A DNA stretch of 64,000 bases from the NCBI RefSeq assembly GCF_000788395.1, contig NZ_CP009889.1, positions 372,001-436,000 on the forward strand, read 5' to 3'. This document shows positions 1-64,000 of this stretch, in pieces. Position numbers and translations under genes: made by a program. Below the pieces are notes generated by a model, which was not told the origin of the DNA, made no database searches, and worked only from the letters and a program-made list of their open reading frames with translations. The first letter of the stretch is position 1; every line of letters starts with the position of its first letter. The stretch is from Pseudoalteromonas piratica (GTDB lineage: Bacteria > Pseudomonadota > Gammaproteobacteria > Enterobacterales > Alteromonadaceae).

Positions 1-1530
1 GAATTCATTAACTTGCCAGAGGCTAAATACGATGTCGGTGAAAACCGTGAATTCCACGGCCGTGTATCGGTTAAATATGATGCGACGGAAGATTTAAGCT
101 TTATTGTTACTGCTGATGCAAATGATGCAGAGGGTGGCCTGCGTCCTTACACTACTTTAATTGATGAAATGCCAAATGGTGCTTACTACACAGGTATGCG
201 TTTTGGTAGTCCAACACCAACAGGACCATTACGTAACTCTGACGTTGCTGCAGACCCATACGACAATGCTACGGGTTCAATTGAAGTAACCGAAGTAACC
301 AATAAAGCCAGCGGTGTATCACTTACAACAAATTACAATATTTCAAATGAGCTTGGCGCAAAGTTTATTGTTAGTAATCGCTCATCTGAATATAAAGCAG
401 GCCTTGATGATGACAGCACAATTTATGCGCTTGATCATTATCCAGAGCGTGGTGAAGCGGATCAAACCTCAGTTGAATTACAATTAAATGGTTATTTAGG
501 ACAGTTTGATTTTGTTTCTGGCTTATATTGGTTTGAAGAAGAGGGCAGTAACCGACAAGGTGACGATTCTAGTTTTAACGGTGGCGCAAACTTACTCGAA
601 TTAGACCAAACGACAACGAGTAAAGCGGTATTTGTAAATGTTGGTTACGACATGACAGATGATTTACGTGTGTCAGGTGGTTTACGTTATACCCAAGATG
701 AGAAAGAAGCGATGGCAAACGTGGGAATTGGCCCAACGTATGCAAAAGACGATTGGAGTCAGTTGAGCTACGATTTATCAGCTAACTATACCCTTGAAAA
801 TGGCTTAAATGTTTACGGTAGTATTCAAAGTGGTTACCAAGGGGGTCAATTCCCTGCGCGTCCATATTGTCTATTTGGCGATCCAAATTGCTTTGTTGCA
901 ACCGATAATATTACCGCGGTTAACTACGAGGTCGGTTTAAAAGGCCAAGTAACTAGCGACTTTAGCATGAGCATTGCGCTATTTAATACAAACTACGACG
1001 ATTTACCATATCAAGTGAGTACCACATCTGAAGGTGGTTTTGATACGCGTAACTTAGTGGTGTCACAAACGTCACGTGGTATTGAGTGGGAAGGTACGGC
1101 ATACATTACCGATAACTTTAGTATTCATTCGAGCCTAGGTTATATGGATGTAGACGTTGATGAGCAAGCAGGTGTGAAACCGGTTGCGCCATTGACTCCT
1201 GACTTAACAGCATCTATTAGCCCTAACTATGAGTTTGCTCTCTCTGATGGTTCGTTAATCAATACGCGTATTGATTATTCATACCGCAGTGATATGTATG
1301 GTGAACCGAGCTCAGATCCAAATCGTCTGACAAAAGTAGAGTCGCGTGGTCTGGTTAACTTTACTGTTGGATACTCGCCAGCGAATGCTAACTGGCGTGT
1401 GGACTTATACGGTCGCAATATTTTTGATGAGCGTTATGATGACGCACGTTTAAATACTGGTGATTACGTATTGGTAATTAAGAGTAACGACGCAAGTGAG
1501 TTTGGTGTGCGTTATTCAATGACCTTCTAA
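1..1530 (+). CDS. TonB-dependent outer-membrane receptor, C-terminal part (5' end outside window)
   Basis: The frame is open from the first base to 1530, so this is the 3' part of a gene that starts before the window. The 509 visible residues are rich in alternating polar/aromatic strands ending in a C-terminal Phe (RYSMTF), as expected for the beta-barrel of a TonB-dependent receptor; phrases such as GGLRYTQDEKEA and the penultimate strand GRNIFDERY are characteristic of the family. The protein would sit in the outer membrane and import a siderophore, glycan or similar ligand using TonB energy. The plug domain and TonB box are not visible, so the substrate cannot be inferred. A strong terminator follows directly. 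Confidence 0.9.
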   Translation, partial: EFINLPEAKYDVGENREFHGRVSVKYDATEDLSFIVTADANDAEGGLRPYTTLIDEMPNGAYYTGMRFGSPTPTGPLRNSDVAADPYDNATGSIEVTEVTNKASGVSLTTNYNISNELGAKFIVSNRSSEYKAGLDDDSTIYALDHYPERGEADQTSVELQLNGYLGQFDFVSGLYWFEEEGSNRQGDDSSFNGGANLLELDQTTTSKAVFVNVGYDMTDDLRVSGGLRYTQDEKEAMANVGIGPTYAKDDWSQLSYDLSANYTLENGLNVYGSIQSGYQGGQFPARPYCLFGDPNCFVATDNITAVNYEVGLKGQVTSDFSMSIALFNTNYDDLPYQVSTTSEGGFDTRNLVVSQTSRGIEWEGTAYITDNFSIHSSLGYMDVDVDEQAGVKPVAPLTPDLTASISPNYEFALSDGSLINTRIDYSYRSDMYGEPSSDPNRLTKVESRGLVNFTVGYSPANANWRVDLYGRNIFDERYDDARLNTGDYVLVIKSNDASEFGVRYSMTF

Positions 1531-1551
1531 CGGAACAGTTATTTTACTAAT

Positions 1552-1577
1552 AAAAAGGCGCTTATGCGCCTTTTTTG
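1552..1577 (+). terminator. Rho-independent terminator of the TonB receptor gene
   Basis: Perfect GC-rich stem (AAAAGGCGC / GCGCCTTTT, loop TTAT) followed by a T run, 20 bases after the receptor stop codon. Confidence 0.9.
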
Positions 1578-2169
1578 TTTTTTAACTACCTACAGGTTAA
1601 ACCCAGTAAGGCAATCAGAAAATTGGCTGAAGTTTGTCGTGCAGCTTTTCTATCGTTACATGTGAAATCACCGAAAATAAAAGCAAATTTTAAGTGTGAG
1701 ACGGTGGCATAAAGTGCCACTTAGTTTGTTTACATTTTATTTACATTGAGTGGCGTATAAAATAATACTGATTAACTTAATAAAATTGCCAAAGCAATCA
1801 CGCTAACCATTTATCATTGTGTTATTTGATAAATAAAAGGCATGTTTAGGTTAGCACTCAAACCCTTTACTAAGACATTTTAGTGACTAAAACATATTGT
1901 TTTAAATGTAGTTTTTTTATCATTCTTTTTTATTATTTTAATTTTTCAGTTACAAATATTTACAATGCATAAACTATTTTTAAATAACTGCCATTTAGAT
2001 TTTAATAGCTAATTTTTGTATTTAGTAACCTTAATTAAGTATAAATCATACCCAAAACAACAACCTTTTATCGGTACAAATGTTAATAAGATGAAAATGA
2101 AAAATTGAACTGTGTATTTTTTGAGCTAGGTTTTTAGCAGTTATTAAAACCAAGCAACAAGGAAACGTC
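1578..2169. other. AT-rich intergenic region upstream of the subtilisin gene
   Basis: About 590 bases without a credible gene. It is very AT-rich with many T/A runs near 1900-2040, suitable for an upstream-element-rich promoter. I could not assign a specific -35/-10 pair, operator or RNA structure. The ribosome-binding site AAGGAAACGTC lies just before the 2170 ATG. Confidence 0.5.
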
Positions 2170-4026
2170 ATGTTTAAATATTCAAAAACAATGTTACTAA
2201 TAGCGTCTGTATGTTCAGCTAATTTTGCTTATGCAGACAGTGAAAAATTAATCCAAGTAAACGCCAGCAAACAAATCCCCAATAAATATATCGTGGTGTT
2301 TAAAACTGTTCCAACGAGTTTCGCGAATGTTGGTATAGCAGAACAAACAAGTCAAAATGTAGATAAAGTTCTCGGCAAATATGGGATAAAGGCTAATAAA
2401 GTTTTTGGTAACACGTTAAACGGTGCTCAGTATACGCTGTCAAAAGGTCAGCTAAAACAACTATTAAAAGAAGATTTGGTGCAATTTATTGAGCCTGAGC
2501 AAATTATTTCTATTGATCCACAAGTAGCGACTAACGCTAATCAATCTAATGCTATTTGGGGTTTAGACCGCATTGATCAACGCGATTTACCGCTTGATAG
2601 TAACTACCAGTATAATTTTGATGGCTCAGGTGTAACCGCTTATGTAATCGATACGGGTGTTCGTAATACGCATAACGAATTTGGCAATCGTGCTACAAGT
2701 GGTTGGGACTTTGTTGATAATGATTCGGATGCGTCTGACTGTAATGGTCATGGTACGCACGTAGCTGGCACAATTGGTGGCCAACAATACGGTGTTGCAA
2801 AAAACGTCAATATTGTTGGGGTTCGCGTGCTAGGGTGTAATGGCTCGGGCAGCACATCAGGTGTTATTGATGGCATTAATTGGGTGAAAAATAATGCCAG
2901 TGGCCCATCTGTAGCTAATATGAGTTTAGGTGGTGGTGCATCCACCGCAATTGACCAAGCAGTTGAGGCGGCGGTTGCTTCGGGTGTTAGTTTTGTTGTT
3001 GCAGCGGGTAACGATAACAGTAACGCGTGTAACTATTCACCGGCACGTGCTACAACGGCAATCACGGTGGGATCAACAACATCAAGTGATAGCCGTTCAA
3101 GCTTCTCTAACTATGGTACCTGTTTAGATATTTATGCGCCTGGTTCAAGCATAAAATCAGCTTGGTATAACTCTGATTCTTCAGAAAATACTATCAGTGG
3201 TACATCAATGGCAGCACCGCATGTTGCCGGTGTAGTTGCTCTTTATCTTGATGAAAATAGCAGCTTAACACCAGCTCAAATCGACAGTAAATTATCGGCG
3301 GGTGCGAGCAAAAATAAGGTATCTGATGCTAAATCGGGTTCACCTAACGAGTTATTGTTTGCGCTTGAAGGCACGGTTGATCCTGAGCCGCCAACAGTGA
3401 CTGAGTTAATTAAAGATCAAGCTGTTTCAGCATCAGGTGCTGCAAGCAGTGAAACTAACTACTTTGTTGATGTGCCTGCTGGACAGTCAAGTTTATCAAT
3501 CTCGCTTTCAGGTGGCCAAGGGGATGCGGACCTTTATGTAAAACAAGGCTCGGCGCCAACCACAGGTAGTTATGATTGTCGTCCTTATAAAAATGGCAAT
3601 AATGAAAGCTGTGAATTTAATACACCGGCTGCAGGTAAGTACTATGTCATGTTGCAGGGATACTCTGCGTATTCAGGTGCAAGCTTAGTGGCTACCTATA
3701 GTGCAGACTCTGGCTGCACGGATTGTTTGGATAACGGCGTGCCGCAAACTGATTTATCGGGCGCGGCAAATAGCCAAGTATTCTTCAAAATAGATGTTCC
3801 TGCGAATCAAACACTTACAGTGAGCACCGCTAATGGTAGTGGTGATGTGGATCTGTATGTTAAAAAAGGTTCACAACCAACAACATCTGATTATGAGTGT
3901 CGTCCTTATCGTTGGGGCAACAATGAATCTTGTAGTTTAAGCAGTGGTGCAACCGGTGGTACGTATCACATTTTATTAAATGCGTATTCTGCTTACTCAG
4001 GTGTAACGCTAACAGCGAGTTATTAA
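2170..4026 (+). CDS. Secreted subtilisin-like serine protease (S8) with inhibitor propeptide and two PPC domains
   Basis: 618-residue preproprotein. Residues 1-22 form a Sec signal peptide (cut near AYA-D). An I9-type inhibitor propeptide (about 35-115, with KYIVVFK) is followed by the catalytic domain with Asp161 (VIDTG), His194 (NGHGTHVAG), oxyanion Asn281 (AAGNDN) and Ser346 (GTSMAAPHVAG), close to proteinase K/aqualysin-type enzymes. Two bacterial pre-peptidase C-terminal (PPC) domains follow at about 415-510 and 525-618, each with a GDADLYVK or GDVDLYVK core and a CRPY..GNNESC cysteine pair. PPC domains are usually involved in secretion or substrate binding and are often removed during maturation. 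The expected role is an extracellular protease for protein scavenging. Start chosen for RBS AAGGA and signal peptide. Confidence 0.96.
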   Translation: MFKYSKTMLLIASVCSANFAYADSEKLIQVNASKQIPNKYIVVFKTVPTSFANVGIAEQTSQNVDKVLGKYGIKANKVFGNTLNGAQYTLSKGQLKQLLKEDLVQFIEPEQIISIDPQVATNANQSNAIWGLDRIDQRDLPLDSNYQYNFDGSGVTAYVIDTGVRNTHNEFGNRATSGWDFVDNDSDASDCNGHGTHVAGTIGGQQYGVAKNVNIVGVRVLGCNGSGSTSGVIDGINWVKNNASGPSVANMSLGGGASTAIDQAVEAAVASGVSFVVAAGNDNSNACNYSPARATTAITVGSTTSSDSRSSFSNYGTCLDIYAPGSSIKSAWYNSDSSENTISGTSMAAPHVAGVVALYLDENSSLTPAQIDSKLSAGASKNKVSDAKSGSPNELLFALEGTVDPEPPTVTELIKDQAVSASGAASSETNYFVDVPAGQSSLSISLSGGQGDADLYVKQGSAPTTGSYDCRPYKNGNNESCEFNTPAAGKYYVMLQGYSAYSGASLVATYSADSGCTDCLDNGVPQTDLSGAANSQVFFKIDVPANQTLTVSTANGSGDVDLYVKKGSQPTTSDYECRPYRWGNNESCSLSSGATGGTYHILLNAYSAYSGVTLTASY

Positions 4027-4045
4027 ACGCGCATTTTTCCATTCC

Positions 4046-4070
4046 AGCCAGCTTAATAGCTGGCTTTTTT
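4046..4070 (+). terminator. Rho-independent terminator of the subtilisin gene
   Basis: Stem AGCCAGC / GCTGGCT with a TTAATA loop and a T run, 20 bases after the stop. Confidence 0.9.
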
Positions 4071-4243
4071 AATGAATTAACGACTGTAATGGGATCCTCA
4101 GCTGCATTAATAAACAAAGATCAGCAAGGCTTTGTTGTTTGATAAAATGCGCCTTAATTTAAGAAGTGCTCATAACCTTTAAACCTATTTGAAAAAAGCT
4201 TCGTCTAATAAAGCGACATTAATAACAATAATAATGGAATAAG

Positions 4244-5617
4244 ATGATTATTAAGCGCTTAATTTTAGTATTGCTCTGTGTGTTTGCTTTTTTGGTTAAC
4301 AATGTGTCGGCCACTGAACACATGCAAAACTTGCAAAATATGTTAACGCCAGCGCAGATGAAAGAAGATATAACTGCATGGCAAGACTTTGTGAATAACA
4401 CTCACCCTGATTTAAGTATTCGCATTAAAAACCCTGCGGCATTTGACAAGTCTCTCACCGCATTTAAGCAGTCAATTACAAAACCAATGTCAGTGAATGA
4501 GTTTTTGTCAAAATTTGCGTTGTTGAATAGCCAATTTAATGATGCACATATGTTGGTTTTTACCCGCAGCCAAAAAGGCCTTGCAAAAGAAGTGATTAAT
4601 AATGGTGGGCTATTTCCTTTTGAAGTTACGGTTAAAAACGGCAAAGTGTACCTTGCAAGTTTACTTGGAGGGCAACACAGCCCGTTTGCAAAAGCGGAGG
4701 TGATTAGCATTAATGAAAAGCCAATTAAGGATATATACACCGATCTTATAGCGCGTATGTACGGGGATACGGTTAAGCACCGCGAACGTTTATTATCTGA
4801 TAAATTTGCACTGTTTTATTGGCTGTTTGTCAGTAAAGGAGAGCAATTTAAGCTAACGCTTCAAAATGGCAGCATCTCTCAAACGGTTGAAATGCCAGCA
4901 TCTAAAACATTACCTAAATCGTTTAATGGCAAATCATTTGAGCAAACTTTTAAGTTTGAAGTGTTAGATCAACAACAAGCGCTTTTAATCATTGATGCCT
5001 TTTGGTGGCGAGATAAACCGCGTTTTTATCAGTTTACGGAGAACGTTTTTAAACAACTGAAAGAAAAGCAAATTGAGCATCTGATTATTGATATTCGCAA
5101 TAACGGTGGTGGCGATGACGATATGTGGAAACAAGGCATTGTTAAGTACATTGCAAATAAACCATACCAACATACCAGCAAATATACGAAAAAAATCATT
5201 GCTAAATATATGGATGAAGGTGAGACAGAAGGTGATGTTGTCACCAAGGTATTTGATCGTTTTGAGCAGCCTGTAAACGATGAGCCGTTAAAGTTTAGCG
5301 GTAAAGTCTCGGTTGTAGTGGGAAGTTATACCTATTCATCGGCTATTTTATTTGCAAACACAATGCAGGATTTTGGTTTTGCTGAAATTGTAGGTGAAGC
5401 GTCTGCAGGATATTCATGGCAAACTGGGGGCATTCAATTTTTGACACTGCCAAACTCACAATTAAAAGCCGTAACGCCTCGTTTTTATTTAGTAAGACCA
5501 AATGGCAAACAACAAGGATTACCAGTAATTCCTAATAAAGCGTTTCAAGATGATGTGCTAAAGCCACAGCAGTTAATTAACACAATAATGAATGAATTTA
5601 ACGCGCCAGCTAACTAA
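4244..5617 (+). CDS. Secreted S41-family (C-terminal processing / tricorn-core) peptidase
   Basis: 457 residues with a signal peptide (1-23, ending VSA-TE) and RBS GGAATAAG. It has the S41 landmarks: an NDAH motif near residue 100, a strand ending in DIRNNGGGDDD at about 283-293, and a nucleophile segment SYTYSSAILFAN in which Ser365 is the likely catalytic serine, followed by GEASAGY. There is no obvious PDZ domain of normal size between the N-terminal helical part and the core. The family cuts peptides near their C-termini in the periplasm or outside the cell; the substrate here is unknown. Its stop lies only a few bases before repeat copy A, whose terminator it may share. Confidence 0.85.
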   Translation: MIIKRLILVLLCVFAFLVNNVSATEHMQNLQNMLTPAQMKEDITAWQDFVNNTHPDLSIRIKNPAAFDKSLTAFKQSITKPMSVNEFLSKFALLNSQFNDAHMLVFTRSQKGLAKEVINNGGLFPFEVTVKNGKVYLASLLGGQHSPFAKAEVISINEKPIKDIYTDLIARMYGDTVKHRERLLSDKFALFYWLFVSKGEQFKLTLQNGSISQTVEMPASKTLPKSFNGKSFEQTFKFEVLDQQQALLIIDAFWWRDKPRFYQFTENVFKQLKEKQIEHLIIDIRNNGGGDDDMWKQGIVKYIANKPYQHTSKYTKKIIAKYMDEGETEGDVVTKVFDRFEQPVNDEPLKFSGKVSVVVGSYTYSSAILFANTMQDFGFAEIVGEASAGYSWQTGGIQFLTLPNSQLKAVTPRFYLVRPNGKQQGLPVIPNKAFQDDVLKPQQLINTIMNEFNAPAN

Positions 5618-5623
5618 ATAAAA

Positions 5624-5658
5624 AAGCCTTTCCGTTGGTGTTTTGGAAAGGCTTATTT
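5624..5658 (-). terminator. Terminator of peptide mini-operon A (also ends the S41 gene)
   Basis: Ten-base stem AAGCCTTTCC / GGAAAGGCTT. On the minus strand the stem is followed by a long T run (GGCTTTTTTATTT); on the plus strand the T tract is weaker, so minus-strand termination is the main role and plus-strand termination of the S41 gene is possible. Confidence 0.85.
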
Positions 5659-5703
5659 TAATAATGTTTTATTCAGGTAAAACTGTTTAAACGTTTGCTT
5701 CAT
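5653..5703 (-). CDS. Possible 16-residue cationic peptide, copy A
   Basis: The minus-strand reading MKQTFKQFYLNKTLLK ends with a stop inside the terminator stem. AGGA lies 7 bases before the ATG; an in-frame ATG two codons upstream (5709) is too close to it. The frame is open in both repeat copies, with two amino-acid differences (K to T, L to H). It follows the second hydrophobic peptide by 16 bases. It may be a chance reading, since it is so short. Expression is not shown. Confidence 0.3.
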   Translation of the reverse strand: MKQTFKQFYLNKTLLK

Positions 5704-5719
5704 AGGCATATCCTAAGGG

Positions 5720-5860
5720 TTATTTTGTTAGCATATAAAAGCCGCTAATAGCTGCGCCAGTTAGAATTGCACTTGTCATTCCGGCAGTAATTAAACCTGC
5801 AATTACAAAGGTGCTAAGTGATGCGACCATTAAAATATCGACTGTGTTTGCATTGTTCAT
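5720..5860 (-). CDS. Small hydrophobic peptide, second gene of mini-operon A (46 aa)
   Basis: Starts MNNANTVDILMVASLSTFVI and ends with the sequence YMLTK. One central membrane-spanning stretch (about residues 9-43) is rich in Gly, Ala, Ser and Thr, with AGLITAGMTSAI resembling helix-packing small-residue motifs. It is clearly a paralogue of the upstream peptide: shared MN..N...IL, TFV.AGL..AGMT.AI.TGAAI and LTK. Two near-identical copies occur in the window. I recognise no family; bacteriocin-like, signalling, holin-like or transporter-accessory roles are all possible and unproven. Too short for ordinary ORF calling. A GCGAGAA-like Shine-Dalgarno precedes the ATG. Confidence 0.75.
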   Translation of the reverse strand: MNNANTVDILMVASLSTFVIAGLITAGMTSAILTGAAISGFYMLTK

Positions 5861-5886
5861 TTGCACATTCTCGCGCGTTAAATCAG

Positions 5887-6027
5887 TTATTTTGTTAATA
5901 AATAAGCGCTGCCAATAGCTGCACCAGTTACGATTGCGGTTGTCATACCTGCGCTTACTAAACCTGCAACGACAAATGTTGTTAAACCAGCAGCCATTAA
6001 AATTTCGATTGCGTTTGACGTGTTCAT
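5887..6027 (-). CDS. Small hydrophobic peptide, first gene of mini-operon A (46 aa)
   Basis: Begins MNTSNAIEILMAAGLTTFVV and ends GSAYLLTK; a single Gly/Ala-rich hydrophobic segment covers most of the peptide, with short polar N-terminus (two Asn, one Glu) and a C-terminal Lys. GGAAAGAG sits 3-10 bases before the ATG, a strong Shine-Dalgarno. The copy-B version encodes exactly the same protein, the only nucleotide difference being a silent GTA/GTT valine change, which argues that the ORF is translated and constrained. It precedes the paralogous second peptide by 26 bases. Function unknown. Confidence 0.8.
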   Translation of the reverse strand: MNTSNAIEILMAAGLTTFVVAGLVSAGMTTAIVTGAAIGSAYLLTK

Positions 6028-6114
6028 AATCTCTTTCCTATTCAGTGTAATGTGAGTAAAGCGTGTTGCTTGCGTTAAAGAATAGGGGAAGTATGAATCG
6101 ATTCCTGCCCTTTA

Positions 6115-6144
6115 TGATGTTTGGTCAAATAAGGTGATGTTTGG
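6115..6144 (-). promoter_or_regulatory. Direct-repeat regulatory site upstream of mini-operon A
   Basis: TGATGTTTGG occurs at 6115-6124 and again at 6135-6144, that is, two 10-bp repeats on the same face of the helix (20-bp spacing). The same pair exists in copy B and the duplicated unit ends at its outer edge. The layout is like tandem sites for a dimeric activator; LytTR-type regulators of peptide operons use similarly spaced repeats, but the binding protein here is unknown. Confidence 0.6.
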
Positions 6145-6220
6145 ATAATAATAGGGATAAAACTATTGGCTTAACGGAGATAGTTGTTAAGCCTAATTAA
6201 TTAATAAGTTGGGAATAAAG

Positions 6221-6244
6221 AAGGCCAGTATCACTGGCCTTTTT
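6221..6244 (-). terminator. Terminator of the BCCT transporter gene
   Basis: Nine-base stem AAGGCCAGT / ACTGGCCTT with a three-base loop, located just downstream of the BCCT stop on the minus strand and followed by CTTTATT there. Confidence 0.75.
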
Positions 6245-6255
6245 AATCACCGAAT

Positions 6256-8202
6256 CTAATCTCTTAATAGGTGTAAAAAGTGAAGGTGTTTTTCATATTG
6301 GTCGATTATATCGTTAATAACAGCTTGCTCTGTCCAGCCCATAATGTCGTAATCTTGTCCGCCCTCGGCTAAATGCACTTCAGCCCGGTAATACGTATTA
6401 CTTTGTTCATCATTGCTAAAATCGGGTTGGCAATGTTGTTTTTTCTGAACTCTGTAGCAAAAATCGTGTTCATCACCATGTTTTACTGAGAGCGTTAACC
6501 CATGCTCGCCTTTTGCGATACTTGCTTCGATATCACTCACATCAAGTTGTTCTTGGATCTTTTTAAACGCAGTTAACACGGTTGATTTTATGAACCTATC
6601 GACATTGTCTTTGCCAGGAGTAGAGAGAATATTATCAAGACGCGCTTGCCAATTGTCGTTTTCATTTTGAATCTGTGAAGATGTTGAACTTAATGACAAG
6701 CTTACTTGTTTAGCAGACTCAATTCGCAATGCTTTTGCTAGGCCATAACATGCAGCTAGCAGCACAAAGCTAAACGGTAAGGCACTGGCAATGGTCATTG
6801 TTTGCAGTGCTTCTAGCCCACCCACCATGGTAAGCGCAGCAGCCAGACTGCCAACACATATCGCCCAAAATAGCCTTTGCCAAACGGGTGTGTTACTACT
6901 GCCATTTGAGCTAAGCATATCAATAACCATGGCGCCTGAATCGCATGATGTTACGAAGAAGATCACAATCATAACAATAGACAATGACGTAAGTGCTGTT
7001 GACCATGGCAATGATTCAATAAACACAAATAAGCCGACAGCCGCATTGCTATTAACCATTTCCGCAAGACGAGAAAATCCGACTTCAGTTATTTGGTATA
7101 GCGCAGAGTTACCAAAAATAGTCATCCAAAGCAGGGTAAACGCGGTTGGTACAAGTAACACACCGATGATAAATTCTCTGATTGTGCGACCCTTAGAAAT
7201 TTTCGCAATAAAAAGGCCGACAAATGGTGCCCAAGCTAACCACCAACCCCAATAAAAGATTGTCCAACCGCCAATCCAACTCTTTTTTTCATAGGCAAAG
7301 AGGTTGAACGTATTCGATACAATATCTGATAAATAACTCCCAATATTTTGAATGTACGCTTGTAGCAAAAAGATAGTTGGCCCAACAATGAAAATCAGTA
7401 ACATCAGCAAAATTGCCAGGCCCATATTAAGTTCAGATAAGAATTTAATGCCTTTATCTAAACCTGTTGCCACAGAAATAGAAGCAAGCAATGTGATACC
7501 GAGCATAATCAATAATTGATTGGACTCATTCACTTCGATACTGAATAAGTAATTTAAGCCGGCATTGACCTGAGATGCACCTAACCCTAAAGATGTTGCC
7601 ACACCAAAAACAGTGCCGACAACAGCAAAAATATCAACTAAATGACCTGGCCAACCATAGATGCGATCACCAATAATTGGATGCAGTGCTGAGCGCAATG
7701 TCAGTGGTAAACCATGGCGGTAGCTAAAATAAGCTAAGATTAACGCTACAATGGCATAAATAGCCCAAGCATGAAGACCCCAGTGGAAGAAGGTCACCTT
7801 CATGGCTTCTTTTATTGCCGCAAGGGAGTTTACTTCAGCTGTTGGTGGTGCCAAGTAATGCATCACAGGTTCAGCAACGCCAAAAAACATCAACCCAATC
7901 CCCATACCTGCTGCAAATAACATTGATAACCAAGTGGCCATTGAGTAATCGGGCGTTGAGTGATCCGGGCCAAGTTTTATTGCGCCAAACTTAGACACAC
8001 CCAAATAAATTACAAATCCTAAAATGATTGCGACTGTTAAAACATAAAACCAACTGCCATTGGCTGTAATTTTAGCCTGAATAAAATTAAAGCTATTTGA
8101 TGCGATTTCGGGTGCAATAAACGCAAAGAGCAGTAATGTGAAGATACTAATTATTGCAGGTATAAAGACGGGCTTATTAATTTTATCATATGATAAATTC
8201 AT
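6256..8202 (-). CDS. BCCT-family betaine/choline/carnitine transporter
   Basis: 648 residues, about 12 membrane segments, with BCCT landmarks: the glycine stretch GMGIGLMFFGVAEP (99-112) that lines the cation/substrate site in BetP, the FHWGLHAWAIY segment (139-149), and the Trp-rich signature GGWTIFYWGWWLAWAPF (311-327). It resembles BetT-type members, including a long cytosolic C-terminal tail (about 510-648) thought in the family to sense osmotic state. It would import a compatible solute with Na+ or H+. It is monocistronic with its own terminator, and lies between the two 526-bp repeats, so recombination between them would delete it. Substrate cannot be told from sequence by eye. Confidence 0.92.
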   Translation of the reverse strand: MNLSYDKINKPVFIPAIISIFTLLLFAFIAPEIASNSFNFIQAKITANGSWFYVLTVAIILGFVIYLGVSKFGAIKLGPDHSTPDYSMATWLSMLFAAGMGIGLMFFGVAEPVMHYLAPPTAEVNSLAAIKEAMKVTFFHWGLHAWAIYAIVALILAYFSYRHGLPLTLRSALHPIIGDRIYGWPGHLVDIFAVVGTVFGVATSLGLGASQVNAGLNYLFSIEVNESNQLLIMLGITLLASISVATGLDKGIKFLSELNMGLAILLMLLIFIVGPTIFLLQAYIQNIGSYLSDIVSNTFNLFAYEKKSWIGGWTIFYWGWWLAWAPFVGLFIAKISKGRTIREFIIGVLLVPTAFTLLWMTIFGNSALYQITEVGFSRLAEMVNSNAAVGLFVFIESLPWSTALTSLSIVMIVIFFVTSCDSGAMVIDMLSSNGSSNTPVWQRLFWAICVGSLAAALTMVGGLEALQTMTIASALPFSFVLLAACYGLAKALRIESAKQVSLSLSSTSSQIQNENDNWQARLDNILSTPGKDNVDRFIKSTVLTAFKKIQEQLDVSDIEASIAKGEHGLTLSVKHGDEHDFCYRVQKKQHCQPDFSNDEQSNTYYRAEVHLAEGGQDYDIMGWTEQAVINDIIDQYEKHLHFLHLLRD

Positions 8203-8387
8203 AATAATTATTTCAACTCAAATTATGTTTTCGGGGGCATAAATTCAATTTGTTTGAATTTAATGAATATTATGATGGTTCTAGATTTATTTTAGTTGAA
8301 ATTTAGTTTGATTTAAAACTGTTTGAGATCAAATTAAAAAGCGTTGCAGTATTATCTTTAAACGTTTGTTTGGCTTATGACACAAAA

Positions 8388-8422
8388 AAGCCTTTCCGTT
8401 GGTGTTTTGGAAAGGCTTATTT
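8388..8422 (-). terminator. Terminator of peptide mini-operon B
   Basis: Same AAGCCTTTCC / GGAAAGGCTT stem as in copy A, with T6 following on the minus strand. Confidence 0.85.
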
Positions 8423-8467
8423 TAATAATGTTTTATTGTGGTAAAACTGTGTAAACGTTTGCTTCAT
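8417..8467 (-). CDS. Possible 16-residue peptide, copy B
   Basis: Reads MKQTFTQFYHNKTLLK; same start context (AGGA, 7-base spacer) and stop position inside the terminator stem as in copy A. Retention of the open frame across two diverged copies is the only support. Confidence 0.3.
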   Translation of the reverse strand: MKQTFTQFYHNKTLLK

Positions 8468-8483
8468 AGGCATATCCTAAGGG

Positions 8484-8624
8484 TTATTTTGTTAGCATAT
8501 AAATGCCGCCAATAGCTGCGCCAGTAAGAATTGCACTTGTCATTCCGGCAGTAATTAAACCTGCAATTACAAAGGTGCTAAGTGATGCGACTATAAAAAT
8601 ATCGACTGTGTTTGCATTGTTCAT
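8484..8624 (-). CDS. Small hydrophobic peptide, second gene of mini-operon B (46 aa)
   Basis: Counterpart of the 5720-5860 peptide. It differs at four residues (ILM to IFI near position 10-11, and SGF to GGI near the C-terminal end), all conservative hydrophobic or small changes, and keeps the Gly/Ala-rich core and YMLTK end. Unknown family. Confidence 0.75.
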   Translation of the reverse strand: MNNANTVDIFIVASLSTFVIAGLITAGMTSAILTGAAIGGIYMLTK

Positions 8625-8650
8625 TTGCACATTCTCGCGAGTTAAATCAG

Positions 8651-8791
8651 TTATTTTGTTAATAAATAAGCGCTGCCAATAGCTGCACCAGTTACGATTG
8701 CGGTTGTCATACCTGCGCTAACTAAACCTGCAACGACAAATGTTGTTAAACCAGCAGCCATTAAAATTTCGATTGCGTTTGACGTGTTCAT
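8651..8791 (-). CDS. Small hydrophobic peptide, first gene of mini-operon B (46 aa)
   Basis: Identical in protein sequence to the first peptide of copy A, with one silent difference. The same GGAAAGAG ribosome-binding site precedes the ATG. The contrast between zero amino-acid changes here and several in the neighbouring ORFs suggests selection on this peptide or recent gene conversion. Confidence 0.8.
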   Translation of the reverse strand: MNTSNAIEILMAAGLTTFVVAGLVSAGMTTAIVTGAAIGSAYLLTK

Positions 8792-8878
8792 AATCTCTTT
8801 CCTATTCAGTGTAATGTGAGTAAAGCGTGTTGCTTGCGTTAAAGAATAGGGGAAGTTTGAAGCGATTCCTGCCCTTTA

Positions 8879-8908
8879 TGATGTTTGGTCAAATAAGGTG
8901 ATGTTTGG
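8879..8908 (-). promoter_or_regulatory. Direct-repeat regulatory site upstream of mini-operon B
   Basis: TGATGTTTGG at 8879-8888 and 8899-8908, the same 20-bp spacing as in copy A. Confidence 0.6.
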
Positions 8909-9148
8909 AAAATATCGGTGATGAAGCGTTTTGAACAGTTCGATGACATAAACTAATCAGAACGCATCAATACATACTTAAAATATTACTGTGTTCTGAT
9001 CCGATAATTCATAGATTCTTACAATATTGATAGGGCATTTAAGGTCAAAAGCCATTAAAGTTCAGCACAATTTTAAAGCCCTGTTAAAACTTTTTAACAC
9101 CTTAATTTTTAAAAACAACTGTTTTAATTAAGAAAATCTGGAAGAACA

Positions 9149-10630
9149 ATGTTTAACAATAATAATAAGTGTGTACTTTCTTCACTGTTGTCAGTGATGG
9201 TCTTTTCTGCCCTGTTTGCCCCATTTTTGGTGAGCGCAAAACAACCACTTAATCAATATATTCAAGATGTAATGGCTGAACGCCATATTCCAGGGTTGCA
9301 ACTGGCTGTAGTAAAAGATAATAAAATAGTTAAGCTAGCAAGTTTTGGTTTTGCTGACTTACAGCATCAAGTCCCCGTAACCGACAAAACACTATTCCCA
9401 ATCAACTCAATGACAAAAGGCTTTACAGGTGTTGCAATTGTGCAACTGTCAGAGCGTGGTTTATTAGAGTTAAATGATCCCATTGGTAAACATCTACCTG
9501 AATTGCCCAAGGCATGGCATCCGCTGACCATTAAACAGTTAATGGCACACACCAGTGGTTTGCCCGAAATCTTAGCCTCAAATAGTACGCTGTCACTGCT
9601 TGTACCCAATAACATCGAGGCGTCTTGGCAGGCAGTGCAAAAACGCCCATTTTTATTTAATACTAATGACTACTTTAAATACAACCAAACAGGTTATGTA
9701 CTGCTTGGCAAATTGATTGATAAATATGCGCCAGAAGGCTTTCCAACATTTATTACAGAGCATCAGCTTACGCCAGTTGATATGACTCAAACGGCAGAAG
9801 CAGGCTTTGATAACCTAGAGTTGATGGTGCCTCATCAAGCCAGACAATACATTTACCTTGGGGATGGCACTTACAAGAATTTTTATGGCGAGTTTGATTA
9901 CTTATTAAGAACAGCAGCTGGCATGAGTTCAACGGCTATGGAGCTGGCAAACTACATGATCGCGTTACAAAGTGGCAAGTTAGTGAAAAACTTAGATACA
10001 CTTTGGCAACCGCAAACGCTTAATAACGGCCGTACCGAGGGTTTTAATAATAAAGAAAATGGTTATGCAATGGGTTGGCAAGTTGGGCAGCGTAAGTATC
10101 ACCCAACTGTTAGCGCAAGTGGTGGTAATGCTACAACCATCATTTCATACCCAAAAGATAATGTGTCAATCGTTGTGCTCACTAACTTGCTAGGCGCTTT
10201 GCCGATTAGTTTTGTGGACGATATTGCTGCTTTTTATATTCCTGATTTTAACCAAACAGAAAAATTAAAAGCGTATAAGCCAATGGAATATCTCAATGAA
10301 TTAGCAAAACTAAATAGTTTTAAGGGTTTTCAAAATACCTTTGTGAAAGCAGAGCAAGATACCGGCATTATATTCGACTTAGATATAGTGGCTGAATGGG
10401 GCTTTTCTTTATTACAGGCACAAAAAATTGAGTACGCTCTCGAAGTGTTTACCTTTTTAGTATCGCAGAACAAACAAAAATCATGTTTCAATTATGGTTT
10501 AGCCAAAGCGCACGACAGTCTGGGTAATTATTCGCAAGCACTCGTGAGCTATCAGGCTGTATTGGCGATTAATCCGAATGCCCAATTAACCAAAAAGCGC
10601 ATTGCAGAGCTAGAGAAGCAAATGCAGTAA
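9149..10630 (+). CDS. Secreted serine hydrolase of the class C beta-lactamase / PBP fold, with C-terminal TPR-like tail
   Basis: 493 residues with a signal peptide (about 1-30, LVSA-KQ) and RBS GGAAG. The catalytic core shows Ser87-x-x-Lys90 (SMTK) and Tyr178-x-Asn-like YNQ, plus a typical HTSGLPE stretch near 134-140; the third motif is SGG (VSASGGNAT) rather than KTG or HxG. Such proteins are usually esterases, D-amino-acid peptidases or PBP4-like enzymes rather than antibiotic-hydrolysing AmpC. The last 90 residues (YALEVFTFLVSQNKQ, LGNYSQALVSYQAVLAINPNA) resemble one or two tetratricopeptide repeats. Monocistronic. Function beyond periplasmic hydrolase not assigned. Confidence 0.88.
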   Translation: MFNNNNKCVLSSLLSVMVFSALFAPFLVSAKQPLNQYIQDVMAERHIPGLQLAVVKDNKIVKLASFGFADLQHQVPVTDKTLFPINSMTKGFTGVAIVQLSERGLLELNDPIGKHLPELPKAWHPLTIKQLMAHTSGLPEILASNSTLSLLVPNNIEASWQAVQKRPFLFNTNDYFKYNQTGYVLLGKLIDKYAPEGFPTFITEHQLTPVDMTQTAEAGFDNLELMVPHQARQYIYLGDGTYKNFYGEFDYLLRTAAGMSSTAMELANYMIALQSGKLVKNLDTLWQPQTLNNGRTEGFNNKENGYAMGWQVGQRKYHPTVSASGGNATTIISYPKDNVSIVVLTNLLGALPISFVDDIAAFYIPDFNQTEKLKAYKPMEYLNELAKLNSFKGFQNTFVKAEQDTGIIFDLDIVAEWGFSLLQAQKIEYALEVFTFLVSQNKQKSCFNYGLAKAHDSLGNYSQALVSYQAVLAINPNAQLTKKRIAELEKQMQ

Positions 10631-10809
10631 TATAAAAATTTAGCTAATTTGGCGAAGGGTGTTTTGCATCCTTGTTAGAACGCAAAAATGCCACGATAAA
10701 GCGCCTAAACAGAGTGTTAAGCCGCATTAAATTGTCACTGAGCGCAAATATATAGGCGTTTATGTGTTGATACACGTATGATTAACACGTATTAAATAAG
10801 GGGTATTCA

Positions 10810-11376
10810 ATGCGACGTTTAATCTTATTATTTGTCACCACGGTACTTTTAAGTGGCTGTAGTAATTCAAATTGGCGAACAGCCAGTCGCGAACCTGCGG
10901 GTATTGCGCCAAATCCTATGCTGGTTAATGAGGCTGTAATTGAATTTTATGGCGCAGACGCCTTTAGTTGGCGTGGCTGGTTTGCGGTGCATACTTGGCT
11001 TGCGATAAAACCGGAAAACGCTAACGAATACACTGTGTATGAAGTGGTAGGGTGGCGCGTGAAACGTGGTTTACCTGCATTGACAAAGTACACCACAACA
11101 ACGCCAGACCGTTACTGGTATGGCGCTAAACCTGAAAAGTTTCTTTCGATAACTGGCGATAAAGCAGCCAAATTAATTCCAGATATTATTGCTGCGGCCG
11201 AACGTTATCCTTGGGCCAATGAATATACCTTATTGCCAGGACCCAATAGTAATACGTTTCCTGCTTGGATTGGTTTGCAGGTGAAAGAACTTGAACTTGA
11301 AATGCCATTTAGCGCAATTGGCAGTGGCTATGCTGACTCAGATACAGACAATGAGTTAACTGTTGAAAAGAATTAA
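10810..11376 (+). CDS. DUF3750 family lipoprotein
   Basis: 188 residues beginning with a lipoprotein signal (LLSGC, Cys17) after RBS AAGGGG. The body (YGADAFSWRGWFAVHTWLA, YEVVGWRV, PGPNSNTFPAWIG) matches my memory of DUF3750, a conserved proteobacterial family of unknown activity. The conserved His, Asn and Trp residues suggest an enzyme-like or binding site, but nothing is established. Membrane-anchored on the periplasmic side. Ends at a bidirectional terminator. Confidence 0.8.
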   Translation: MRRLILLFVTTVLLSGCSNSNWRTASREPAGIAPNPMLVNEAVIEFYGADAFSWRGWFAVHTWLAIKPENANEYTVYEVVGWRVKRGLPALTKYTTTTPDRYWYGAKPEKFLSITGDKAAKLIPDIIAAAERYPWANEYTLLPGPNSNTFPAWIGLQVKELELEMPFSAIGSGYADSDTDNELTVEKN

Positions 11377-11393
11377 AAAGTTTGATGGCTTTT

Positions 11394-11427
11394 AAAAAAG
11401 GTTAGCTTTACTTGCTAACCTTTTTTG
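11394..11427. terminator. Bidirectional terminator
   Basis: Stem AAAAAAGGTTAGC / GCTAACCTTTTTT lies between convergent genes at 10810-11376 and 11459-12226, with A and T runs giving terminators in both directions. Confidence 0.88.
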
Positions 11428-11458
11428 ATTGTTGATTACACGCGCCTTAGGTTATTGA

Positions 11459-12226
11459 CTAAAGTGTTTTATTAGCAGCACTCAGCTTTTGCTCTAAGCG
11501 TGTTAACTGCTCGGTAAGTGCAGCTTGAGTGATTTCTAATTGCGCAATAGTACCCCCAATTTCAACTTGTTTTGCATCGCGGCCTTGAGATTGCGCCTTT
11601 AATTCATCCAGTTTTGAATTCAGTGTTGCCAGTTTTGTTTTAAGGGTATTTGCTGCTTGTTGTTGTTCTTCTAAGAAAGAAAGCTTTAAAGTGAGCTCTG
11701 ACTGAGCTTGCGATAGTGCACTAATTTTGTTTGTTGCATCACTCACTGCTTTCGTTTGTTTTGTTTGATTGCTAGCGGTTAGTTCTGAGAGCTTTTTAAT
11801 TTCAGATTGATTTCGACGCCATGCTGATGCCCACAATTTATCCATTTGTGTCCAAAGCTCATCAGTGCGTTTACTTAATGACGATAGCTTAGCTTTAATC
11901 GCACCTGCTGATTCGCCCATTTCTTCACCCGTTGCGGAAAGCGCACTTTCTAGTTCGGCAATACGTTGTTCAGATGCGACTAATTGCGCCTGAGTTTTAA
12001 GGTTTTGTTGATGTAAAAAATAACCGCCAGCAGATAATGCCAAAATTGCTGCAAAGCCTAACCATGTCGTTAGGTTGTTTTGCTTTACAGGAGCAGCTTG
12101 TTGCAATGAGCTCTGCTCACTTGAAGGTGGTGTACTGTTTGATTGAGAAGAGGACTGTTTAGTATTTTCAACCTGGTTTAAATCGGGCACTTTGCTAAAT
12201 AATTCAGGTTCAATTCGTTTGTTCAC
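11459..12226 (-). CDS. Single-pass membrane protein with long coiled coil, unknown function
   Basis: 255 residues starting at a GTG behind AGGAAAG. A Gln/Ser-rich cytoplasmic head (1-50) is followed by one membrane segment (about 53-72, TTWLGFAAILALSAGGYFL) and then a long charged, Leu/Ala/Gln heptad-like coiled coil to the C-terminus, presumably periplasmic. The layout resembles HemX- or EnvC-like scaffold proteins but no catalytic domain is present. No operon partner. Confidence 0.75.
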   Translation of the reverse strand: MNKRIEPELFSKVPDLNQVENTKQSSSQSNSTPPSSEQSSLQQAAPVKQNNLTTWLGFAAILALSAGGYFLHQQNLKTQAQLVASEQRIAELESALSATGEEMGESAGAIKAKLSSLSKRTDELWTQMDKLWASAWRRNQSEIKKLSELTASNQTKQTKAVSDATNKISALSQAQSELTLKLSFLEEQQQAANTLKTKLATLNSKLDELKAQSQGRDAKQVEIGGTIAQLEITQAALTEQLTRLEQKLSAANKTL

Positions 12227-12432
12227 AGTACTTTCCTATTTCTTATTTTGTTACAACGTAAAGCAGCTTACTGTAAAACGTAACAAGATGGAATCAACAA
12301 TAGGTAAAGTGCCTTAAACAAGTGCTTTTGCGACGTGTTTATCCGTTATTTTTATCAAGAGGTATGAACAAGGTTTGTTATGTTAAAACACGTTTCAGGG
12401 GTTACGTGGATTAACTAAGCCAATCTTACTGG

Positions 12433-12831
12433 CTACACTTCAAAGTATTGAACACCTTGATAACCTGCATTTGTAATATGTACTTCAAGGGGGGCGCCAT
12501 TTAAAACCTGTTTTTGTAGATCTTTAGCGAATACTTCTAGTTCACGCATTAATTGAGGTGCGACATCACCGCCTTGGTAAACTGGGAACTTGACGAGCCA
12601 TTTGCCAGTCTCTGTTTGCTTGAGTAAAAATAATTCCCCTGTTTGACCTTGGTAACTGTTTTTATCTAACAGAAATTGATGGATTGTCTGAGCCATTTCG
12701 TCATTAACGCTTGTAGTATCATAGACAAACTTAGCGTCACCATGCTGAATGTAATCAAAGTCATTGTTTAACACGATCGTTGTTATCACAAGTGTGATAG
12801 TGATCGCTGCAATCATTAAGCCTTTAAGCAT
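12433..12831 (-). CDS. Small membrane-anchored protein of unknown function
   Basis: 132 residues; N-terminal hydrophobic segment (3-22) then a soluble domain containing LLKQTETGKWLVKFPVYQGGDVAP. No family recognised. It stands alone between intergenic regions. Confidence 0.6.
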   Translation of the reverse strand: MLKGLMIAAITITLVITTIVLNNDFDYIQHGDAKFVYDTTSVNDEMAQTIHQFLLDKNSYQGQTGELFLLKQTETGKWLVKFPVYQGGDVAPQLMRELEVFAKDLQKQVLNGAPLEVHITNAGYQGVQYFEV

Positions 12832-13062
12832 TTTTATCTCACATTTATAAAATCAGAAGACATTGTAATAAAAAGCCAACATAAAATGTATTTTTAAGAT
12901 GAATAGCCGCGCTGGATAAATAAACACTCAAAGCCCCTAACTTGCCAGCATATTATTTGTTAGTTGGCATTATCATTGTAAATCGGTACAGTGTAGTCGA
13001 TTGTATTCATTAAAAAATGCTGAGAATAATCTGTGCTCAGCACTAATGTTAAGGATGACTTT

Positions 13063-13518
13063 ATGAAACAGCTTCTTTTTACCCTGCCACTATTTTGTTC
13101 ATTTTCTCTCTTAGCGGGTGACTATGATGCGCAAAAAGCGCACTGTGTCAGTGCAGCATCGATTGTAAAAAACCAAGATTACGATGCGTTTAAACAACTT
13201 GTGCCGCTTAAAATTCGGGGCGAAGAGCAGGCTATAAAACGCTTGGTGGACAAACAAAATAAGAAATACACTAAGTCACGTTATGCTGGTATTAGTAATT
13301 TCGCCATTAAAGATTATGAGCTAGTGGCAGATCCAAAAAGCCATAAAGTAATGGCTATTAGAAGCAACGTTGAAAAATGGCAAGCAAGCCAAGTTTTAAA
13401 AGTAAACTACACATTCGACACTCGAATTGTTAGAACCGATAAAGAGCAATCGGTGGGCGGTTATTGTTTGTTTGCCTTAGTTGATAATGCTTGGTATATG
13501 ACTAATTTGCTTAAATAA
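13063..13518 (+). CDS. Small secreted protein of unknown function
   Basis: 151 residues. An upstream in-frame GTG at 13033 exists, but ATG 13063 has AAGGATG at the right distance and gives a clean signal peptide (MKQLLFTLPLFCSFSLLAG). The mature part has two Cys residues and a KNQDYDAFKQL segment as in small NTF2/DUF4878-like periplasmic proteins; I do not assign a family. Confidence 0.65.
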   Translation: MKQLLFTLPLFCSFSLLAGDYDAQKAHCVSAASIVKNQDYDAFKQLVPLKIRGEEQAIKRLVDKQNKKYTKSRYAGISNFAIKDYELVADPKSHKVMAIRSNVEKWQASQVLKVNYTFDTRIVRTDKEQSVGGYCLFALVDNAWYMTNLLK

Positions 13519-13758
13519 ACGATTTTTTTTAAAGGGGAGTGGATTAATAATGACTAGTAAACACTCCCATGATACTCACTGATAGTCACTCATGCTTTTG
13601 CTAAAGTTGTGATAATAGTTAATGCTAGTGCGCTCAATTTAACGTAAAATAGCGTCATTCTTTGAGTTTATAAGCGCACAGACTGCGGGCTTATAAATCC
13701 ACTTCTTTTACTCAGCATGCTTATTGCACACTTGAGTATTTCTTATTTGAAGGCAACC

Positions 13759-14100
13759 ATGAAAAAAACATTCGAATTAACGCATCCTAAAATCAAAATC
13801 GCAAGGCGAGTTGATGCGGTAAAGCATGAAGTTAAAAAATACATCAAGCGTGAGCGCAATAAAAAATTACCACAAGGTGCTGATTACTGGGACTTTGATT
13901 GTAAATTTGGTAACACGGAAGCAGAAGCCGAAGTCGTACATTTATCACAAATCAATAAGATGATTGATAAAACCCAGCTTGAAAACTTAACCTCATTTTA
14001 CATTGAAATTCTAGCCAAGCCTGCAGTTCGCCAAGCTAAACCATCGCATGATGATTATGACTTTGAAGATGATTTTGATGACGAGTTGGAAGACGAATAG
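13759..14100 (+). CDS. DUF6172 family protein
   Basis: 113 residues from the ATG preceded by GAAGG; an extension to 13717 is possible but has no RBS. The sequence KTFELTHPKIK, HEVKKYIKRERNKKLP, YWDFDCKFG and FYIEILAKP matches a small conserved proteobacterial family (DUF6172 by my recollection). Very basic N-terminal half and a strongly acidic tail (DDYDFEDDFDDELEDE), giving a bipolar charge layout. Function unknown; likely cytosolic. Confidence 0.75.
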   Translation: MKKTFELTHPKIKIARRVDAVKHEVKKYIKRERNKKLPQGADYWDFDCKFGNTEAEAEVVHLSQINKMIDKTQLENLTSFYIEILAKPAVRQAKPSHDDYDFEDDFDDELEDE

Positions 14101-14140
14101 TCAGACTATTATTAAATAGTGTTAGTCATTGAAAAATAAG

Positions 14141-14168
14141 AACCGAAGCAACCAGCTTCGGTTTTTTA
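14141..14168. terminator. Bidirectional terminator
   Basis: Stem AACCGAAGC / GCTTCGGTT plus T run between the DUF6172 gene and the convergent helicase gene. Confidence 0.88.
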
Positions 14169-14203
14169 TTGTGTTTTCTCACAGAAAAACAACCTGTTTA
14201 GGC

Positions 14204-15508
14204 TTAACGACGTTTTCGCTTATTTGATTTTTTCTTGTTAGACGAATCTGGCATTGGCTCAAAATTGCCATATTCATCGTCGTCAAACTGATGTTTACTC
14301 GCTTTTTTATTGCCCTTTTTGCTCTTAGTGGGTGAGTTATCTTTTGCGCCGCCCCACATTTGTTCTGCTCGTTGCCTGCTTGGCACAAAGCCTGCGACAA
14401 CGTCACGTGAAAATGTGCGATTAATTAATCGCTCTATGGCGTTTAATTGCTTTACTTCATCGTCACTAAAAAGCGAAATAGCGTGCCCTTTTTTACCCGC
14501 GCGACCGGTGCGACCAATGCGGTGCACATAATCTTCAGCCACATAGGGTAGATCAAAATTGATAACACAAGGTAACTGATTAATATCAATACCACGCGCA
14601 GCAATATCTGTCGCTACAAGCACATTTATAGTCTCATTTTTAAACTCAGCAAGGGCGATTGTGCGGGCATGCTGTGTGCGATTTGCATGGATAGAATCCG
14701 CTGAAATCCCCGCGTTTTTTAAACTGTTAACTAACGCTTCGGCTCCTTGCTTTGTGCGACTAAATACCAGTACTTGAGGCCATTTTTTCTTTTTCAATAA
14801 GTGAATGAGTACATCAGTTTTTTGATGTTTATCAACGTGATATAAAGTTTGTTTGATGTTGTCTACCGTACTGTTTGCTGCTTCTACTTCAATCAGTACT
14901 GGGTTTATCAACATGGTTTCTGCAAGTGCTTTTATTTGGTTTGTAAAAGTGGCAGAAAACATCAAGGTTTGGCGTTTTGTCGGCAATAAGGCTGAGATTT
15001 TTTTGATGTCATCAATAAAGCCTAAGTCCAGCATGCGATCCGCTTCATCGAGTACTAATAGGGTTAGCTGCTCAAAATGCACAGCGCCTTGCTGATATAA
15101 ATCCATTAATCGCCCTGGCGTTGCAATAAGCACGTCTACACCATTTTCAAGTGCTGTAATTTGTGGCTCTATTCTTACTCCGCCGAACACAGCCAGCGAG
15201 CTTACATTTAAGTGCGCTGCATAAGTGTTAATGCTGGTGGCAACTTGAGCTGCTAGTTCGCGTGTTGGCGTGATAATAAGCGCGCGAATATGCTTTGCTT
15301 GGGTTACCTGTTGATCGGCTAAGAGCTGTAACACAGGAAGGGAAAAACCGGCGGTTTTTCCCGTACCTGTTTGGGCAATGGCCATCACATCTTTGTGCGC
15401 TAAAATAGCAGGTATGGCTTCACGTTGAATGGCTGAGGGGTCTTTATAACCTTGCTCGGTTATAGCCGTTAATAATGCGTTAGTTAAACCTAAATTATTG
15501 AAGCTCAT
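14204..15508 (-). CDS. rhlE: ATP-dependent DEAD-box RNA helicase, RhlE-like
   Basis: 434 residues with the complete motif set: Q motif (YKDPSAIQ, 21-28), motif I GTGKT (48-52), Ia PTRELAA, II DEAD (154-157), III SAT (185-187), and VI HRIGRTGRAG. The C-terminal tail is basic and low complexity (KSNKRKRR end), as in RhlE/SrmB-type helicases that act on ribosome assembly or RNA turnover. Length and motif spacing fit RhlE better than DeaD or DbpA. Single gene. Confidence 0.9.
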   Translation of the reverse strand: MSFNNLGLTNALLTAITEQGYKDPSAIQREAIPAILAHKDVMAIAQTGTGKTAGFSLPVLQLLADQQVTQAKHIRALIITPTRELAAQVATSINTYAAHLNVSSLAVFGGVRIEPQITALENGVDVLIATPGRLMDLYQQGAVHFEQLTLLVLDEADRMLDLGFIDDIKKISALLPTKRQTLMFSATFTNQIKALAETMLINPVLIEVEAANSTVDNIKQTLYHVDKHQKTDVLIHLLKKKKWPQVLVFSRTKQGAEALVNSLKNAGISADSIHANRTQHARTIALAEFKNETINVLVATDIAARGIDINQLPCVINFDLPYVAEDYVHRIGRTGRAGKKGHAISLFSDDEVKQLNAIERLINRTFSRDVVAGFVPSRQRAEQMWGGAKDNSPTKSKKGNKKASKHQFDDDEYGNFEPMPDSSNKKKSNKRKRR

Positions 15509-15890
15509 GCAAGCTGTTCCTGATAAATAGTGAAAATTAGCTTGCTTAAACAGTGGATGTTGGGGAAATGCTAATTTTGAATGAATTTAGTTTTGCATTG
15601 TTAATTTTAACACTTTTAGTTAGAAAGTCGGCGTTTTTATTGCTGCAATTTCCCTTGTTTTATCAATATACAATTATGGGTTTAGTGCATTTCAGCAAAC
15701 CCATATTATTACTTTTGTCTAACACGCCTCTATTGCTAAGCGTTTTCATTAATTGAAAATTAAGTACCTCATTTTTTACGGCCTGTTTCCAATTCAGTAC
15801 ATTTTGAAGCAATTATTTTAAGTTGGCTCTTGAGTCTAAATTTTGTTCAGGTAACAATCACAAACGGATAATTTAAAAGGAATAATTATA
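15509..15890. other. Divergent intergenic region
   Basis: About 380 bases between the helicase and the S9 peptidase, divergently transcribed. A 67-codon open frame at 15553-15756 has no RBS and a skewed hydrophobic composition from T-rich DNA, so I do not call it. Promoters of both neighbours must be here but I could not assign boxes. Confidence 0.5.
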
Positions 15891-17816
15891 ATGAAAAAGC
15901 ATTTTCAATTCGCCGCAGTCGCGTGCGCGCTTGGCCTTGCATTAGCTGGCTGTTCACAAACAACACAGTCTGATAAGCCAACTGAAGTGGTGCAACAAGC
16001 CCAGACCGTTAAACACTATGATGCTGAAACTTTCTTTGATACTACCTCAATAAGGGGCAGTAGCTTTTCACCTAAGGGTGACAAAATTCTGGTAAGCAGT
16101 GATGAAAGTGGCATTTACAGCCTCTATGCTGTTGATGTAAAAACTGCTAAGAAAACCCGCCTAACAGATTTTCAAGACAGTACCTATGCGGTGCGTTATT
16201 TTCCAAATGACGAGCGCGTGATTTTTACCAAAGACTCTGGCGGTAATGAACGTTTTCATGTGTATATACGCGAAGTAGACGGCAGCGTTAAAGACTTAAC
16301 GCCAGGAGAAGAAACCCGCGCGCGTTTTGCCGGTTTCACAGAAGATGGTAGTCACTTTTACATCACTAGTAATCAACGCGATGCTAAGTTTATGGACTTG
16401 TACCGTGTTGATGCGAAAAGCTATGAAGTAACCCCTGTTTATCAGAATAAAATGGGGTTAGATGTGGGAGCAATTAGCCCAGATGGCCGTTTCATTGCGC
16501 TTTCTAAAAATAACTCAAACAAAGATAGCGACGTGTTTATTCTTGATACGATGAAAAAAACACTTAAACCAGAGTTAATTGCAGGCAAAGGTGTTGAAGC
16601 CACATTTGGCCCCGAAACCTTTTCGCGAGACAGCAAGGCACTTTATTACTCAACCAACGCAAAAGGCGAATTTGCACAAATTTGGCGCTATGATTTAACC
16701 TCGGGTGAACATCGTCTTGCACTCAAAGATGACTGGGATGTTAACTTTATTTACTTCTCTAAATCAGGGCGCTACCAAGTTAGTGGTGTAAATGCTGATG
16801 CCAGCACCAAAGTCACTGTGATAGATACACAAACTGGGCAATCGATTGCGATGCCAAGTTTACCTGCAGGTAATTTACGTGGCGTAAATTTCTCGGCAGA
16901 TGAAAAAACCATGGCGTTTTACCTAAATTCCGATACGTCACCGAATAATTTATTTGTTTGGCAGGTAGGATCATCAAAGGCATCACAACTTACCAACAGT
17001 TTAAGTGCTGCAATTGATCAAAATGATCTGGTTGAAAGTACCATAGTGCGTTTTAAAAGCTTTGATGGGCTAGAAATTCCAGGCGTGTTATACAAACCAA
17101 AACAAGCAAATAGCAATAATAAAGTGCCAGCACTTGTGTGGGTGCATGGCGGACCAGGTGGACAAAGCCGCACCGGTTATAGCGCTATGCAGCAGCACTT
17201 GGTAAACCATGGCTATGCTATTTTTGCGGTGAATAACCGCGGTAGCTCAGGCTACGGCAAAACCTTCTTCCATTTGGATGATAAAAAACATGGCACCGAT
17301 GACTTGCAAGATATCGTGTACGGTAAAAAACACTTACAAAGTTTAGATTGGGTAGATGGCGATAAAATTGGCATTATGGGCGGCAGTTACGGCGGCTTTA
17401 TGACCGCGGCAGCACTTGCGTTTGAGCCAGAAGAATTTAAAGTAGGTATTAATATTTTTGGTGTAACTAACTGGGTAAGAACGCTTAATTCTATTCCACC
17501 ATGGTGGGAGAGCTTTAAAAAAGCGCTTTACGATGAAATGGGCGACCCAGCAACAGATGGAGAGCGTCATCGCGCTATTTCACCATTATTCCACGCTAAA
17601 AATATCACTAAACCATTAATGGTAATTCAAGGCGCGAATGACCCTCGTGTACTGCAAGTGGAAAGTGATGAGCTGGTGGCAGCGGTCAAAGCTAATGGTG
17701 TGCCGGTAGAATATGTATTATTTGATGATGAAGGCCATGGTTTTACCAAAAAAGAAAACCGCATTGAAGCATCAAATGCTTACCTTAAGTTTTTAAATAC
17801 CTATTTAAATAACTAA
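15891..17816 (+). CDS. S9-family prolyl oligopeptidase / acylaminoacyl-peptidase-like lipoprotein
   Basis: 641 residues after RBS AAAGGAAT. Lipoprotein signal (ALAGC, Cys21). Residues 45-370 form a WD/PD40-type beta-propeller; residues 385-641 an alpha/beta hydrolase with Ser499 (GGSYGGF), Asp584 (GANDPRV) and His616 (DEGHGF). The HGGPGG oxyanion loop at 419-424 is typical. It would cleave oligopeptides in the periplasm, either removing dipeptides or acyl-amino acids. Monocistronic with its own terminator. Confidence 0.92.
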   Translation: MKKHFQFAAVACALGLALAGCSQTTQSDKPTEVVQQAQTVKHYDAETFFDTTSIRGSSFSPKGDKILVSSDESGIYSLYAVDVKTAKKTRLTDFQDSTYAVRYFPNDERVIFTKDSGGNERFHVYIREVDGSVKDLTPGEETRARFAGFTEDGSHFYITSNQRDAKFMDLYRVDAKSYEVTPVYQNKMGLDVGAISPDGRFIALSKNNSNKDSDVFILDTMKKTLKPELIAGKGVEATFGPETFSRDSKALYYSTNAKGEFAQIWRYDLTSGEHRLALKDDWDVNFIYFSKSGRYQVSGVNADASTKVTVIDTQTGQSIAMPSLPAGNLRGVNFSADEKTMAFYLNSDTSPNNLFVWQVGSSKASQLTNSLSAAIDQNDLVESTIVRFKSFDGLEIPGVLYKPKQANSNNKVPALVWVHGGPGGQSRTGYSAMQQHLVNHGYAIFAVNNRGSSGYGKTFFHLDDKKHGTDDLQDIVYGKKHLQSLDWVDGDKIGIMGGSYGGFMTAAALAFEPEEFKVGINIFGVTNWVRTLNSIPPWWESFKKALYDEMGDPATDGERHRAISPLFHAKNITKPLMVIQGANDPRVLQVESDELVAAVKANGVPVEYVLFDDEGHGFTKKENRIEASNAYLKFLNTYLNN

Positions 17817-17835
17817 TTAACATTTTTAAAATTGT

Positions 17836-17865
17836 AAAAAGCCGGAGTAATCTCCGGCTTTTTTG
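17836..17865. terminator. Bidirectional terminator
   Basis: Stem GCCGGA / TCCGGC with flanking A and T runs between convergent S9 peptidase and peroxiredoxin genes. Confidence 0.88.
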
Positions 17866-17866
17866 T

Positions 17867-18517
17867 TTATTTCATCAACCCTTTAACGAGTGTTAGTACA
17901 TCCTCAGGTTCGGCTCTTAGGGTGTAATCTTCTTTTGCAAAAGCAAATTGAATCACGCCATTTTGATCAATGACATAGGTTGCCGGTAAAGGTAATTCAT
18001 AGCTGTTGTCGCCATTCGCTTTTGGAATATCAAGACCAAGTTGGTGATACACGGGCACTAAACGCTCATCAAGGGTAAATACTAAGCCACAGGCTTTTGC
18101 TAAGGTATTTTCCACATCGGAAAGTACAGTGTAGGCAAGCTCATTTTCGTTTTGGGTAGAAAGTGAATTGTCTGGTAACTGTGGTGAAACAGCAACTAAC
18201 TGTGCGTTATGTGCTGCAAATTCAGCTGAAATTGCATTAAGCGCACGCAGTTCTAAATTACAATAAGGGCACCACCCACCGCGATAAAAGCTCAGCACCA
18301 ATGGGCCTTTTTCTAGTAACGCGTGTGAACTTACCAAAGTGCCATCGCTATTCGGTAAGATAAATGCTGGCAGCGTATCACCCACTTTTAGAGCATGTTG
18401 GCTTAACTGCGCCGCAATTAGTTTATCCGTGGTGATATCCATTAAATCTAAAATATCGTTACTAAGATTAGCTTTCTTTTCAACTTCAAACGCGTCGATT
18501 TGGCTTTTCAATGTCAT
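17867..18517 (-). CDS. Peroxiredoxin-like protein (AhpC/TSA thioredoxin fold)
   Basis: 216 residues from ATG 18517 (GGAATAC upstream); a longer start at 18544 is less likely. The domain has a thioredoxin fold with the active-site motif GGWCPYCNLELRAL (a CxxC rather than the TxxC of classical AhpC), in the PRX-like group. It likely reduces peroxides or acts as a thiol oxidoreductase in the cytosol. Divergent LysR gene 107 bases away probably regulates it. Confidence 0.85.
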   Translation of the reverse strand: MTLKSQIDAFEVEKKANLSNDILDLMDITTDKLIAAQLSQHALKVGDTLPAFILPNSDGTLVSSHALLEKGPLVLSFYRGGWCPYCNLELRALNAISAEFAAHNAQLVAVSPQLPDNSLSTQNENELAYTVLSDVENTLAKACGLVFTLDERLVPVYHQLGLDIPKANGDNSYELPLPATYVIDQNGVIQFAFAKEDYTLRAEPEDVLTLVKGLMK

Positions 18518-18624
18518 GTGTATTCCGCCATTTTGTTTAAACAATGGGCTCAGTATAGAGTTTTATTTTTTTAGATATACAATAGAAAAACGAAACCTAT
18601 ATTCGAAAAAGTTAAATCAATGCT

Positions 18625-19506
18625 ATGTACAGTTTATGTGATTTAGAAACCTTTATTGCCATAGTTGAAAATCAAGGTGTAGTGGTTGCTGCAAAAGCAC
18701 AAGGCCTTTCGCCTGCAACGGTCAGTCATCGTTTAAATAAGTTAGAAAAAGCGCTTAATACGGTACTTATCTTTAGGGATAGTCGGCGTATGCGATTGTC
18801 GCCTGCAGGAGAGGTATTTTATCAACGCGCGGTGGCGATTTTAGAGGCGTTGTACGATGCAGAACATCAAATTGGTGCCCGAGGATCGGCCATTTCAGGT
18901 GTACTAAGAGTGACCATGCCACCGTGGGTTTTCTCAAAATTTGTATTACCTGCACTTGCAGCGTTTGAATCAAACTATCCAGACTTAAAACTGGATTTTA
19001 TGATCACCGATCAATTTGTGAATGTGGTGGATGATGCGCAAGATGTGGCAATTCGGGTAGGGCAATTGGCCGACTCTAATCTACTGTCGCGTAAGATTGC
19101 CCGTAATTCACGTATTTTGTGTGCATCACCCGCTTACTTGGCAAAGCATGGCACACCAAAATCGATAACCGATCTTACTAACCACCATTGGGTCTGTTTG
19201 CCGTGGCAACGACAGCTTAAATTCAAAGAAAACGATAGTGTCATTAACCACAATGTGGTTACTCACATAACAATTTCTAACTCAGATAATATGACACAAG
19301 CGGCAGTTGCAGGGCTGGGCATAGCAATTAAATCGCGCTTGGCAATTCAGGATGAATTAGCAGCTGGACGACTAGTTGAGATTCTACCAAACACGTTAAT
19401 GGACGATGATGCGCCGGTATGGTTTTTAAAACCACAAAACAGTTTAGTCACGCGTAAAACCGAGGTGTTTTATGAATTTATGAAGTCGTTATTTTATAAC
19501 GCTTAG
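18625..19506 (+). CDS. LysR-family transcriptional regulator
   Basis: 293 residues; N-terminal winged helix with the LysR pattern (ETFIAIVENQGVVVAAKAQGLSPATVSHRLNKLE) and a periplasmic-binding-like effector domain. Divergent from the peroxiredoxin gene, the classical LysR arrangement, so autoregulation and control of that gene are likely. Effector unknown. Confidence 0.92.
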   Translation: MYSLCDLETFIAIVENQGVVVAAKAQGLSPATVSHRLNKLEKALNTVLIFRDSRRMRLSPAGEVFYQRAVAILEALYDAEHQIGARGSAISGVLRVTMPPWVFSKFVLPALAAFESNYPDLKLDFMITDQFVNVVDDAQDVAIRVGQLADSNLLSRKIARNSRILCASPAYLAKHGTPKSITDLTNHHWVCLPWQRQLKFKENDSVINHNVVTHITISNSDNMTQAAVAGLGIAIKSRLAIQDELAAGRLVEILPNTLMDDDAPVWFLKPQNSLVTRKTEVFYEFMKSLFYNA

Positions 19507-19552
19507 TAGCGTTAACAATTTGGTAGGCTATCAACCTGATTACTGGATTTTC

Positions 19553-20830
19553 TTAATCCAAAGTTGTTGGCATTTTATTATCATAAACCAAAGATGCATA
19601 GTGATTATCTATTTGATTAGTATGTGCTTTAAATGCTATCAACTGTTCGCCTTCTAGTTGGACATTGCTTGGTTGTTTCATATTTAGCGGGTTAACTGCC
19701 CGACCATTTTTATGTACTTCATAATGTAAATGACGTGCTGTAGATAACCCCGTGTTACCTAAATAGCCAATTGTTTGGCCTTGGCTTACGCGGCTGCCTT
19801 GTTTTATGCCTTTTGCAAACCCTTTTAAGTGCGCATACAAGGTGCGATAGCCATTACCGTGATCAATTAACACACGGTTACCAAAGCTTCTACTGTAACT
19901 TGCTTTAAGCACTTTTCCTTTGCCAGCAGCCATAATGGGTGTGCCAATTGGAGCACTGAAATCAATGCCTTTATGTTGACGTGTATATCCCAGCACTGGA
20001 TGTTTTCGCTTGCCAAAATAAGACGATAATCGCGCGCCATTAAGTGGTGTTTTCATCAAGAAATTTTGTGCTAATTTGCCATCTTTAAAGTAAAAAGCGT
20101 TTTGAAACTGATATAGGCTGTATTGCTTAGTTTGGTTTTTAAAATTAATCGCCACAAGTGTTTGCGGTGCTGAAAACTGATTGTATAAATGTGCGTTATG
20201 AGTCACTTCAGACACAGTGAAGTTAAGGGTAATCGCATCGCCTTGTCGAATTTCCCTTTGAAAGTCAATGAAGTGAGACATTGCTAAAACAGCACTGTTG
20301 ATGATGTTATGCGGTATTTTTTCCTGATTAGCCGCGTGATAAAGGCTATGATTGATGGCAAAAGAACGACTCATTTCATGTGTGATTAGTGTTGCTTTGA
20401 CTACTTCAATTTGCCAAGTCTCATTTAGTAACGTTGCTTCAATAAGCTTGGCGTAATCGATTGCAAATCGCAGTACCTTCTTGTTTTCGGTTTCAATGGC
20501 ATCAAATTGTGTACCGGGTCTTATTTTTTTAAAATCGTAATGAGGCTTTACCGCTTTTGCTAAGCTAACAATATTTGCCATGTTAAAGCCTGCAGAAGCT
20601 AAAACATGGGTCAGGGTTTCACCTTGATTTAGGGAATAAGTAAATTGCTTTTCGTCAGAAACTGCAAATTTTGTTTGGGTATTAGTTTTGCGACTTTGCT
20701 GGCTTTTATTCTCCGTAACTTCTTCCTGTAGTTGTTTTTTTGGTAAGTGAACCTTCTTTGTCTCATCTTTACATGCACTTAACACTAACAGCATTAGAAA
20801 AATAAAAATGTACGGCATATTAGTACTCAT
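19553..20830 (-). CDS. M23 (LytM) peptidoglycan endopeptidase lipoprotein
   Basis: 425 residues with a lipoprotein signal (VLSAC, Cys20; an alternative ATG four codons later at 20818 is possible). An OapA/LysM-like N-terminal region (FTYSLNQGETLTHVLASAG) as in ShyA/MepM-type enzymes precedes a LytM domain with Zn ligands His286 and Asp290 (HKGIDFSAP), plus HLHYE at 367-371. Predicted D,D-endopeptidase cutting cross-links, anchored to the outer or inner membrane. It overlaps the upstream M56-M23 gene by 11 bases and so is the last gene of a three-gene operon started by a BlaI repressor. Confidence 0.92.
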   Translation of the reverse strand: MSTNMPYIFIFLMLLVLSACKDETKKVHLPKKQLQEEVTENKSQQSRKTNTQTKFAVSDEKQFTYSLNQGETLTHVLASAGFNMANIVSLAKAVKPHYDFKKIRPGTQFDAIETENKKVLRFAIDYAKLIEATLLNETWQIEVVKATLITHEMSRSFAINHSLYHAANQEKIPHNIINSAVLAMSHFIDFQREIRQGDAITLNFTVSEVTHNAHLYNQFSAPQTLVAINFKNQTKQYSLYQFQNAFYFKDGKLAQNFLMKTPLNGARLSSYFGKRKHPVLGYTRQHKGIDFSAPIGTPIMAAGKGKVLKASYSRSFGNRVLIDHGNGYRTLYAHLKGFAKGIKQGSRVSQGQTIGYLGNTGLSTARHLHYEVHKNGRAVNPLNMKQPSNVQLEGEQLIAFKAHTNQIDNHYASLVYDNKMPTTLD

Positions 20831-22133
20831 TAAGGTAAGTTAATGGGTCAACGGTTTTGCCATTATGTGCAAGCTCAAAATGCAAGTGGGTACCCGTGAC
20901 CTTACCTGTATCACCCATTTTACCAATGACATCACCCTGATTAACCCACTGATCTTTATTGACATTAATTTTATCCAAATGTGCATAAAGCGTTTGCCAG
21001 CCATTCGCATGCTGGATCACAATCACATTACCGTAAGCATGCGACAGGGACGTGGCGTCAGCAATGATGACCTTACCTGATTTGGCTGCAAGAATTGCAC
21101 TGCCTTTGGTATCTACTAAGTCTAAACCTTTATGAGGTCGTAAATTGCGTACCTTTGCAATATGGCCATAATGTGAGCTGATATTGACGTTGCTAACAGG
21201 AAATCGCCACGCTTCTTGTACATTTTGTAACTGAGCAAATGCTGATTTAGTAAAAAATAGAATAATGCAAAAGGTGACCAACACTCCCATTGCTTTGCCG
21301 ACTAAAATAGGCGGTTCTTGAATAATCAAATCAAAGCGTCTTTTATAATTATCTAAGCTGAGTGATTGACCATTAAAAGGTGTTGCAAATGGGTTTGATA
21401 CCGTTTGATGAGAGAGTTTAATGCTCAATAAGAGTGTGCTTGCGTAGTCTTCTTTTAGAAGCTTATTTTGTGCAATTGTTTGTAAATCGCAGCGTTGCTC
21501 CATAGCATTAAGGTAGAGGTTGTTTAATTTTTTTATTGCAGGGTTAAACCAACACACTTCAACAATTACTAACCAAAGCCAGGCTTGCCAGTGATCGCGA
21601 TTATTTATATGGGTTTGTTCATGAGCAAGAATAATATTCTGCTGCGCCTTACTTAAGTGCAAAAAATATTGTGGTAAAACCAGAGTTGGTTTGTTTATTC
21701 CAATCACAAAGGGCGATTGATTGCTTGGCATTACAACACACGCTAACTTGCTTTTGTTGTAGGGCATGCCAGTTGAAATCAGCTGTTTTGCTTGAACATA
21801 CCGTTTGATAACAGCGATTAATCGAAATATGGCAGTTACAGCCAAAAGCGTTAACACGATTGAATCAATGGGGTAGCTATTCTGAGGGCTGGTTTGTTTA
21901 GCCACATGGTCAACATAAGTTAAGTGTTGCTGTGCTTTTTCATTTAACCAAGTGAAGTGTGTGTCTGCAGATTGCACCCACTCAATATTGGGTAAAAATA
22001 TGCCAAGCGACAGCACAAGTGCAGCCCAAAAAATACTTGGGGGCAGGCGATCTTTTAATGCGATTTTATTGAGCGTGAACGCAAGTAAATAGGTAATCAG
22101 TACCCAGCCAAGTAAAGTAATTAACAGCATCAT
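20820..22133 (-). CDS. BlaR1/MecR1-like membrane M56 protease fused to an M23 (LytM) domain
   Basis: 437 residues. N-terminal membrane helices (1-22, 32-50, 92-110) and an M56 gluzincin core with HEQTH at 171-175 and Glu212 (MEQRCD) make the BlaR1-type protease. A further helix lies at 280-300 (VLVTFCIILFFTKSAFA), after which the protein should be outside the membrane. Where BlaR1 carries a penicillin-binding sensor, this protein has a LytM domain: His334/Asp338 (RPHKGLD), His385 (YAH), and His416/His418 (HLHFE), all metal or catalytic residues intact. It sits 2 bases after the BlaI gene. By analogy it senses the wall and cleaves the repressor; this is inference, the domain order is seen. Confidence 0.9.
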   Translation of the reverse strand: MMLLITLLGWVLITYLLAFTLNKIALKDRLPPSIFWAALVLSLGIFLPNIEWVQSADTHFTWLNEKAQQHLTYVDHVAKQTSPQNSYPIDSIVLTLLAVTAIFRLIAVIKRYVQAKQLISTGMPYNKSKLACVVMPSNQSPFVIGINKPTLVLPQYFLHLSKAQQNIILAHEQTHINNRDHWQAWLWLVIVEVCWFNPAIKKLNNLYLNAMEQRCDLQTIAQNKLLKEDYASTLLLSIKLSHQTVSNPFATPFNGQSLSLDNYKRRFDLIIQEPPILVGKAMGVLVTFCIILFFTKSAFAQLQNVQEAWRFPVSNVNISSHYGHIAKVRNLRPHKGLDLVDTKGSAILAAKSGKVIIADATSLSHAYGNVIVIQHANGWQTLYAHLDKINVNKDQWVNQGDVIGKMGDTGKVTGTHLHFELAHNGKTVDPLTYLNEY

Positions 22134-22135
22134 AA

Positions 22136-22501
22136 TTATTTTTTTTGTAAGTTATTTAAGTGGGCTTCAAGTTCATTTAATTCGTCATGTTCAAATAATT
22201 GGCTGCCTGAAAACATTGCCACTGGTAATGCACCATCAATTTCAAGCACTCGCTTAGAGAAATCTTTTACAAAGGCAGCAAGCGTTGGCACTTTATCAAG
22301 TAATGCAGTGTAGATTTTCTTATTGCCTTGCGCCTCCACACTTACATATGCCTTTTGCGCCATACGTTCTAATGTTTTTCTTGTGGAGGAATAGCTCCAT
22401 CCATATAACGATTCCATCCGCTGATGAATTTCTTTGCCAGTAAGAGGCTGTTGTTGCCAAAGGCACTTTAAAATTTCGAGCTCAGGTGCAGTAAGTTGCA
22501 A
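22136..22501 (-). CDS. BlaI/MecI/CopY-family transcriptional repressor
   Basis: 121 residues from TTG 22501, which has AAAGGA six bases upstream; the frame is open to 22519. The winged helix LTAPELEILKCLWQQQPLTGKEI and the STRKTLERMAQKAYVSVEAQGNKKIYTA stretch are diagnostic of BlaI-type repressors, which dimerise through the C-terminal half and are inactivated when their partner protease is triggered. It is the first gene of the operon with M56-M23 and M23 genes. Two GACA..TGTC palindromes lie just upstream. Confidence 0.9.
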   Translation of the reverse strand: MQLTAPELEILKCLWQQQPLTGKEIHQRMESLYGWSYSSTRKTLERMAQKAYVSVEAQGNKKIYTALLDKVPTLAAFVKDFSKRVLEIDGALPVAMFSGSQLFEHDELNELEAHLNNLQKK

Positions 22502-22532
22502 AACAATTTCCTTTAACAATTACAAATTTTTG

Positions 22533-22548
22533 TGTGACAGTTGTCGCA
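22533..22548. promoter_or_regulatory. Candidate BlaI-type operator 1
   Basis: TGTGACAGTTGTCGCA, a near-perfect inverted repeat whose core GACA-N2-TGTC matches the KACANNTGTA style of CopY/BlaI operators. Located 31 bases upstream of the repressor TTG. Confidence 0.65.
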
Positions 22549-22566
22549 ATTTAACAGTTAATAAAC

Positions 22567-22582
22567 TGTGACACAAGTCGCA
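22567..22582. promoter_or_regulatory. Candidate BlaI-type operator 2
   Basis: TGTGACACAAGTCGCA, same outer half-sites as operator 1, spaced 34 bases start to start. Lies towards the divergent SDYE-repeat gene, so one repressor could control both directions. Confidence 0.6.
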
Positions 22583-22771
22583 GTTTTGGATTTATTCGAA
22601 GAAAGGGCTTATGCGTTTGGTTTAAAAAGGTTTTTTAATTGGTTAAAACAACTAATAGTTAGGTTTATTCACAATGCTAGTTATATTGATAATATTAAAA
22701 ACATTAAATATCAACATGTTAAGTTTTGGTATGCTGCTTGCTGTTTAGCGATTCGTTAAAGAATAAACAGA

Positions 22772-24010
22772 ATGGACTTTGCACTTATGCACTCATGTAT
22801 TACACGTCTAACGAAAGCAGCCTTACCTATGGTGGTGGTGCTAATGACAACGGGTTGTATTGGAACGGTTGGTCACCAATATATTAAAACAGACCCTTCA
22901 GGTAAGGTGACCGAACTTAAAAAGTATTATGTACAACAGGGAAACGAATTCCTTGTAACAGCGGATTTAACCGGCCCAGTTGTGCTAAGTGACGATACAC
23001 TGACGATTAAAAAAATGACCGCAGGAAGCAGTATTCGTATTAGCAATACGGAGTCGGAAGAAGTATTAAAAATTACCGAACAAAATGGTAAGGCTACTTA
23101 CAGCTTGTTACAGCATAAGCGCAGCAGCGAGCCATCAACAAAACAAATCAACATTTACATGCAAAGTTTGTTTAATTTCACGCCATTAGCTGCTGAGGAG
23201 CGTATTAGTGCGTTAGTGAAGCACCAAGGTGTTGCTGCAGCGGTGCAACAAGTTGAGCAAGCGCAAAATGATGACACTAAATCGGCTTATATATTGGAGA
23301 TTAGTAAACTAACACTTGATAAAAATGCACAAAAACGTGTGCTTACAGTGCTTTCATCAATTAGCAGTGACTACAGCCAGAAAGTAGCTGCCTTGGCGTT
23401 TGTTGAAACACAAACAACCTTGTCTCAAGATATATGGCTTGCATTGTTTGAGGGATTAGAAAATGTAGCGTCAGACTATGAATTACGTACATTGTTGTCA
23501 TCTATTGCAGCGAAATTACCAGACGATAATGCTGTTCATAGCGCGTTTTTTGATGCAAGCGAGACCATTGACAGTGATTATGAAAAGTATCGTTTAGTGA
23601 GTGAAATCGCCACCCAAGCAACAAGCTTACAGATTAAAGATATGCTAGCCGCAAGCAATGATATTGGCTCCGATTATGAAGCATACCGATTAATGAGTGA
23701 TATAGCGCAAATAGCAAAATCCAATGACGATATAAATGCCATGCTGGTGTTTATACAGTCAATTGACTCAGATTATGAAATGCAACGTGCGTTTAAAGTC
23801 TTGCCTTACAGCTTAATGAGTGAAGCACAAACAGCAAACGCACTGGATATTGCAGGATCAGAAATTGGTTCAGATTATGAACTCGCGAAAGTGTTGGTGT
23901 ACATTTATCAGCAAACTCCTCACAAAGTAAACCTGGCAACTAATGTTAAACAGGCAATGCAAAGCATTAGTAGTGAAAGCGATAAATTAAAGGTATATGA
24001 AGTGCTTTAG
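22772..24010 (+). CDS. Exported protein with seven SDYE-type repeats, divergent from the BlaI/M56 operon
   Basis: 412 residues; hydrophobic export signal (about 15-28) ending in a possible but imperfect lipobox (TTGC, Cys29). Residues 60-115 form a small beta-rich domain (DDTLTIKKMTAGSSIRI). From about 195 onward a repeat with core (I/V)xSDYE recurs at residues 199, 234, 268, 300, 333 and 367, with a degenerate seventh (SSESDK) at 401, a period of 32-35 residues; each looks like a helical hairpin. From memory, similar SDY repeats occur C-terminal to BlaR1-like M56 domains in other proteobacteria, which links it to the divergent operon. Function unknown. Confidence 0.8.
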   Translation: MDFALMHSCITRLTKAALPMVVVLMTTGCIGTVGHQYIKTDPSGKVTELKKYYVQQGNEFLVTADLTGPVVLSDDTLTIKKMTAGSSIRISNTESEEVLKITEQNGKATYSLLQHKRSSEPSTKQINIYMQSLFNFTPLAAEERISALVKHQGVAAAVQQVEQAQNDDTKSAYILEISKLTLDKNAQKRVLTVLSSISSDYSQKVAALAFVETQTTLSQDIWLALFEGLENVASDYELRTLLSSIAAKLPDDNAVHSAFFDASETIDSDYEKYRLVSEIATQATSLQIKDMLAASNDIGSDYEAYRLMSDIAQIAKSNDDINAMLVFIQSIDSDYEMQRAFKVLPYSLMSEAQTANALDIAGSEIGSDYELAKVLVYIYQQTPHKVNLATNVKQAMQSISSESDKLKVYEVL

Positions 24011-24039
24011 CAAACAACCAAGATTTATTGGTATTTATG

Positions 24040-24067
24040 AAAAAGCCAGTGTTACTACTGGCTTTTT
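24040..24067. terminator. Bidirectional terminator
   Basis: Eleven-base stem AAAAAGCCAGT / ACTGGCTTTTT between convergent genes. Confidence 0.9.
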
Positions 24068-24095
24068 CATAGGCAACGGTTAATCAATATGCATG

Positions 24096-24854
24096 CTAGC
24101 TATCAGTTAAATGCCACTTTGCAAGCAGGATTCTGTAATGTCCAGATTGTTTAATGGTGTCAATCGCTGAGCGAATTGCTTGTTTTGACTCATTAGAGAG
24201 CTGCTTATTCGCCGTAATATGAAGTTCGCTGGGAAAGTCGTTTAAACGCAGCTTTTTCTCTATGCGAGTAGGATCAAGGCCAATACTGGTTAATTCATCT
24301 TCAAGGTGTAATGTATTCGTTAACACCAAATCAGTGCGATCTTTGTACAGCATTTTCATTAAACTGGCGGGTTCCGGTGCTAGAACAAGATCTTTTTCAA
24401 GGGTAAACCCTGCTTTTTCTAAATAACCTTGGCTGAAATAACCCCTAACTGTACTAACTCTTAAGCCCCGTGCACTTTGTAAATTAGTTAATAGAAACTT
24501 TTTCTCTTTTTTGCCTACTAAATAAGCATGTGCGGTATAAACTTCCCCTAAAAAGTCATAATTTTCAGCACGGCTAGGTGTTTTTAATAACGACATCATT
24601 AAGGTGTTCGCGTCGTTTTGTAATTCTCTAAAAGCGCGCGCTTGAGGCATAATTTCGATGGTGCCATCACAGTTACATTCATTAATTATGGCATTAACAA
24701 TATCGACTAGAAAACCGTCTGCTTGCCCTTGCTTATTTATAAAATGAAGTGGATATAAATCTTCGGCTGTAAAACGTAGCGTATTAGCCTGCTTTGCTTG
24801 ACAGTCAAAAAGCAATAGAAACGATAATAGGCAGACAAAGAACAGGTTTTTCAT
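24096..24854 (-). CDS. Periplasmic solute-binding protein, SBP_bac_3 type (orphan)
   Basis: 252 residues with signal peptide (1-20, DCQA-KQ). The N-lobe LRFTAEDLYPLHFINKQGQADGFLVDIVNAII is the standard start of family 3 amino-acid-type binding proteins. No permease or ATPase lies nearby, as often in Alteromonadales, where such orphan proteins may be sensors or chemoreceptor partners. Ligand unknown. Confidence 0.85.
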   Translation of the reverse strand: MKNLFFVCLLSFLLLFDCQAKQANTLRFTAEDLYPLHFINKQGQADGFLVDIVNAIINECNCDGTIEIMPQARAFRELQNDANTLMMSLLKTPSRAENYDFLGEVYTAHAYLVGKKEKKFLLTNLQSARGLRVSTVRGYFSQGYLEKAGFTLEKDLVLAPEPASLMKMLYKDRTDLVLTNTLHLEDELTSIGLDPTRIEKKLRLNDFPSELHITANKQLSNESKQAIRSAIDTIKQSGHYRILLAKWHLTDS

Positions 24855-25074
24855 AAAGCGAGCACGCTAAAACAACATACCGTTAACATTGCCTAAATTA
24901 TGAAAGATTTTCCAGCCGTCTAGCCAGATTTTTTTAAGTTATTTGCAGGGACAGGTTCTAATAAAATGTTTAGGTGAAACAAGTTAAGAATAATGCATTC
25001 TGGCCAATGTATTATTGCACAATGCACCATAAATTTTTATGATGACAATAAATAGAAGTCTATATGTCTAAACT

Positions 25075-26466
25075 GTGATAAATCTTGTCTCCCTTTTTCG
25101 CCCCAAACAAAGTAACAAACAACCCGAATGGTTTTTATGCCACAAAAAGAAAGGGCTGTATCATCATCAGCAGTTTCATCGCATTGATGAAAAACAATAT
25201 CAAATGCTTGTGCTTTTCAGTAAAAGCAACGGCGAAGTTATAACCAAAGACACCATTCTCGATACTATTTGGCAGGGAAAAATAGTAACAGAAGATGCTG
25301 TTTATGTGCTGATAAACGGTTTAAGAAAACTATTGAATGATAAAGCGAAAGACCCCAAATTTATCCTTACCGTTTCAGGTAAAGGCTACCGTTGGGTTTA
25401 TGAAGATCTAGCGTATCAAAAGGCGAGCAACCCTAACTACTCATTCTTGTTTATTGGTGTTTTTGTGCTGCTTATTTTGACTGTGAGTGTGTGGCAACTA
25501 TCAAATCGCAAGGAGAGCAATTTAACTGAAATACAAAGGGAGCAGTTTTCAAAAGCTCGCTATATCTTAAATAATCAAAGCGAAAATAGTGAACACGCAG
25601 TAACGATCTTACGCCAGTTGTTACTTCAAACGCCAAGCTATGAACCTACACATGAGGCATTAATTGATGCCTTATTTAATAAAGCAACTAACCAAGGTTT
25701 TTCAGACAAGGTGTTAGTTGATGAGTTAAAGAAACGGTTAGATGCGGCACTTAAAGTGAATCCAGATAATCTGATCTTTAATTATTTCCAAGCAAGGGTC
25801 GCTTTTTTAGTTGATTGGCATTTTGATAAAGCAAATAAACATTTTCAAAAAGCACTGCCAAATGTGCAAGCTCATAATCATTACGGCCAATTTTTGTTGG
25901 CCATGCGTGACTTTGAAGGTGCGCTTTACCATACCAAACAATATCAATACTTAGACGCAGATGGCTATTCCAGCGAAAGCGCTGCTTGGGTTTATATGAT
26001 GAGCGCGAACCGCAAACAGGCCATTATTGAATTGGAAAAATTAAAGCCATATTCGGATGATTCATTTTATTATCACGTTTGCTTACAAGCACTTTATGAA
26101 CAAGTTGGCGAAGAAGATAAATCGTTCTCAGAACTTATTTGGCTTATGCGTGCTGTTGGTTATGATCAAAACGATATTGATGAGATAAGTGATTTTTTCC
26201 AACAAAATGGACTAAAAGGGGCTTATTCTTGGCTACTGCTGGTTGATAAAAAACAACTGAATATTGGTCAATATGAAGCGCCTATGTCACTTGCTCGTTA
26301 TGCAGCTTATATAGGCGAACACACACTTGCCGTTTCGTATTTAAATGCAGCCAAAAAGCAAAAGCAATTGGCAACATTATGGGTTGCAGCTGACCCCAAA
26401 TTTAAGCCACTTTATCAAAATAGTGCATTTCAAGAGTTTTTAGCATCAATTAACTTGTCATTATAA
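25075..26466 (+). CDS. CadC-like membrane-bound winged-helix regulator with TPR-like periplasmic domain
   Basis: 463 residues from a GTG start. An OmpR/ToxR-type DNA-binding domain covers about 15-110 (ITKDTILDTIWQGKIVTEDAVYVLINGLRKLL, GKGYRWV), one membrane helix about 122-143, then a C-terminal helical region (AARYILNNQ, KANKHFQKALPNVQAHNHYGQ) resembling tetratricopeptide repeats. Such ToxR-like proteins bind DNA while embedded in the membrane and sense periplasmic signals. Targets unknown; the AraC-family gene follows on the same strand 99 bases later. Confidence 0.85.
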   Translation: MINLVSLFRPKQSNKQPEWFLCHKKKGLYHHQQFHRIDEKQYQMLVLFSKSNGEVITKDTILDTIWQGKIVTEDAVYVLINGLRKLLNDKAKDPKFILTVSGKGYRWVYEDLAYQKASNPNYSFLFIGVFVLLILTVSVWQLSNRKESNLTEIQREQFSKARYILNNQSENSEHAVTILRQLLLQTPSYEPTHEALIDALFNKATNQGFSDKVLVDELKKRLDAALKVNPDNLIFNYFQARVAFLVDWHFDKANKHFQKALPNVQAHNHYGQFLLAMRDFEGALYHTKQYQYLDADGYSSESAAWVYMMSANRKQAIIELEKLKPYSDDSFYYHVCLQALYEQVGEEDKSFSELIWLMRAVGYDQNDIDEISDFFQQNGLKGAYSWLLLVDKKQLNIGQYEAPMSLARYAAYIGEHTLAVSYLNAAKKQKQLATLWVAADPKFKPLYQNSAFQEFLASINLSL

Positions 26467-26565
26467 AACAAAGGTTTAAGAACTTTTAAGAATCTTAAAG
26501 ATAGAAATAAGGACGCATTTTACGAATTTTCTTACTGTGCTGGTGCAGAAAAAGGGAAAGGTAAG

Positions 26566-27414
26566 ATGCGTATTAAAACGAAAACGTTAGTGTTGCCCGA
26601 AAACGTCAACTGGCAGTTCCAACAAAACGCTTACACACACTTAAAAACAGATTATTTTTGTCATCAATATTATGAATTGAGTTACATTTCAAATGGTAAG
26701 GGGGTCATCCATTTAGGGCAACATTCAGAAATTGTGACAGATAAGCTCATGTTTCTCAGCCCACCCGGGGTGGCACAAGCAATTAACTTAACAAGCTGTC
26801 GTGATTCAGAGCGGTTAGAAGTAAAAAAGCTGCTAATTTCGAGTGAGTTTGCAAAAAAATTACAGGCATTTTCGCCCGAGTTTGCGGTGCTTACAAAACT
26901 GTTTTCTGGAAATTTAGCTGGCATGTTATTCGTATTAGACGAAAATGATTGGTGCGTATCTCAGTTTGAAACTATGCAGAGACAGTGTAATGGAAAATCA
27001 ATACTTTGCTTGTTGGAGATATTGCTAGAGTTATCTCAAAAGCAGTATAAAAAACTTATGGCAAAGGATTTGGATGGTGTAAAAAAGAGAGGGCAGTGTC
27101 CGTTAGACAATACTATCCATTATATTATTAATAATTTCGAAAAACCGCTGAGATCTGATGAATTAGCCAAAATGGCACACATGAGTACAAACCATTTTCA
27201 TCGAAAATTTAAGCAAAAAACGGATTTAACATTAGTCCAAATGCTTAATGAATTACGCCTTGAAAGGGCCTGTAATCTTCTTATTACTAGCCGTTTACCT
27301 ATCGCCGTAGTCAGTGAGCAGTGTGGGTTTAGCAATGTACCTTACTTTAATCGTCGATTTTTAGAAAAAAAAGGCTGCCAACCAAGACAGTTTAGGATTG
27401 CGAACACTCACTAA
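26566..27414 (+). CDS. AraC-family transcriptional regulator
   Basis: 282 residues, RBS AAAGG. N-terminal cupin-like sensing domain (FCHQYYELSYISNGKGVIHLG) and C-terminal double HTH (LRSDELAKMAHMSTNHFHRKFKQKT and VVSEQCGFSNVPYFNRRF). The second HTH has the conserved GF.....F.R.F signature. Target unknown. Confidence 0.9.
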   Translation: MRIKTKTLVLPENVNWQFQQNAYTHLKTDYFCHQYYELSYISNGKGVIHLGQHSEIVTDKLMFLSPPGVAQAINLTSCRDSERLEVKKLLISSEFAKKLQAFSPEFAVLTKLFSGNLAGMLFVLDENDWCVSQFETMQRQCNGKSILCLLEILLELSQKQYKKLMAKDLDGVKKRGQCPLDNTIHYIINNFEKPLRSDELAKMAHMSTNHFHRKFKQKTDLTLVQMLNELRLERACNLLITSRLPIAVVSEQCGFSNVPYFNRRFLEKKGCQPRQFRIANTH

Positions 27415-27448
27415 CTATTTATAAGGCGAACAAGGGTTCTGATGAGGT

Positions 27449-27757
27449 TTAGTCATCAGGCCCTTTAAGAGTAAACTGCAGGTGTTTACGCATATCTTTT
27501 AATACTACCCCTTTTTTCACAAGTGCCGCACTTAAACGTTTTTGCCATTTAAGTAAATCTGGCTCTGCAGCAATAAGGTGTTGCTGATCTTCAAATTGGA
27601 AGCAAAGTAATAAAGAGCCTGGGAATAAGTGATATTCCACATCAAACCAACATTGCACCATGCCTGGAATTTCAGCGCGAGCTTGCTCTTCTAACTTATC
27701 GGCAATTTCGAGTACTAATGCTTGTTGTTTTTGTTGAACCTTGGAGAGCTTTTTCAT
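27449..27757 (-). CDS. Conserved small protein of unknown function
   Basis: 102 residues from ATG 27757; an in-frame TTG at 27769 adds four residues. Contains IPGMVQCWFDVEYHLFPGSLLLCFQFED. Looks like a soluble cytosolic protein; I do not recognise the family. Confidence 0.65.
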   Translation of the reverse strand: MKKLSKVQQKQQALVLEIADKLEEQARAEIPGMVQCWFDVEYHLFPGSLLLCFQFEDQQHLIAAEPDLLKWQKRLSAALVKKGVVLKDMRKHLQFTLKGPDD

Positions 27758-27922
27758 TATGTGATCCAAATGAGGGTTTGATTTTACAGTGCCTAGTATA
27801 TCTGTGCAGGCAGGACGTGAAAAATAAAGTTATTCTGTTTGCTTGATTTTCATCCAGGATAGAGTACGAAGTCATTTAGCATGAATTAACTGAAATAGAC
27901 TGTTAAAAAACTGCTTTCGCGG

Positions 27923-28654
27923 TTATTCAAAATAACCTGTTTTATATGCTTCAGAAATCTTTTTTTGGATCTCAGCTTCATCTATGCCGAGTTTATTTTT
28001 TTTACTAAATCCAAAAAAGGTTTGTTTGTTTCTCATTTCTTCGAGGGCAATAGGCGAAACCTTGAGGTTTGCTGCGTTTATTTCATCGGAGAAAGCGGTG
28101 ATCATGGCAGGGCTAACCATAATTAAATCAATACGTTGTTTTTGCAGTAAGCTAAAACCAATTCTGACATTCTGTATTTCAATCTTTTGCAGATCGTCGT
28201 CATTATCAAAACGATTAAAATAGCGAACACCTCTGGAAACACCGATAATTTTGTCTTTAAAGTCGTAGTACGATGATATTTGCAGTCCGTCTTTAGAGAT
28301 CACCCTAAGCGCATCTGCGGGTTTAAAAGGAGCAAAAAAAGCAAAGTCTTTTCGTTCAGCTAATGGATTGAGTGCCGCAATAACATCAACTTCACCGCGC
28401 TCTAAAAAGACAAGACAGCGAGCAAAGTTGGGGGATTGTAAAAATTTAAGGTCGCGTTCTAATAATGAGGCTAATTTATGTAAAGCTGAAATATGAATGC
28501 CCCGTGGGGTGTCGCCCAGTATTTGATATGGGGGATGATCATCAATACACGCTAACAAGTCCTTGTTTTTGGCACACGCAGAGAATGAAAAAAACAATGC
28601 TAATAGCAAGAGCATGTTTTTATGCAAGAAACTGTTAGAGCTAAAAATCGTCAT
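27923..28654 (-). CDS. Periplasmic solute-binding protein, SBP_bac_3-like (orphan)
   Basis: 243 residues; hydrophobic export signal ending in FSAC, so possibly a lipoprotein. Start pattern LLACIDDHPPYQILGDTPRGIHISALHKLASLL and IGVSRGVRYFNRF fit family 3 solute-binding proteins. The second lobe is short. No transporter neighbours. Confidence 0.75.
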   Translation of the reverse strand: MTIFSSNSFLHKNMLLLLALFFSFSACAKNKDLLACIDDHPPYQILGDTPRGIHISALHKLASLLERDLKFLQSPNFARCLVFLERGEVDVIAALNPLAERKDFAFFAPFKPADALRVISKDGLQISSYYDFKDKIIGVSRGVRYFNRFDNDDDLQKIEIQNVRIGFSLLQKQRIDLIMVSPAMITAFSDEINAANLKVSPIALEEMRNKQTFFGFSKKNKLGIDEAEIQKKISEAYKTGYFE

Positions 28655-28853
28655 TTAATTTACACAAACGTCTTTTAAAGTTTTGAACTGGGTGACAAAT
28701 GCGCCCATTTCAAGAATCGTTTACTCCACAATAACTTGCAGTGACTTTTTCTCTGATTTTAAAAAAGTAAGTGAGTTACACGTTTTGTGGCTTATCGTTC
28801 ATTATACGTGCATTTTTAAAGATTTTTAACGATTATTTTACGATATTAAATAA

Positions 28854-31067
28854 TTAGTTATTCGCCAATATCAACTCTGTGACTTCTTTCTTGGAAAATT
28901 TACGTAGTGATATTAACAACTTGTCATTGTTAATATCATCGATGCTATCGAGGTTTGAAGGCAGCGTATCCAGGATCGTTAATGACTCTTTAGTTAAATC
29001 ATAGGCCCAAAGTTCGAAGTCATCGTTAACGCCATAAAGCACATTATTGCTGACAATAAAGCCTAACTGCTCATTAGCTTGACCATTCAAATGAGATAAA
29101 GCGACGTACTCTGTGCCACCTGATAACCAAAAACGCTCCATTTTATCAAGGTATATGACTTGCCCTTGCTTTGTTAAAGCTGCCGATAAGGCACCTTCAT
29201 CATTTATTATTTGGTATGCATTAGTGGCCGGATTGAGTAAGGCTAATTTAATACTGCCATTGATACGAATATTTGCGAGAACCTGATTTTGATCGCTATT
29301 CCAACCAAATAAACGGTGAACAGGGTAACTAAAATCAAAGTGTGTCTGGTTGCCATCTAATGATAACTGAGTGAGCTGATCATTGGCATTTACCAGCAAT
29401 GATTGGCCATCACGAGCCCATTTCACACCATAAATATAGGTATCCATAGGGAATTGGCTTAGTTGATAGTTGTTGTTTTGATTATTTATCCAGATCTGTT
29501 CATCGCCTGAACGTTCAGATTTATACGCAATTAAATTGCCTCCTGGCTGAAAGTGACCGTTGTCTTCGGACATAATAGTTTTACCAATTAACCTGTCTTC
29601 ATTTGAGCCAGTTGAGGCTGAGCTCGCACTGACATTAGGCAGTGTTTTCACAACGATATCACTGTCGTAGTATCCCTTGATCATTAATATACGATTGCCC
29701 TCAGGGTTAAATGAAGGTGATCCCATGGGTTCATCCAGTGGAATATTCACCTTAGCAATATCGCCAGCATAAGATAGCGTATAAAACTGTCTGCCAGTGC
29801 TAAATACAAGTTGTTCTTTTAAAGGAGAAAATCGTGGGTATATCAGTCGATATTTGGCAATCGATGGTGGTTTGATAACGCGGTTACTAGAGAGCAGGGC
29901 GCCATCTTTTGATAATAAATCAATATAATCATGGCCGTCGGCATGAATGGTGATAACTGCAAACAGTCCCAGTGATTCTGAATAATCGTAATACACGATA
30001 CTGCCGTCGGATACCTCGTACAGTAACTCGCTTTTGTTTTCAGCCACTGAATATTTAATTAACTGCCAACGACTTTGCGTTTTCTGCATCAATGCAATAT
30101 GAGAGTTACCAAGCCATTTTGGCGTACGAATTTCAGTGTTCCTACACTGCATTAACTCAGTGGGCGTTTGAGGAGACTTTAATGCGGCATCAAAATCGAT
30201 GGTTAATAACCGATAGCACTTCTTTTGTGTAATCGGTTGGCTACAGTCAACCGATTGAACGAATGAAAGGGTTTTCCCATCCTCAGAAAAACTTTGGCTG
30301 CCATATAAATCCAAGTTTTGTGTGAGCTGAAATTCTTGTTGGCCAGCAATGTCTTTCGCCCAAATGTTATTGATGCACTTTTCATCCGAAAAGCGATGAA
30401 ACACTATGTATTTGCCATCAGGCGAGTAAATGCCTGAGCTTTCCTTATTTTCGGTTGCCGTTAACGCACGCATTTGTTCAATCACGAGGGGGGATTGTTC
30501 TTTGCTGGTATCTCCTTTATACCCAATAAATAAAGTGGAGAGCACAATAGCGCAGAATAAGAATGCCATTAACCAAAAAGAAAACGCGGTTTTACTGTGT
30601 ACCGGTGGCTCTGCCCCTGATGCCTCATTGTCGAACTGTTCGGTTACGTCTTGCTGTTGCACAGGAGTATCAATGATTGGCCGCACTTCGTCTTTTGGGC
30701 TAAGGCCTGTCTCTTTTAAACTATCACGTGTATTTGAAACAGTGTTTTGATTTTGCCATTGTACTGAGCACTCAAGGCTATAGCCTTTTTTGGCATGAGT
30801 TTTAATATATTGCTGGCCTTTTCCATCATCACCGAGTGCTTTTCGTAATTGTGCGATACTACGTTGCAGTGTATTTGGTGAAACAACGCTGTTTGGCCAT
30901 ACTTTTTCGAGTAACGTATCTTGACTGACAACCTGACCTTGTTGTTCAGCTAAACAAGTTAAGACTGCCAGCGCTTTTGGCGCAAGTGTAATGGTTTGGC
31001 CATTATGGGTAATTTGATTTCTCGGTAAGTCGATAAAAAAACCACCAATCCAATATTGCTCTGCCAT
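28854..31067 (-). CDS. CadC-like winged-helix regulator with TolB-type beta-propeller
   Basis: 737 residues after RBS AGAGGG. Residues 1-105 are the OmpR/ToxR-like DNA-binding domain (APKALAVLTCLAEQQGQVVSQDTLLEKVWP, KKGYSLECSV); one membrane helix at about 165-185 (FSFWLMAFLFCAIVLSTLFIG); residues about 200-735 are repeated PD40-type blades (YSPDGKYIVFHRF, FSEDGKTLSFVQ, FSPLKEQLVFSTG, FNPEGNRILMI). Predicted inner-membrane one-component regulator with a periplasmic propeller sensor. It is divergent from the esterase/propeller-protein operon at 31289, a plausible target. Confidence 0.9.
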   Translation of the reverse strand: MAEQYWIGGFFIDLPRNQITHNGQTITLAPKALAVLTCLAEQQGQVVSQDTLLEKVWPNSVVSPNTLQRSIAQLRKALGDDGKGQQYIKTHAKKGYSLECSVQWQNQNTVSNTRDSLKETGLSPKDEVRPIIDTPVQQQDVTEQFDNEASGAEPPVHSKTAFSFWLMAFLFCAIVLSTLFIGYKGDTSKEQSPLVIEQMRALTATENKESSGIYSPDGKYIVFHRFSDEKCINNIWAKDIAGQQEFQLTQNLDLYGSQSFSEDGKTLSFVQSVDCSQPITQKKCYRLLTIDFDAALKSPQTPTELMQCRNTEIRTPKWLGNSHIALMQKTQSRWQLIKYSVAENKSELLYEVSDGSIVYYDYSESLGLFAVITIHADGHDYIDLLSKDGALLSSNRVIKPPSIAKYRLIYPRFSPLKEQLVFSTGRQFYTLSYAGDIAKVNIPLDEPMGSPSFNPEGNRILMIKGYYDSDIVVKTLPNVSASSASTGSNEDRLIGKTIMSEDNGHFQPGGNLIAYKSERSGDEQIWINNQNNNYQLSQFPMDTYIYGVKWARDGQSLLVNANDQLTQLSLDGNQTHFDFSYPVHRLFGWNSDQNQVLANIRINGSIKLALLNPATNAYQIINDEGALSAALTKQGQVIYLDKMERFWLSGGTEYVALSHLNGQANEQLGFIVSNNVLYGVNDDFELWAYDLTKESLTILDTLPSNLDSIDDINNDKLLISLRKFSKKEVTELILANN

Positions 31068-31288
31068 ACACCCTCTAAATACTCAGTTAGCTTCCTCTCG
31101 AATGAAGGAAAATTGGTTTAAGCATACCTCTGATTTTTTCCTGAAACAACACTACGAACCAGATAAAAAGCCAGTAAATTCAAGCGTCAGCGAAACGTCA
31201 GGCAAAAATCATTTTAACGTCATGTTTTTTATTTTCAGACAGTTATTGTTAAGACAAAAGACATGAAGTAACGACAAAGGATTTACAG

Positions 31289-32167
31289 ATGAAAACGAAA
31301 ATATTGACGATTTTCTTATTAACCCCGCTGGTTATTTGGCAATTGTGTATGGCTGCATTTGCCGCGGACTTACAAACATTAAAGTACCCAAATGTATCGG
31401 TAGCTGCCATAAAAGATAACGCAATGGACAGGCAATATGAGCTATATATCAAACTGCCAGAAGGTTATGAGGCTAACCCAAAGCAACATTATCCGGTTAT
31501 TTATTTTACTGATGGTCTATGGAATTTAGAGGGATTATCAGCTGCCACAAATTACATATTTCAAGACGTTATTTTGGTTGGTATTTCATGGCAAATCGAT
31601 ATTGATAGTGGATTAAAAGAAGATGTAGGTGAATTTTACAGTCGCTTCCGAGATTATTCATTTAAACCATTAGAAGATGCAAAAAGACAAGAAAAATATC
31701 AATTAGGTCAAGCGAGTAAGCACCTTCACTTTATAACAACAGATGTCTTTAATTATGTAGAGCGTCATTTCCGCGCAGACAGTAATAACCGCACTTATTT
31801 TGGCTTTTCAATGGGTGGATTATTTGGTGCCTATGCACTTGTAACCAAACCTACGGCATTTAATAACTATATTTTAGGCAGCCCAAGTATTTGGCAAGAT
31901 GGCGCTGACTTGCTTGCACTCAGAGAAGCCAAAAGTGATGAAAAAGTTGAACAAGTTAATGTGCTTATTTCAGTTGGGGAATTAGAAAAAGAGTTAAAAC
32001 CTCATTTAAACGAGTTTATTCAAGCGATTAAGCGCTCAGATTATCCCCACATTAAACACATCGAGCATATTGAAATTGCCAATGCAGGCCACAGTGATTC
32101 ATCGCCAATGCTGAGCGTAAGAAGCATTAATTGGTTAGCAAGTTTACAACAAAAGGAAGCAAAATAA
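31289..32167 (+). CDS. Secreted alpha/beta hydrolase (esterase D / ferric enterobactin esterase-like family)
   Basis: 292 residues, signal peptide ending AFA-AD. The region YELYIKLPEGYEANPKQHYPVIYFTDG and nucleophile GFSMGG (about 176-181), with a late AGHSD His, match the putative esterase family of Fes/IroE-like and S-formylglutathione hydrolase-like enzymes. Stop codon TAA overlaps the ATG of the next gene by one base, indicating coupled translation. Confidence 0.87.
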   Translation: MKTKILTIFLLTPLVIWQLCMAAFAADLQTLKYPNVSVAAIKDNAMDRQYELYIKLPEGYEANPKQHYPVIYFTDGLWNLEGLSAATNYIFQDVILVGISWQIDIDSGLKEDVGEFYSRFRDYSFKPLEDAKRQEKYQLGQASKHLHFITTDVFNYVERHFRADSNNRTYFGFSMGGLFGAYALVTKPTAFNNYILGSPSIWQDGADLLALREAKSDEKVEQVNVLISVGELEKELKPHLNEFIQAIKRSDYPHIKHIEHIEIANAGHSDSSPMLSVRSINWLASLQQKEAK

Positions 32168-33027
32168 TGAATACGGCGTTATTGAAAAGTTGCCTATTAG
32201 GTGCAGGTATATTGGTAAGTGCTAATGCGCAAAGCGAAATACACTACCCCACTTTTGAAGGTCCATTAATGGGCCAAAAAGCCCCAGGTAAAATTGCCGA
32301 ACCATTTGCGCCAGGCGTTATTTCCACAAATAAATGGGAAGTAGAAGGTGTTTTCTCACCTGACATGAATGAGTTTTATTACACCCGTAAAATAGACAAA
32401 GTGATTACAGTGGTTGGTTTTCGTAAAAGCAACAATGTGTGGCAGCAATACACGCAATTTAAACGCCGCGGTGAAGTGACCTTTTCGCCTGATGGCAATC
32501 GCATGTACATGGCCAATGGTTACAAAGACAGAGACGGTGATGGTTGGTCTGCAAGAAAAAGTCTTGGTCCACAAATCGACAGAAAAGACTGGGGTATCAT
32601 GCGTTTATCAGCATCATCTAATCAGACTTATGTATTTGATGATTATAAAGGGGGGGATGTTATCCGCATATCCAACCTGGTTAATGGCGTGCGTCAAACG
32701 CCTGTAAAAATGCCAAAACACATTAACTCAGGCAAATGGACTGCCCATCCATTTATTGCACCAGATGAAAGTTACCTTATTTGGGATAGTGAGCGCTCAG
32801 ATGGTTTTGGAGACTCAGATTTATACATTAGCTTTAAACAAAACGATGGTACTTGGGGGAAAGCGATTAATATGGGCGATACTGTCAATTCAGACAAATG
32901 GGATGCCTATGCAACGGTGTCATCGGATGGAAAGTATTTAATGTTTAACCGTGGTGTAGGCGAAGACAATAATGATATTTATTGGGTTGATGCCAGTATT
33001 ATTGAAACGCTACGTGCAAAGCAGTAA
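32167..33027 (+). CDS. Exported TolB/PD40 beta-propeller protein
   Basis: 286 residues from ATG 32167 (AAGGA upstream). Signal peptide followed by PD40 blades: WEVEGVFSPDMNEFYYTRK, RGEVTFSPDGNRMYMANG, PFIAPDESYLIWDSERSDGFGDSDLYIS, AYATVSSDGKYLMFNRG. Propeller proteins of this type are often found with hydrolases or transport systems; role unknown. Second gene of the esterase operon. Confidence 0.85.
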   Translation: MNTALLKSCLLGAGILVSANAQSEIHYPTFEGPLMGQKAPGKIAEPFAPGVISTNKWEVEGVFSPDMNEFYYTRKIDKVITVVGFRKSNNVWQQYTQFKRRGEVTFSPDGNRMYMANGYKDRDGDGWSARKSLGPQIDRKDWGIMRLSASSNQTYVFDDYKGGDVIRISNLVNGVRQTPVKMPKHINSGKWTAHPFIAPDESYLIWDSERSDGFGDSDLYISFKQNDGTWGKAINMGDTVNSDKWDAYATVSSDGKYLMFNRGVGEDNNDIYWVDASIIETLRAKQ

Positions 33028-33198
33028 ATAGCCATCACGCTATAAGTATTGATCTATTGGCGAGTGAACTTTTAGCTTACTCAATATACGAAATGGTGAA
33101 AAATACGCCATGCAGATACTGATAAGCAAAACTTACTTTAAATTGGCAGTGAGACCTTGTATGGTCAGCCTCCATTTTTATCTGGAGCTGAATTTATT

Positions 33199-33852
33199 AT
33201 GAGCACTGCTTTTTCTCGCCGCTTTCTCTCGTTAATTGATCAAATCACCGAAGGTAACAAAAAGCGCTTTGCTGAAGTCACAGGACGTTCTGCTTCGACT
33301 ATTTACAGGCTGTGTCGTGGTGGCAGTCGCCCATCACTTGCTTATTTAGAACAATTAAGCGAGCAATTTAGCATTGATTTAAATTGGCTTATAACAGGTC
33401 AACGCGCCACCGATGAGGTTGCAAATAACACAAAATCTGAAATGGTCTTAGCGCCAAAGTTTGATGTTGAAGCCAGTGCGGGCTTTGGCCAAGTAGGTGC
33501 TGGTGAGGAAATTTCGGATCATTTTGGTTTTTCTAAGCAATGGTTATCATCACAATTAGGTGTGCACTCAGAACAGCTTGCGTTTGTTTCAGTTCGCGGT
33601 GATAGCATGCAACCTACTTTGCAACATGGTGACATGATTCTAGTCGATATGTCCCAAAAACAAGCACATAAAGAAGATATTTACCTTGTGCATACAGAAG
33701 ATGGACTGCTTACTAAACGTGTAAAACCATTTAGTGGTGGCATTAAAGTAATCAGTGATAACCCAGAATATCCGAGCTTTGAAATTACCCATGCGACTGG
33801 TGAACAAACACGTATTGTTGGTCGAGTAGTGTGGTTTGGTCGTGATATTTAG
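33199..33852 (+). CDS. XRE-type repressor with S24/LexA-like self-cleavage domain
   Basis: 217 residues from ATG 33199 (GGAGCTG RBS). Helix-turn-helix at about 20-65 (KRFAEVTGRSASTIYRLCRGGSRPS), then an S24 peptidase domain with Ser136 (RGDSM) and Lys173 (LTKRV), the Ser-Lys dyad of CI/LexA-type repressors. No prophage genes are adjacent, so this is a chromosomal stress- or damage-responsive repressor of the PrtR/CI-like kind. Ends at a bidirectional terminator. Confidence 0.9.
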   Translation: MSTAFSRRFLSLIDQITEGNKKRFAEVTGRSASTIYRLCRGGSRPSLAYLEQLSEQFSIDLNWLITGQRATDEVANNTKSEMVLAPKFDVEASAGFGQVGAGEEISDHFGFSKQWLSSQLGVHSEQLAFVSVRGDSMQPTLQHGDMILVDMSQKQAHKEDIYLVHTEDGLLTKRVKPFSGGIKVISDNPEYPSFEITHATGEQTRIVGRVVWFGRDI

Positions 33853-33867
33853 TATTAAGACTGAGTA

Positions 33868-33902
33868 AAAAAAACCGAAGTCATTGACTTCGGTTTTTTT
33901 TG
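33868..33902. terminator. Bidirectional terminator
   Basis: Stem ACCGAAGTCA / TGACTTCGGT flanked by A8 and T8 runs, between the S24 repressor and the convergent M3 peptidase. Confidence 0.9.
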
Positions 33903-33905
33903 AGC

Positions 33906-36074
33906 TTAGTTTAGTCCACGATTGCGAAGAAGAGCATCGGTTGTCGGCTTTCTGCCTCTAAACCCTTCATATGCTTCAAAGTAATCGAGGGTGTCACCAC
34001 GGCTATAAATAAAGTGATATAACTTCTCTGCTGTTTCAGGGTCAAAAATATTTTTCTTTTCCAAGAAAGCATCAAACCCATCTGCATCTAAGATTTCAGA
34101 CCACATGTATGCATAATAGGCCGAAGAGTAACCACCGGCAAAAATATGGCCAAAGTGTGTACTACGGTGACGCATGATGATTTCATCAGGCTTACCGTAT
34201 TTGCTCAGTACATCGTTTTCAAAAGCACGCACATCTAAGTCTTTTACTTCGGTTAATTGGTGATACGCCATATCAACCAGCGCAGACGCAGTAAACTCAA
34301 TGGTTGCAAAGCCTTGGTTAAAGGTACTTGCTTGCTTAATTCGTTCAATTAGTGCTTTAGGCATTGATTCATTGGTTTTGTAATGACGCGCAAATTTTTC
34401 GAGCATCTCAGGTTGAGCAATAAAGTGCTCATACAGCTGTGCAGGGAATTCAACCCAGTCACGAGGTACGCTAGTACCTGCAAGTGTTGGGTAGGTGACG
34501 TTTGATAATAAACCATGAAGCGCATGACCAAATTCGTGGAATAAGGTTACGGCATCAGAGTAGCTCATTAACGTTTTTTCGCCTTCGGCTGGCTTATTTA
34601 AGTTCATATTATTGATGATGATTGGCTTCACATCGCCAGCAAGTTTTTGCTGTGTGCGAAATGCACTCATCCACGCACCAGAGCGCTTAGTGGCACGTGC
34701 ATAATAGTCACCAAAGAACAACCCAATGGCATTGCCTGCTTTGTCTTGCACTTCCCATACGCGAACCACTTCGTTATAAACAGGAATATCTGTACGCTCG
34801 ATAAACTTGAGGCCAAACAATTGCTGAGCAACATAAAATTTTGCTTCAAGCATGTTTTCAAGTTCAAAGTATTCGGCAATTTCACCTTGGTCTAGGTCAA
34901 ATTTTGCTTTACGTACTTTTTCGGCGTAGTAGCGCCAATCCCAAGCTGCGAGTTCGTGTTCTACGCCCTCTGCAGCCATTTGCTCTTTAATCCAAGTACG
35001 CTCTTGCTCTGCTTTTTTGATAGCCGGTTGCCAAACTTTTAACAATAAGTCCATTGCCGTAGCAGGTGAACTTGCCATGGCATTCGATAGCACATACTCA
35101 GAGTGGTTTTTGTAACCTAGTAGTTGAGCGCGTTTAGCACGTAACGACACCATTTCAGCAATAGTGGCTTTATTATCAAATTCATTATCGTTATCGCCAC
35201 GATTTGCCCAGCCTTTAAAGGCTTTTTCTCTTAGGTCGCGACGACTAGAAAACTGCAAAAATGGTTCTACGCTGGCGCGGTTTAAGGTGATAACGTATTT
35301 ACCAGGTAAATCTCTTGCTTTTGCAGCTGCAGCAGCTGCATCTCGTTGCGCTTGTGATAAACCGTCAAGATCTGATTCTTCTAGTACCAAAGTAAAGGCA
35401 CGAGAGTCGTTTAAAGAATTTTGGCCAAATTGCGTTGAAAGTTCAGAAATACGCTCATTTATGGAAGCGAGTTCAGCGCGTTGCTCTTGCGTTAGGTTAG
35501 CGCCTGTTCTAACAAAGCTATCATAAAGTCGATTCAATAAGCGTGTTTGCTCAGGGGTTAAGTTTGCAGCATCTCGATTGTTATAAACATGCGCTACACG
35601 CTTAAACAAGGCTTCGTTCATGCGAATTTCATTATTATGGCGCGTGAGCATTGGCGACACTTTACGCTGCAGAGCCTGCATTTCATCATTGGACTCTGTG
35701 CCTGTTAAATTAAAAAACACACGTGAGACACGCGTTAATGACGCGCCTGCAAGTTCCATTGCAGCGATGGTATTATCAAATGTTGGTGCGTATTCACTTT
35801 GTGTAATCGCATCGATTTCTTTTTTATGATCAGCCATGCTTTTTTCAAAAGCCGGTAAAAAGTCAGCTGTTTTTATTTCACTAAAAGGTGGAGAGCCAAA
35901 TGGTGTGTTCCACTCTTTAAAAAATGGGTTTTGTGTTAGCTGACTTGTGCTCTCTTTCGAAGTGGTTTCACTTACTGCTGTTTGTGTTGTTTTAGGATTC
36001 TCTGGTTCTTTGGAACAGCCTGACAGCATAACTGCTGCAGATATTGCCAAAGCCAGATAGGTTTTATGTTGCAC
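33906..36074 (-). CDS. dcp: M3-family peptidyl-dipeptidase (Dcp-like) lipoprotein
   Basis: 722 residues from a GTG start with AAGGGGAAAG. Lipoprotein signal (MLSGC, Cys20). The zinc site LFHEFGHALHGL lies near residue 510 with the downstream glutamate in RDWVEFPAQLYEHF. Matches the Dcp/oligopeptidase A family, which removes C-terminal dipeptides. The lipoprotein anchor places it at the cell envelope rather than the cytosol as in E. coli Dcp. Confidence 0.93.
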   Translation of the reverse strand: MQHKTYLALAISAAVMLSGCSKEPENPKTTQTAVSETTSKESTSQLTQNPFFKEWNTPFGSPPFSEIKTADFLPAFEKSMADHKKEIDAITQSEYAPTFDNTIAAMELAGASLTRVSRVFFNLTGTESNDEMQALQRKVSPMLTRHNNEIRMNEALFKRVAHVYNNRDAANLTPEQTRLLNRLYDSFVRTGANLTQEQRAELASINERISELSTQFGQNSLNDSRAFTLVLEESDLDGLSQAQRDAAAAAAKARDLPGKYVITLNRASVEPFLQFSSRRDLREKAFKGWANRGDNDNEFDNKATIAEMVSLRAKRAQLLGYKNHSEYVLSNAMASSPATAMDLLLKVWQPAIKKAEQERTWIKEQMAAEGVEHELAAWDWRYYAEKVRKAKFDLDQGEIAEYFELENMLEAKFYVAQQLFGLKFIERTDIPVYNEVVRVWEVQDKAGNAIGLFFGDYYARATKRSGAWMSAFRTQQKLAGDVKPIIINNMNLNKPAEGEKTLMSYSDAVTLFHEFGHALHGLLSNVTYPTLAGTSVPRDWVEFPAQLYEHFIAQPEMLEKFARHYKTNESMPKALIERIKQASTFNQGFATIEFTASALVDMAYHQLTEVKDLDVRAFENDVLSKYGKPDEIIMRHRSTHFGHIFAGGYSSAYYAYMWSEILDADGFDAFLEKKNIFDPETAEKLYHFIYSRGDTLDYFEAYEGFRGRKPTTDALLRNRGLN

Positions 36075-36284
36075 AACTTTCCCCTTAAAAGGCTTGTTAT
36101 TAGATTATTGTCAAAATGATACATTATAACAAAACTGTTTTGGGGGATTTTATCGCAGAAAATATATGACTTATCTTAAATTGAAATAACGAGCACGAAT
36201 CGATGAAGAGCGGCATATGCGTTTGGTGTAAGGTTTTTGCAATACGCATTTCGCATGATTACTTTTTATAATTCATAGGGTTAA

Positions 36285-37061
36285 TTACTTGTTTTCCAGA
36301 ATTTTTTGTCTTGCCAGTCGCACGTTGTGCCATAACCGTTCTACATCTACTTGGTTTTTATGGTAGAAGTTGCGATTAAAAGGTAAATACCAAAAAGTAC
36401 GCTTAATGACGCCCTTGCTACTAATAACATTGTCTTGCTGTTTTAATTCATCGACCCGTGCGAGGCCAATGCGCCTTTCGACTAAATAGCCATCAAGACG
36501 ATCAATTGCGATTTGGTGAATGCCTAAACTTAAATCATAGTCGATAAGTGAGGCGATGCCGTTTTGGCTTAGAAATTGTTGAAGTACATAACCAGCGGGC
36601 GCTTGCAGACCAAACTGTTTGATTTCTTTGTAAAATGCCAGGTTGAACTCACCGTGATTATTAAACAATTTTCCCGCTTGCTCTGCACGGTGAAGAACGG
36701 AATCTCTTTTGTATAAAATGACATATTCTACTTCGTTTAAGTAGTGCTGTTCATTTTTGGGGTAAGCGAACTCTATTTCACGCTGCGGGGTTTTTATCAT
36801 CGCAAATAGTCCATCATATAAGCCATCTTTCACACCTTGTTGGCATCGTTTCCAAGGCAGTGAGGTGAAATAAAGCTCGATACCGGCGTTACTGGCTGCT
36901 TGCTCCAAAATATCGATTAATAAGCCAGATGAAGCAGTAGTTTGATTACTGCTTACAATGTAGGGAGGGTAGCTCTGATCTTCATGACAAAAACGCCATG
37001 CCTTAGCATGACTATTTAAACTAAACAAAAATAAAAATATAAGAAAGCTGTTTAAATGCAT
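36285..37061 (-). CDS. Periplasmic solute-binding protein, SBP_bac_3 type (orphan)
   Basis: 258 residues; signal peptide to about SHA-KA. Pattern WRFCHEDQSYPPYIV...GLLIDILEQAA and SLPWKRCQQGVKDGLYDGLFAMIKTPQRE identify a family 3 binding-protein fold. No ABC transporter genes nearby; Lys/Arg-poor ligand site not interpretable by eye. Confidence 0.82.
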   Translation of the reverse strand: MHLNSFLIFLFLFSLNSHAKAWRFCHEDQSYPPYIVSSNQTTASSGLLIDILEQAASNAGIELYFTSLPWKRCQQGVKDGLYDGLFAMIKTPQREIEFAYPKNEQHYLNEVEYVILYKRDSVLHRAEQAGKLFNNHGEFNLAFYKEIKQFGLQAPAGYVLQQFLSQNGIASLIDYDLSLGIHQIAIDRLDGYLVERRIGLARVDELKQQDNVISSKGVIKRTFWYLPFNRNFYHKNQVDVERLWHNVRLARQKILENK

Positions 37062-37254
37062 AATACTTCTGTGCCATTGAACAAGCTTAAGTATATGTGA
37101 TTTGCGCCATAATTCTATTGCAATAACCTAGTTATATTAGGGTATAGAGTAAGTACGATGGAAAACCACAAATTTCTCAGCAGTCCGCTAAATAGTTTTG
37201 TTCATAACTTACGCAATTTTGACGGCTTAATGCCTACTCTCTTTAGGAGGTATT

Positions 37255-38040
37255 TTAGTACTGAACAATTTCTGGGTGTGCTTTCACAATTCGATGAATC
37301 GTGCTGTTGAGGGTATCAATAACGTCATCGGGTACGTGTTTATTGCAGGCATAGCCCAAAAAGGAGTTAAGTAAAGGTTTGATCACCTTAAATTGGCTTT
37401 GACTCAGGTTGGCGCGTTTAAATTGATAGCGTGCTATCACATCACCATAAGCGATAAGATCTACCCGTTTATGTTCGAGCATTTGTACTAGCTCAAAACC
37501 GGTTTTTAAGTAAACAAATTGAAAGCTAGGAATACCATACTCCATCAAGGTTTGATGACCAATATCGTTTTTGACAACGCCAAATCGCAAATTAAAGTCT
37601 GTTTTTAGCTGCATTTCATCAATAACCGAATCGGAGCGACCAATTATGGCCACAGTGTTAGGCATTACGGTACCAACAAAGTTAAAGTCTTTTGCCCTTT
37701 CGGTGGTGTAGGTCATTGAAAATAAACATGCGTTGGGTTCGTTTTTTAATGTGTAATATGCGCGTGCCCACGGCATAATTGAAATGTCTTGCGTGTCTAG
37801 TTGCCATTCTAATTCGGCATACGCTTTTTTAAGAATGTTTAGGGCGATCCCGTTTAGCTCATTTGCTTTTTGGTAATTAAAAGGCGGGTAATCTTCTGTA
37901 TACCATTTTAGATTTGGGTTTTCAGGTGCAGCATTAACGTGGCAAGTAAAAAGCACCGCGCACATCATAAGCAAAAAAATTGAGGTACGTATTTTTAAAA
38001 AAGTATGTAAAGCACCATTAGTTATCAACAAATTAAGCAT
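37255..38040 (-). CDS. Periplasmic solute-binding protein, SBP_bac_3 type (orphan)
   Basis: 261 residues; rather long N-terminal signal region (1-37, ending VNA-AP). Pattern LKWYTEDYPPFNYQKANELNGIALNILKKA and MPWARAYYTLKNEPNACLFSMTYTTERA. Separate from the 36285 gene by 193 bases, same strand, and only distantly similar. Confidence 0.82.
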   Translation of the reverse strand: MLNLLITNGALHTFLKIRTSIFLLMMCAVLFTCHVNAAPENPNLKWYTEDYPPFNYQKANELNGIALNILKKAYAELEWQLDTQDISIMPWARAYYTLKNEPNACLFSMTYTTERAKDFNFVGTVMPNTVAIIGRSDSVIDEMQLKTDFNLRFGVVKNDIGHQTLMEYGIPSFQFVYLKTGFELVQMLEHKRVDLIAYGDVIARYQFKRANLSQSQFKVIKPLLNSFLGYACNKHVPDDVIDTLNSTIHRIVKAHPEIVQY

Positions 38041-38144
38041 GCACCTTAATTAATCCCACTAAGTATAATAGTGGCACAAATACACTAAAGTGCGTTGCTT
38101 TTTTTAATGCATTACGGACTAAGCGCTGATTTTATATAGCTAAT

Positions 38145-39308
38145 TTATTGCGCTGGTGTCACTAAGAGTAATTCCCCCGATTTTCCATCTGTTAACACAG
38201 CAATACTGCCCGAGCGCGTAATAAAAACATCGCGCAATCGGCCTGATATTTCAGGAAAGATAGCGGATTGGCTAAAGTGGTTGTTGGCTAAATCGACAGC
38301 ATACAATTTTCTATCAACCAATGTGGTGATTAATACCTGTTTTTGTAGTGATGCAAATTCAGTATGGCGCGTGCCGTAGTAAGCCATGCCTGAAGGGGCT
38401 ATGGAAGGCGTCCAATTTATACTGGGCTGATTCATGCCTTTATATTCGGTGAAGGGGGAGATGCGCGCCTGCGAGTAGTCTTTACCATAAGTGATGACCG
38501 GCCAGCCATAGTTCTCACCGGCGCGTAAAAAATTCAATTCATCTCCGCCTGCAGGACCATGTTCATGGCTGACAATACGCTGAGTATCATAATCGTAGAC
38601 GAGCCCTTGTGGATTACGATGACCTAAAGTGAATACTGCATGGGCTTTGGTATCTTCATGACCTGTAAATGGGTTGTCGCTGGGCACGGTACCATCCAAA
38701 TTAATGCGCAACATTTTACCTAGTTGGTTTGGAATTATTTGTGCTTGCTCACGGTAGTCAAAGCCATCGCCACTGGATACGAGCAATGTGTTGTCGGGTA
38801 ATAACAGCATGCGTCCGGCATAGTGTTGTGGGGTGCCTTTGTCAGTTGCAATGTGATAAATAATGCTCGGTTTTGAAAACTTACTGCCATCAAACTTTGC
38901 TTTAGCAATTACTAATCGGTTCGCTTTTAATTTGCCTTGTGCATAGCTTAAGTAAATGGTTTTTGATTGCGAATAATCAGGCGCCAAGATAATGTCTAAT
39001 AATCCACCTTGACCCGCAACATATAGGCCACTTAGATCGAGCTTGGTTCTAGTTTTCCCTTCTTCGTTAACAATCACTACATGACCGTCACGCTCTGTAA
39101 TAAGCCAGGTTCCGTTAGGCAGTTCTACCATGCTCCACGGGGAATTTAAGCCAGTTGCAATGGTATTGATTTGGTACTTTTCTATTGGCAAAAAAGCTGC
39201 ATTGGCAAATGTTGTAGTGCTCAACACGCAAAAGGCAAAAAACAGCAAATATTGTTTGCCAATAAAGTCTTTGCTAGTGTGAAGGTAGTTCCTGTTTATA
39301 AGTTGCAT
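38145..39308 (-). CDS. Secreted PQQ-dependent sugar dehydrogenase (YliI/GdhB-like, glucose/sorbosone dehydrogenase fold)
   Basis: 387 residues from ATG 39308 (frame open to 39344). After an export signal near 20-37 the sequence contains the family marks INTIATGLNSPWSMVELPNG, ITERDGHVVIV, YAGRMLLLPDNTLLVSSGDGFDYR, LGHRNPQGLVYD and EHGPAGGDELNFL. Family members oxidise aldoses in the periplasm with PQQ. The exact start is uncertain because the divergent gene begins 5 bases away. Confidence 0.85.
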   Translation of the reverse strand: MQLINRNYLHTSKDFIGKQYLLFFAFCVLSTTTFANAAFLPIEKYQINTIATGLNSPWSMVELPNGTWLITERDGHVVIVNEEGKTRTKLDLSGLYVAGQGGLLDIILAPDYSQSKTIYLSYAQGKLKANRLVIAKAKFDGSKFSKPSIIYHIATDKGTPQHYAGRMLLLPDNTLLVSSGDGFDYREQAQIIPNQLGKMLRINLDGTVPSDNPFTGHEDTKAHAVFTLGHRNPQGLVYDYDTQRIVSHEHGPAGGDELNFLRAGENYGWPVITYGKDYSQARISPFTEYKGMNQPSINWTPSIAPSGMAYYGTRHTEFASLQKQVLITTLVDRKLYAVDLANNHFSQSAIFPEISGRLRDVFITRSGSIAVLTDGKSGELLLVTPAQ

Positions 39309-39313
39309 AAATT

Positions 39314-39781
39314 TTGAATTTTTTAACACGCTTATTACCTTCATTTTTGATTGCTTGGTTACTCAGTTTTACTTTAGCTAGCTTGTTCCATAGTCAATAT
39401 GTTGTCAATCAGTTAGTTAATGTAGGGGTTGCTGTGAGCCTTGATGATCGTATGCGGTTAATCTTAGATGATTGGCAAGGATTATTGTTGACTTATGGCG
39501 TTATTATTGCTGTCGCGCTTACTTTGGCATTTCTCACAGCAAACTGGCTCAATGGTAAAGTTAAACAATCCAATGAACTTATTTTTACATTGGCAGGTAT
39601 CGGTGCGTTCGCAATTGTATTAATCATTATTGAGTCAATTATGAATATCAACATTATTGCAGGTGCACGAGGGTGGGGGTTTTATGCGCAGCTTGCCAGT
39701 GGCGCTGCTGGTGGTTTTATATTTGCCAAGATTACCAGTCGACTTGGCAACACAAATTCACCAAAAGATGAAGAATCATAA
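39314..39781 (+). CDS. Integral membrane protein of unknown function
   Basis: 155 residues from a TTG start, the first in-frame start codon with the hydrophobic N-terminus intact. Four membrane segments: about 8-27, 55-75, 88-112 and 124-141 (GFYAQLASGAAGGFIFAKI). No family recognised. Start region nearly abuts the divergent dehydrogenase start, so both promoters must lie inside the opposite gene or transcripts overlap. Confidence 0.65.
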   Translation: MNFLTRLLPSFLIAWLLSFTLASLFHSQYVVNQLVNVGVAVSLDDRMRLILDDWQGLLLTYGVIIAVALTLAFLTANWLNGKVKQSNELIFTLAGIGAFAIVLIIIESIMNINIIAGARGWGFYAQLASGAAGGFIFAKITSRLGNTNSPKDEES

Positions 39782-39805
39782 GGCTTCTTCATCTTTTCCA
39801 ATTTG

Positions 39806-40102
39806 CTAGTAAAGTTTGTTATCACCTAATGATACTTCAAGCTCATTATTGCCCTTAACAGGCCCACCAATCATTTCATCGTAAGCACTGCTTTGACGTA
39901 TCACCTGTTTTTTAGCTTTAACTTTTTGAAAAAGCTGCTGAAGTTGCAGTAAATTGTGGTGTTTAATGCGTTCACCTTGTTCATCGGTAATTATGTACTC
40001 TTGCCCTTCAACGACTGCACTTACATTGTAAAGTGCTAAGTCGAGGCTATGAAATACAAGCTTTTCCACTTCAAAATATTTTTCTAATTTGCTTAACTTC
40101 AT
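39806..40102 (-). CDS. DUF6482 family protein
   Basis: 98 residues with RBS AAGGA. HSLDLALYNVSAVVEGQEYI and SSAYDEMIGGPV match my recollection of DUF6482, a small cytosolic family of gammaproteobacteria with unknown function. Confidence 0.75.
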   Translation of the reverse strand: MKLSKLEKYFEVEKLVFHSLDLALYNVSAVVEGQEYIITDEQGERIKHHNLLQLQQLFQKVKAKKQVIRQSSAYDEMIGGPVKGNNELEVSLGDNKLY

Positions 40103-40367
40103 TATTTAATCCTTAAAATTCACTACAAATTTTGTACGTGAGATAAATCAAATTGGATTAATGCGTTAAACATCTTAAAAAGGTGATAAATAAACTTAAA
40201 GCAAGCGGAGGGGGATTCCGCGTGATTTTTGCAATTTAGAACATTTGAAAATAAGGCTCTATGACACTGATGCCAATAAACAAGTGCTCGGTGTGAGTGC
40301 AAAATTCAAAGCAATATTGTCTTACGTATGCAAACTTAATTAACTTAGTGAGCGCCTTACAAAAAAG
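40103..40367. other. Intergenic region with no gene seen
   Basis: 265 bases between two minus-strand genes; no hairpin with a T run and no open frame of note. Confidence 0.4.
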
Positions 40368-40949
40368 TTATTGGGTTTGTTTATATCTGTTTATCTCAAT
40401 ACGAATAACACCCTCATCAGAGTTCGAATCAAAATAGAAGGGATGATCTTTAAACTTTTTATCGTTTTTTAACTGTTGTGCGATTTCTCTTGCGGCTTCA
40501 ATGGGGTCGCTTTCATTTGCAAACACATCAACTTTACACATCGTTTCGCGGCAATCTATTTGCTTCACATCTAAATGAGAAAGGGCTTTATGATAGCTAA
40601 GAAAAAAGAACAAATTATCGGAAAAGTCTATCGACCATTGTTCGTCGATATCTTGCTCTGTAAAGCTTTGTTTTGTGTGTGAGAATAACTTACCTTGCTC
40701 AATCACATCTGTACTTGTTTCATTAATGTTTGATGTATTATCCGTTTGCTTAAATGCTAAACGTGGTTGCGATTTGGTAGGCAAGTGGGGTGTTATTTGT
40801 TTGCGTTCTACAGCGGTTGATGCACTTTTTAAAGACTCAGCTAACTGATTTTCTAGTTGCAGGTTATTGGCTTCTAAATCCGCAATTTTTATATGTAAAT
40901 AAACAACATAAAGACACACTAAGCTTAAAATTATTATTATTTTTTTCAT
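40368..40949 (-). CDS. Membrane-anchored protein of unknown function
   Basis: 193 residues after RBS GGAATTTAA; N-terminal membrane helix (3-20), a short coiled stretch (IADLEANNLQLENQLAESL), a polar linker, and a C-terminal domain (LSHLDVKQIDCRETMCKVDVFA) with two Cys residues. That last domain type recurs in several proteobacterial membrane proteins but I cannot name it. Confidence 0.65.
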   Translation of the reverse strand: MKKIIIILSLVCLYVVYLHIKIADLEANNLQLENQLAESLKSASTAVERKQITPHLPTKSQPRLAFKQTDNTSNINETSTDVIEQGKLFSHTKQSFTEQDIDEQWSIDFSDNLFFFLSYHKALSHLDVKQIDCRETMCKVDVFANESDPIEAAREIAQQLKNDKKFKDHPFYFDSNSDEGVIRIEINRYKQTQ

Positions 40950-41131
40950 TTAAATTCCATTTTATTAATTGCTTTAATTCCTTAAGAAGCAAATTAATTT
41001 CTACCACAGAGAGCTAGGATATAATATTGATTTGATAGCCGTAGCCAACCCCAAATTTGTTTTTAGTTTTTTAGAGGTTGGAAACCATCCAATAATCTTA
41101 TAGCGTTATCATAATACGTTAAAAAAACCTT

Positions 41132-42085
41132 CTATTGCTCGAGAGAACTATTGAACAGTTTTCGCCAAGATGTGGGGCTCGTATCAAATCTTTTATTGAA
41201 ATGCTTACGAAATATTTGTTCAGAGCTAAATCCCGTTCGTTCTGATATCTCGGTGACAGAAAAGTGCGTGGATTCTAATAATTCTAAGCTTTTGTTAAGC
41301 CTAAGATTAATCAACCAAGATGTAAAACTGATCCCATTGGATGATTTAAAGTTTCGACTGAAACTACGAGTGCTCATCATGCAGAAGGCAGCTGCACTTT
41401 CTAAAGTGTGATTGTATGTAATGTTTTGCAAAACAAAACTTATCAATGTTGCAATTCGCTCATCCCTCGGCTTTTCTATGGTTGGATTCTCTATATATTG
41501 TTTTTGTCCGCCACTCCGTTCTGGAGATGAAACCATTACTCTGGCAATTTTGTTCGCTGTTTTAACCCCGTAGTAGTGCCTTACAATATAAAGGCAGCAA
41601 TCGATAGCTGCAGCACTTCCTGCAGACGTGATTATGTTATTTTCAGCTAAATATAGGGGGTTAATATCACAAGAGGTTTGAGGAAATTTTGTTTTAAAAT
41701 CATCTCCGTATTTCCAATGAGTTGTCGCTTTCTTGCCTTTCAGTAGTCCGCTATACGCTAGTGCATATGCTCCTAGGCACAAACCAACGATTAACTTTTT
41801 ATTATTGTGTGCGTCGACGAGCAGTTTTATCAAATTTGGACTCGGAACCTTTTCAGGTTGCCAGCTAGGAATAATGATTATATCTGCTTGATGAATAATA
41901 GAGGGGTCGTTTTCAATATTTATGCCTAACCCATTTGCAGAATTTATTTTTCCATTTGTTTCTGAACAGACACGAACATTAAACAATCTTTTTTCTTCCA
42001 GTACAGCGTCTGCAAAAATAGCTATTGGCACTGAAAGGTGGAACAAGCTAATTCCTTCAAAAGCAACAATGACGACTTCTTTCAT
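41132..42085 (-). CDS. GlxA-family transcriptional regulator (DJ-1/PfpI domain plus AraC HTH)
   Basis: 317 residues. Residues 1-190 have the DJ-1/PfpI amidotransferase-like fold with the nucleophile-elbow region GLCLGAYALAYSGLLKGKKATTHW; residues 215-317 are an AraC double HTH (TRSFSRNFKSSNGISFTSWL, EISERTGFSSEQIFRKHF). Divergent from the HD-domain gene at 42189, its most likely target. Confidence 0.92.
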   Translation of the reverse strand: MKEVVIVAFEGISLFHLSVPIAIFADAVLEEKRLFNVRVCSETNGKINSANGLGINIENDPSIIHQADIIIIPSWQPEKVPSPNLIKLLVDAHNNKKLIVGLCLGAYALAYSGLLKGKKATTHWKYGDDFKTKFPQTSCDINPLYLAENNIITSAGSAAAIDCCLYIVRHYYGVKTANKIARVMVSSPERSGGQKQYIENPTIEKPRDERIATLISFVLQNITYNHTLESAAAFCMMSTRSFSRNFKSSNGISFTSWLINLRLNKSLELLESTHFSVTEISERTGFSSEQIFRKHFNKRFDTSPTSWRKLFNSSLEQ

Positions 42086-42188
42086 GTAATTTTGGCCAGA
42101 TAGTAATGTTTAATGCCATTATAGCCATATCGTATGAAATTTATACCAATATAATGGATGCACTAATTTAATTATTGAAGGGTGAAAT

Positions 42189-42749
42189 ATGGAAATCGTT
42201 ACTAGTTTTAAACTTGTTGATGAAATTTTAGAGCAGTTTCGTGATGTAATTAGCAAAGATTTTGACGGCTATAGAAATCACATAACCAGAATGCTTAATT
42301 ATTGTCATTTCTTATTGCCAAATATTTCAGAGCAAGACAGTAAGAAAATTCAGATAGCCGCAGTTTTCCATGATATTGCACTGTGGACTCACGACAGAGT
42401 GGACTATCTTGTTCCATCGTATCAAGACTGTCATCAGTGGTTAGAAAAGCAAGGTCTTGATGACTGGAAAGAAGAAATTCAAATTATCATTGATATGCAC
42501 CATTTGATTACTGAATATAAAGGCCCGTACAACGAACTTGCAGAAGTGTTTAGAAAAGCAGATTTGGTTGACTTCTCATTAGGCTTTATAAAAAACGGCG
42601 TAGATAAATCCTTTATTAAGGAAGTGAAACGGGCTATTCCTAATGCAAACTTTCACAAGACGTTAATTCGCTTTACTTTCATTCAGTTAGGCCGAAACCC
42701 ATTGAATCCGTTGCCGATGATGCGAATTAAAAATATTTACAAAAATTAA
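42189..42749 (+). CDS. HD-domain metal-dependent hydrolase-like protein
   Basis: 186 residues, RBS GAAGGG. The HD pattern is visible: YRNHITRML (first His), AAVFHDIALWT (HD), IDMHHLI and FRKADLVDF (Asp). Likely phosphohydrolase on a nucleotide or related substrate. Followed 27 bases later by a copy of the dispersed repeat. Regulated probably by the divergent GlxA-type protein. Confidence 0.85.
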   Translation: MEIVTSFKLVDEILEQFRDVISKDFDGYRNHITRMLNYCHFLLPNISEQDSKKIQIAAVFHDIALWTHDRVDYLVPSYQDCHQWLEKQGLDDWKEEIQIIIDMHHLITEYKGPYNELAEVFRKADLVDFSLGFIKNGVDKSFIKEVKRAIPNANFHKTLIRFTFIQLGRNPLNPLPMMRIKNIYKN

Positions 42750-42775
42750 GCTTTGAATGTCTGCAATTTCACAAA

Positions 42776-42826
42776 TCGGAAGTAACTAACTGAATTTAAT
42801 TATGTATCCGACAGAATGAGCGAAAA
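42776..42826 (+). repeat. Dispersed intergenic repeat, degenerate copy
   Basis: CGGAAGTAA..ACTGAATTTAATTATGTATCCGACAG.AATGAGCGAA aligns with the copies at 45258, 49513 and 50930, with an internal gap. Same orientation as the others, at the 3' end of a gene. Confidence 0.75.
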
Positions 42827-42891
42827 AGAGACCTTCAATTCTTCTTCATTTCGCCTCTTTTCACCCCTAAAATACTCTACTTGCTTCCTGC

Positions 42892-43833
42892 TCAGCTAAG
42901 AGCGCTTCGTTTCATTACAGCCAATTTAACTTTTTTCCATATGCGACCATCAATTGCCGATAACCCGAATGCAATTAGTCCCATTCCTAAAAAATGTATT
43001 GCAGTTAACGACTCATTCAAGAAAAGTGAACCAAGCAGTATTGCGGAAATAGGTATAAGCATCGTGACTAGCAATAGGTTTGTAGCTCCGGCTAATTCTA
43101 AAATCCTAAAATAAAGCACATAGGCTACAGCGGTAGAGAAAATCGCAAGACAAATAACAGCACCCCATGTATTTGTGTTTATGTCTTGTACATTGACTGG
43201 ACCATCAATAAACAATGTTACAGGAACTAATATAAATGTTGACGCAGTTACTTGACCTGCTGCAGTTATGATTGGGTTAATTTTCATCGATTTGAATCTT
43301 CTACCATATACTCCAGCAAAGGCGTAAGATATTGTTGCTATTACAATTGCAATTTGCGCTAACAACTTACCTTCGCCACCGAATGTAGGTACACCAATCA
43401 TCACAACCACGCCAGTTAATCCGATTCCTGCACCGATGACTTTTAATATAGAAGGACGCTCATCTGGTAGCATAATGCCCGCGATAATGACAGTAAATAT
43501 AGGTGTCGCGGCATTGAGAATGGAGGCAATGCCAGAGGCTACTTGAGTTTGTCCCCATGCAATTAGCGCAAATGGAACAACGTTGTTCAATAACCCAATT
43601 GCAAAAAATGAAATCCAAACTTTCATTTTTTTTGGCGGACGGTGTCCTACAAGAAATGCTATTCCCCATAAAATGATTGCGGCTATGGCAACTCTAAGAG
43701 TAACAATTGTGAATGGAGGTAATTCATTAACCGCTACACCCACAAAAAAGAAGGAACCACCCCACAGTACAGAAAGAATAATGAGCATTGCCCATACTTT
43801 AACGCTCATTGTATGGCTGATGGATGTTGTCAT
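42892..43833 (-). CDS. EamA/DMT-family transporter
   Basis: 313 residues, about ten membrane segments in two EamA repeats (SVLWGGSFFFVGVAVNELPPF near 20; TATSYAFAGVYGRRF near 165; FLNESLTAIHFLGMGLIAFGLS near 275). Drug/metabolite exporter of amino acids or toxic compounds; substrate unknown. Next gene ada is divergent. Confidence 0.9.
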   Translation of the reverse strand: MTTSISHTMSVKVWAMLIILSVLWGGSFFFVGVAVNELPPFTIVTLRVAIAAIILWGIAFLVGHRPPKKMKVWISFFAIGLLNNVVPFALIAWGQTQVASGIASILNAATPIFTVIIAGIMLPDERPSILKVIGAGIGLTGVVVMIGVPTFGGEGKLLAQIAIVIATISYAFAGVYGRRFKSMKINPIITAAGQVTASTFILVPVTLFIDGPVNVQDINTNTWGAVICLAIFSTAVAYVLYFRILELAGATNLLLVTMLIPISAILLGSLFLNESLTAIHFLGMGLIAFGLSAIDGRIWKKVKLAVMKRSALS

Positions 43834-44011
43834 AGTTGGTTTAACCCTAAGAGATAATAATTGCTTTCAATACTAACTATCGCTTCAAATTCAAAACATC
43901 CGAATATTGCTATTTATTGCAAATTAAAAACTAGAGTAAAAAATAATTCCTTAGCAAGATTCAGATGTTTTCCAAAGGTTTTATATGATTAGATAGTATT
44001 CGTCAGGTTAA

Positions 44012-45106
44012 ATGATGAGAAGGGTTATGCCAGATTTATCTGAAAGTAAAATGAGAAAAGCAGTAGCACTAAGAGATAACGCCTTTGATGGGCAGTTTTT
44101 TTACGGAGTTGTTACTACTGGGATATTCTGCTTTCCATCATGTTCAACCAAATCACCAAACCATGAAAACTTGAGGTTTTTCTTCAGTAAAGAGTCAGCA
44201 ATGCAGGCAGGTTTTCGTCCTTGCAAACGTTGTTTTCCCTCAAAGCAAAATGACCGAACAGGTTCAATGATTGAAGTTGTTCGGTACATTGAAAACCACT
44301 TCGAAGATAAAATTACGTTAGCTCAATTAGGTACTGTAGCCAACCTCTCATCTTCTCGATTACAACGAGTATTTAAAGAAATGTTCGGTGTCTCGCCAAA
44401 GCAATATCAAGATGCTGTGCGTATGAGAAAATTCAAGCGCTCGTTAAAAAGTGGTGAAGGGGTTACAGAAGCTATTTACTCATCTGGTTTTGGTTCAATC
44501 AGTCGTATCTATGGTGAGGAAGCCCGGCACATAGGTATGACACCCAAAGCATACAGGGCGGGTGGTGAAGGAGAAGTCATTCATTATGCATGCAGAAAAA
44601 GCGCTATCGGTTACATGATAATGGCAGCGACAGAAAAAGGAGTATGTTCAGTACAATTTGGGGAAGATGAAGAAGCACTCGTTGCAATACTATCTAAAGA
44701 GTTTCCTAAAGCCCAATTAGTTCATTCTGAAGCACAGAATGCCCCAGAGCTAGATGAATGGATGATTGCATTGGATGCACACATAAGTAGAGATGCACCA
44801 AAACCAAATATTCCTCTCGATATTCGGGGAACAGCCTTTCAAATCAAAGTATGGAAATTTCTGCTTAGTATCCGAGAAGGAGACGTAGCAAGCTATGGTG
44901 AAGTTGCCTCTCATATTGATAATCCAAAAGCTGTTAGAGCAGTAGGAATGGCATGCGGTAAAAACCCAATAGCAGTACTTATTCCATGTCACCGCGTACT
45001 CAGGGGAGATGGCTCCCTAGGCGGTTATCGTTGGGGGTTAGCAAGAAAAAGGACATTATTGGACATCGAAAGACGAAAGAAAAAGATAGAAAACAAAGAA
45101 ATTTAA
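44012..45106 (+). CDS. ada: Ada: bifunctional DNA alkylation repair protein and transcriptional activator
   Basis: 364 residues. N-terminal AdaA zinc domain with Cys40, Cys44, Cys71 and Cys74 (GIFCFPSC, GFRPCKRC), where Cys40 is the expected methylphosphotriester acceptor; an AraC-type HTH at about 88-185; and a C-terminal O6-methylguanine methyltransferase domain with the acceptor Cys326 in IPCHRV. All parts are intact, so it should repair O6-methylguanine and phosphotriesters and activate the adaptive response. Confidence 0.95.
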   Translation: MMRRVMPDLSESKMRKAVALRDNAFDGQFFYGVVTTGIFCFPSCSTKSPNHENLRFFFSKESAMQAGFRPCKRCFPSKQNDRTGSMIEVVRYIENHFEDKITLAQLGTVANLSSSRLQRVFKEMFGVSPKQYQDAVRMRKFKRSLKSGEGVTEAIYSSGFGSISRIYGEEARHIGMTPKAYRAGGEGEVIHYACRKSAIGYMIMAATEKGVCSVQFGEDEEALVAILSKEFPKAQLVHSEAQNAPELDEWMIALDAHISRDAPKPNIPLDIRGTAFQIKVWKFLLSIREGDVASYGEVASHIDNPKAVRAVGMACGKNPIAVLIPCHRVLRGDGSLGGYRWGLARKRTLLDIERRKKKIENKEI

Positions 45107-45257
45107 GTTAGTAAATCTTTGTAATTTAGTATAAACACAACCATATGTTTTTTCCGCATATGTTTTTTTTTGTTTTATGGAGATCAAGTAAACATGTACT
45201 TATTAATTGCAATTAGCTCTATTGGTCAATTGTTTAACGTCTGCTAATGACGCCTTA

Positions 45258-45360
45258 GCGGAAGTAACCCTCTGAATTTCATTATGTATTCGGCAGTAAT
45301 GAGCGAATAACGGCCGTTTAAAATTGTAATATCACCATGTAAAATACGAGAACAGAACCC
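45258..45360 (+). repeat. Dispersed intergenic repeat, full-length copy
   Basis: Begins GCGGAAGTAACCCTCTGAATT, continues through GCAGTAATGAGCGAATAACGGCCGTT, and extends to CACCATGTAAAAT..GAGAACAGAACCC, the last part shared with the 49513 copy. Confidence 0.85.
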
Positions 45361-45378
45361 ATTTGAGTGTTCTCAGTT

Positions 45379-46301
45379 TTATGGGTTGCTAATTTCTTTA
45401 TTTAGCCAATGTTCGAAAAAAGTTAAAAATGCTTTTACCTGCATTGGCAGATATTGCCTGCTGGCATAAATGGCTTGTACGCCGACAACTTCGGTATCAC
45501 TATGACTAAATCCACGTACATATTCATCTAATAGTAATACTAGCTTGTTGTTAGATAAATCTTTTCTTACGTCAATTAATGACTTAAAAGCAATACCATA
45601 ACCTTGAACTGCCCAACGTCTGATTACTTCACCGTCTGAACATGATAAGTGCGGCTCTACTTTTATTAACTGTCGTTTGTTATCTATTTCAAAATACCAA
45701 TCGTTTAATGGTTGGCCTGAGCGCTCTAGGATCAGACAACGGTGCTTGGCTAGCTCTTCTGGATGTCGCGGTAATCCGTTGTGCTTTATATAGTTGGGAG
45801 ATGCGCATAACACACGTCGATTTTGAGCTAAAGGTTTACTAATAAGATTACTGTCTGGTAAATTGCCGAATCTAAAGGCAATATCTACCCCTTCATCGAC
45901 GATGTTGATTAAGCCGTCAGATAACATCAAATGAGGAGAAACATCAGAATGGTTACTGGTAAATTCGGCAAGTGCTGGTCGACATATTGTCGGCCAAAAT
46001 CAGATGTAGCCGAAATTCTTAGGCTTCCTCGCAATGTTTCTTGCGACTCTTGTATCATGTTTTCAGTATTTTCTACTTCTTCAACGACACGTAAACAACC
46101 GCTATAAAAACGCTCTCCAGCATAGGTTAACGAGATGCTTCGTGTATTTCGAGTCAGCAACCTTGTGCCGTAACGCTTTTCAATTTGGTTAATGCGTGCC
46201 GTCATACTTGCGGGTGAAAGCCCTAATTTTCGTCCTGCTGCCGCTAGTCCTCCCGCTTTTACTACGTGAACGAACAACGCCATATCATCTATTTTTGTCA
46301 T
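45379..46301 (-). pseudogene. LysR-family regulator gene interrupted by a frameshift
   Basis: The 5' part (46301-45927) encodes the LysR HTH (HVVKAGGLAAAGRKLGLSPASMTARINQIEKRYG) and breaks off into an off-frame tail after GRQYVDQ; the 3' part (45930-45379) encodes the missing effector domain (LMLSDGLINIVDEGVDIAFRFGNLPDSNL). Reading ALAEFTSNHSDVSPHLMLSDG across the junction restores a normal protein, so one base is missing near 45975-45985. It is divergent from the VOC/OYE operon and was probably its regulator. A sequencing error is possible. Confidence 0.88.
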
Positions 46302-46398
46302 TATTCTTCAGTTTTTCTGAATAGTGATTTAACTCTACGAGTAATTATCAATTTAGTCAAAACAGTTAAACTGATGTCATCGCTTTAAGGAGGTAGAT

Positions 46399-46815
46399 AT
46401 GCAATTAAATCACGCATTACTGCTGGTATCTGATTTAGATGAGATGTCGCAGTTTTTAATACAAACACTTGGTTTGAAAGAGGGTCAACGCCCACCGTTT
46501 GGTTTTGCTGGTGTTTGGTTGTATGACGAACTCAATGTGCCTTGTATCCACATTGCGGGAAGAAATGACATTAACCCTGAGCAATCTTTTTATTTAGGAC
46601 ATGATGAAAAGCACAGTTCAACACCGAGTTTGCCAACGGTTGATCATTTAGCGTTTAGCTCAAGTGACTACCAAGGACTTAAAGGTCGTTTGTTAACGTA
46701 TAACGTGCCTTTTGTTGAACGAGAGATACCCGAAGCAAACGAACATCAAGTATTTATCACAGGCCCAGATGGCCTAAAAATCGAAATTTTATTTTCGAGA
46801 AACGACATTCATTAG
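46399..46815 (+). CDS. VOC (glyoxalase/dioxygenase) superfamily protein
   Basis: 138 residues with a very strong RBS (AAGGAGG). Fold features: LNHALLLVSDLDEMSQFLIQTLGLKEG, HIAG, VDHLAF and a C-terminal DGLKIEILF with Glu as metal ligand. His4, His52-type and Glu residues make a plausible metal site. Thirteen bases before the OYE gene, so co-transcribed. Confidence 0.88.
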   Translation: MQLNHALLLVSDLDEMSQFLIQTLGLKEGQRPPFGFAGVWLYDELNVPCIHIAGRNDINPEQSFYLGHDEKHSSTPSLPTVDHLAFSSSDYQGLKGRLLTYNVPFVEREIPEANEHQVFITGPDGLKIEILFSRNDIH

Positions 46816-46828
46816 TGAGGTTAAGCAT

Positions 46829-47932
46829 ATGAAAAACGCATTATTTAACACAGGCAAACTTGGCAATCTCAATACCAACAATAAAGTCGTGATGGCACCT
46901 ATGACGCGTTCTCGTACCGCGCAACCGGGTGATATCCCTACTGAGTTAATGGCGGCTTACTATGCGCAACGGGCAAGTGCAGGCTTTATTGTTTCAGAAG
47001 CGACTCAAATTTCAGCACAGGGCAAAGGCTACTCCTTTACACCGGGCATTTATACACAAGCGCAAATTGATGGTTGGAAAAAAGTCACCAATGCTGTTCA
47101 TGATAATGACGGCATTATTTATTCCCAGCTTTGGCATGTTGGTCGAATGTCACACCCTGTGTTTCATCCTGATGGACTACCTGTTGCACCGAGCGCCTTA
47201 GCTCCAGATGCGCAAGTGTGGGTAGTGGGTGATGATGGCGTTGGCCGTATGCTTGATTGTCCTGTTCCACGAGCATTATCTACGCACGAAATCAAAGGTA
47301 TTGTTGAAGACTATCGTCAAGCGGCTGTAAATGCGATTGAAGCAGGATTTGACGGTGTAGAAGTACATGCAGGAAATGGTTATTTAATTGACCAATTTTT
47401 ACGCGCAACATCTAACAAACGCAACGATGAATATGGCGGTAGTTTAGAAAATCGCATTCGCTTTGCCTTAGAAATTATTAAAGCCATTAGTGATGAAATT
47501 GGCGCAGAGCGCACCGCAATAAGATTAGCGCCATTTATTACCCAAAGAGGTATGAATGATCCAGAAGCCATCGATGCCATTTTGTTGTTAGCAAAACACT
47601 TTGATGAATTGGGTATGGCCTATATTCACCTTGCCGAAGCAGACTGGGACGACGCGCCTGTTGTAACTGAAGCGTTTCGTCAGCAATTACGTGAAAATTT
47701 CTCTGGCGCCATTGTTGTTGCCGGTAACTACACATTAGATAAAGCAGATGAGTTAATTAATAACAATTTAGTTGATTACGTTGCCTTTGGGCGTAAATTT
47801 CTAGCAAATCCTGATTTACCTTATCGCTTAGAAAATAACCTACCGCTAAATGACATTTCAGATCCAACCACCTTATTTGGTGGTGATGAACGAGGTTATA
47901 CCGATTATCCCGTTTATGGTGAGCAAATTTAA
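46829..47932 (+). CDS. Old-yellow-enzyme family NADPH-dependent flavin oxidoreductase (NemA-like)
   Basis: 367 residues; TIM barrel with KVVMAPMTRSRTAQPGDIP at the N-terminus, QLWHVGRMSHP, GVEVHAGNGYLIDQFLRATSNKRNDEYGGSLENR and VAFGRKFLANPDLPYRL. Uses FMN and NAD(P)H to reduce alpha,beta-unsaturated carbonyls, nitro compounds or N-ethylmaleimide. HAG in place of the more common HAAHGYL/HSANGYL keeps the substrate His. Coupled with the VOC gene in a detoxification operon. Confidence 0.93.
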   Translation: MKNALFNTGKLGNLNTNNKVVMAPMTRSRTAQPGDIPTELMAAYYAQRASAGFIVSEATQISAQGKGYSFTPGIYTQAQIDGWKKVTNAVHDNDGIIYSQLWHVGRMSHPVFHPDGLPVAPSALAPDAQVWVVGDDGVGRMLDCPVPRALSTHEIKGIVEDYRQAAVNAIEAGFDGVEVHAGNGYLIDQFLRATSNKRNDEYGGSLENRIRFALEIIKAISDEIGAERTAIRLAPFITQRGMNDPEAIDAILLLAKHFDELGMAYIHLAEADWDDAPVVTEAFRQQLRENFSGAIVVAGNYTLDKADELINNNLVDYVAFGRKFLANPDLPYRLENNLPLNDISDPTTLFGGDERGYTDYPVYGEQI

Positions 47933-47942
47933 GGAGATTACT

Positions 47943-48392
47943 ATGAAAGCCATTGGCCTATATCGGTATTTACCTATAGAAAATGAGCAAGCACTGCAAG
48001 ATGTAGAAATCGCTAAACCGTCGGTTGCTGGTTACGATTTACTGGTGAAAGTTAACGCTGTTTCGGTGAATCCGGTTGATACTAAAGTACGTGCGCCAAA
48101 AAAAAGCTTGAAACATCGTTGGGATGCTGCTGGCACGGTTGAAGCGATTGGCGAGCAAGAGTTATCTCCCATCCGAATTAATGTCGTTTCTCCGGGGTTA
48201 ACGCAAACAGAAGCATACTCTTCCCTAAGTGAGAAAGCCCGTGAAACATTATTCAGTGATGCAGCTAAAAGATTGCCTGCGCAGTATGTTGCTACAGCGG
48301 AAGATCAAGCTACAGGATATTTATTATTGTGAACGAATCCAGCAATAACTGGTGCGGTTATCGATATTGATGGTGGCGCTTTGGTTAATTAA
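47943..48392 (+). pseudogene. Deletion-fusion of a quinone-oxidoreductase/ADH gene and an SDR gene, with nonsense codon
   Basis: Residues 1-75 are the N-terminus of a zinc-type alcohol dehydrogenase/quinone reductase (MKAIGLYRYLPIENEQ, DLLVKVNAVSVNPVDTKVRAPK, AGTVEAIGE). At about 48165 the sequence switches to the C-terminal part of a short-chain dehydrogenase (IRINVVSPGLTQTEAYSSLSEKARE, VATAEDQATGYLLL). An in-frame TGA at 48330-48332 interrupts it, and the reading frame then resumes with TNPAITGAVIDIDGGALVN to TAA at 48392. Two genes were joined by an internal deletion and the product decayed. Confidence 0.9.
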
Positions 48393-48430
48393 TGGTTACT
48401 GATTTAATTAAATTCACTATTGAGGTTTAT

Positions 48431-49369
48431 ATGAAATTTTTAAAAACAGTTTGGCTAGGCTTGCCACTGGCGATAGCCGCTTTCTCGGCCAGCGCCACAG
48501 AACTAAACAACAAAGACACTTTTTGGCCTGACGATGCACAGTTAGTTATTTCAATTTCGATGCAATTTGAAGCGACGGCCCAAGATAAGCAAGATCCGGG
48601 GCCATTCCCGGCACAAGAAGCGGGGTTCCCAGATACTATTGCACCTTCATGGTATCAATATGGTATGAATGAGGGGATCCCACGGCTATTAAACTTATGG
48701 GATAAACACAATATAAAGGTGACGTCACACATGGTGGGTCGTGCCGTTGAACTTAATCCTGAGCTTGCTAAAGAAGTTGTTCGCAGAGGACATGAAGCTT
48801 CAGGTCATGGACAAACGTGGACGCCACAATATTCGATGACACCTGAGGAAGAGCGTGCTTCTTACATTAAAAGCGCCGATATAATAGAAAAAGTGACAGG
48901 ACAACGTCCTGTGGGATTTAACGCGTTTTGGATGCGTCATTCACCAAACACATTAGCCATTTTGAAAGAGCTTGGCTTTATTTACCACATTGATGATTTA
49001 TCAAGAGATGAGCCATCTTATACTCCAGTAGGTGATAGCTCAATTGTTGTGGTGCCTTATACGTTTAGAAACAATGATATTGTGCGCTACACAGGTAGCA
49101 CTGCAATGACAGGAAAAGCTTATTTACAAGAGCTGAAAGATGAATTTGACGTACTTTATAAAGAAGGAACAAAACGCCGTCGGATGATGTCAATTAGTGC
49201 ACATGACAGGTTAGCTGGTTCACCAGCTCGTGTAAAAGCGTTAGATGATTTCATTGCTTACGCTAAGCAACACAAAGCTGTCAAATTTATGCGTAAAGAT
49301 GATATCGCTAAATGGGTGTTAAAGAAAAACAATGTACCAATTAATGCCCCTAGAAATTTTAATAATTAG
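48431..49369 (+). CDS. Exported polysaccharide deacetylase-family (NodB-like) protein
   Basis: 312 residues from ATG 48431 (GAGG, 6-base spacer), with a signal peptide to ASA-TE. The domain has the NodB-type barrel segments NLWDKHNIKVTSHMVGRAVE, VVRRGHEASGHGQTWTPQYSM and FNAFWMRHSPNTLAILKELGF, close to the PuuE/allantoinase-like branch. The HEASGH pair provides metal-binding histidines. Substrate could be a chitin oligomer or a ring amide; not decidable by eye. Confidence 0.88.
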   Translation: MKFLKTVWLGLPLAIAAFSASATELNNKDTFWPDDAQLVISISMQFEATAQDKQDPGPFPAQEAGFPDTIAPSWYQYGMNEGIPRLLNLWDKHNIKVTSHMVGRAVELNPELAKEVVRRGHEASGHGQTWTPQYSMTPEEERASYIKSADIIEKVTGQRPVGFNAFWMRHSPNTLAILKELGFIYHIDDLSRDEPSYTPVGDSSIVVVPYTFRNNDIVRYTGSTAMTGKAYLQELKDEFDVLYKEGTKRRRMMSISAHDRLAGSPARVKALDDFIAYAKQHKAVKFMRKDDIAKWVLKKNNVPINAPRNFNN

Positions 49370-49512
49370 GTGGGAATAAACATCAATTAAGAGGAAAGCT
49401 AGCAGTAGTATGGCTCAGGTCTATTCCAATACAAATATTGATTAAGTTTCCTCTTCGTTGATTTTGGTCACTTTAACCTGCTATTTATGCGGATTTTACA
49501 AATTACCGCTTA
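49370..49512. other. Intergenic stretch
   Basis: Contains an inverted repeat AAGAGGAAA (49389) and TTTCCTCTT (49447), which could form a long-loop hairpin; no T run follows, so its role is unclear. Confidence 0.35.
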
Positions 49513-49622
49513 TGGCACAAAGCGGAAGTAAGCCTCTGAATTTCATATGTATCTGGCAGTAATGAGCGATCAACGGTCGTTGATAAAACTTTGAGCACCA
49601 TGCAAAATGCTAGACCAGACCC
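49513..49622 (+). repeat. Dispersed intergenic repeat, full-length copy
   Basis: TGGCACAAAGCGGAAGTAA.CCTCTGAATTTCATATGTATCTGGCAGTAATGAGCGATCAACGGTCGTT, then CACCATGCAAAAT..TAGACCAGACCCC matching the tail of the 45258 copy. Its end abuts the truncated gene at 49625, so the start of that open frame is repeat-derived. Confidence 0.85.
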
Positions 49623-50073
49623 CGAATTGTTCGAAGCGAAGCAAAATGTCGGTATGACACTGGCTGTTGGTGGGACACCGAGTGCCACGGTCGCAAATGT
49701 TCAGGGTGCTGCTGCAGTCGGAGGATGGTTATCGGTCGATTTTAATAATGTGGATATTAACGCCGGTGGATACTGGAGTGCTGAAGGTGGGTCAAAGTTA
49801 GGGTTGGCTAATTTCAGTCTAGATTTAGGGATAGAAACTACAATTTTTACCTAACCATCGTATAAAGATGCTTTATCAGGCCCTTATCAACTCTATGGAG
49901 CAGGCTACAATCAAAGTTCACTTTCATTCATAAAGGCCGACACTGGGAGAATTAATGGCTACCAGTATACTTGGGATTTTGCCAAACCGAGTAAGTCGTT
50001 TATAAATTACAAACATGACTTTAGTGCTGTTTATAGTAGTGGGTACGGTGGTATCTGGGGAGGTAATAACTAA
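49591..50073 (+). pseudogene. 3' remnant of a larger protein gene (toxin-like C-terminus) with nonsense codon
   Basis: The open frame (49591-49854) starts in repeat sequence. Real coding begins about 49625 as a Gly/Ala-rich stretch (VGMTLAVGGTPSATVANVQ, GGWLSVDFNNVDINAGGYW). An in-frame TAA at 49852-49854 is followed by continued coding-like sequence (PSYKDALSGPYQLYGAGYNQ, NYKHDFSAVYSSGYGG) up to a second TAA at 50071-50073, which overlaps the next ATG by one base. The 5' part of the gene is missing. The shape resembles the C-terminus of a polymorphic toxin or large surface protein; family not identified. Confidence 0.7.
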
Positions 50074-50846
50074 TGGAAGTAGTAGATAAATATAAAAATA
50101 TGTTTATTAACTTTACATATTTACTATTTATTTTGTTATTTTTGTATGGGGTAAGTAAATCTATCCAAGCAAAAATTTATATCAATGAGTTATCTAAATT
50201 TAATTCATTGTCTACATATCTAATTCAGGACAATTATTCTAAAACAGGTGTCAGATTTGATACAGGCAAGTTAGGAAAGTTTTATACCTGCTTAAAATCT
50301 TATAAGCCGTTAGGCTGGAGTTCACCTAAAGAAGGTGAGGCTTCAACAGTTAAAATACGCATAGACAACTCCTATCTTTTAAGTGCCAGAGTTGCTAGTG
50401 ATACAGTGTATAGATTTTCACTTTATAAGGTAGATAATGGAAACTCTGTAGAGTGGAGTAGCAACAGTTATGCGGTGAATTGTGATTTGAATTTACTTAA
50501 TGAATTTAAAGAACATAGTAATACAAGGTTGTTGGAGCAACTAAGTAGTAAAAAGGCCTACAAGGAATTATTTAAGAGTAACCCCGAATTATCATTACCT
50601 AAAAATCAAGGGCGGTTAGGTCTTTTTCATTCTTGCTTAATCAAGAATAAACCATGGAATGATAAAACCCCAATTAGTGATGAAGGGATGGTCAAGTTAG
50701 ATTTATTAGGTTATATCTTACATTTAGGAGTGGTAGGTAATAAAGTTATTAACTTTTCAATAGAACGCTACGGCTTAAAACGTGAGACTTTAGCGTTAAG
50801 CAAAACATACAAGGTAGATTGCAACTTGAGCTTACTTGATAGGTAA
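50073..50846 (+). CDS. Membrane-anchored, internally duplicated Cys-paired protein; possible immunity protein
   Basis: 257 residues; N-terminal membrane helix (11-28), then two copies of one unit, about 62-145 and 178-256. Each has GKLGKFYTCLK or GRLGLFHSCLI, a KPLGW/KPW segment, a beta-rich centre, and closes with NCDLNLL or DCNLSLL. The Cys pairs (73/137 and 188/250) have spacings of 64 and 62, suggesting one disulphide per unit outside the membrane. The TAATG overlap with the preceding truncated toxin-like gene is the layout of an effector-immunity pair. Family not recognised; role is inference. Confidence 0.65.
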   Translation: MEVVDKYKNMFINFTYLLFILLFLYGVSKSIQAKIYINELSKFNSLSTYLIQDNYSKTGVRFDTGKLGKFYTCLKSYKPLGWSSPKEGEASTVKIRIDNSYLLSARVASDTVYRFSLYKVDNGNSVEWSSNSYAVNCDLNLLNEFKEHSNTRLLEQLSSKKAYKELFKSNPELSLPKNQGRLGLFHSCLIKNKPWNDKTPISDEGMVKLDLLGYILHLGVVGNKVINFSIERYGLKRETLALSKTYKVDCNLSLLDR

Positions 50847-51404
50847 TTAACTCTAGTCGGCTAATCACAAAGGTTAGCTGATGCCTTTGGCAGTGCAATA
50901 GGTTTAGAGTTAGCACGAATGACAGTTGTTGGCACAAAGCGGAAGTAACCCTCTGAATTTAATTATGTATCCGGCAGTAATGAGCAAATAGCAGCCGTTC
51001 ACAATTATGATTTCAAAAGATCATACCTATGTTAACTTTTTATTTCGTTGAATACCTGCAAAGTATGTGTATTTGCACAGGTATAATAGCTAACCAATCA
51101 AAAATGTGATTTTACTTCCTATTAAATAGATTTATTAATTCTCGCTTTACCTAGCCCATAAAATTCAACTTATTGATTAATAATTAGATTATTAAAGCTA
51201 TTTCGTATTTAATAGGACACAACTAAGGGCTCGATAAGACAGGTCTCGCTTTCTTTTCGAAAATTAAATATGTTAGCGCCCTTTAAAATGTAATTTATTA
51301 ATATTAATCAATTGCTTATTGTCATTTTTTATCAAATTTTAGGTGATGTCTGAAAATTACATATCCGGCATTCTCGATAATAAGCGTTAGAGCTACAGGA
51401 AAGT
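50847..51404. other. Intergenic region with a repeat copy; no gene seen
   Basis: Apart from the dispersed repeat (50930-50999), this stretch is AT-rich and without an open frame of note. It ends with AAGCGTTAGAGC at 51383-51394, which resembles an attC-type core (GTTAGAG) and could mark the left edge of the first cassette. Confidence 0.4.
50930..50999 (+). repeat. Dispersed intergenic repeat, copy
   Basis: TGGCACAAAGCGGAAGTAACCCTCTGAATTTAATTATGTATCCGGCAGTAATGAGCAAATAGCAGCCGTT; closest to the 49513 and 45258 copies, without the CACCATG tail. Confidence 0.85.
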
Positions 51405-51860
51405 ATGAACGAATCTGAGAAGAAAATAGTAGAAAACATAGATAATTTTGATTGTCATGTAACTTCAGTATTTGACCCAAATGGAGTGGAGCCAAACTTC
51501 ACCTATTCAACCGGTTTAACCAAAACTTTAGGAGTGCCAGAATTAATTGTTGTGGGCTTGTCGCCTGAATTAGGTCATTCAATTGTAAATAATTACAGGG
51601 ACAGAGTTAAAGCTGGTGAAGTCTTTACTAACAAAGAATTCTATTCAGATTTTTTAGAGGGATTTGATGTAACTTTTGATTCGGTATCAGATGAAAATAA
51701 AAAGGAATTCTTGTTAAGCTCAGTTTGGTTCTATGAAGAGGAATTTGAGGCAATTCAGTTAATTTTCCCTACAACTACCGGTGTATGGCCTTGGGACCCT
51801 GATGCGACAGAAAGCTTCCAAAAACTGCAACCATCTTTGTCAGGCACCGGAGCTTGGTAG
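51405..51860 (+). CDS. DUF4262 protein (integron cassette gene)
   Basis: 151 residues. DCHVTSVFDPNGVEPNFTYSTGLTKTLGVPELIVVGLSPELGHSIVNNYRDRVKAGE is typical of DUF4262, a small family often found in mobile and toxin-antitoxin-like contexts. It stops 1 base before an attC site, the tight packing expected of a gene cassette. Function unknown. Confidence 0.82.
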   Translation: MNESEKKIVENIDNFDCHVTSVFDPNGVEPNFTYSTGLTKTLGVPELIVVGLSPELGHSIVNNYRDRVKAGEVFTNKEFYSDFLEGFDVTFDSVSDENKKEFLLSSVWFYEEEFEAIQLIFPTTTGVWPWDPDATESFQKLQPSLSGTGAW

Positions 51861-51966
51861 CTCTAACAAGGCCGTTAAACCTAGGACACAAAACAGCAGG
51901 CTTGTGCTCCTACGTCGCCAATTTTAGCCTGCTATTTTGTGCCGTTTACGGCAAGCGTTATGCGTC
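51861..51966 (+). other. Integron attC site 1
   Basis: Starts CTCTAACAAG and ends GCGTTATG (core at about 51957-51962), with an imperfect long stem: ACACAAAACAGCAGGCT pairs with AGCCTGCTATTTTGTGC, and outer GGCCGTTAAACC with GGTTTACGGC-like sequence near the right end (GCCGTTTACGGC). Length, polarity and ends match VCR-like attC sites of marine gammaproteobacteria. Confidence 0.85.
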
Positions 51967-52209
51967 ACTTTAAATCTCTGTCTTTACAGTGGTTTTTGCC
52001 TCAAGTCTTTTCTTCAAATCAGCTTTTAGGTACAGTGGCGCAATTAAGTTTTAAGTTGGTCTTGGCTTTTCGTTTTTCAATTTAAGCTATGACCAGAATC
52101 ATCATTCACCAGTCGAGCGCTTCTTTGAATTTTTGGTTTGGTGAGTGTTTTTTAATTTAAGTTTGGCTTATTAGTGCAGGCGCAAGCGCTTTTAAATTTG
52201 AGTGTCAAC
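51967..52209 (+). other. Apparent non-coding gene cassette between two attC sites
   Basis: About 240 bases with no open frame of useful length on either strand. It may hold a promoter, a small RNA or a decayed gene. T/G-rich tracts and TTTAATTTAAGTTTGGC at 52151 were noted but not interpretable. Confidence 0.55.
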
Positions 52210-52308
52210 GCATAACAAAGTCGTCAACGCGGACAAAAAACTGTTGGCTGCTACGCTTCGCTTCACATTTTAGCCAACAATTTTTTGCCGGTTACAACGG
52301 CGTTATGT
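52210..52308 (+). other. Integron attC site 2
   Basis: Starts GCATAACAAAG and ends GGCGTTATGTG. Stem GGACAAAAAACTGTTGGCT pairs with AGCCAACAATTTTTTGCC around a loop containing CTACGCTTCGCTTC. Similar in layout to attC 1 (AACAA.G..GT.AA then GGACA.AAAA). Confidence 0.87.
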
Positions 52309-52325
52309 GTCATCGAGGGATTGAT

Positions 52326-52778
52326 TTGATTGAAGTAAAAAACTCCTATAAAACCATTGGCATTGATGATATTGATCAAGCGCAAAAAGCTCTTTCTATT
52401 AAACTCCCAGAGCAATATGCTGAATTCCTCTTAAAGCACAATGGTGGAACAATATTTCCAGATGGTGTTATGGTTGATGGCAAACATTTTGATTTCGTAG
52501 CTTATCTTTACTCTATAAAAAATAAATTAGCGGTTGATGACTTAGTAACAAAATGTAATGAGTTAAAGGGCATGGTTTTAGATCATTATCTCCCATTTGG
52601 AGAAAGCCCGGGAGGTGATGTTTTCTGTTTTAGTCTACTCAAACATGAGCTTGGTGCTGTTTACCACTGGGATCATGAAGAGGCTAATTATGAGGGAGAG
52701 CCTTGGGAATACAACATGACCAAAGTAGCTGATAGCTTCAGTATGTTTATTGAACAATTATACGATTGTGATGAATAA
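52326..52778 (+). CDS. SMI1/KNR4 (SUKH) family protein, integron cassette gene
   Basis: 150 residues from TTG 52326, which has GAGGG six bases upstream; an ATG at 52305 inside the attC core would add seven residues. IDDIDQAQKALSIKLPEQYAEFLLKHNGGTIFPDG and YLPFGESPGGDVFCF are classic SUKH-domain features. SUKH proteins commonly act as immunity proteins against secreted nuclease or deaminase toxins. No toxin gene is adjacent, so it may be an orphan immunity cassette. No attC site was seen after it. Confidence 0.85.
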   Translation: MIEVKNSYKTIGIDDIDQAQKALSIKLPEQYAEFLLKHNGGTIFPDGVMVDGKHFDFVAYLYSIKNKLAVDDLVTKCNELKGMVLDHYLPFGESPGGDVFCFSLLKHELGAVYHWDHEEANYEGEPWEYNMTKVADSFSMFIEQLYDCDE

Positions 52779-52981
52779 CACAAATCAATTAGGGTCAGAG
52801 TCGTTGATACTATTAAAATGATTAACCCTCGTTTCTGTTACAGCTTATGAAGAAACGGAAGTAATTAATTTTGCATCTGGCTGAAAGAAATCAATACCAT
52901 TACTTTAAAAACTTAGATATTGATAAGTTTTGTAGTTAAGTTTTAATGGCAATTAATTCCATTTAATTGCCTCAACTCTTA

Positions 52982-53803
52982 TTACAAACCTAACTTTGTT
53001 AACTCTTCAGCGGTATCAACGAAAATACCCTGAATATCTTTTGCTTCGCGTTCAGTTTGCCCACCATGCTTTAAAAATGCTGAGATAATGGTTTGAGTTT
53101 TCTCTTCTTTAGCTCGTTCTAGAAAGTATCTTAATTCTAATTCAGTACCCGCATCTTCATCTATGATAGAAGCGGCAATGATTTCTTTATACATCACAAT
53201 ATCACGAACTTCCCAACTACCAACAATTGACAATAATTGCTCTAGAAAGCCATCCATCTCATTTTTAGGTATATATTGAGTAATGATGTTTAATTGCTCA
53301 GCTTGTTGTGCGGTAAAATCTACGCCTGTTAACAGTGCTTGAAGCGCTTTCCCTTTTCCTAGGCGAAGAGCAAATTGCACAGCCCCTTGGCCTCCTGTTG
53401 GGATGTTAATATATAGTTCTGGCTGAGCAAAAGCTGAGTTTTCAGTGCCATAAGCAAGATCACAGGCCATTACAAATTCATTACCACCACCTCGGGCAAC
53501 ACCATCAACAACTGCAATTGATAGCTGTTTCATCTTTTTGATGTTTGCAATCATGTGATTGAATTCTATTGATGCGGCTTGTCCTCCTTGAGATCCATTT
53601 ATAACGTTCAGATCTAAATGCGCAATAAAAAATGCCTCATGAAATGACTTAAATACAACCGCTTTAGTCTCACGGTCATCTTTTAGCGATAACACGAACT
53701 GATTTAACTCGTTAATTAAGTCAATAGTTAGAATGTTAACTGGTGGATTGTTAATTATTACGGTAGCAACCCCCGCGTCTTTTGTGATGATCAATTTGCT
53801 CAT
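52982..53803 (-). CDS. Enoyl-CoA hydratase/isomerase family protein
   Basis: 273 residues from ATG 53803 (GGAGAGAG RBS). Crotonase fold: ATVIINNPPVNILT, DVARGGGNEFVMACDLAYGTENSAFAQPE and PTGGQGAVQFALRLGKGKALQALLTG. The usual catalytic Glu of hydratases is not obvious at the expected GAGxE position (NEF instead), so hydratase activity is not certain. Divergent LysR gene is the likely regulator. Confidence 0.87.
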   Translation of the reverse strand: MSKLIITKDAGVATVIINNPPVNILTIDLINELNQFVLSLKDDRETKAVVFKSFHEAFFIAHLDLNVINGSQGGQAASIEFNHMIANIKKMKQLSIAVVDGVARGGGNEFVMACDLAYGTENSAFAQPELYINIPTGGQGAVQFALRLGKGKALQALLTGVDFTAQQAEQLNIITQYIPKNEMDGFLEQLLSIVGSWEVRDIVMYKEIIAASIIDEDAGTELELRYFLERAKEEKTQTIISAFLKHGGQTEREAKDIQGIFVDTAEELTKLGL

Positions 53804-53946
53804 GGCTCTCTCCAATTGATTGGTAATTACGTCACTCGATATTGACTATGTCGAGTGAATGAAACGAATGTAATGTTATTTTTGGTATCCAAAAACAGAC
53901 AGAAGTGAATTACAATGTTTCCTTATTGGAATCAATTGGTGGGTTT

Positions 53947-54897
53947 ATGGATCTCGCAAGCAGACTTTTACTGTTATTAGAAGTTTCTGAATTAGGCAGT
54001 TTTGCAAAAGTGTCGGAATACCGAAATGTCAACAGATCTGCCGTTTCTAAGCAAATAGCAAAGCTTGAGGAAGAGCTTGGAGTTCAGTTACTCAACAGAA
54101 CCACCCGTTCGCTGTCACTAACAGTTGCAGGGAGCGAAATGGTGGGTCAAGCAAAACAGTTGAGAGATTTACTAACTAACTCTAAACGTTTAGCTGAAAA
54201 CTATCACAGTGAGCCAAGGGGAGAGCTTAAAATTTCCAGTTCTACACTGTTCGGCCGCCAACATGTTCAAAAAGCCATATTAACGTTTCAAACACTCTAC
54301 CCAGATATTCGAGTGGAGTTGTTACTTGAAGATAGAATGGTTGATATTGTTGGGGAAGGTTTTGATATCGGTTTTCGTATTGGAGAGCCAAAAGAGTCAA
54401 ATCTTGTAGCAAAAAAAATTGCTCGAAATCGATTATTGATTGTCGCATCTCCTGACTTTTTACAAAAATATGGTACGCCAACAACAGTGTCGCAATTAGA
54501 AAGTTTGCCAGCGGTTGTTTATTCAGCCCAAGGGCTAGTCATTGATAAATTTAAATATACTGAATGTTCAGGCAGTGAAGCTCATTTTCAGTTAACGCCA
54601 GCTTATAAAGTCAATGAAGTAGAAATGCTGATTAATACAGCTTTATCAGGAAATATGCTAACAGTAACCACAGCTCAGATGATAGAAAACGAGATACTGG
54701 ATGGTAAGCTTGTTCCTATAATGACTCATCTAAACTTAACCGACTACGGTACATTTTATGCTGTTTACCCTCACCGAAATGCGCCGATGAAAACTAAATT
54801 ATTTATACAAACACTTATCGAAGTTATTGGGGAAAAAGTACCAATTTGGGAAACCAGAATTCCGAATTTTGATAAGATGTATAAGCATGATAGTTAA
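53947..54897 (+). CDS. LysR-family transcriptional regulator
   Basis: 316 residues from ATG 53947, with GGTGGG upstream. N-terminal HTH LEVSELGSFAKVSEYRNVNRSAVSKQIAKLEEELGVQLLNRTTRSLSLT and LysR effector domain (IVGEGFDIGFRIGEPKESNL). Divergent from the enoyl-CoA hydratase gene, 143 bases apart. Confidence 0.92.
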   Translation: MDLASRLLLLLEVSELGSFAKVSEYRNVNRSAVSKQIAKLEEELGVQLLNRTTRSLSLTVAGSEMVGQAKQLRDLLTNSKRLAENYHSEPRGELKISSSTLFGRQHVQKAILTFQTLYPDIRVELLLEDRMVDIVGEGFDIGFRIGEPKESNLVAKKIARNRLLIVASPDFLQKYGTPTTVSQLESLPAVVYSAQGLVIDKFKYTECSGSEAHFQLTPAYKVNEVEMLINTALSGNMLTVTTAQMIENEILDGKLVPIMTHLNLTDYGTFYAVYPHRNAPMKTKLFIQTLIEVIGEKVPIWETRIPNFDKMYKHDS

Positions 54898-55091
54898 GTT
54901 TTTTATGGTGTTTTTCTGCTGCCATTAGGTGAAAGTAGATAATCATACTTTCAATTTCATTGCGCTCGTTTTTTAACATCTTCTAATCAATGCTTTAACC
55001 ACCTTAAGCGTTTGCGTTTCAATCTTAATCTATTGTTTTAATTCATAATCAGTTAGAGTAATTACTGGGAATGTTTAGTTAAAACAATAGA

Positions 55092-55925
55092 ATGAGCAAT
55101 AATGTTATTGAAAGGGCAATAGAAACTATTCGCTTAAAGTCACAAGGGGCGTGTGGCGAAATTGATAGCTTTGTAACCATTAATTTTCACCCAGATAGGT
55201 TTACTAAAGATAACGTGCCGCTGTTAGTTGCCATAGCTGAAGCTGGTTGCTTAAAATCGCAATTTGAAACAGGTACGAGTAATGGTGGCTTATCAGCTTT
55301 TTCAGGTGGAGAGCGTTGGCTTTGGGAGCAGCGTGTATTTGATGGCGCTTACGATAACGCTGCAAATGCATTAAGACCAAAATATGGAGCACTGAATTTT
55401 CGTCATTATGAAACGGGGGCATCCCCACGTTTTGGTTCTGCTTATTTTAAGTTAAAACGTCATACACTTACCCGCACGACTTTTTGTTATCCAGACAGCT
55501 ATTTTGAGCCAAATGATTTTGCTGTCTCAAGCCATCTGCAATCATTAATAGATAAAGCAAACTCAGCAAGTGAAGACTTACTCGATGACTACATCGAGGC
55601 GCATATTCATGGTGAGATTTCGTTAAAAAATGACATTGAATGTTTAGTATTAGATCCCATCTACCGCGCTACCGAAATTGAGCTGCAAGCAAATGCATTA
55701 GGAGTGCCTGTTGAGTGGCACCAAGGTTTTACACTGAGCATTAAAACGATGCAAAAATACCCAAATTATCGTGGTCAGCAGTTTATTGAACTCGCAAAGC
55801 AGCTTGCATTAAACGAAGAAATTAATGCCAAAATTGTTGGCGAAGCTGTGACAAAACTTGGCTATGATGAACAAGACGTTAAAAAAGTGTGGCACTATTT
55901 GGCAAGGTTTGGTTACCCACTTTAA
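55092..55925 (+). CDS. DUF3626 family protein
   Basis: 277 residues. TINFHPDRFTKDNVPLLVAIAEAGCLKSQFETGTSNGGLSAFSGGERWLWEQRVFDGAY and LKRHTLTRTTFCYPDSYFEP match DUF3626, a conserved bacterial family of unknown function possibly related to toxin-like enzymes. Short hydrophobic open frame overlapping its end (55889-56071) is not called. Confidence 0.85.
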   Translation: MSNNVIERAIETIRLKSQGACGEIDSFVTINFHPDRFTKDNVPLLVAIAEAGCLKSQFETGTSNGGLSAFSGGERWLWEQRVFDGAYDNAANALRPKYGALNFRHYETGASPRFGSAYFKLKRHTLTRTTFCYPDSYFEPNDFAVSSHLQSLIDKANSASEDLLDDYIEAHIHGEISLKNDIECLVLDPIYRATEIELQANALGVPVEWHQGFTLSIKTMQKYPNYRGQQFIELAKQLALNEEINAKIVGEAVTKLGYDEQDVKKVWHYLARFGYPL

Positions 55926-56255
55926 CGTACTGTATGCAGGCCTCATTATTAATTTCTAATATCTATGTTTTGGTGCTGGTAGCGTTTATTGTTTACCTTT
56001 CTTCACAGTCTTATTCGTGTCTTTTTTTAATTATTATTGCCTCCTTTTTTTGCCTGGAAAGTCTAATTTAAATCTTCTCGAACGCCTTATAGTCAGAGGG
56101 GTATAACTTGGTTTTGGTTATTTTTAGTTTGTAAATCAATTGCTGAGCAAAGTTGTGAACCTTGTTTTACTTTAGTTTTTACCTATTGACAGCGTTGTCA
56201 AAAAGTACCAGTATCCGGTACGTTAATTAATTGTTAACGTTCTAAGGGCAGAAGA
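55926..56255. other. Intergenic region upstream of the chitinase gene
   Basis: 330 bases. It contains a LacI-type palindrome at 56187-56200 and otherwise no feature I could support. A 45-codon hydrophobic frame from 55934 lacks an RBS. Confidence 0.5.
56187..56200. promoter_or_regulatory. LacI-family-type operator (NagR-like) before the chitinase gene
   Basis: TGACAGCGTTGTCA is an even palindrome with a central CG and pattern TGACARCGYTGTCA. It overlaps TTGACA at 56186, which could be a -35 box. Resembles the sites I recall for NagR, the LacI-type regulator of chitin/GlcNAc use in Alteromonadales. Confidence 0.6.
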
Positions 56256-57884
56256 ATGAAAAAAACAAATTTAGTGTGGGCGCTCCAATTGGCATTGGCA
56301 GCACCTTTAGCAGCTAATGCACTCAATGTGCAACCCGATCCACAAAACCCTAATGGTTATGTGTTATTAAAAAGCGAAGTCGCAACAGCGGCACAAAATA
56401 AAACCGCAAACCCGATGTATGCCATTTGGTCTAATGCGCTGCGTACCGCCGATAATAGTTTAGTTGAATCTATTGTTCCAAATGGCGCTACCAACCCTGT
56501 AAACGTTAAGCGTGCTGAGCGAGTTTTTGGTGAGCTGCAATGGAATTTTCTAACGCAAATGGCTGCGCCAGAATATACCTATACGCGTTTCTTACGTGCA
56601 ATTGGAAAGTTTCCAGCCTTTTGTGGTGATTATACGGATGGGCGAGATGCCGATGCGATTTGTTTACGTTCAATTGTGACGGCATTTGCACACTTTGCAC
56701 AAGAAACAGGTGGTCATATTGCTAAAGATAATATTTCCGATAATCCGAACGGGCTAGAGGAGTGGCAACAAGCACTTGTTCATGTAAGGGAAATGGGATG
56801 GTCTGAAGGGCAACCAGGGTATACAACAGGATGTGGTCAAAATGATTGGCAGAACCGTCGCTGGCCATGTGCACCTGAACAGGGGTATTTTGGTCGCGGT
56901 GCCAAACAACTTTCATATCACTTTAACTATGGTGCATTTTCAGAAGCCATGTTTGATGGTGACGCCACGGTGTTATTAAATAACCCGGCATTAGTAGCCG
57001 ATTCATGGCTAAACTTAGCGTCTGCAATTTGGTTTTTCTTAACACCGCAAGCGCCAAAACCAGCAATGCTACATGTTATTGACCGTACTTGGTCACCATC
57101 GCAACGAGAAAGCTCGGCAGGTATTGGCTATGGTTTTGGTACCACCATCAACATTATTAATGGCGGTATTGAATGTGGCGAGCAAAATAAAAATAAAGGC
57201 CAGCCAGTTAACCGTATTCGCTATTGGGAAGGGCTTTCTGCACATTATCAAATCCCCATTGAAATGGATGAAGAGAATACATGCTGGCAGCAAACGCCAT
57301 ATGGCAGTTTGAATTTGGAAGGTGCAAACGATGTACTTTACACTAATTGGGAAGGTGATTGGGCTTACTATGCGGATAGACCAGGAGGTTATGCGTTTGA
57401 ATGTAAGCTAGTTGCCTATCAAACGGCATATTCTGCACTAGTACCTGGCGATTATGAGAAATGTGTCACTAACTTCTATTTGTCGCATGCAAATTGGCCA
57501 GAAGTAAGACTGGTTGATACTTTACCGGATCCGGTAGAGCCACCTGCTACGGGTAATGCGTGGTCGGCAGATAAGGTTTATTTGCAAGGTGATAAAGTGG
57601 TGTATGAAAATGCTGAGTATCAAGCAAAGTGGTGGACGCAAGGCGATGTACCCACTGCGGGAGGGCCTTGGCAGTTGCTAACGAACACGCCGCCGCCAAC
57701 AGAGCCACCAACGGAGCCGCCAGTTGAGCCACCAGTAGAACCCCCAGTTGAATCACCAGTTGCACAATGGCAGCCTGGTGCCGTGTATGTTGCGGGCGAT
57801 CAAGCTGTATATGAAAACAAAACTTATACAGCAAAATGGTGGAACCAAGGTGAACAACCAAATCAAAGCAATGCTTGGCAATAA
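56256..57884 (+). CDS. Secreted GH19 chitinase with two C-terminal chitin-binding modules
   Basis: 542 residues after RBS AAGGGCAGAAG; signal peptide to ANA-LN. The GH19 catalytic domain (about 50-420) contains the acid Glu150 in FAHFAQETGGH and the YFGRGAKQLSYHFNYG signature at about 210-225. A CBM5/12-type module at about 430-474 (WSADKVYLQGDKVVYENAEYQAKWWTQG), a Pro/Glu-Pro linker (PPTEPPTEPPVEPP...) and a second CBM5/12 module (WQPGAVYVAGDQAVYENKTYTAKWWNQG) follow. It would bind and hydrolyse chitin outside the cell. Terminator follows. Confidence 0.94.
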   Translation: MKKTNLVWALQLALAAPLAANALNVQPDPQNPNGYVLLKSEVATAAQNKTANPMYAIWSNALRTADNSLVESIVPNGATNPVNVKRAERVFGELQWNFLTQMAAPEYTYTRFLRAIGKFPAFCGDYTDGRDADAICLRSIVTAFAHFAQETGGHIAKDNISDNPNGLEEWQQALVHVREMGWSEGQPGYTTGCGQNDWQNRRWPCAPEQGYFGRGAKQLSYHFNYGAFSEAMFDGDATVLLNNPALVADSWLNLASAIWFFLTPQAPKPAMLHVIDRTWSPSQRESSAGIGYGFGTTINIINGGIECGEQNKNKGQPVNRIRYWEGLSAHYQIPIEMDEENTCWQQTPYGSLNLEGANDVLYTNWEGDWAYYADRPGGYAFECKLVAYQTAYSALVPGDYEKCVTNFYLSHANWPEVRLVDTLPDPVEPPATGNAWSADKVYLQGDKVVYENAEYQAKWWTQGDVPTAGGPWQLLTNTPPPTEPPTEPPVEPPVEPPVESPVAQWQPGAVYVAGDQAVYENKTYTAKWWNQGEQPNQSNAWQ

Positions 57885-57925
57885 ACATTAAGCTAAGCGC
57901 AATGTTCGAATATTAAAACCGCAAG

Positions 57926-57962
57926 CTCGCAAGCACGCTAAAAGCGCCCTTGCGAGTTTTTA
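57926..57962 (+). terminator. Terminator of the chitinase gene
   Basis: Stem CTCGCAAG / CTTGCGAG followed by TTTTTAT. Confidence 0.8.
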
Positions 57963-58035
57963 TTGGTGTATTTAACTCGAGCACAAAGCTTAATTACGCT
58001 CTGTTAACTCCAATATTACGGTTAGTAGGCAACAC

Positions 58036-58404
58036 CAAACACCCCCCGAAGATCTCAGCGAGCATGCTTGTTTAGTGCATTTAAACCAAGATATTTGGCA
58101 GTTTGTAAAGGGACAACAAAGCATGGCTGTGAGAGTAAACGGCCCATTGGTGTGCAATGATGTTACCACCCTTGTTCAAGCCACCATCAACGGCACTGGT
58201 ATTGCGAGAATACCCTACGATATCGCAAGTCACGTTATTGATAATCGCCAGTTAATACCGATTTTACAAGATTAAATCCATGCCAGTAGTCAACTATGGG
58301 CTGTGTATTTATCTCGTAGCTATCAGCAGCCAGTGGTGAGAGCGTTTATCGATTTTGTCGCGGAACGCTGGCAACACGATATTCTACCGCCAATAGAGAG
58401 TTAA
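58036..58404 (+). pseudogene. Remnant of a LysR-family regulator (effector domain C-terminus)
   Basis: The frame reads TPPEDLSEHACLVHLNQDIWQF, then VRVNGPLVCNDVTTLVQATINGTGIARIPYDIA..., a LysR effector domain; an in-frame TAA at 58273-58275 interrupts it and the reading continues as SQLWAVYLSRSYQQPVVRAFIDFVAERW to a stop at 58402. No HTH part remains. A second decaying LysR gene in the window. Confidence 0.85.
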
Positions 58405-58567
58405 CTTTTTATTGTTAATTAAATCAATTAGTAAACTTACTATTGCGTTATTGTTGTTTTGCTTTCAAGAGTCCCTGTATACCAATTATTGTGTTTTTTT
58501 GAATACTTTTGATTTATTGGCAGGTCTATCACTGTAGATTTAATTTTGAAGAGACAGTGTGACATAA

Positions 58568-59416
58568 ATGAAAGTGATATCCAGCAGGTTTTTGGTAGGT
58601 GTTTTACTTAGCGTATCAGGCGCGCTTATGGCAATAAGTTCTTTGCTTATTGGGCAAGATGTTAGTTTAAACCGTGTTTTAGATTTTTATTTGCTTGAAG
58701 GATTAATCAGTCAAGAGCATGCCAGCTTAATTGCAGCGTTTGCCTTTGCCACCATGGCGATACTGGCTGGATTAAGTATTAAAAGTGATAAGGCGCAAAA
58801 ATTGCTCGCGATTTGTTTGCTAATTATTAGCGTTACACCCTTGTTTACTTTATTAGATAGCAGCCGATGGATAGCCGAGCTGGGTGGTTTTCCTGCCATC
58901 GGTTCGGGCCAAGGTATTATTAAATACTTCGCGTTAATGGCGATCGCCATTCACCTTTTTTATGCACACAATATGACATTACGCCAACAACAATGGGTGC
59001 AACTATTCCCCGTTGTTTTAGTGTTGTTATGGATTGGAGGCATGAAGTTTACTGAAATAGAGGCACAAGGCATTGAAGATCTGGTTCGCTCGTCGCCATT
59101 AATGAGTTGGATGTATCATCTTTGGTCAGTGCAAACAGCGTCAAACCTGATTGGTATTTACGATTTGATTGCGCTCGGCTTGCTGGTTTTATCAGTATAC
59201 TTCCAGCGCGTATTGTGGCTTGGTATTTTAATGGCTGGGGCAGTCATGCTTACCACTCAAACATTCCTCTTTACATGGCCTCCAGCGCTATCAAGCGATA
59301 CAGTGCTTAGCTCAGGCGGGCAGTTTTTGATTAAAGATCTGTGGTTTGTTGCTAACTTGGTGCTGTTTACGTGTTTGGCAATTAAGCAATCAAAACAAGC
59401 ACAATTGAGAGATTAA
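58568..59416 (+). CDS. DUF417 (YkgB/RclC-like) inner-membrane protein
   Basis: 282 residues, about eight hydrophobic segments. The C-terminal half carries the diagnostic WIGGMKFTEIEAQGIEDLVRSSPLMSWMY of DUF417, followed by IGIYDLIALGLLVLS and SFLFTWP-like TWPPALSSDTVLSSGGQFLIKDLWFV. E. coli RclC belongs to the family and is linked to reactive chlorine resistance. Here there is no rclA or rclB neighbour. The N-terminal third is longer than in RclC. Confidence 0.85.
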   Translation: MKVISSRFLVGVLLSVSGALMAISSLLIGQDVSLNRVLDFYLLEGLISQEHASLIAAFAFATMAILAGLSIKSDKAQKLLAICLLIISVTPLFTLLDSSRWIAELGGFPAIGSGQGIIKYFALMAIAIHLFYAHNMTLRQQQWVQLFPVVLVLLWIGGMKFTEIEAQGIEDLVRSSPLMSWMYHLWSVQTASNLIGIYDLIALGLLVLSVYFQRVLWLGILMAGAVMLTTQTFLFTWPPALSSDTVLSSGGQFLIKDLWFVANLVLFTCLAIKQSKQAQLRD

Positions 59417-59573
59417 TAGTCCGCTAAATCCACTCATTTATTTGCGTGTTACTCGCATTACCTGTATCAATTTTGATTCAGGTAATGTGAGCTTCCTTAC
59501 CTTCATTTATACCTGATAGTTACTGCCATATACGTTATTTTTGAGGTGCAAAAAATAATCGCTTGTTATTTTT

Positions 59574-59588
59574 TAGACGGTCGGTCTA
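59574..59588. promoter_or_regulatory. AcuR/NemR-type operator 1 over the acuR promoter
   Basis: TAGACGGTCGGTCTA (TAGAC-N5-GTCTA) overlaps the -10 box TATAAT (59587-59592); -35-like TTGTTA at 59563-59568 with an 18-base spacer. Confidence 0.85.
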
Positions 59589-59598
59589 TAATCGATTT

Positions 59599-60231
59599 AT
59601 GACAGAGAAAACACCACAACCTCGCAAGCGAGGACGGCCGAAGAAAAGTGAGCGAGCTCACCTCGACACACGAGCTGAATTAATTCAAAGTGGTTTGGCG
59701 CACTTTACAGAGTTTGGCTTTGTGGCGTCAGGCATTGATATGATCCTGAAAAAAACAGGCACACCGAAAGGTTCTTTTTATTATTATTTTGACAGTAAAG
59801 AGGCGTTTGGTAAGGCAGTAATTGACAATTACGCTCGGTTTTTTGCTAAGCGATTAGATGGCTGTTTGCTTGAACATTCGGTTGACCCAGTAACGCGAAT
59901 TACTCAGTTTGTCGCGTTATCTAAACAAGGTATGGTCAAGCATCAATTTACGCGTGGTTGCCTTGTTGGTAACTTAGGCCAAGAAGTCGATCTGTTACCT
60001 GAAACGTTTCGAGCTTTACTGCTAGCTATTTTTAGCGAATGGCAAGATAAGCTGGCGCTGTGTTTAAAAGAGGCGCAACAGCAAGGGCTTTGCGATAAAA
60101 GCAAAGACCCTCATGCCTTAGCTGAATTTTTCTGGGTTGGTTGGGAAGGCGCTGTGAGTCGCGCTAAATTAGCGCAGTCGACCAAACCACTCGATAGTTA
60201 TTTAAATCACTTTTTAATGTTGCTGAAATAA
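59599..60231 (+). CDS. acuR: TetR-family repressor of the acuR/NemR type
   Basis: 210 residues from ATG 59599; an upstream TTG at 59563 would lie in the promoter. Basic N-terminus (PRKRGRPKKS), TetR HTH (RAELIQSGLAHFTEFGFVASGIDMILKKTGTPKGSFYYYFDSKEAFGKAVI), and a ligand domain with RGCLVGNLGQEV, as in AcuR/NemR. These sense electrophiles such as acrylate or N-ethylmaleimide. No Shine-Dalgarno is present and the -10 box is seven bases upstream, so the transcript may be leaderless. Regulates itself and acuI through matching operators. Confidence 0.87.
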   Translation: MTEKTPQPRKRGRPKKSERAHLDTRAELIQSGLAHFTEFGFVASGIDMILKKTGTPKGSFYYYFDSKEAFGKAVIDNYARFFAKRLDGCLLEHSVDPVTRITQFVALSKQGMVKHQFTRGCLVGNLGQEVDLLPETFRALLLAIFSEWQDKLALCLKEAQQQGLCDKSKDPHALAEFFWVGWEGAVSRAKLAQSTKPLDSYLNHFLMLLK

Positions 60232-60248
60232 AATTTTTTGTAATTTAA

Positions 60249-60263
60249 TAGACGACCAGTCTA
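60249..60263. promoter_or_regulatory. AcuR/NemR-type operator 2 over the acuI promoter
   Basis: TAGACGACCAGTCTA (TAGAC-N5-GTCTA) overlaps the -10 TATATT (60262-60267), with -35-like TTGTAA at 60238-60243 and the same 18-base spacing as in front of acuR. Confidence 0.85.
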
Positions 60264-60281
60264 TATTTGGAGGTAATACCG

Positions 60282-61262
60282 ATGAAAGCAGTGCTAATTG
60301 AAAAAGATGAACAAGGTTATCGTGCAGCCTTACAAGAACTTGAACCGAGCTTTTTACAAGGTGGTGACGTCGTCGTTGATGTTGCCTACAGCACGTTAAA
60401 TTACAAAGATGCGCTTGCCATTACAGGTAAAGGCCCGGTTGTAAGGCAGTTTCCGTTGATCCCAGGCATTGATTTAGTGGGCACTGTGGTCGAAAGTGAC
60501 AGTGAAAAGTTTAAAGCGGGTGATAAGGTATTGCTAAATGGCTTTGGGGTCGGCGAGCAATATCATGGTGGCCTTGCTCAAAGAGCCTGCGTTAAAAGTG
60601 ATTGGTTAATTCATCTGCCGCCACAAATCACACCCTTTCAAGCGATGGCAATTGGCACAGCTGGATATACGGCGATGCTATGTATTATTGCGCTTGAGAA
60701 ACAAGGGATTACTCCAGACTCTGGTAAAATCTTAGTAACTGGCGCCAATGGCGGGGTGGGCAGCTTTGCCATTTCATTGTTAGCAAAATTGGGCTATCAC
60801 GTGGTTGCTTCAACTGGGCGCGTGTCAGAGGCTGATTACCTCATTCAGTTGGGCGCAAAGGATGTTATCGACCGTAATACCTTGTCAGAACCTGGTCGAC
60901 CATTAGGGAAATCGTTGTGGGCGGGTGCCATTGATTCGGTTGGAAGTCATACGTTAGCAAATGTATGTGCTCAGATGGAGTATGGTGGGTCAGTCGCGGC
61001 ATGTGGACTGGCACAGGGTATGGATTTTCCGGCAACTGTTGCGCCATTTATTTTACGTGGTGTGAACTTGCTTGGTATTGATAGTGTGATGCGGCCAATT
61101 CCAGATCGTGAAGCTGCTTGGCAAAAACTGGCAAAGTTGATTGATGACACCATGTTAAAAGATATTGCAACGACCATTTCACTGTCACAAGTAGTCGAAG
61201 TATCAAATGATTTATTGGCGGGTAGGGTGCAAGGTCGAGTTGTCGTTGATCTAGCGCTTTAA
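60282..61262 (+). CDS. acuI: AcuI-type acrylyl-CoA reductase / quinone oxidoreductase (MDR superfamily)
   Basis: 326 residues from ATG 60282 (GGAGG RBS). The MDR pattern KAVLIEKDEQGYRAALQELE, YSTLNYKDALAITGKGPVVRQFPLIPGIDLVGTV, ILVTGANGGVGSFAISLLAKLGYHVVASTG and GIDSVMRPIPDREAAW is that of the YhdH/AcuI group. It lacks zinc-binding residues and uses NADPH to reduce acryloyl-CoA, detoxifying acrylate from DMSP breakdown. The operator upstream ties it to the TetR gene. Confidence 0.92.
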   Translation: MKAVLIEKDEQGYRAALQELEPSFLQGGDVVVDVAYSTLNYKDALAITGKGPVVRQFPLIPGIDLVGTVVESDSEKFKAGDKVLLNGFGVGEQYHGGLAQRACVKSDWLIHLPPQITPFQAMAIGTAGYTAMLCIIALEKQGITPDSGKILVTGANGGVGSFAISLLAKLGYHVVASTGRVSEADYLIQLGAKDVIDRNTLSEPGRPLGKSLWAGAIDSVGSHTLANVCAQMEYGGSVAACGLAQGMDFPATVAPFILRGVNLLGIDSVMRPIPDREAAWQKLAKLIDDTMLKDIATTISLSQVVEVSNDLLAGRVQGRVVVDLAL

Positions 61263-61272
61263 AACAGATGGC

Positions 61273-61310
61273 AAAACGGTTGCCTGAAAAGCATAGGTAA
61301 CCGTTTTTTA
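61273..61310. terminator. Bidirectional terminator of acuI and the HxlR gene
   Basis: Stem AAAACGGTTGCCT / AGGTAACCGTTTT with loop GAAAAGCAT, one G-T pairing, plus a T run. Confidence 0.85.
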
Positions 61311-61341
61311 TTTATTCTTTTTGAGAAAGCAGCTTTATTGA

Positions 61342-61698
61342 CTAGTTATGGTTTTGGCTCTGTTGTGCGTCAATGTCTTCTTGAAGTGCGGAAATTTGTG
61401 CTAATACCCCGACAAACTTTTCTCCAAACTCAGTAATTGTGTATTCCACGCGCGGGGGAATTTCGTTGTATTCAACTTTATCTAAAATGCCAAAATCAAC
61501 ATTACGCTTTAGGCATTGATTAAGCACTTTGGTCGACAGTCCATCGACACTGCGAACCATTTCACCGGGTCGATTAATGCCATTTTCGAGTAAGTGGTAA
61601 ACGGTTAGCGACCATTTACAGCCAAATATTGTTTCAACCATGCGTGCACTTGTTTGCGGTGCCATTTTTCGTGTAAAAAACTTTTCTTGTGATTTCAT
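61342..61698 (-). CDS. HxlR-family winged-helix regulator
   Basis: 118 residues. GCKWSLTVYHLLENGINRPGEMVRSVDGLSTKVLNQCLKRNVDFGILDKVEYNEIPPRVEYTITEFG is the complete HxlR domain. A Cys at 27 and another near 62 could sense oxidants or electrophiles, as in HypR/QorR relatives. Divergent from the SDR gene, its likely target. Confidence 0.92.
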   Translation of the reverse strand: MKSQEKFFTRKMAPQTSARMVETIFGCKWSLTVYHLLENGINRPGEMVRSVDGLSTKVLNQCLKRNVDFGILDKVEYNEIPPRVEYTITEFGEKFVGVLAQISALQEDIDAQQSQNHN

Positions 61699-61801
61699 AA
61701 AGATGTACCAAAAAGTACCTACCTAACCAAATTGTACTTACTATTCAGCTACCTACAGATGCTTTTAATATTACCACGAGTTTAATTATAGGAAGAAGAA
61801 T

Positions 61802-62560
61802 ATGACAAATTTTAATTATCAGCGTGCTTTGGTTATTGGTGGTTCTAGTGGCATTGGTTTTGAAGCGGCAAAGCAGCTGCTTAAAGCGGGCGTATCGGTT
61901 TCGATTATTGGTAATAATGGGAAAAAGCTAGATGACGCGGTAAACGTACTTTCTAACTATGGTGAAGTAAATGGTATTCAATTGAACCTTTATGATGAAG
62001 CGGCCGTAACACAATTCATTGAGCGCCTTGAGGGTAATTATGGTTATTTAGTGAATGCAGCTGGGTATTTTAGCCCTAAACCTTTTTTAGCACACTCAAT
62101 TGCGGATTATGAAAAGTATCACGCCCTGAATAAAGCAACATTTATGCTGACACAAGCGGTTGCTAAGGGCATGATTTCATTAGGTGGAGGCAGCATTGTT
62201 AACATTGGTTCGATGTGGGCAAAACAGGCAATTGCCGCAACGCCTTCATCAGCTTATTCTATGGCGAAAGCTGGGCTGCATGCATTAACGCAACACCTAG
62301 CAATGGAATTAGCAGCGCACAATATTCGTGTCAATGCAGTTTCACCAGCCGTTGTGAATACACCCATTTATCAGCATTTCATTGAAAAGGATGAGGTTGA
62401 TACTGTACTTAAAAGCTTTGATGATTTTCACCCGATTGGTCGAGTTGGGTCGCCAAAGGATGTTGCTAATAGCATCACCTTTTTATTGTCAGAACAAGCA
62501 AGCTGGGTAACGGGTGCAATTTGGGATGTTGATGGCGGCGTGATAGCAGGTCGAAATTAA
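61802..62560 (+). CDS. Short-chain dehydrogenase/reductase (SDR)
   Basis: 252 residues, RBS AGGAAGAAG. Rossmann nucleotide site GGSSGIGF (12-19), NAAGYF, catalytic Ser-x(n)-Tyr-x3-Lys ([22 protein letters not shown]), and C-terminal [11 protein letters not shown]. Substrate unknown. First of two genes with the cupin gene. Confidence 0.92.
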
Positions 62561-62569
62561 GGCATACAC

Positions 62570-62590
62570 GCGCCTAGTGTTAGGCGCTTT
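62570..62590 (+). terminator. Weak terminator or attenuator between SDR and cupin genes
   Basis: Stem GCGCCTA / TAGGCGC with loop GTGT but only TTT following, so read-through into the cupin gene is likely. Confidence 0.5.
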
Positions 62591-62601
62591 GGGGTAATTT
62601 A

Positions 62602-63255
62602 ATGATTAATATGAATTTTGCACAAAGGGTTGTGATAAATACATCCGAGCTTGACTGGGTTTCGAGCCCTGCTAATGGCGTACTAAGAAAACCATTAGAA
62701 CGCGAAGCGAAAGAGTCAGGTCACACGACAAGTGTTGTTCAGTACGGCCCAAATACGGCGTTTGCAACACACCCACACCCCAAAGGCGAAGAGATTTTTG
62801 TGTTAGAAGGTGTTTTTTCGGATGAGCATGGTGATTACCCTGCGGGCACTTACTTACGCAACCCACCAGGTAGTTCTCACGCGCCCTTTAGCAAAGACGG
62901 TTGTATTATTTTGGTAAAACTCAATCAATTCTCTCCAGGGGATACTGAGTTGGTCAGAATAAATACGCGTGAGGCCAATTGGCTTGCGGGACATGGTGGA
63001 TTAGAAGTGATGCCGCTTCATGATTTTGAGCATGAACATGTGGCGCTGGTGAAATGGCCTAAAGGTGAGGTTTTCCAACCCCATGCTCATTTTGGTGGGG
63101 AGGAAATATTTGTGTTATCGGGAGAATTTATTGATGAACTTGGCAGGTATCCGAAAGGAACTTGGCTAAGAAGTCCACATATGAGCAAACATCATCCTTA
63201 TGTTGAACAGGAAACCGTAATCCTAGTTAAAACGGGACACCTACCGATTGCCTGA
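62602..63255 (+). CDS. Double-cupin protein (ChrR-like cupin)
   Basis: 217 residues, RBS GGGGTAA. Two cupin units: THPHPKGEEIFVLEGVFSDEHGDYPAGTYLRNPPGSSH and QPHAHFGGEEIFVLSGEFIDELGRYPKGTWLRSPHMSKHHP, each with His, His, Glu and His metal ligands. The repeat resembles the ChrR cupin anti-sigma module but here it is free, without a zinc anti-sigma domain, so an enzyme-like role is more likely. Confidence 0.9.
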   Translation: MINMNFAQRVVINTSELDWVSSPANGVLRKPLEREAKESGHTTSVVQYGPNTAFATHPHPKGEEIFVLEGVFSDEHGDYPAGTYLRNPPGSSHAPFSKDGCIILVKLNQFSPGDTELVRINTREANWLAGHGGLEVMPLHDFEHEHVALVKWPKGEVFQPHAHFGGEEIFVLSGEFIDELGRYPKGTWLRSPHMSKHHPYVEQETVILVKTGHLPIA

Positions 63256-63272
63256 AGTTTTATACTGAAAAC

Positions 63273-63309
63273 AAAACGGTTACCTATAAATACAAAGGTA
63301 ACCGTTTTT
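63273..63309. terminator. Terminator of the cupin gene
   Basis: Thirteen-base stem AAAACGGTTACCT / AGGTAACCGTTTT, perfect, with a T run. Nearly the same stem as the one at 61273. Confidence 0.88.
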
Positions 63310-63376
63310 AGTTATGATTTATAAAAGCTATTTACAGCTCACTTGGCCTTTTTATGCGTAAAGTGAGCGCAAATCA

Positions 63377-64000
63377 TTACTGACAGCTTGGCGCATCGTA
63401 TTCTACTTTTATCGTAGCACCTTCTGCGCCGCCTGTGACTTTCATATATGACCAGTATTCAGTCCCCGCTGCAGTACTAAAACACAACGATGTTTCACCA
63501 CTTGCAGCTCCTTGGTTATCACTTTCGCTTGGCCAGCCACCATTTTTATAGAACACATTGAGCGTGCCGGTACCATGGCCTGCTGTGATGGTTACTGTAT
63601 TGTGGCTACTGGCATCTGCGAGACTAAACCACATGGTGCTATTGGCACCTAAACAGGTTGCCTTGCCATTTTCTAAGCGACCTGATGTTACTGGTGACTG
63701 TACTGCACATGCGTTGTCTAAAATTGGCGTAACAGGTTCTGAAATTGATACTGTGTAGTCTTCCACTTCACCATCACCAATAGCGCCGCAGGCAGATGTG
63801 GCTGCACCATTATATTTCATAATGACACGCATGCGCGTGGTGATGCCACTTGCACTAGCAGGGATTGCTAGATCACTGCTTACTGTGTTTTTGCCAGACA
63901 GATTGGCGATGACTTGTTCGGATTGTTCAAACGTACCATTTTGGTTGAAATCAATATAGGCAGTCCAATGCTCAGTGTAATTGCCGCCAGCTGTTAGCGA
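63377..64000 (-). CDS. 3' end of a secreted GEVED-domain exoprotein (probable protease); 5' end outside window
   Basis: The minus frame is open from the window edge, so the gene continues beyond 64000; an internal ATG at 63832 is not the start. The visible 207 residues contain YTEHWTAYIDFNQNGTFEQSEQVIA followed by the GEVEDYTVSI signature, the GEVED domain that follows catalytic domains in marine extracellular metallo- and serine proteases. A final domain (ACAVQSPVTSGRLENGKA..., GTEYWSYMKVTGGAEGATIKVEY) with several Cys is PPC-like and is probably a secretion or binding module. Confidence 0.85.
   Translation of the reverse strand, partial: SLTAGGNYTEHWTAYIDFNQNGTFEQSEQVIANLSGKNTVSSDLAIPASASGITTRMRVIMKYNGAATSACGAIGDGEVEDYTVSISEPVTPILDNACAVQSPVTSGRLENGKATCLGANSTMWFSLADASSHNTVTITAGHGTGTLNVFYKNGGWPSESDNQGAASGETSLCFSTAAGTEYWSYMKVTGGAEGATIKVEYDAPSCQ

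What the first reader, a model, noticed from the sequence alone, without database searches (positions are those of the whole stretch)
19553..24010. BlaI / M56-LytM fusion / M23 lipoprotein operon: a possible peptidoglycan-sensing regulatory system
The BlaR1-like protease has a catalytically intact LytM domain where BlaR1 carries its penicillin-binding sensor. It is encoded between a BlaI repressor and a second M23 lipoprotein with overlapping or adjacent genes, and faces an SDYE-repeat protein gene across two candidate operators. This suggests a sensor that reads the state of the wall by binding or cleaving it, then relieves BlaI repression. The M56-M23 architecture may be known from annotation, but I know of no described function.
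Basis: partly seen in the sequence, partly recalled or inferred. Interest (0 to 1): 0.85.

Follow-up and report, generated by a model that had tools for sequence, protein, structure and literature searches.

The report
BlaR1-like switch with wall-enzyme sensor
A marine bacterium carries a relative of the staphylococcal penicillin-sensing gene switch in which the penicillin-binding sensor is replaced by what looks like a working cell-wall-cutting enzyme, and the switch appears to control further wall or envelope enzymes, so it may let the cell read the state of its own wall.

Summary
Window 19553-24010 (Pseudoalteromonas-like second chromosome) holds BlaI, an M56-M23 fusion, an M23 endopeptidase-like lipoprotein and, divergently, an SDYE-repeat lipoprotein. 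The fusion model matches S. aureus BlaR1 over residues 3-261 and LytM/M23 peptidases over 306-436. In 64 fusions (this one included) the M56 and M23 catalytic residues are practically invariant. The BlaI P1' Phe that BlaR1 cuts before is kept in 65 of 65. Two operators, TGYGACNNNNGTCRCA, are the only exact sites in this 4.8-Mb genome. The pair stands upstream of 62 of 66 fusion loci, mostly 33-34 bp apart, often with a promoter embedded in it. A BlaI/BlaR1-type derepression switch is very likely. Operon partners include an M23 peptidase (47 of 65 loci), an esterase (20) and a PF00144 serine hydrolase (8).

That the M23 domain is the sensor and peptidoglycan its ligand is inferred. The SDYE link is weaker: 4 of 108 genus genomes have the protein, all four opposite this BlaI; in three other genomes the module is fused to an M56 protein instead of M23. 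The M23/M56 architecture is named in databases and one review; I found no described function. New variant of a known kind.

The parts
22136..22501 (-). BlaI-type winged-helix repressor (121 aa from TTG 22501; the longest ORF runs to 22519)
   Evidence: Pfam Penicillinase_R 4.5e-21; PDB matches to BlaI 1p6r and MecI 1sd6; later start by eye from homologues; P1' Phe (residue 103 of the 127-aa ORF) F in 65 of 65
20820..22133 (-). M56-M23 fusion: four-helix BlaR1-like membrane metalloprotease with a C-terminal, predicted periplasmic LytM/M23 peptidase domain
19553..20830 (-). M23 DD-endopeptidase-like lipoprotein of the ShyA/ShyC/MepM type (lipobox LSAC)
   Evidence: Pfam M23 9.4e-35 and Csd3_N2 just below its cut-off; NCBIfam ShyC/MepM/ShyA models, below cut-offs; ShyA structure aligned over 351 residues; lipobox
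22533..22548 (.). operator B (proximal to blaI), TGCGACAACTGTCACA on the minus strand; would cover the transcription start
   Evidence: exact match, one of two in the genome; conserved upstream of related fusions
22567..22582 (.). operator A, TGCGACTTGTGTCACA on the minus strand; contains the predicted -35 element
   Evidence: exact match, the other of two in the genome; 34 bp from B; conserved
22548..22576 (-). predicted promoter of the blaI operon: -35 TTGTGT (22576-22571), 17 bp, -10 TAAATT (22553-22548), embedded in the operators
   Evidence: same layout in 38 of the 39 loci that fit the operator-A pattern (39 of 66 loci fit; the pattern itself asks for TTG at that place); consensus only, no transcript data
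22772..24010 (+). SDYE-repeat lipoprotein, divergent: N-terminal beta domain and C-terminal alpha-solenoid; probable start at 22787
   Evidence: no Pfam family over cut-off; confident model, pLDDT 91.2; opposite blaI in 4 of 4 genus genomes that carry it; the same module is fused to M56 in 3 other genomes. Membership in the system is inferred

Best explanation
It is a BlaI/BlaR1-type one-step relay whose receptor carries a peptidoglycan-peptidase domain. At rest, BlaI dimers sit on operators A and B. They cover the -35 element and the start site of the blaI - M56-M23 - M23 operon and so repress it. (Operators and promoter layout are supported by conservation; BlaI as their ligand is inferred.) When the periplasmic M23 domain meets its substrate, most likely nascent peptidoglycan or muropeptides released by wall damage or turnover, its movement is passed through TM4 to the cytoplasmic M56 protease. 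The M56 protease then cuts BlaI before a conserved Phe. (Residues, fold and cleavage site are conserved; cleavage and trigger are inferred.) The operon opens and makes more receptor and the lipoprotein DD-endopeptidase, which would work on the sacculus; in other genomes the partner is an esterase or a PF00144 hydrolase, instead or as well. The SDYE lipoprotein is probably an accessory periplasmic module that works with the receptor.
Against: No expression, binding or cleavage data. Conservation of full M23 catalysis fits an effector enzyme as well as a sensor. Only a short linker separates TM4 (ends about residue 303) from the M23 fold (from about 306-310), so the domain sits at the inner membrane and may not reach the sacculus. 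The fusion is taxonomically narrow: 48 of 108 genus genomes, at least 21 of 196 family genomes, 4 of 369 class genomes. Four of 65 loci have no recognised hydrolase partner nearby (L135, L150, L151 and L226, where an M23 gene is 5 kb away). Genomes with the fusion hold some further single exact sites (120 sites in 48 genomes, up to 7 in one) whose neighbouring genes I did not examine. The SDYE protein is rare, and no BlaI was found near it in 3 of the 10 genomes that have it.
Confidence: 0.5

Rival explanations
1. The M23 domain is an effector, not the sensor. The fusion is a membrane-anchored wall peptidase whose own level is set by M56-BlaI feedback; the signal is read elsewhere, for example by the first periplasmic loop or by the SDYE lipoprotein.
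For: M23 catalytic residues kept in 63-64 of 64, more than a pure binding sensor would need; a second M23 gene follows in 47 of 65 loci; a loop with long low-confidence stretches (residues about 47-88) exists, and in BlaR1 the first extracellular loop takes part in signalling.
Against: The M23 domain follows TM4, the place of the sensor domain in BlaR1; other M56 proteins put another module at the same place (SDYE).
Confidence: 0.22
2. It is an antibiotic- or toxin-response system: wall-active antibiotics or competitor lysins are detected through the damage they do, and the exported hydrolases (M23, PF00144 serine hydrolase, esterase) are the defence.
For: PF00144 beta-lactamase-family gene after the fusion in 8 of 19 family loci, and esterases in 20 of 65 loci (Pfam run on one representative of each, the rest by BLAST to it); BlaI/BlaR1 classically answers beta-lactams (PMC9834060).
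Against: No beta-lactamase in the window operon; two of the PF00144 proteins tested score far below the class C beta-lactamase cut-off (111.6 and 100.1 against 415 bits) and 7 of 8 show no Y[SAG]N motif; Pfam finds no penicillin-binding domain in the receptor.
Confidence: 0.15
3. It is a metal (zinc or copper) response: both domains of the receptor are of zinc-enzyme families and the regulated M23 enzyme needs zinc, so the system adjusts endopeptidases to metal supply.
For: PetR/PetP, a BlaI/BlaR1-type pair, answers copper (PMC7896320 passages); the Vibrio endopeptidase ShyB is under zinc control by Zur (PMC6381278 abstract and outline).
Against: Partners in other genomes include serine hydrolases; a Zur-box-like 13-mer (recalled) is no commoner in the window than in shuffles, and none of its matches is at the operon promoter.
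Confidence: 0.07

Closest known systems
BlaI/BlaR1 and MecI/MecR1 of Staphylococcus and Bacillus licheniformis
   Same: Winged-helix repressor with conserved P1' Phe; four-helix M56 gluzincin with HEXXH...E, Asp/Arg pair and a Phe in the autocleavage loop; sensor-type domain after TM4; operators in front of the repressor gene
   Different: The domain after TM4 is an M23 peptidase with intact catalytic residues, not a penicillin-binding domain; the co-encoded gene is an M23 endopeptidase; Gram-negative host; operator sequence differs from the staphylococcal one (recalled, not compared in a call)
PetR/PetP of Synechocystis (copper-dependent BlaI/BlaR1-type pair)
   Same: BlaI-family regulator and BlaR1-family protease used for a signal other than a beta-lactam (PMC7896320 passages)
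   Different: Target genes are photosynthetic electron carriers; I did not compare its sequence
M23/M56 family metallopeptidase (database name) in Pseudoalteromonas and Gemmiger
   Same: Same two-domain architecture
   Different: A name only; I saw no operators, partners or function described. Gemmiger proteins are about 635 aa and about 28% identical, and I did not examine their gene neighbours
ShyA/ShyC/MepM DD-endopeptidases
   Same: Relatives of the co-encoded lipoprotein; ShyA is also the nearest solved relative by sequence of the fusion's M23 domain
   Different: The lipoprotein is below the NCBIfam equivalog cut-offs (168.3 of 700, 161.3 of 341, 159.4 of 700 bits)

Membership tests
BlaI/BlaR1 (MecI/MecR1) regulatory system | BlaI-family winged-helix repressor gene next to the receptor gene | tested here: met
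   Penicillinase_R 4.5e-21; BlaI directly upstream in 63 of 65 loci with a fusion frame
BlaI/BlaR1 (MecI/MecR1) regulatory system | M56 gluzincin active site HEXXH...E and Asp/Arg pair | tested here: met
   H171, E172, H175, E212, D216, R266 in 64 of 64; residues of BlaR1 from PMC9834060 passages
BlaI/BlaR1 (MecI/MecR1) regulatory system | BlaR1 membrane/protease fold with four membrane helices | tested here: met
BlaI/BlaR1 (MecI/MecR1) regulatory system | Conserved Phe at P1' of the BlaI cleavage site | tested here: met
   F in 65 of 65 at the position that aligns, through MecI and by eye, to Phe102 (PMC9834060 passages); cleavage itself not tested
BlaI/BlaR1 (MecI/MecR1) regulatory system | Palindromic operators in the repressor promoter | tested here: met
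   Two sites in 62 of 66 loci; binding itself not tested
BlaI/BlaR1 (MecI/MecR1) regulatory system | C-terminal penicillin-binding (class D-like) sensor domain | tested here: not met
   The domain is M23/LytM (Pfam; fold)
BlaI/BlaR1 (MecI/MecR1) regulatory system | Controls a beta-lactamase or low-affinity PBP | tested here: not met
   In the window the partner is an M23 endopeptidase-like gene; elsewhere PF00144 proteins, the two tested being below the class C cut-off
BlaI/BlaR1 (MecI/MecR1) regulatory system | Induction by beta-lactams through receptor acylation | not testable with these tools
   needs an experiment
M23 (LytM) peptidases, for the receptor's C-terminal domain | H(x)nD and HxH motifs plus second catalytic His | tested here: met
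   64 of 64, 64 of 64 and 63 of 64; motif definition in PMC9662197 (passages)
ShyA/ShyC/MepM equivalogs, for the lipoprotein | NCBIfam equivalog cut-off | tested here: not met
   159.4, 168.3 and 161.3 bits against 700, 700 and 341
Class C beta-lactamase, for the PF00144 partner in other loci | NCBIfam bla_class_C cut-off | tested here: not met
   111.6 and 100.1 bits against 415 (2 of 8 loci tested)

The most novel reading that the evidence does not exclude
The fusion is a receptor that reads the cell wall by cutting it: turnover of a peptidoglycan peptide by the periplasmic M23 domain switches on the cytoplasmic M56 protease, which destroys BlaI and so raises the amount of wall endopeptidase. 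This would be a direct feedback loop from cross-link state to hydrolase supply. The SDYE lipoprotein would be a detachable second sensor module of the same receptor class.
Probability: 0.3. Interest if true: 0.85.

Novelty: new variant of a known kind. Interest (0 to 1): 0.62.

Why it matters
How Gram-negative bacteria match the supply of wall-cutting endopeptidases to the state of the wall is, to my knowledge, largely open. Here a receptor of the BlaR1 class appears to have swapped its antibiotic sensor for a wall peptidase, while its own operon encodes a wall endopeptidase. Signal and regulated enzyme would then belong to one chemistry. The locus is compact and its operator pair is unique in the genome, so each step can be tested with a reporter, a gel shift and point mutants in a non-pathogenic marine host. 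It also suggests that BlaI/BlaR1 signalling is a modular sensor platform, with penicillin-binding, M23 and SDYE modules at the same place after TM4.

Tried and rejected

Rows dropped: 67 loci were examined (48 genus, 19 family). L230 (no fusion frame found by my script) is left out of the 66; L229 also out of the 65; the 64-sequence alignment further drops L228 (under 400 aa). The 65 BlaI sequences lack L188 and L230. L067 and L145, and L052 and L229, are on contigs of the same length and are taken as the same records; only the second of each pair was counted. The summed labels printed double-count; the figures here are recounted from its row list. Loci were drawn from related genomes and are not independent.
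Full report
Setting. The window lies on the 1.6-Mb second contig of a 4.82-Mb genome in two contigs (C2:372001-436000). The genus is Pseudoalteromonas by inference: the nearest named fusion is from Pseudoalteromonas sp. G4 (71%), and genome G216 of the same genus carries a contig of the same length (125,337 bp) as the P. luteoviolacea DSM 6061 record.

The genes. On the minus strand run blaI, the M56-M23 fusion and an M23 lipoprotein, with a gap of 2 nt and an 11-nt overlap; on the plus strand, facing blaI, is the SDYE-repeat gene. BlaI homologues and the AAGGA spacing (by eye) favour the TTG at 22501 as its start. The genome has four other clear BlaI-M56 pairs, whose M56 frames show no M23 motif by eye and do not figure among the fusion's M56-spanning hits. 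Their BlaI proteins are 21-28% identical to this one.

Operators. TGYGACNNNNGTCRCA without mismatch occurs twice in the genome, 34 bp apart, in front of blaI. Of 67 loci examined (48 genus and 19 family, the window included) my script found the fusion reading frame, whole or in part, in 66. Of these, 62 have two sites with at most one mismatch within 900 bp upstream. Spacing is 34 bp in 44, 33 in 12, 47 in 3, 32 in 2 and 31 in 1. The four exceptions are a contig end (L188), a single-site locus (L227) and two loci whose fusion gene is itself broken (L228, L229), so operator loss goes with gene decay there. In the 108 genus genomes, 45 of 48 with the fusion have two or more exact sites somewhere, against 2 of 60 without it; at least one, 47 of 48 against 17 of 60 (tables, recount). 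The one site of G200 and one of the two of G216 are on other contigs than their fusion remnants. In the five genomes with most sites (4 to 7), the only close pair is the one at the fusion. Thirty-nine of the 66 loci fit a Pseudoalteromonas-type pattern (TTG inside operator A, operator B 18 bp on); 38 of these have TTGTGT, and all 38 have TAnnnT 17 bp further on, touching operator B. So the repressor would sit on the -35 element and the start site. The TTG was part of the pattern, so only the rest of the layout is a finding; there are no transcript data. In the group with 47-bp spacing an esterase-like or peptidase-like gene faces the operators (L202, L204, L207, L269).

Partners. Among 65 loci with a fusion frame, an M23 gene follows in 47, a PF00144 hydrolase in 8, and an esterase lies in the operon or facing it in 20 (recount; Pfam run on one representative of each, the others by BLAST to it). 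Four have none of these nearby (L135, L150, L151, L226). The M1-like peptidase in L269 is from a motif seen by eye. The PF00144 proteins have an SVSK (7 of 8) or SLAK (1 of 8) motif, but the two tested fall far below the class C beta-lactamase cut-off. The partners that I looked at begin with export or lipoprotein signals, judged by eye. The class-wide sample shows that the fusion is narrow: 4 of 369 genomes. More distant relatives exist in Stenotrophomonas and Lysobacter.

The SDYE protein. It is confidently predicted (pLDDT 91.2) as a beta domain (37-119) and an alpha-solenoid, with no convincing solved relative. It occurs in 5 of 196 family, 4 of 108 genus and 3 of 369 class genomes; these are ten distinct genomes. 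In four it faces this BlaI (in G287 with an acetyltransferase gene between, in G284 reduced to a 78-aa frame). In three (G029, G073, G660) the module follows the membrane part of an M56 protein behind a BlaI-like gene; the BlaI match is weak in G660 (1.7e-4). In three no BlaI was found near it (G040 and G047 in about 12 kb, G300 in the 4 kb fetched). Five of 64 database relatives also carry Pfam M56 (that search could not reach proteins longer than 1.75 times the query). So M23 and SDYE are alternative modules at the same place of M56 receptors, and the window has one fused and the other as a neighbour. This is a guilt-by-fusion argument; no contact has been shown.

How it most likely works. 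Shown by sequence and conservation: the repressor family, receptor fold, catalytic residues, operator pair and gene order. Inferred: BlaI binds the pair, M56 cuts BlaI, the M23 domain is the input, and the input is peptidoglycan. A membrane-proximal M23 domain with a short linker could more easily reach nascent or released peptides than the sacculus itself; this too is inference. A precedent for peptidoglycan fragments in this signalling class is the dipeptide that binds BlaI/MecI in PMC3305447 (outline, abstract and section 14 read). Rivals are an effector role for M23, an antibiotic response and a metal response, as listed.

Known or new. M23+M56 proteins have a database name. One review counts M56 among the other catalytic domains that together occur in under 1% of M23 proteins, and states that no role of M56 in peptidoglycan cleavage has been shown (PMC9662197, passages). 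In ten searches of the open PMC library I found no function, operator or operon described. I therefore call it a new variant of the BlaI/BlaR1 kind: it very likely works like BlaI/BlaR1, but fails the defining penicillin-binding sensor and beta-lactamase target tests.

Noticed in passing
L001, L002, L004, L005 (same genome, outside the window): Four further BlaI-M56 pairs in the genome, each with different palindromes in front of blaI; two of the M56 proteins end in what looks like a TonB C-terminal domain (by eye), and the one in L001 faces a metallo-beta-lactamase-fold-like gene (by eye).
   Followed up: partly
L165, L192, L210, L228, L229: Decaying copies of the system: SDYE frame reduced to 78 aa and lipoprotein in two frames (L165), esterase in two frames (L192), lipoprotein in two frames (L210), fusion broken with operators lost or halved (L228, L229). 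Sequencing error is not excluded.
   Followed up: partly
genomes G252 and G262: Seven and five exact operator-like sites per genome, of which only the two at the fusion form a close pair; the single ones were not examined for genes.
   Followed up: partly
window 20820-22133, fusion residues 297-300: A signal-peptidase-like Ala-x-Ala stretch directly after TM4, reminiscent of the signal-peptidase site at Gly331 of BlaR1; by eye it is not conserved in relatives.
   Followed up: no
L053 and L098: Stenotrophomonas rhizophila and Lysobacter carry BlaI and M56-M23 with one operator-like site (one mismatch in L098); in L053 the next gene is a TonB-dependent receptor.
   Followed up: partly
P0080 and similar: Many database proteins of about 635 aa, some named as Gemmiger, share the M56-M23 architecture at about 28% identity; whether a BlaI gene is next to them was not examined.
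   Followed up: no
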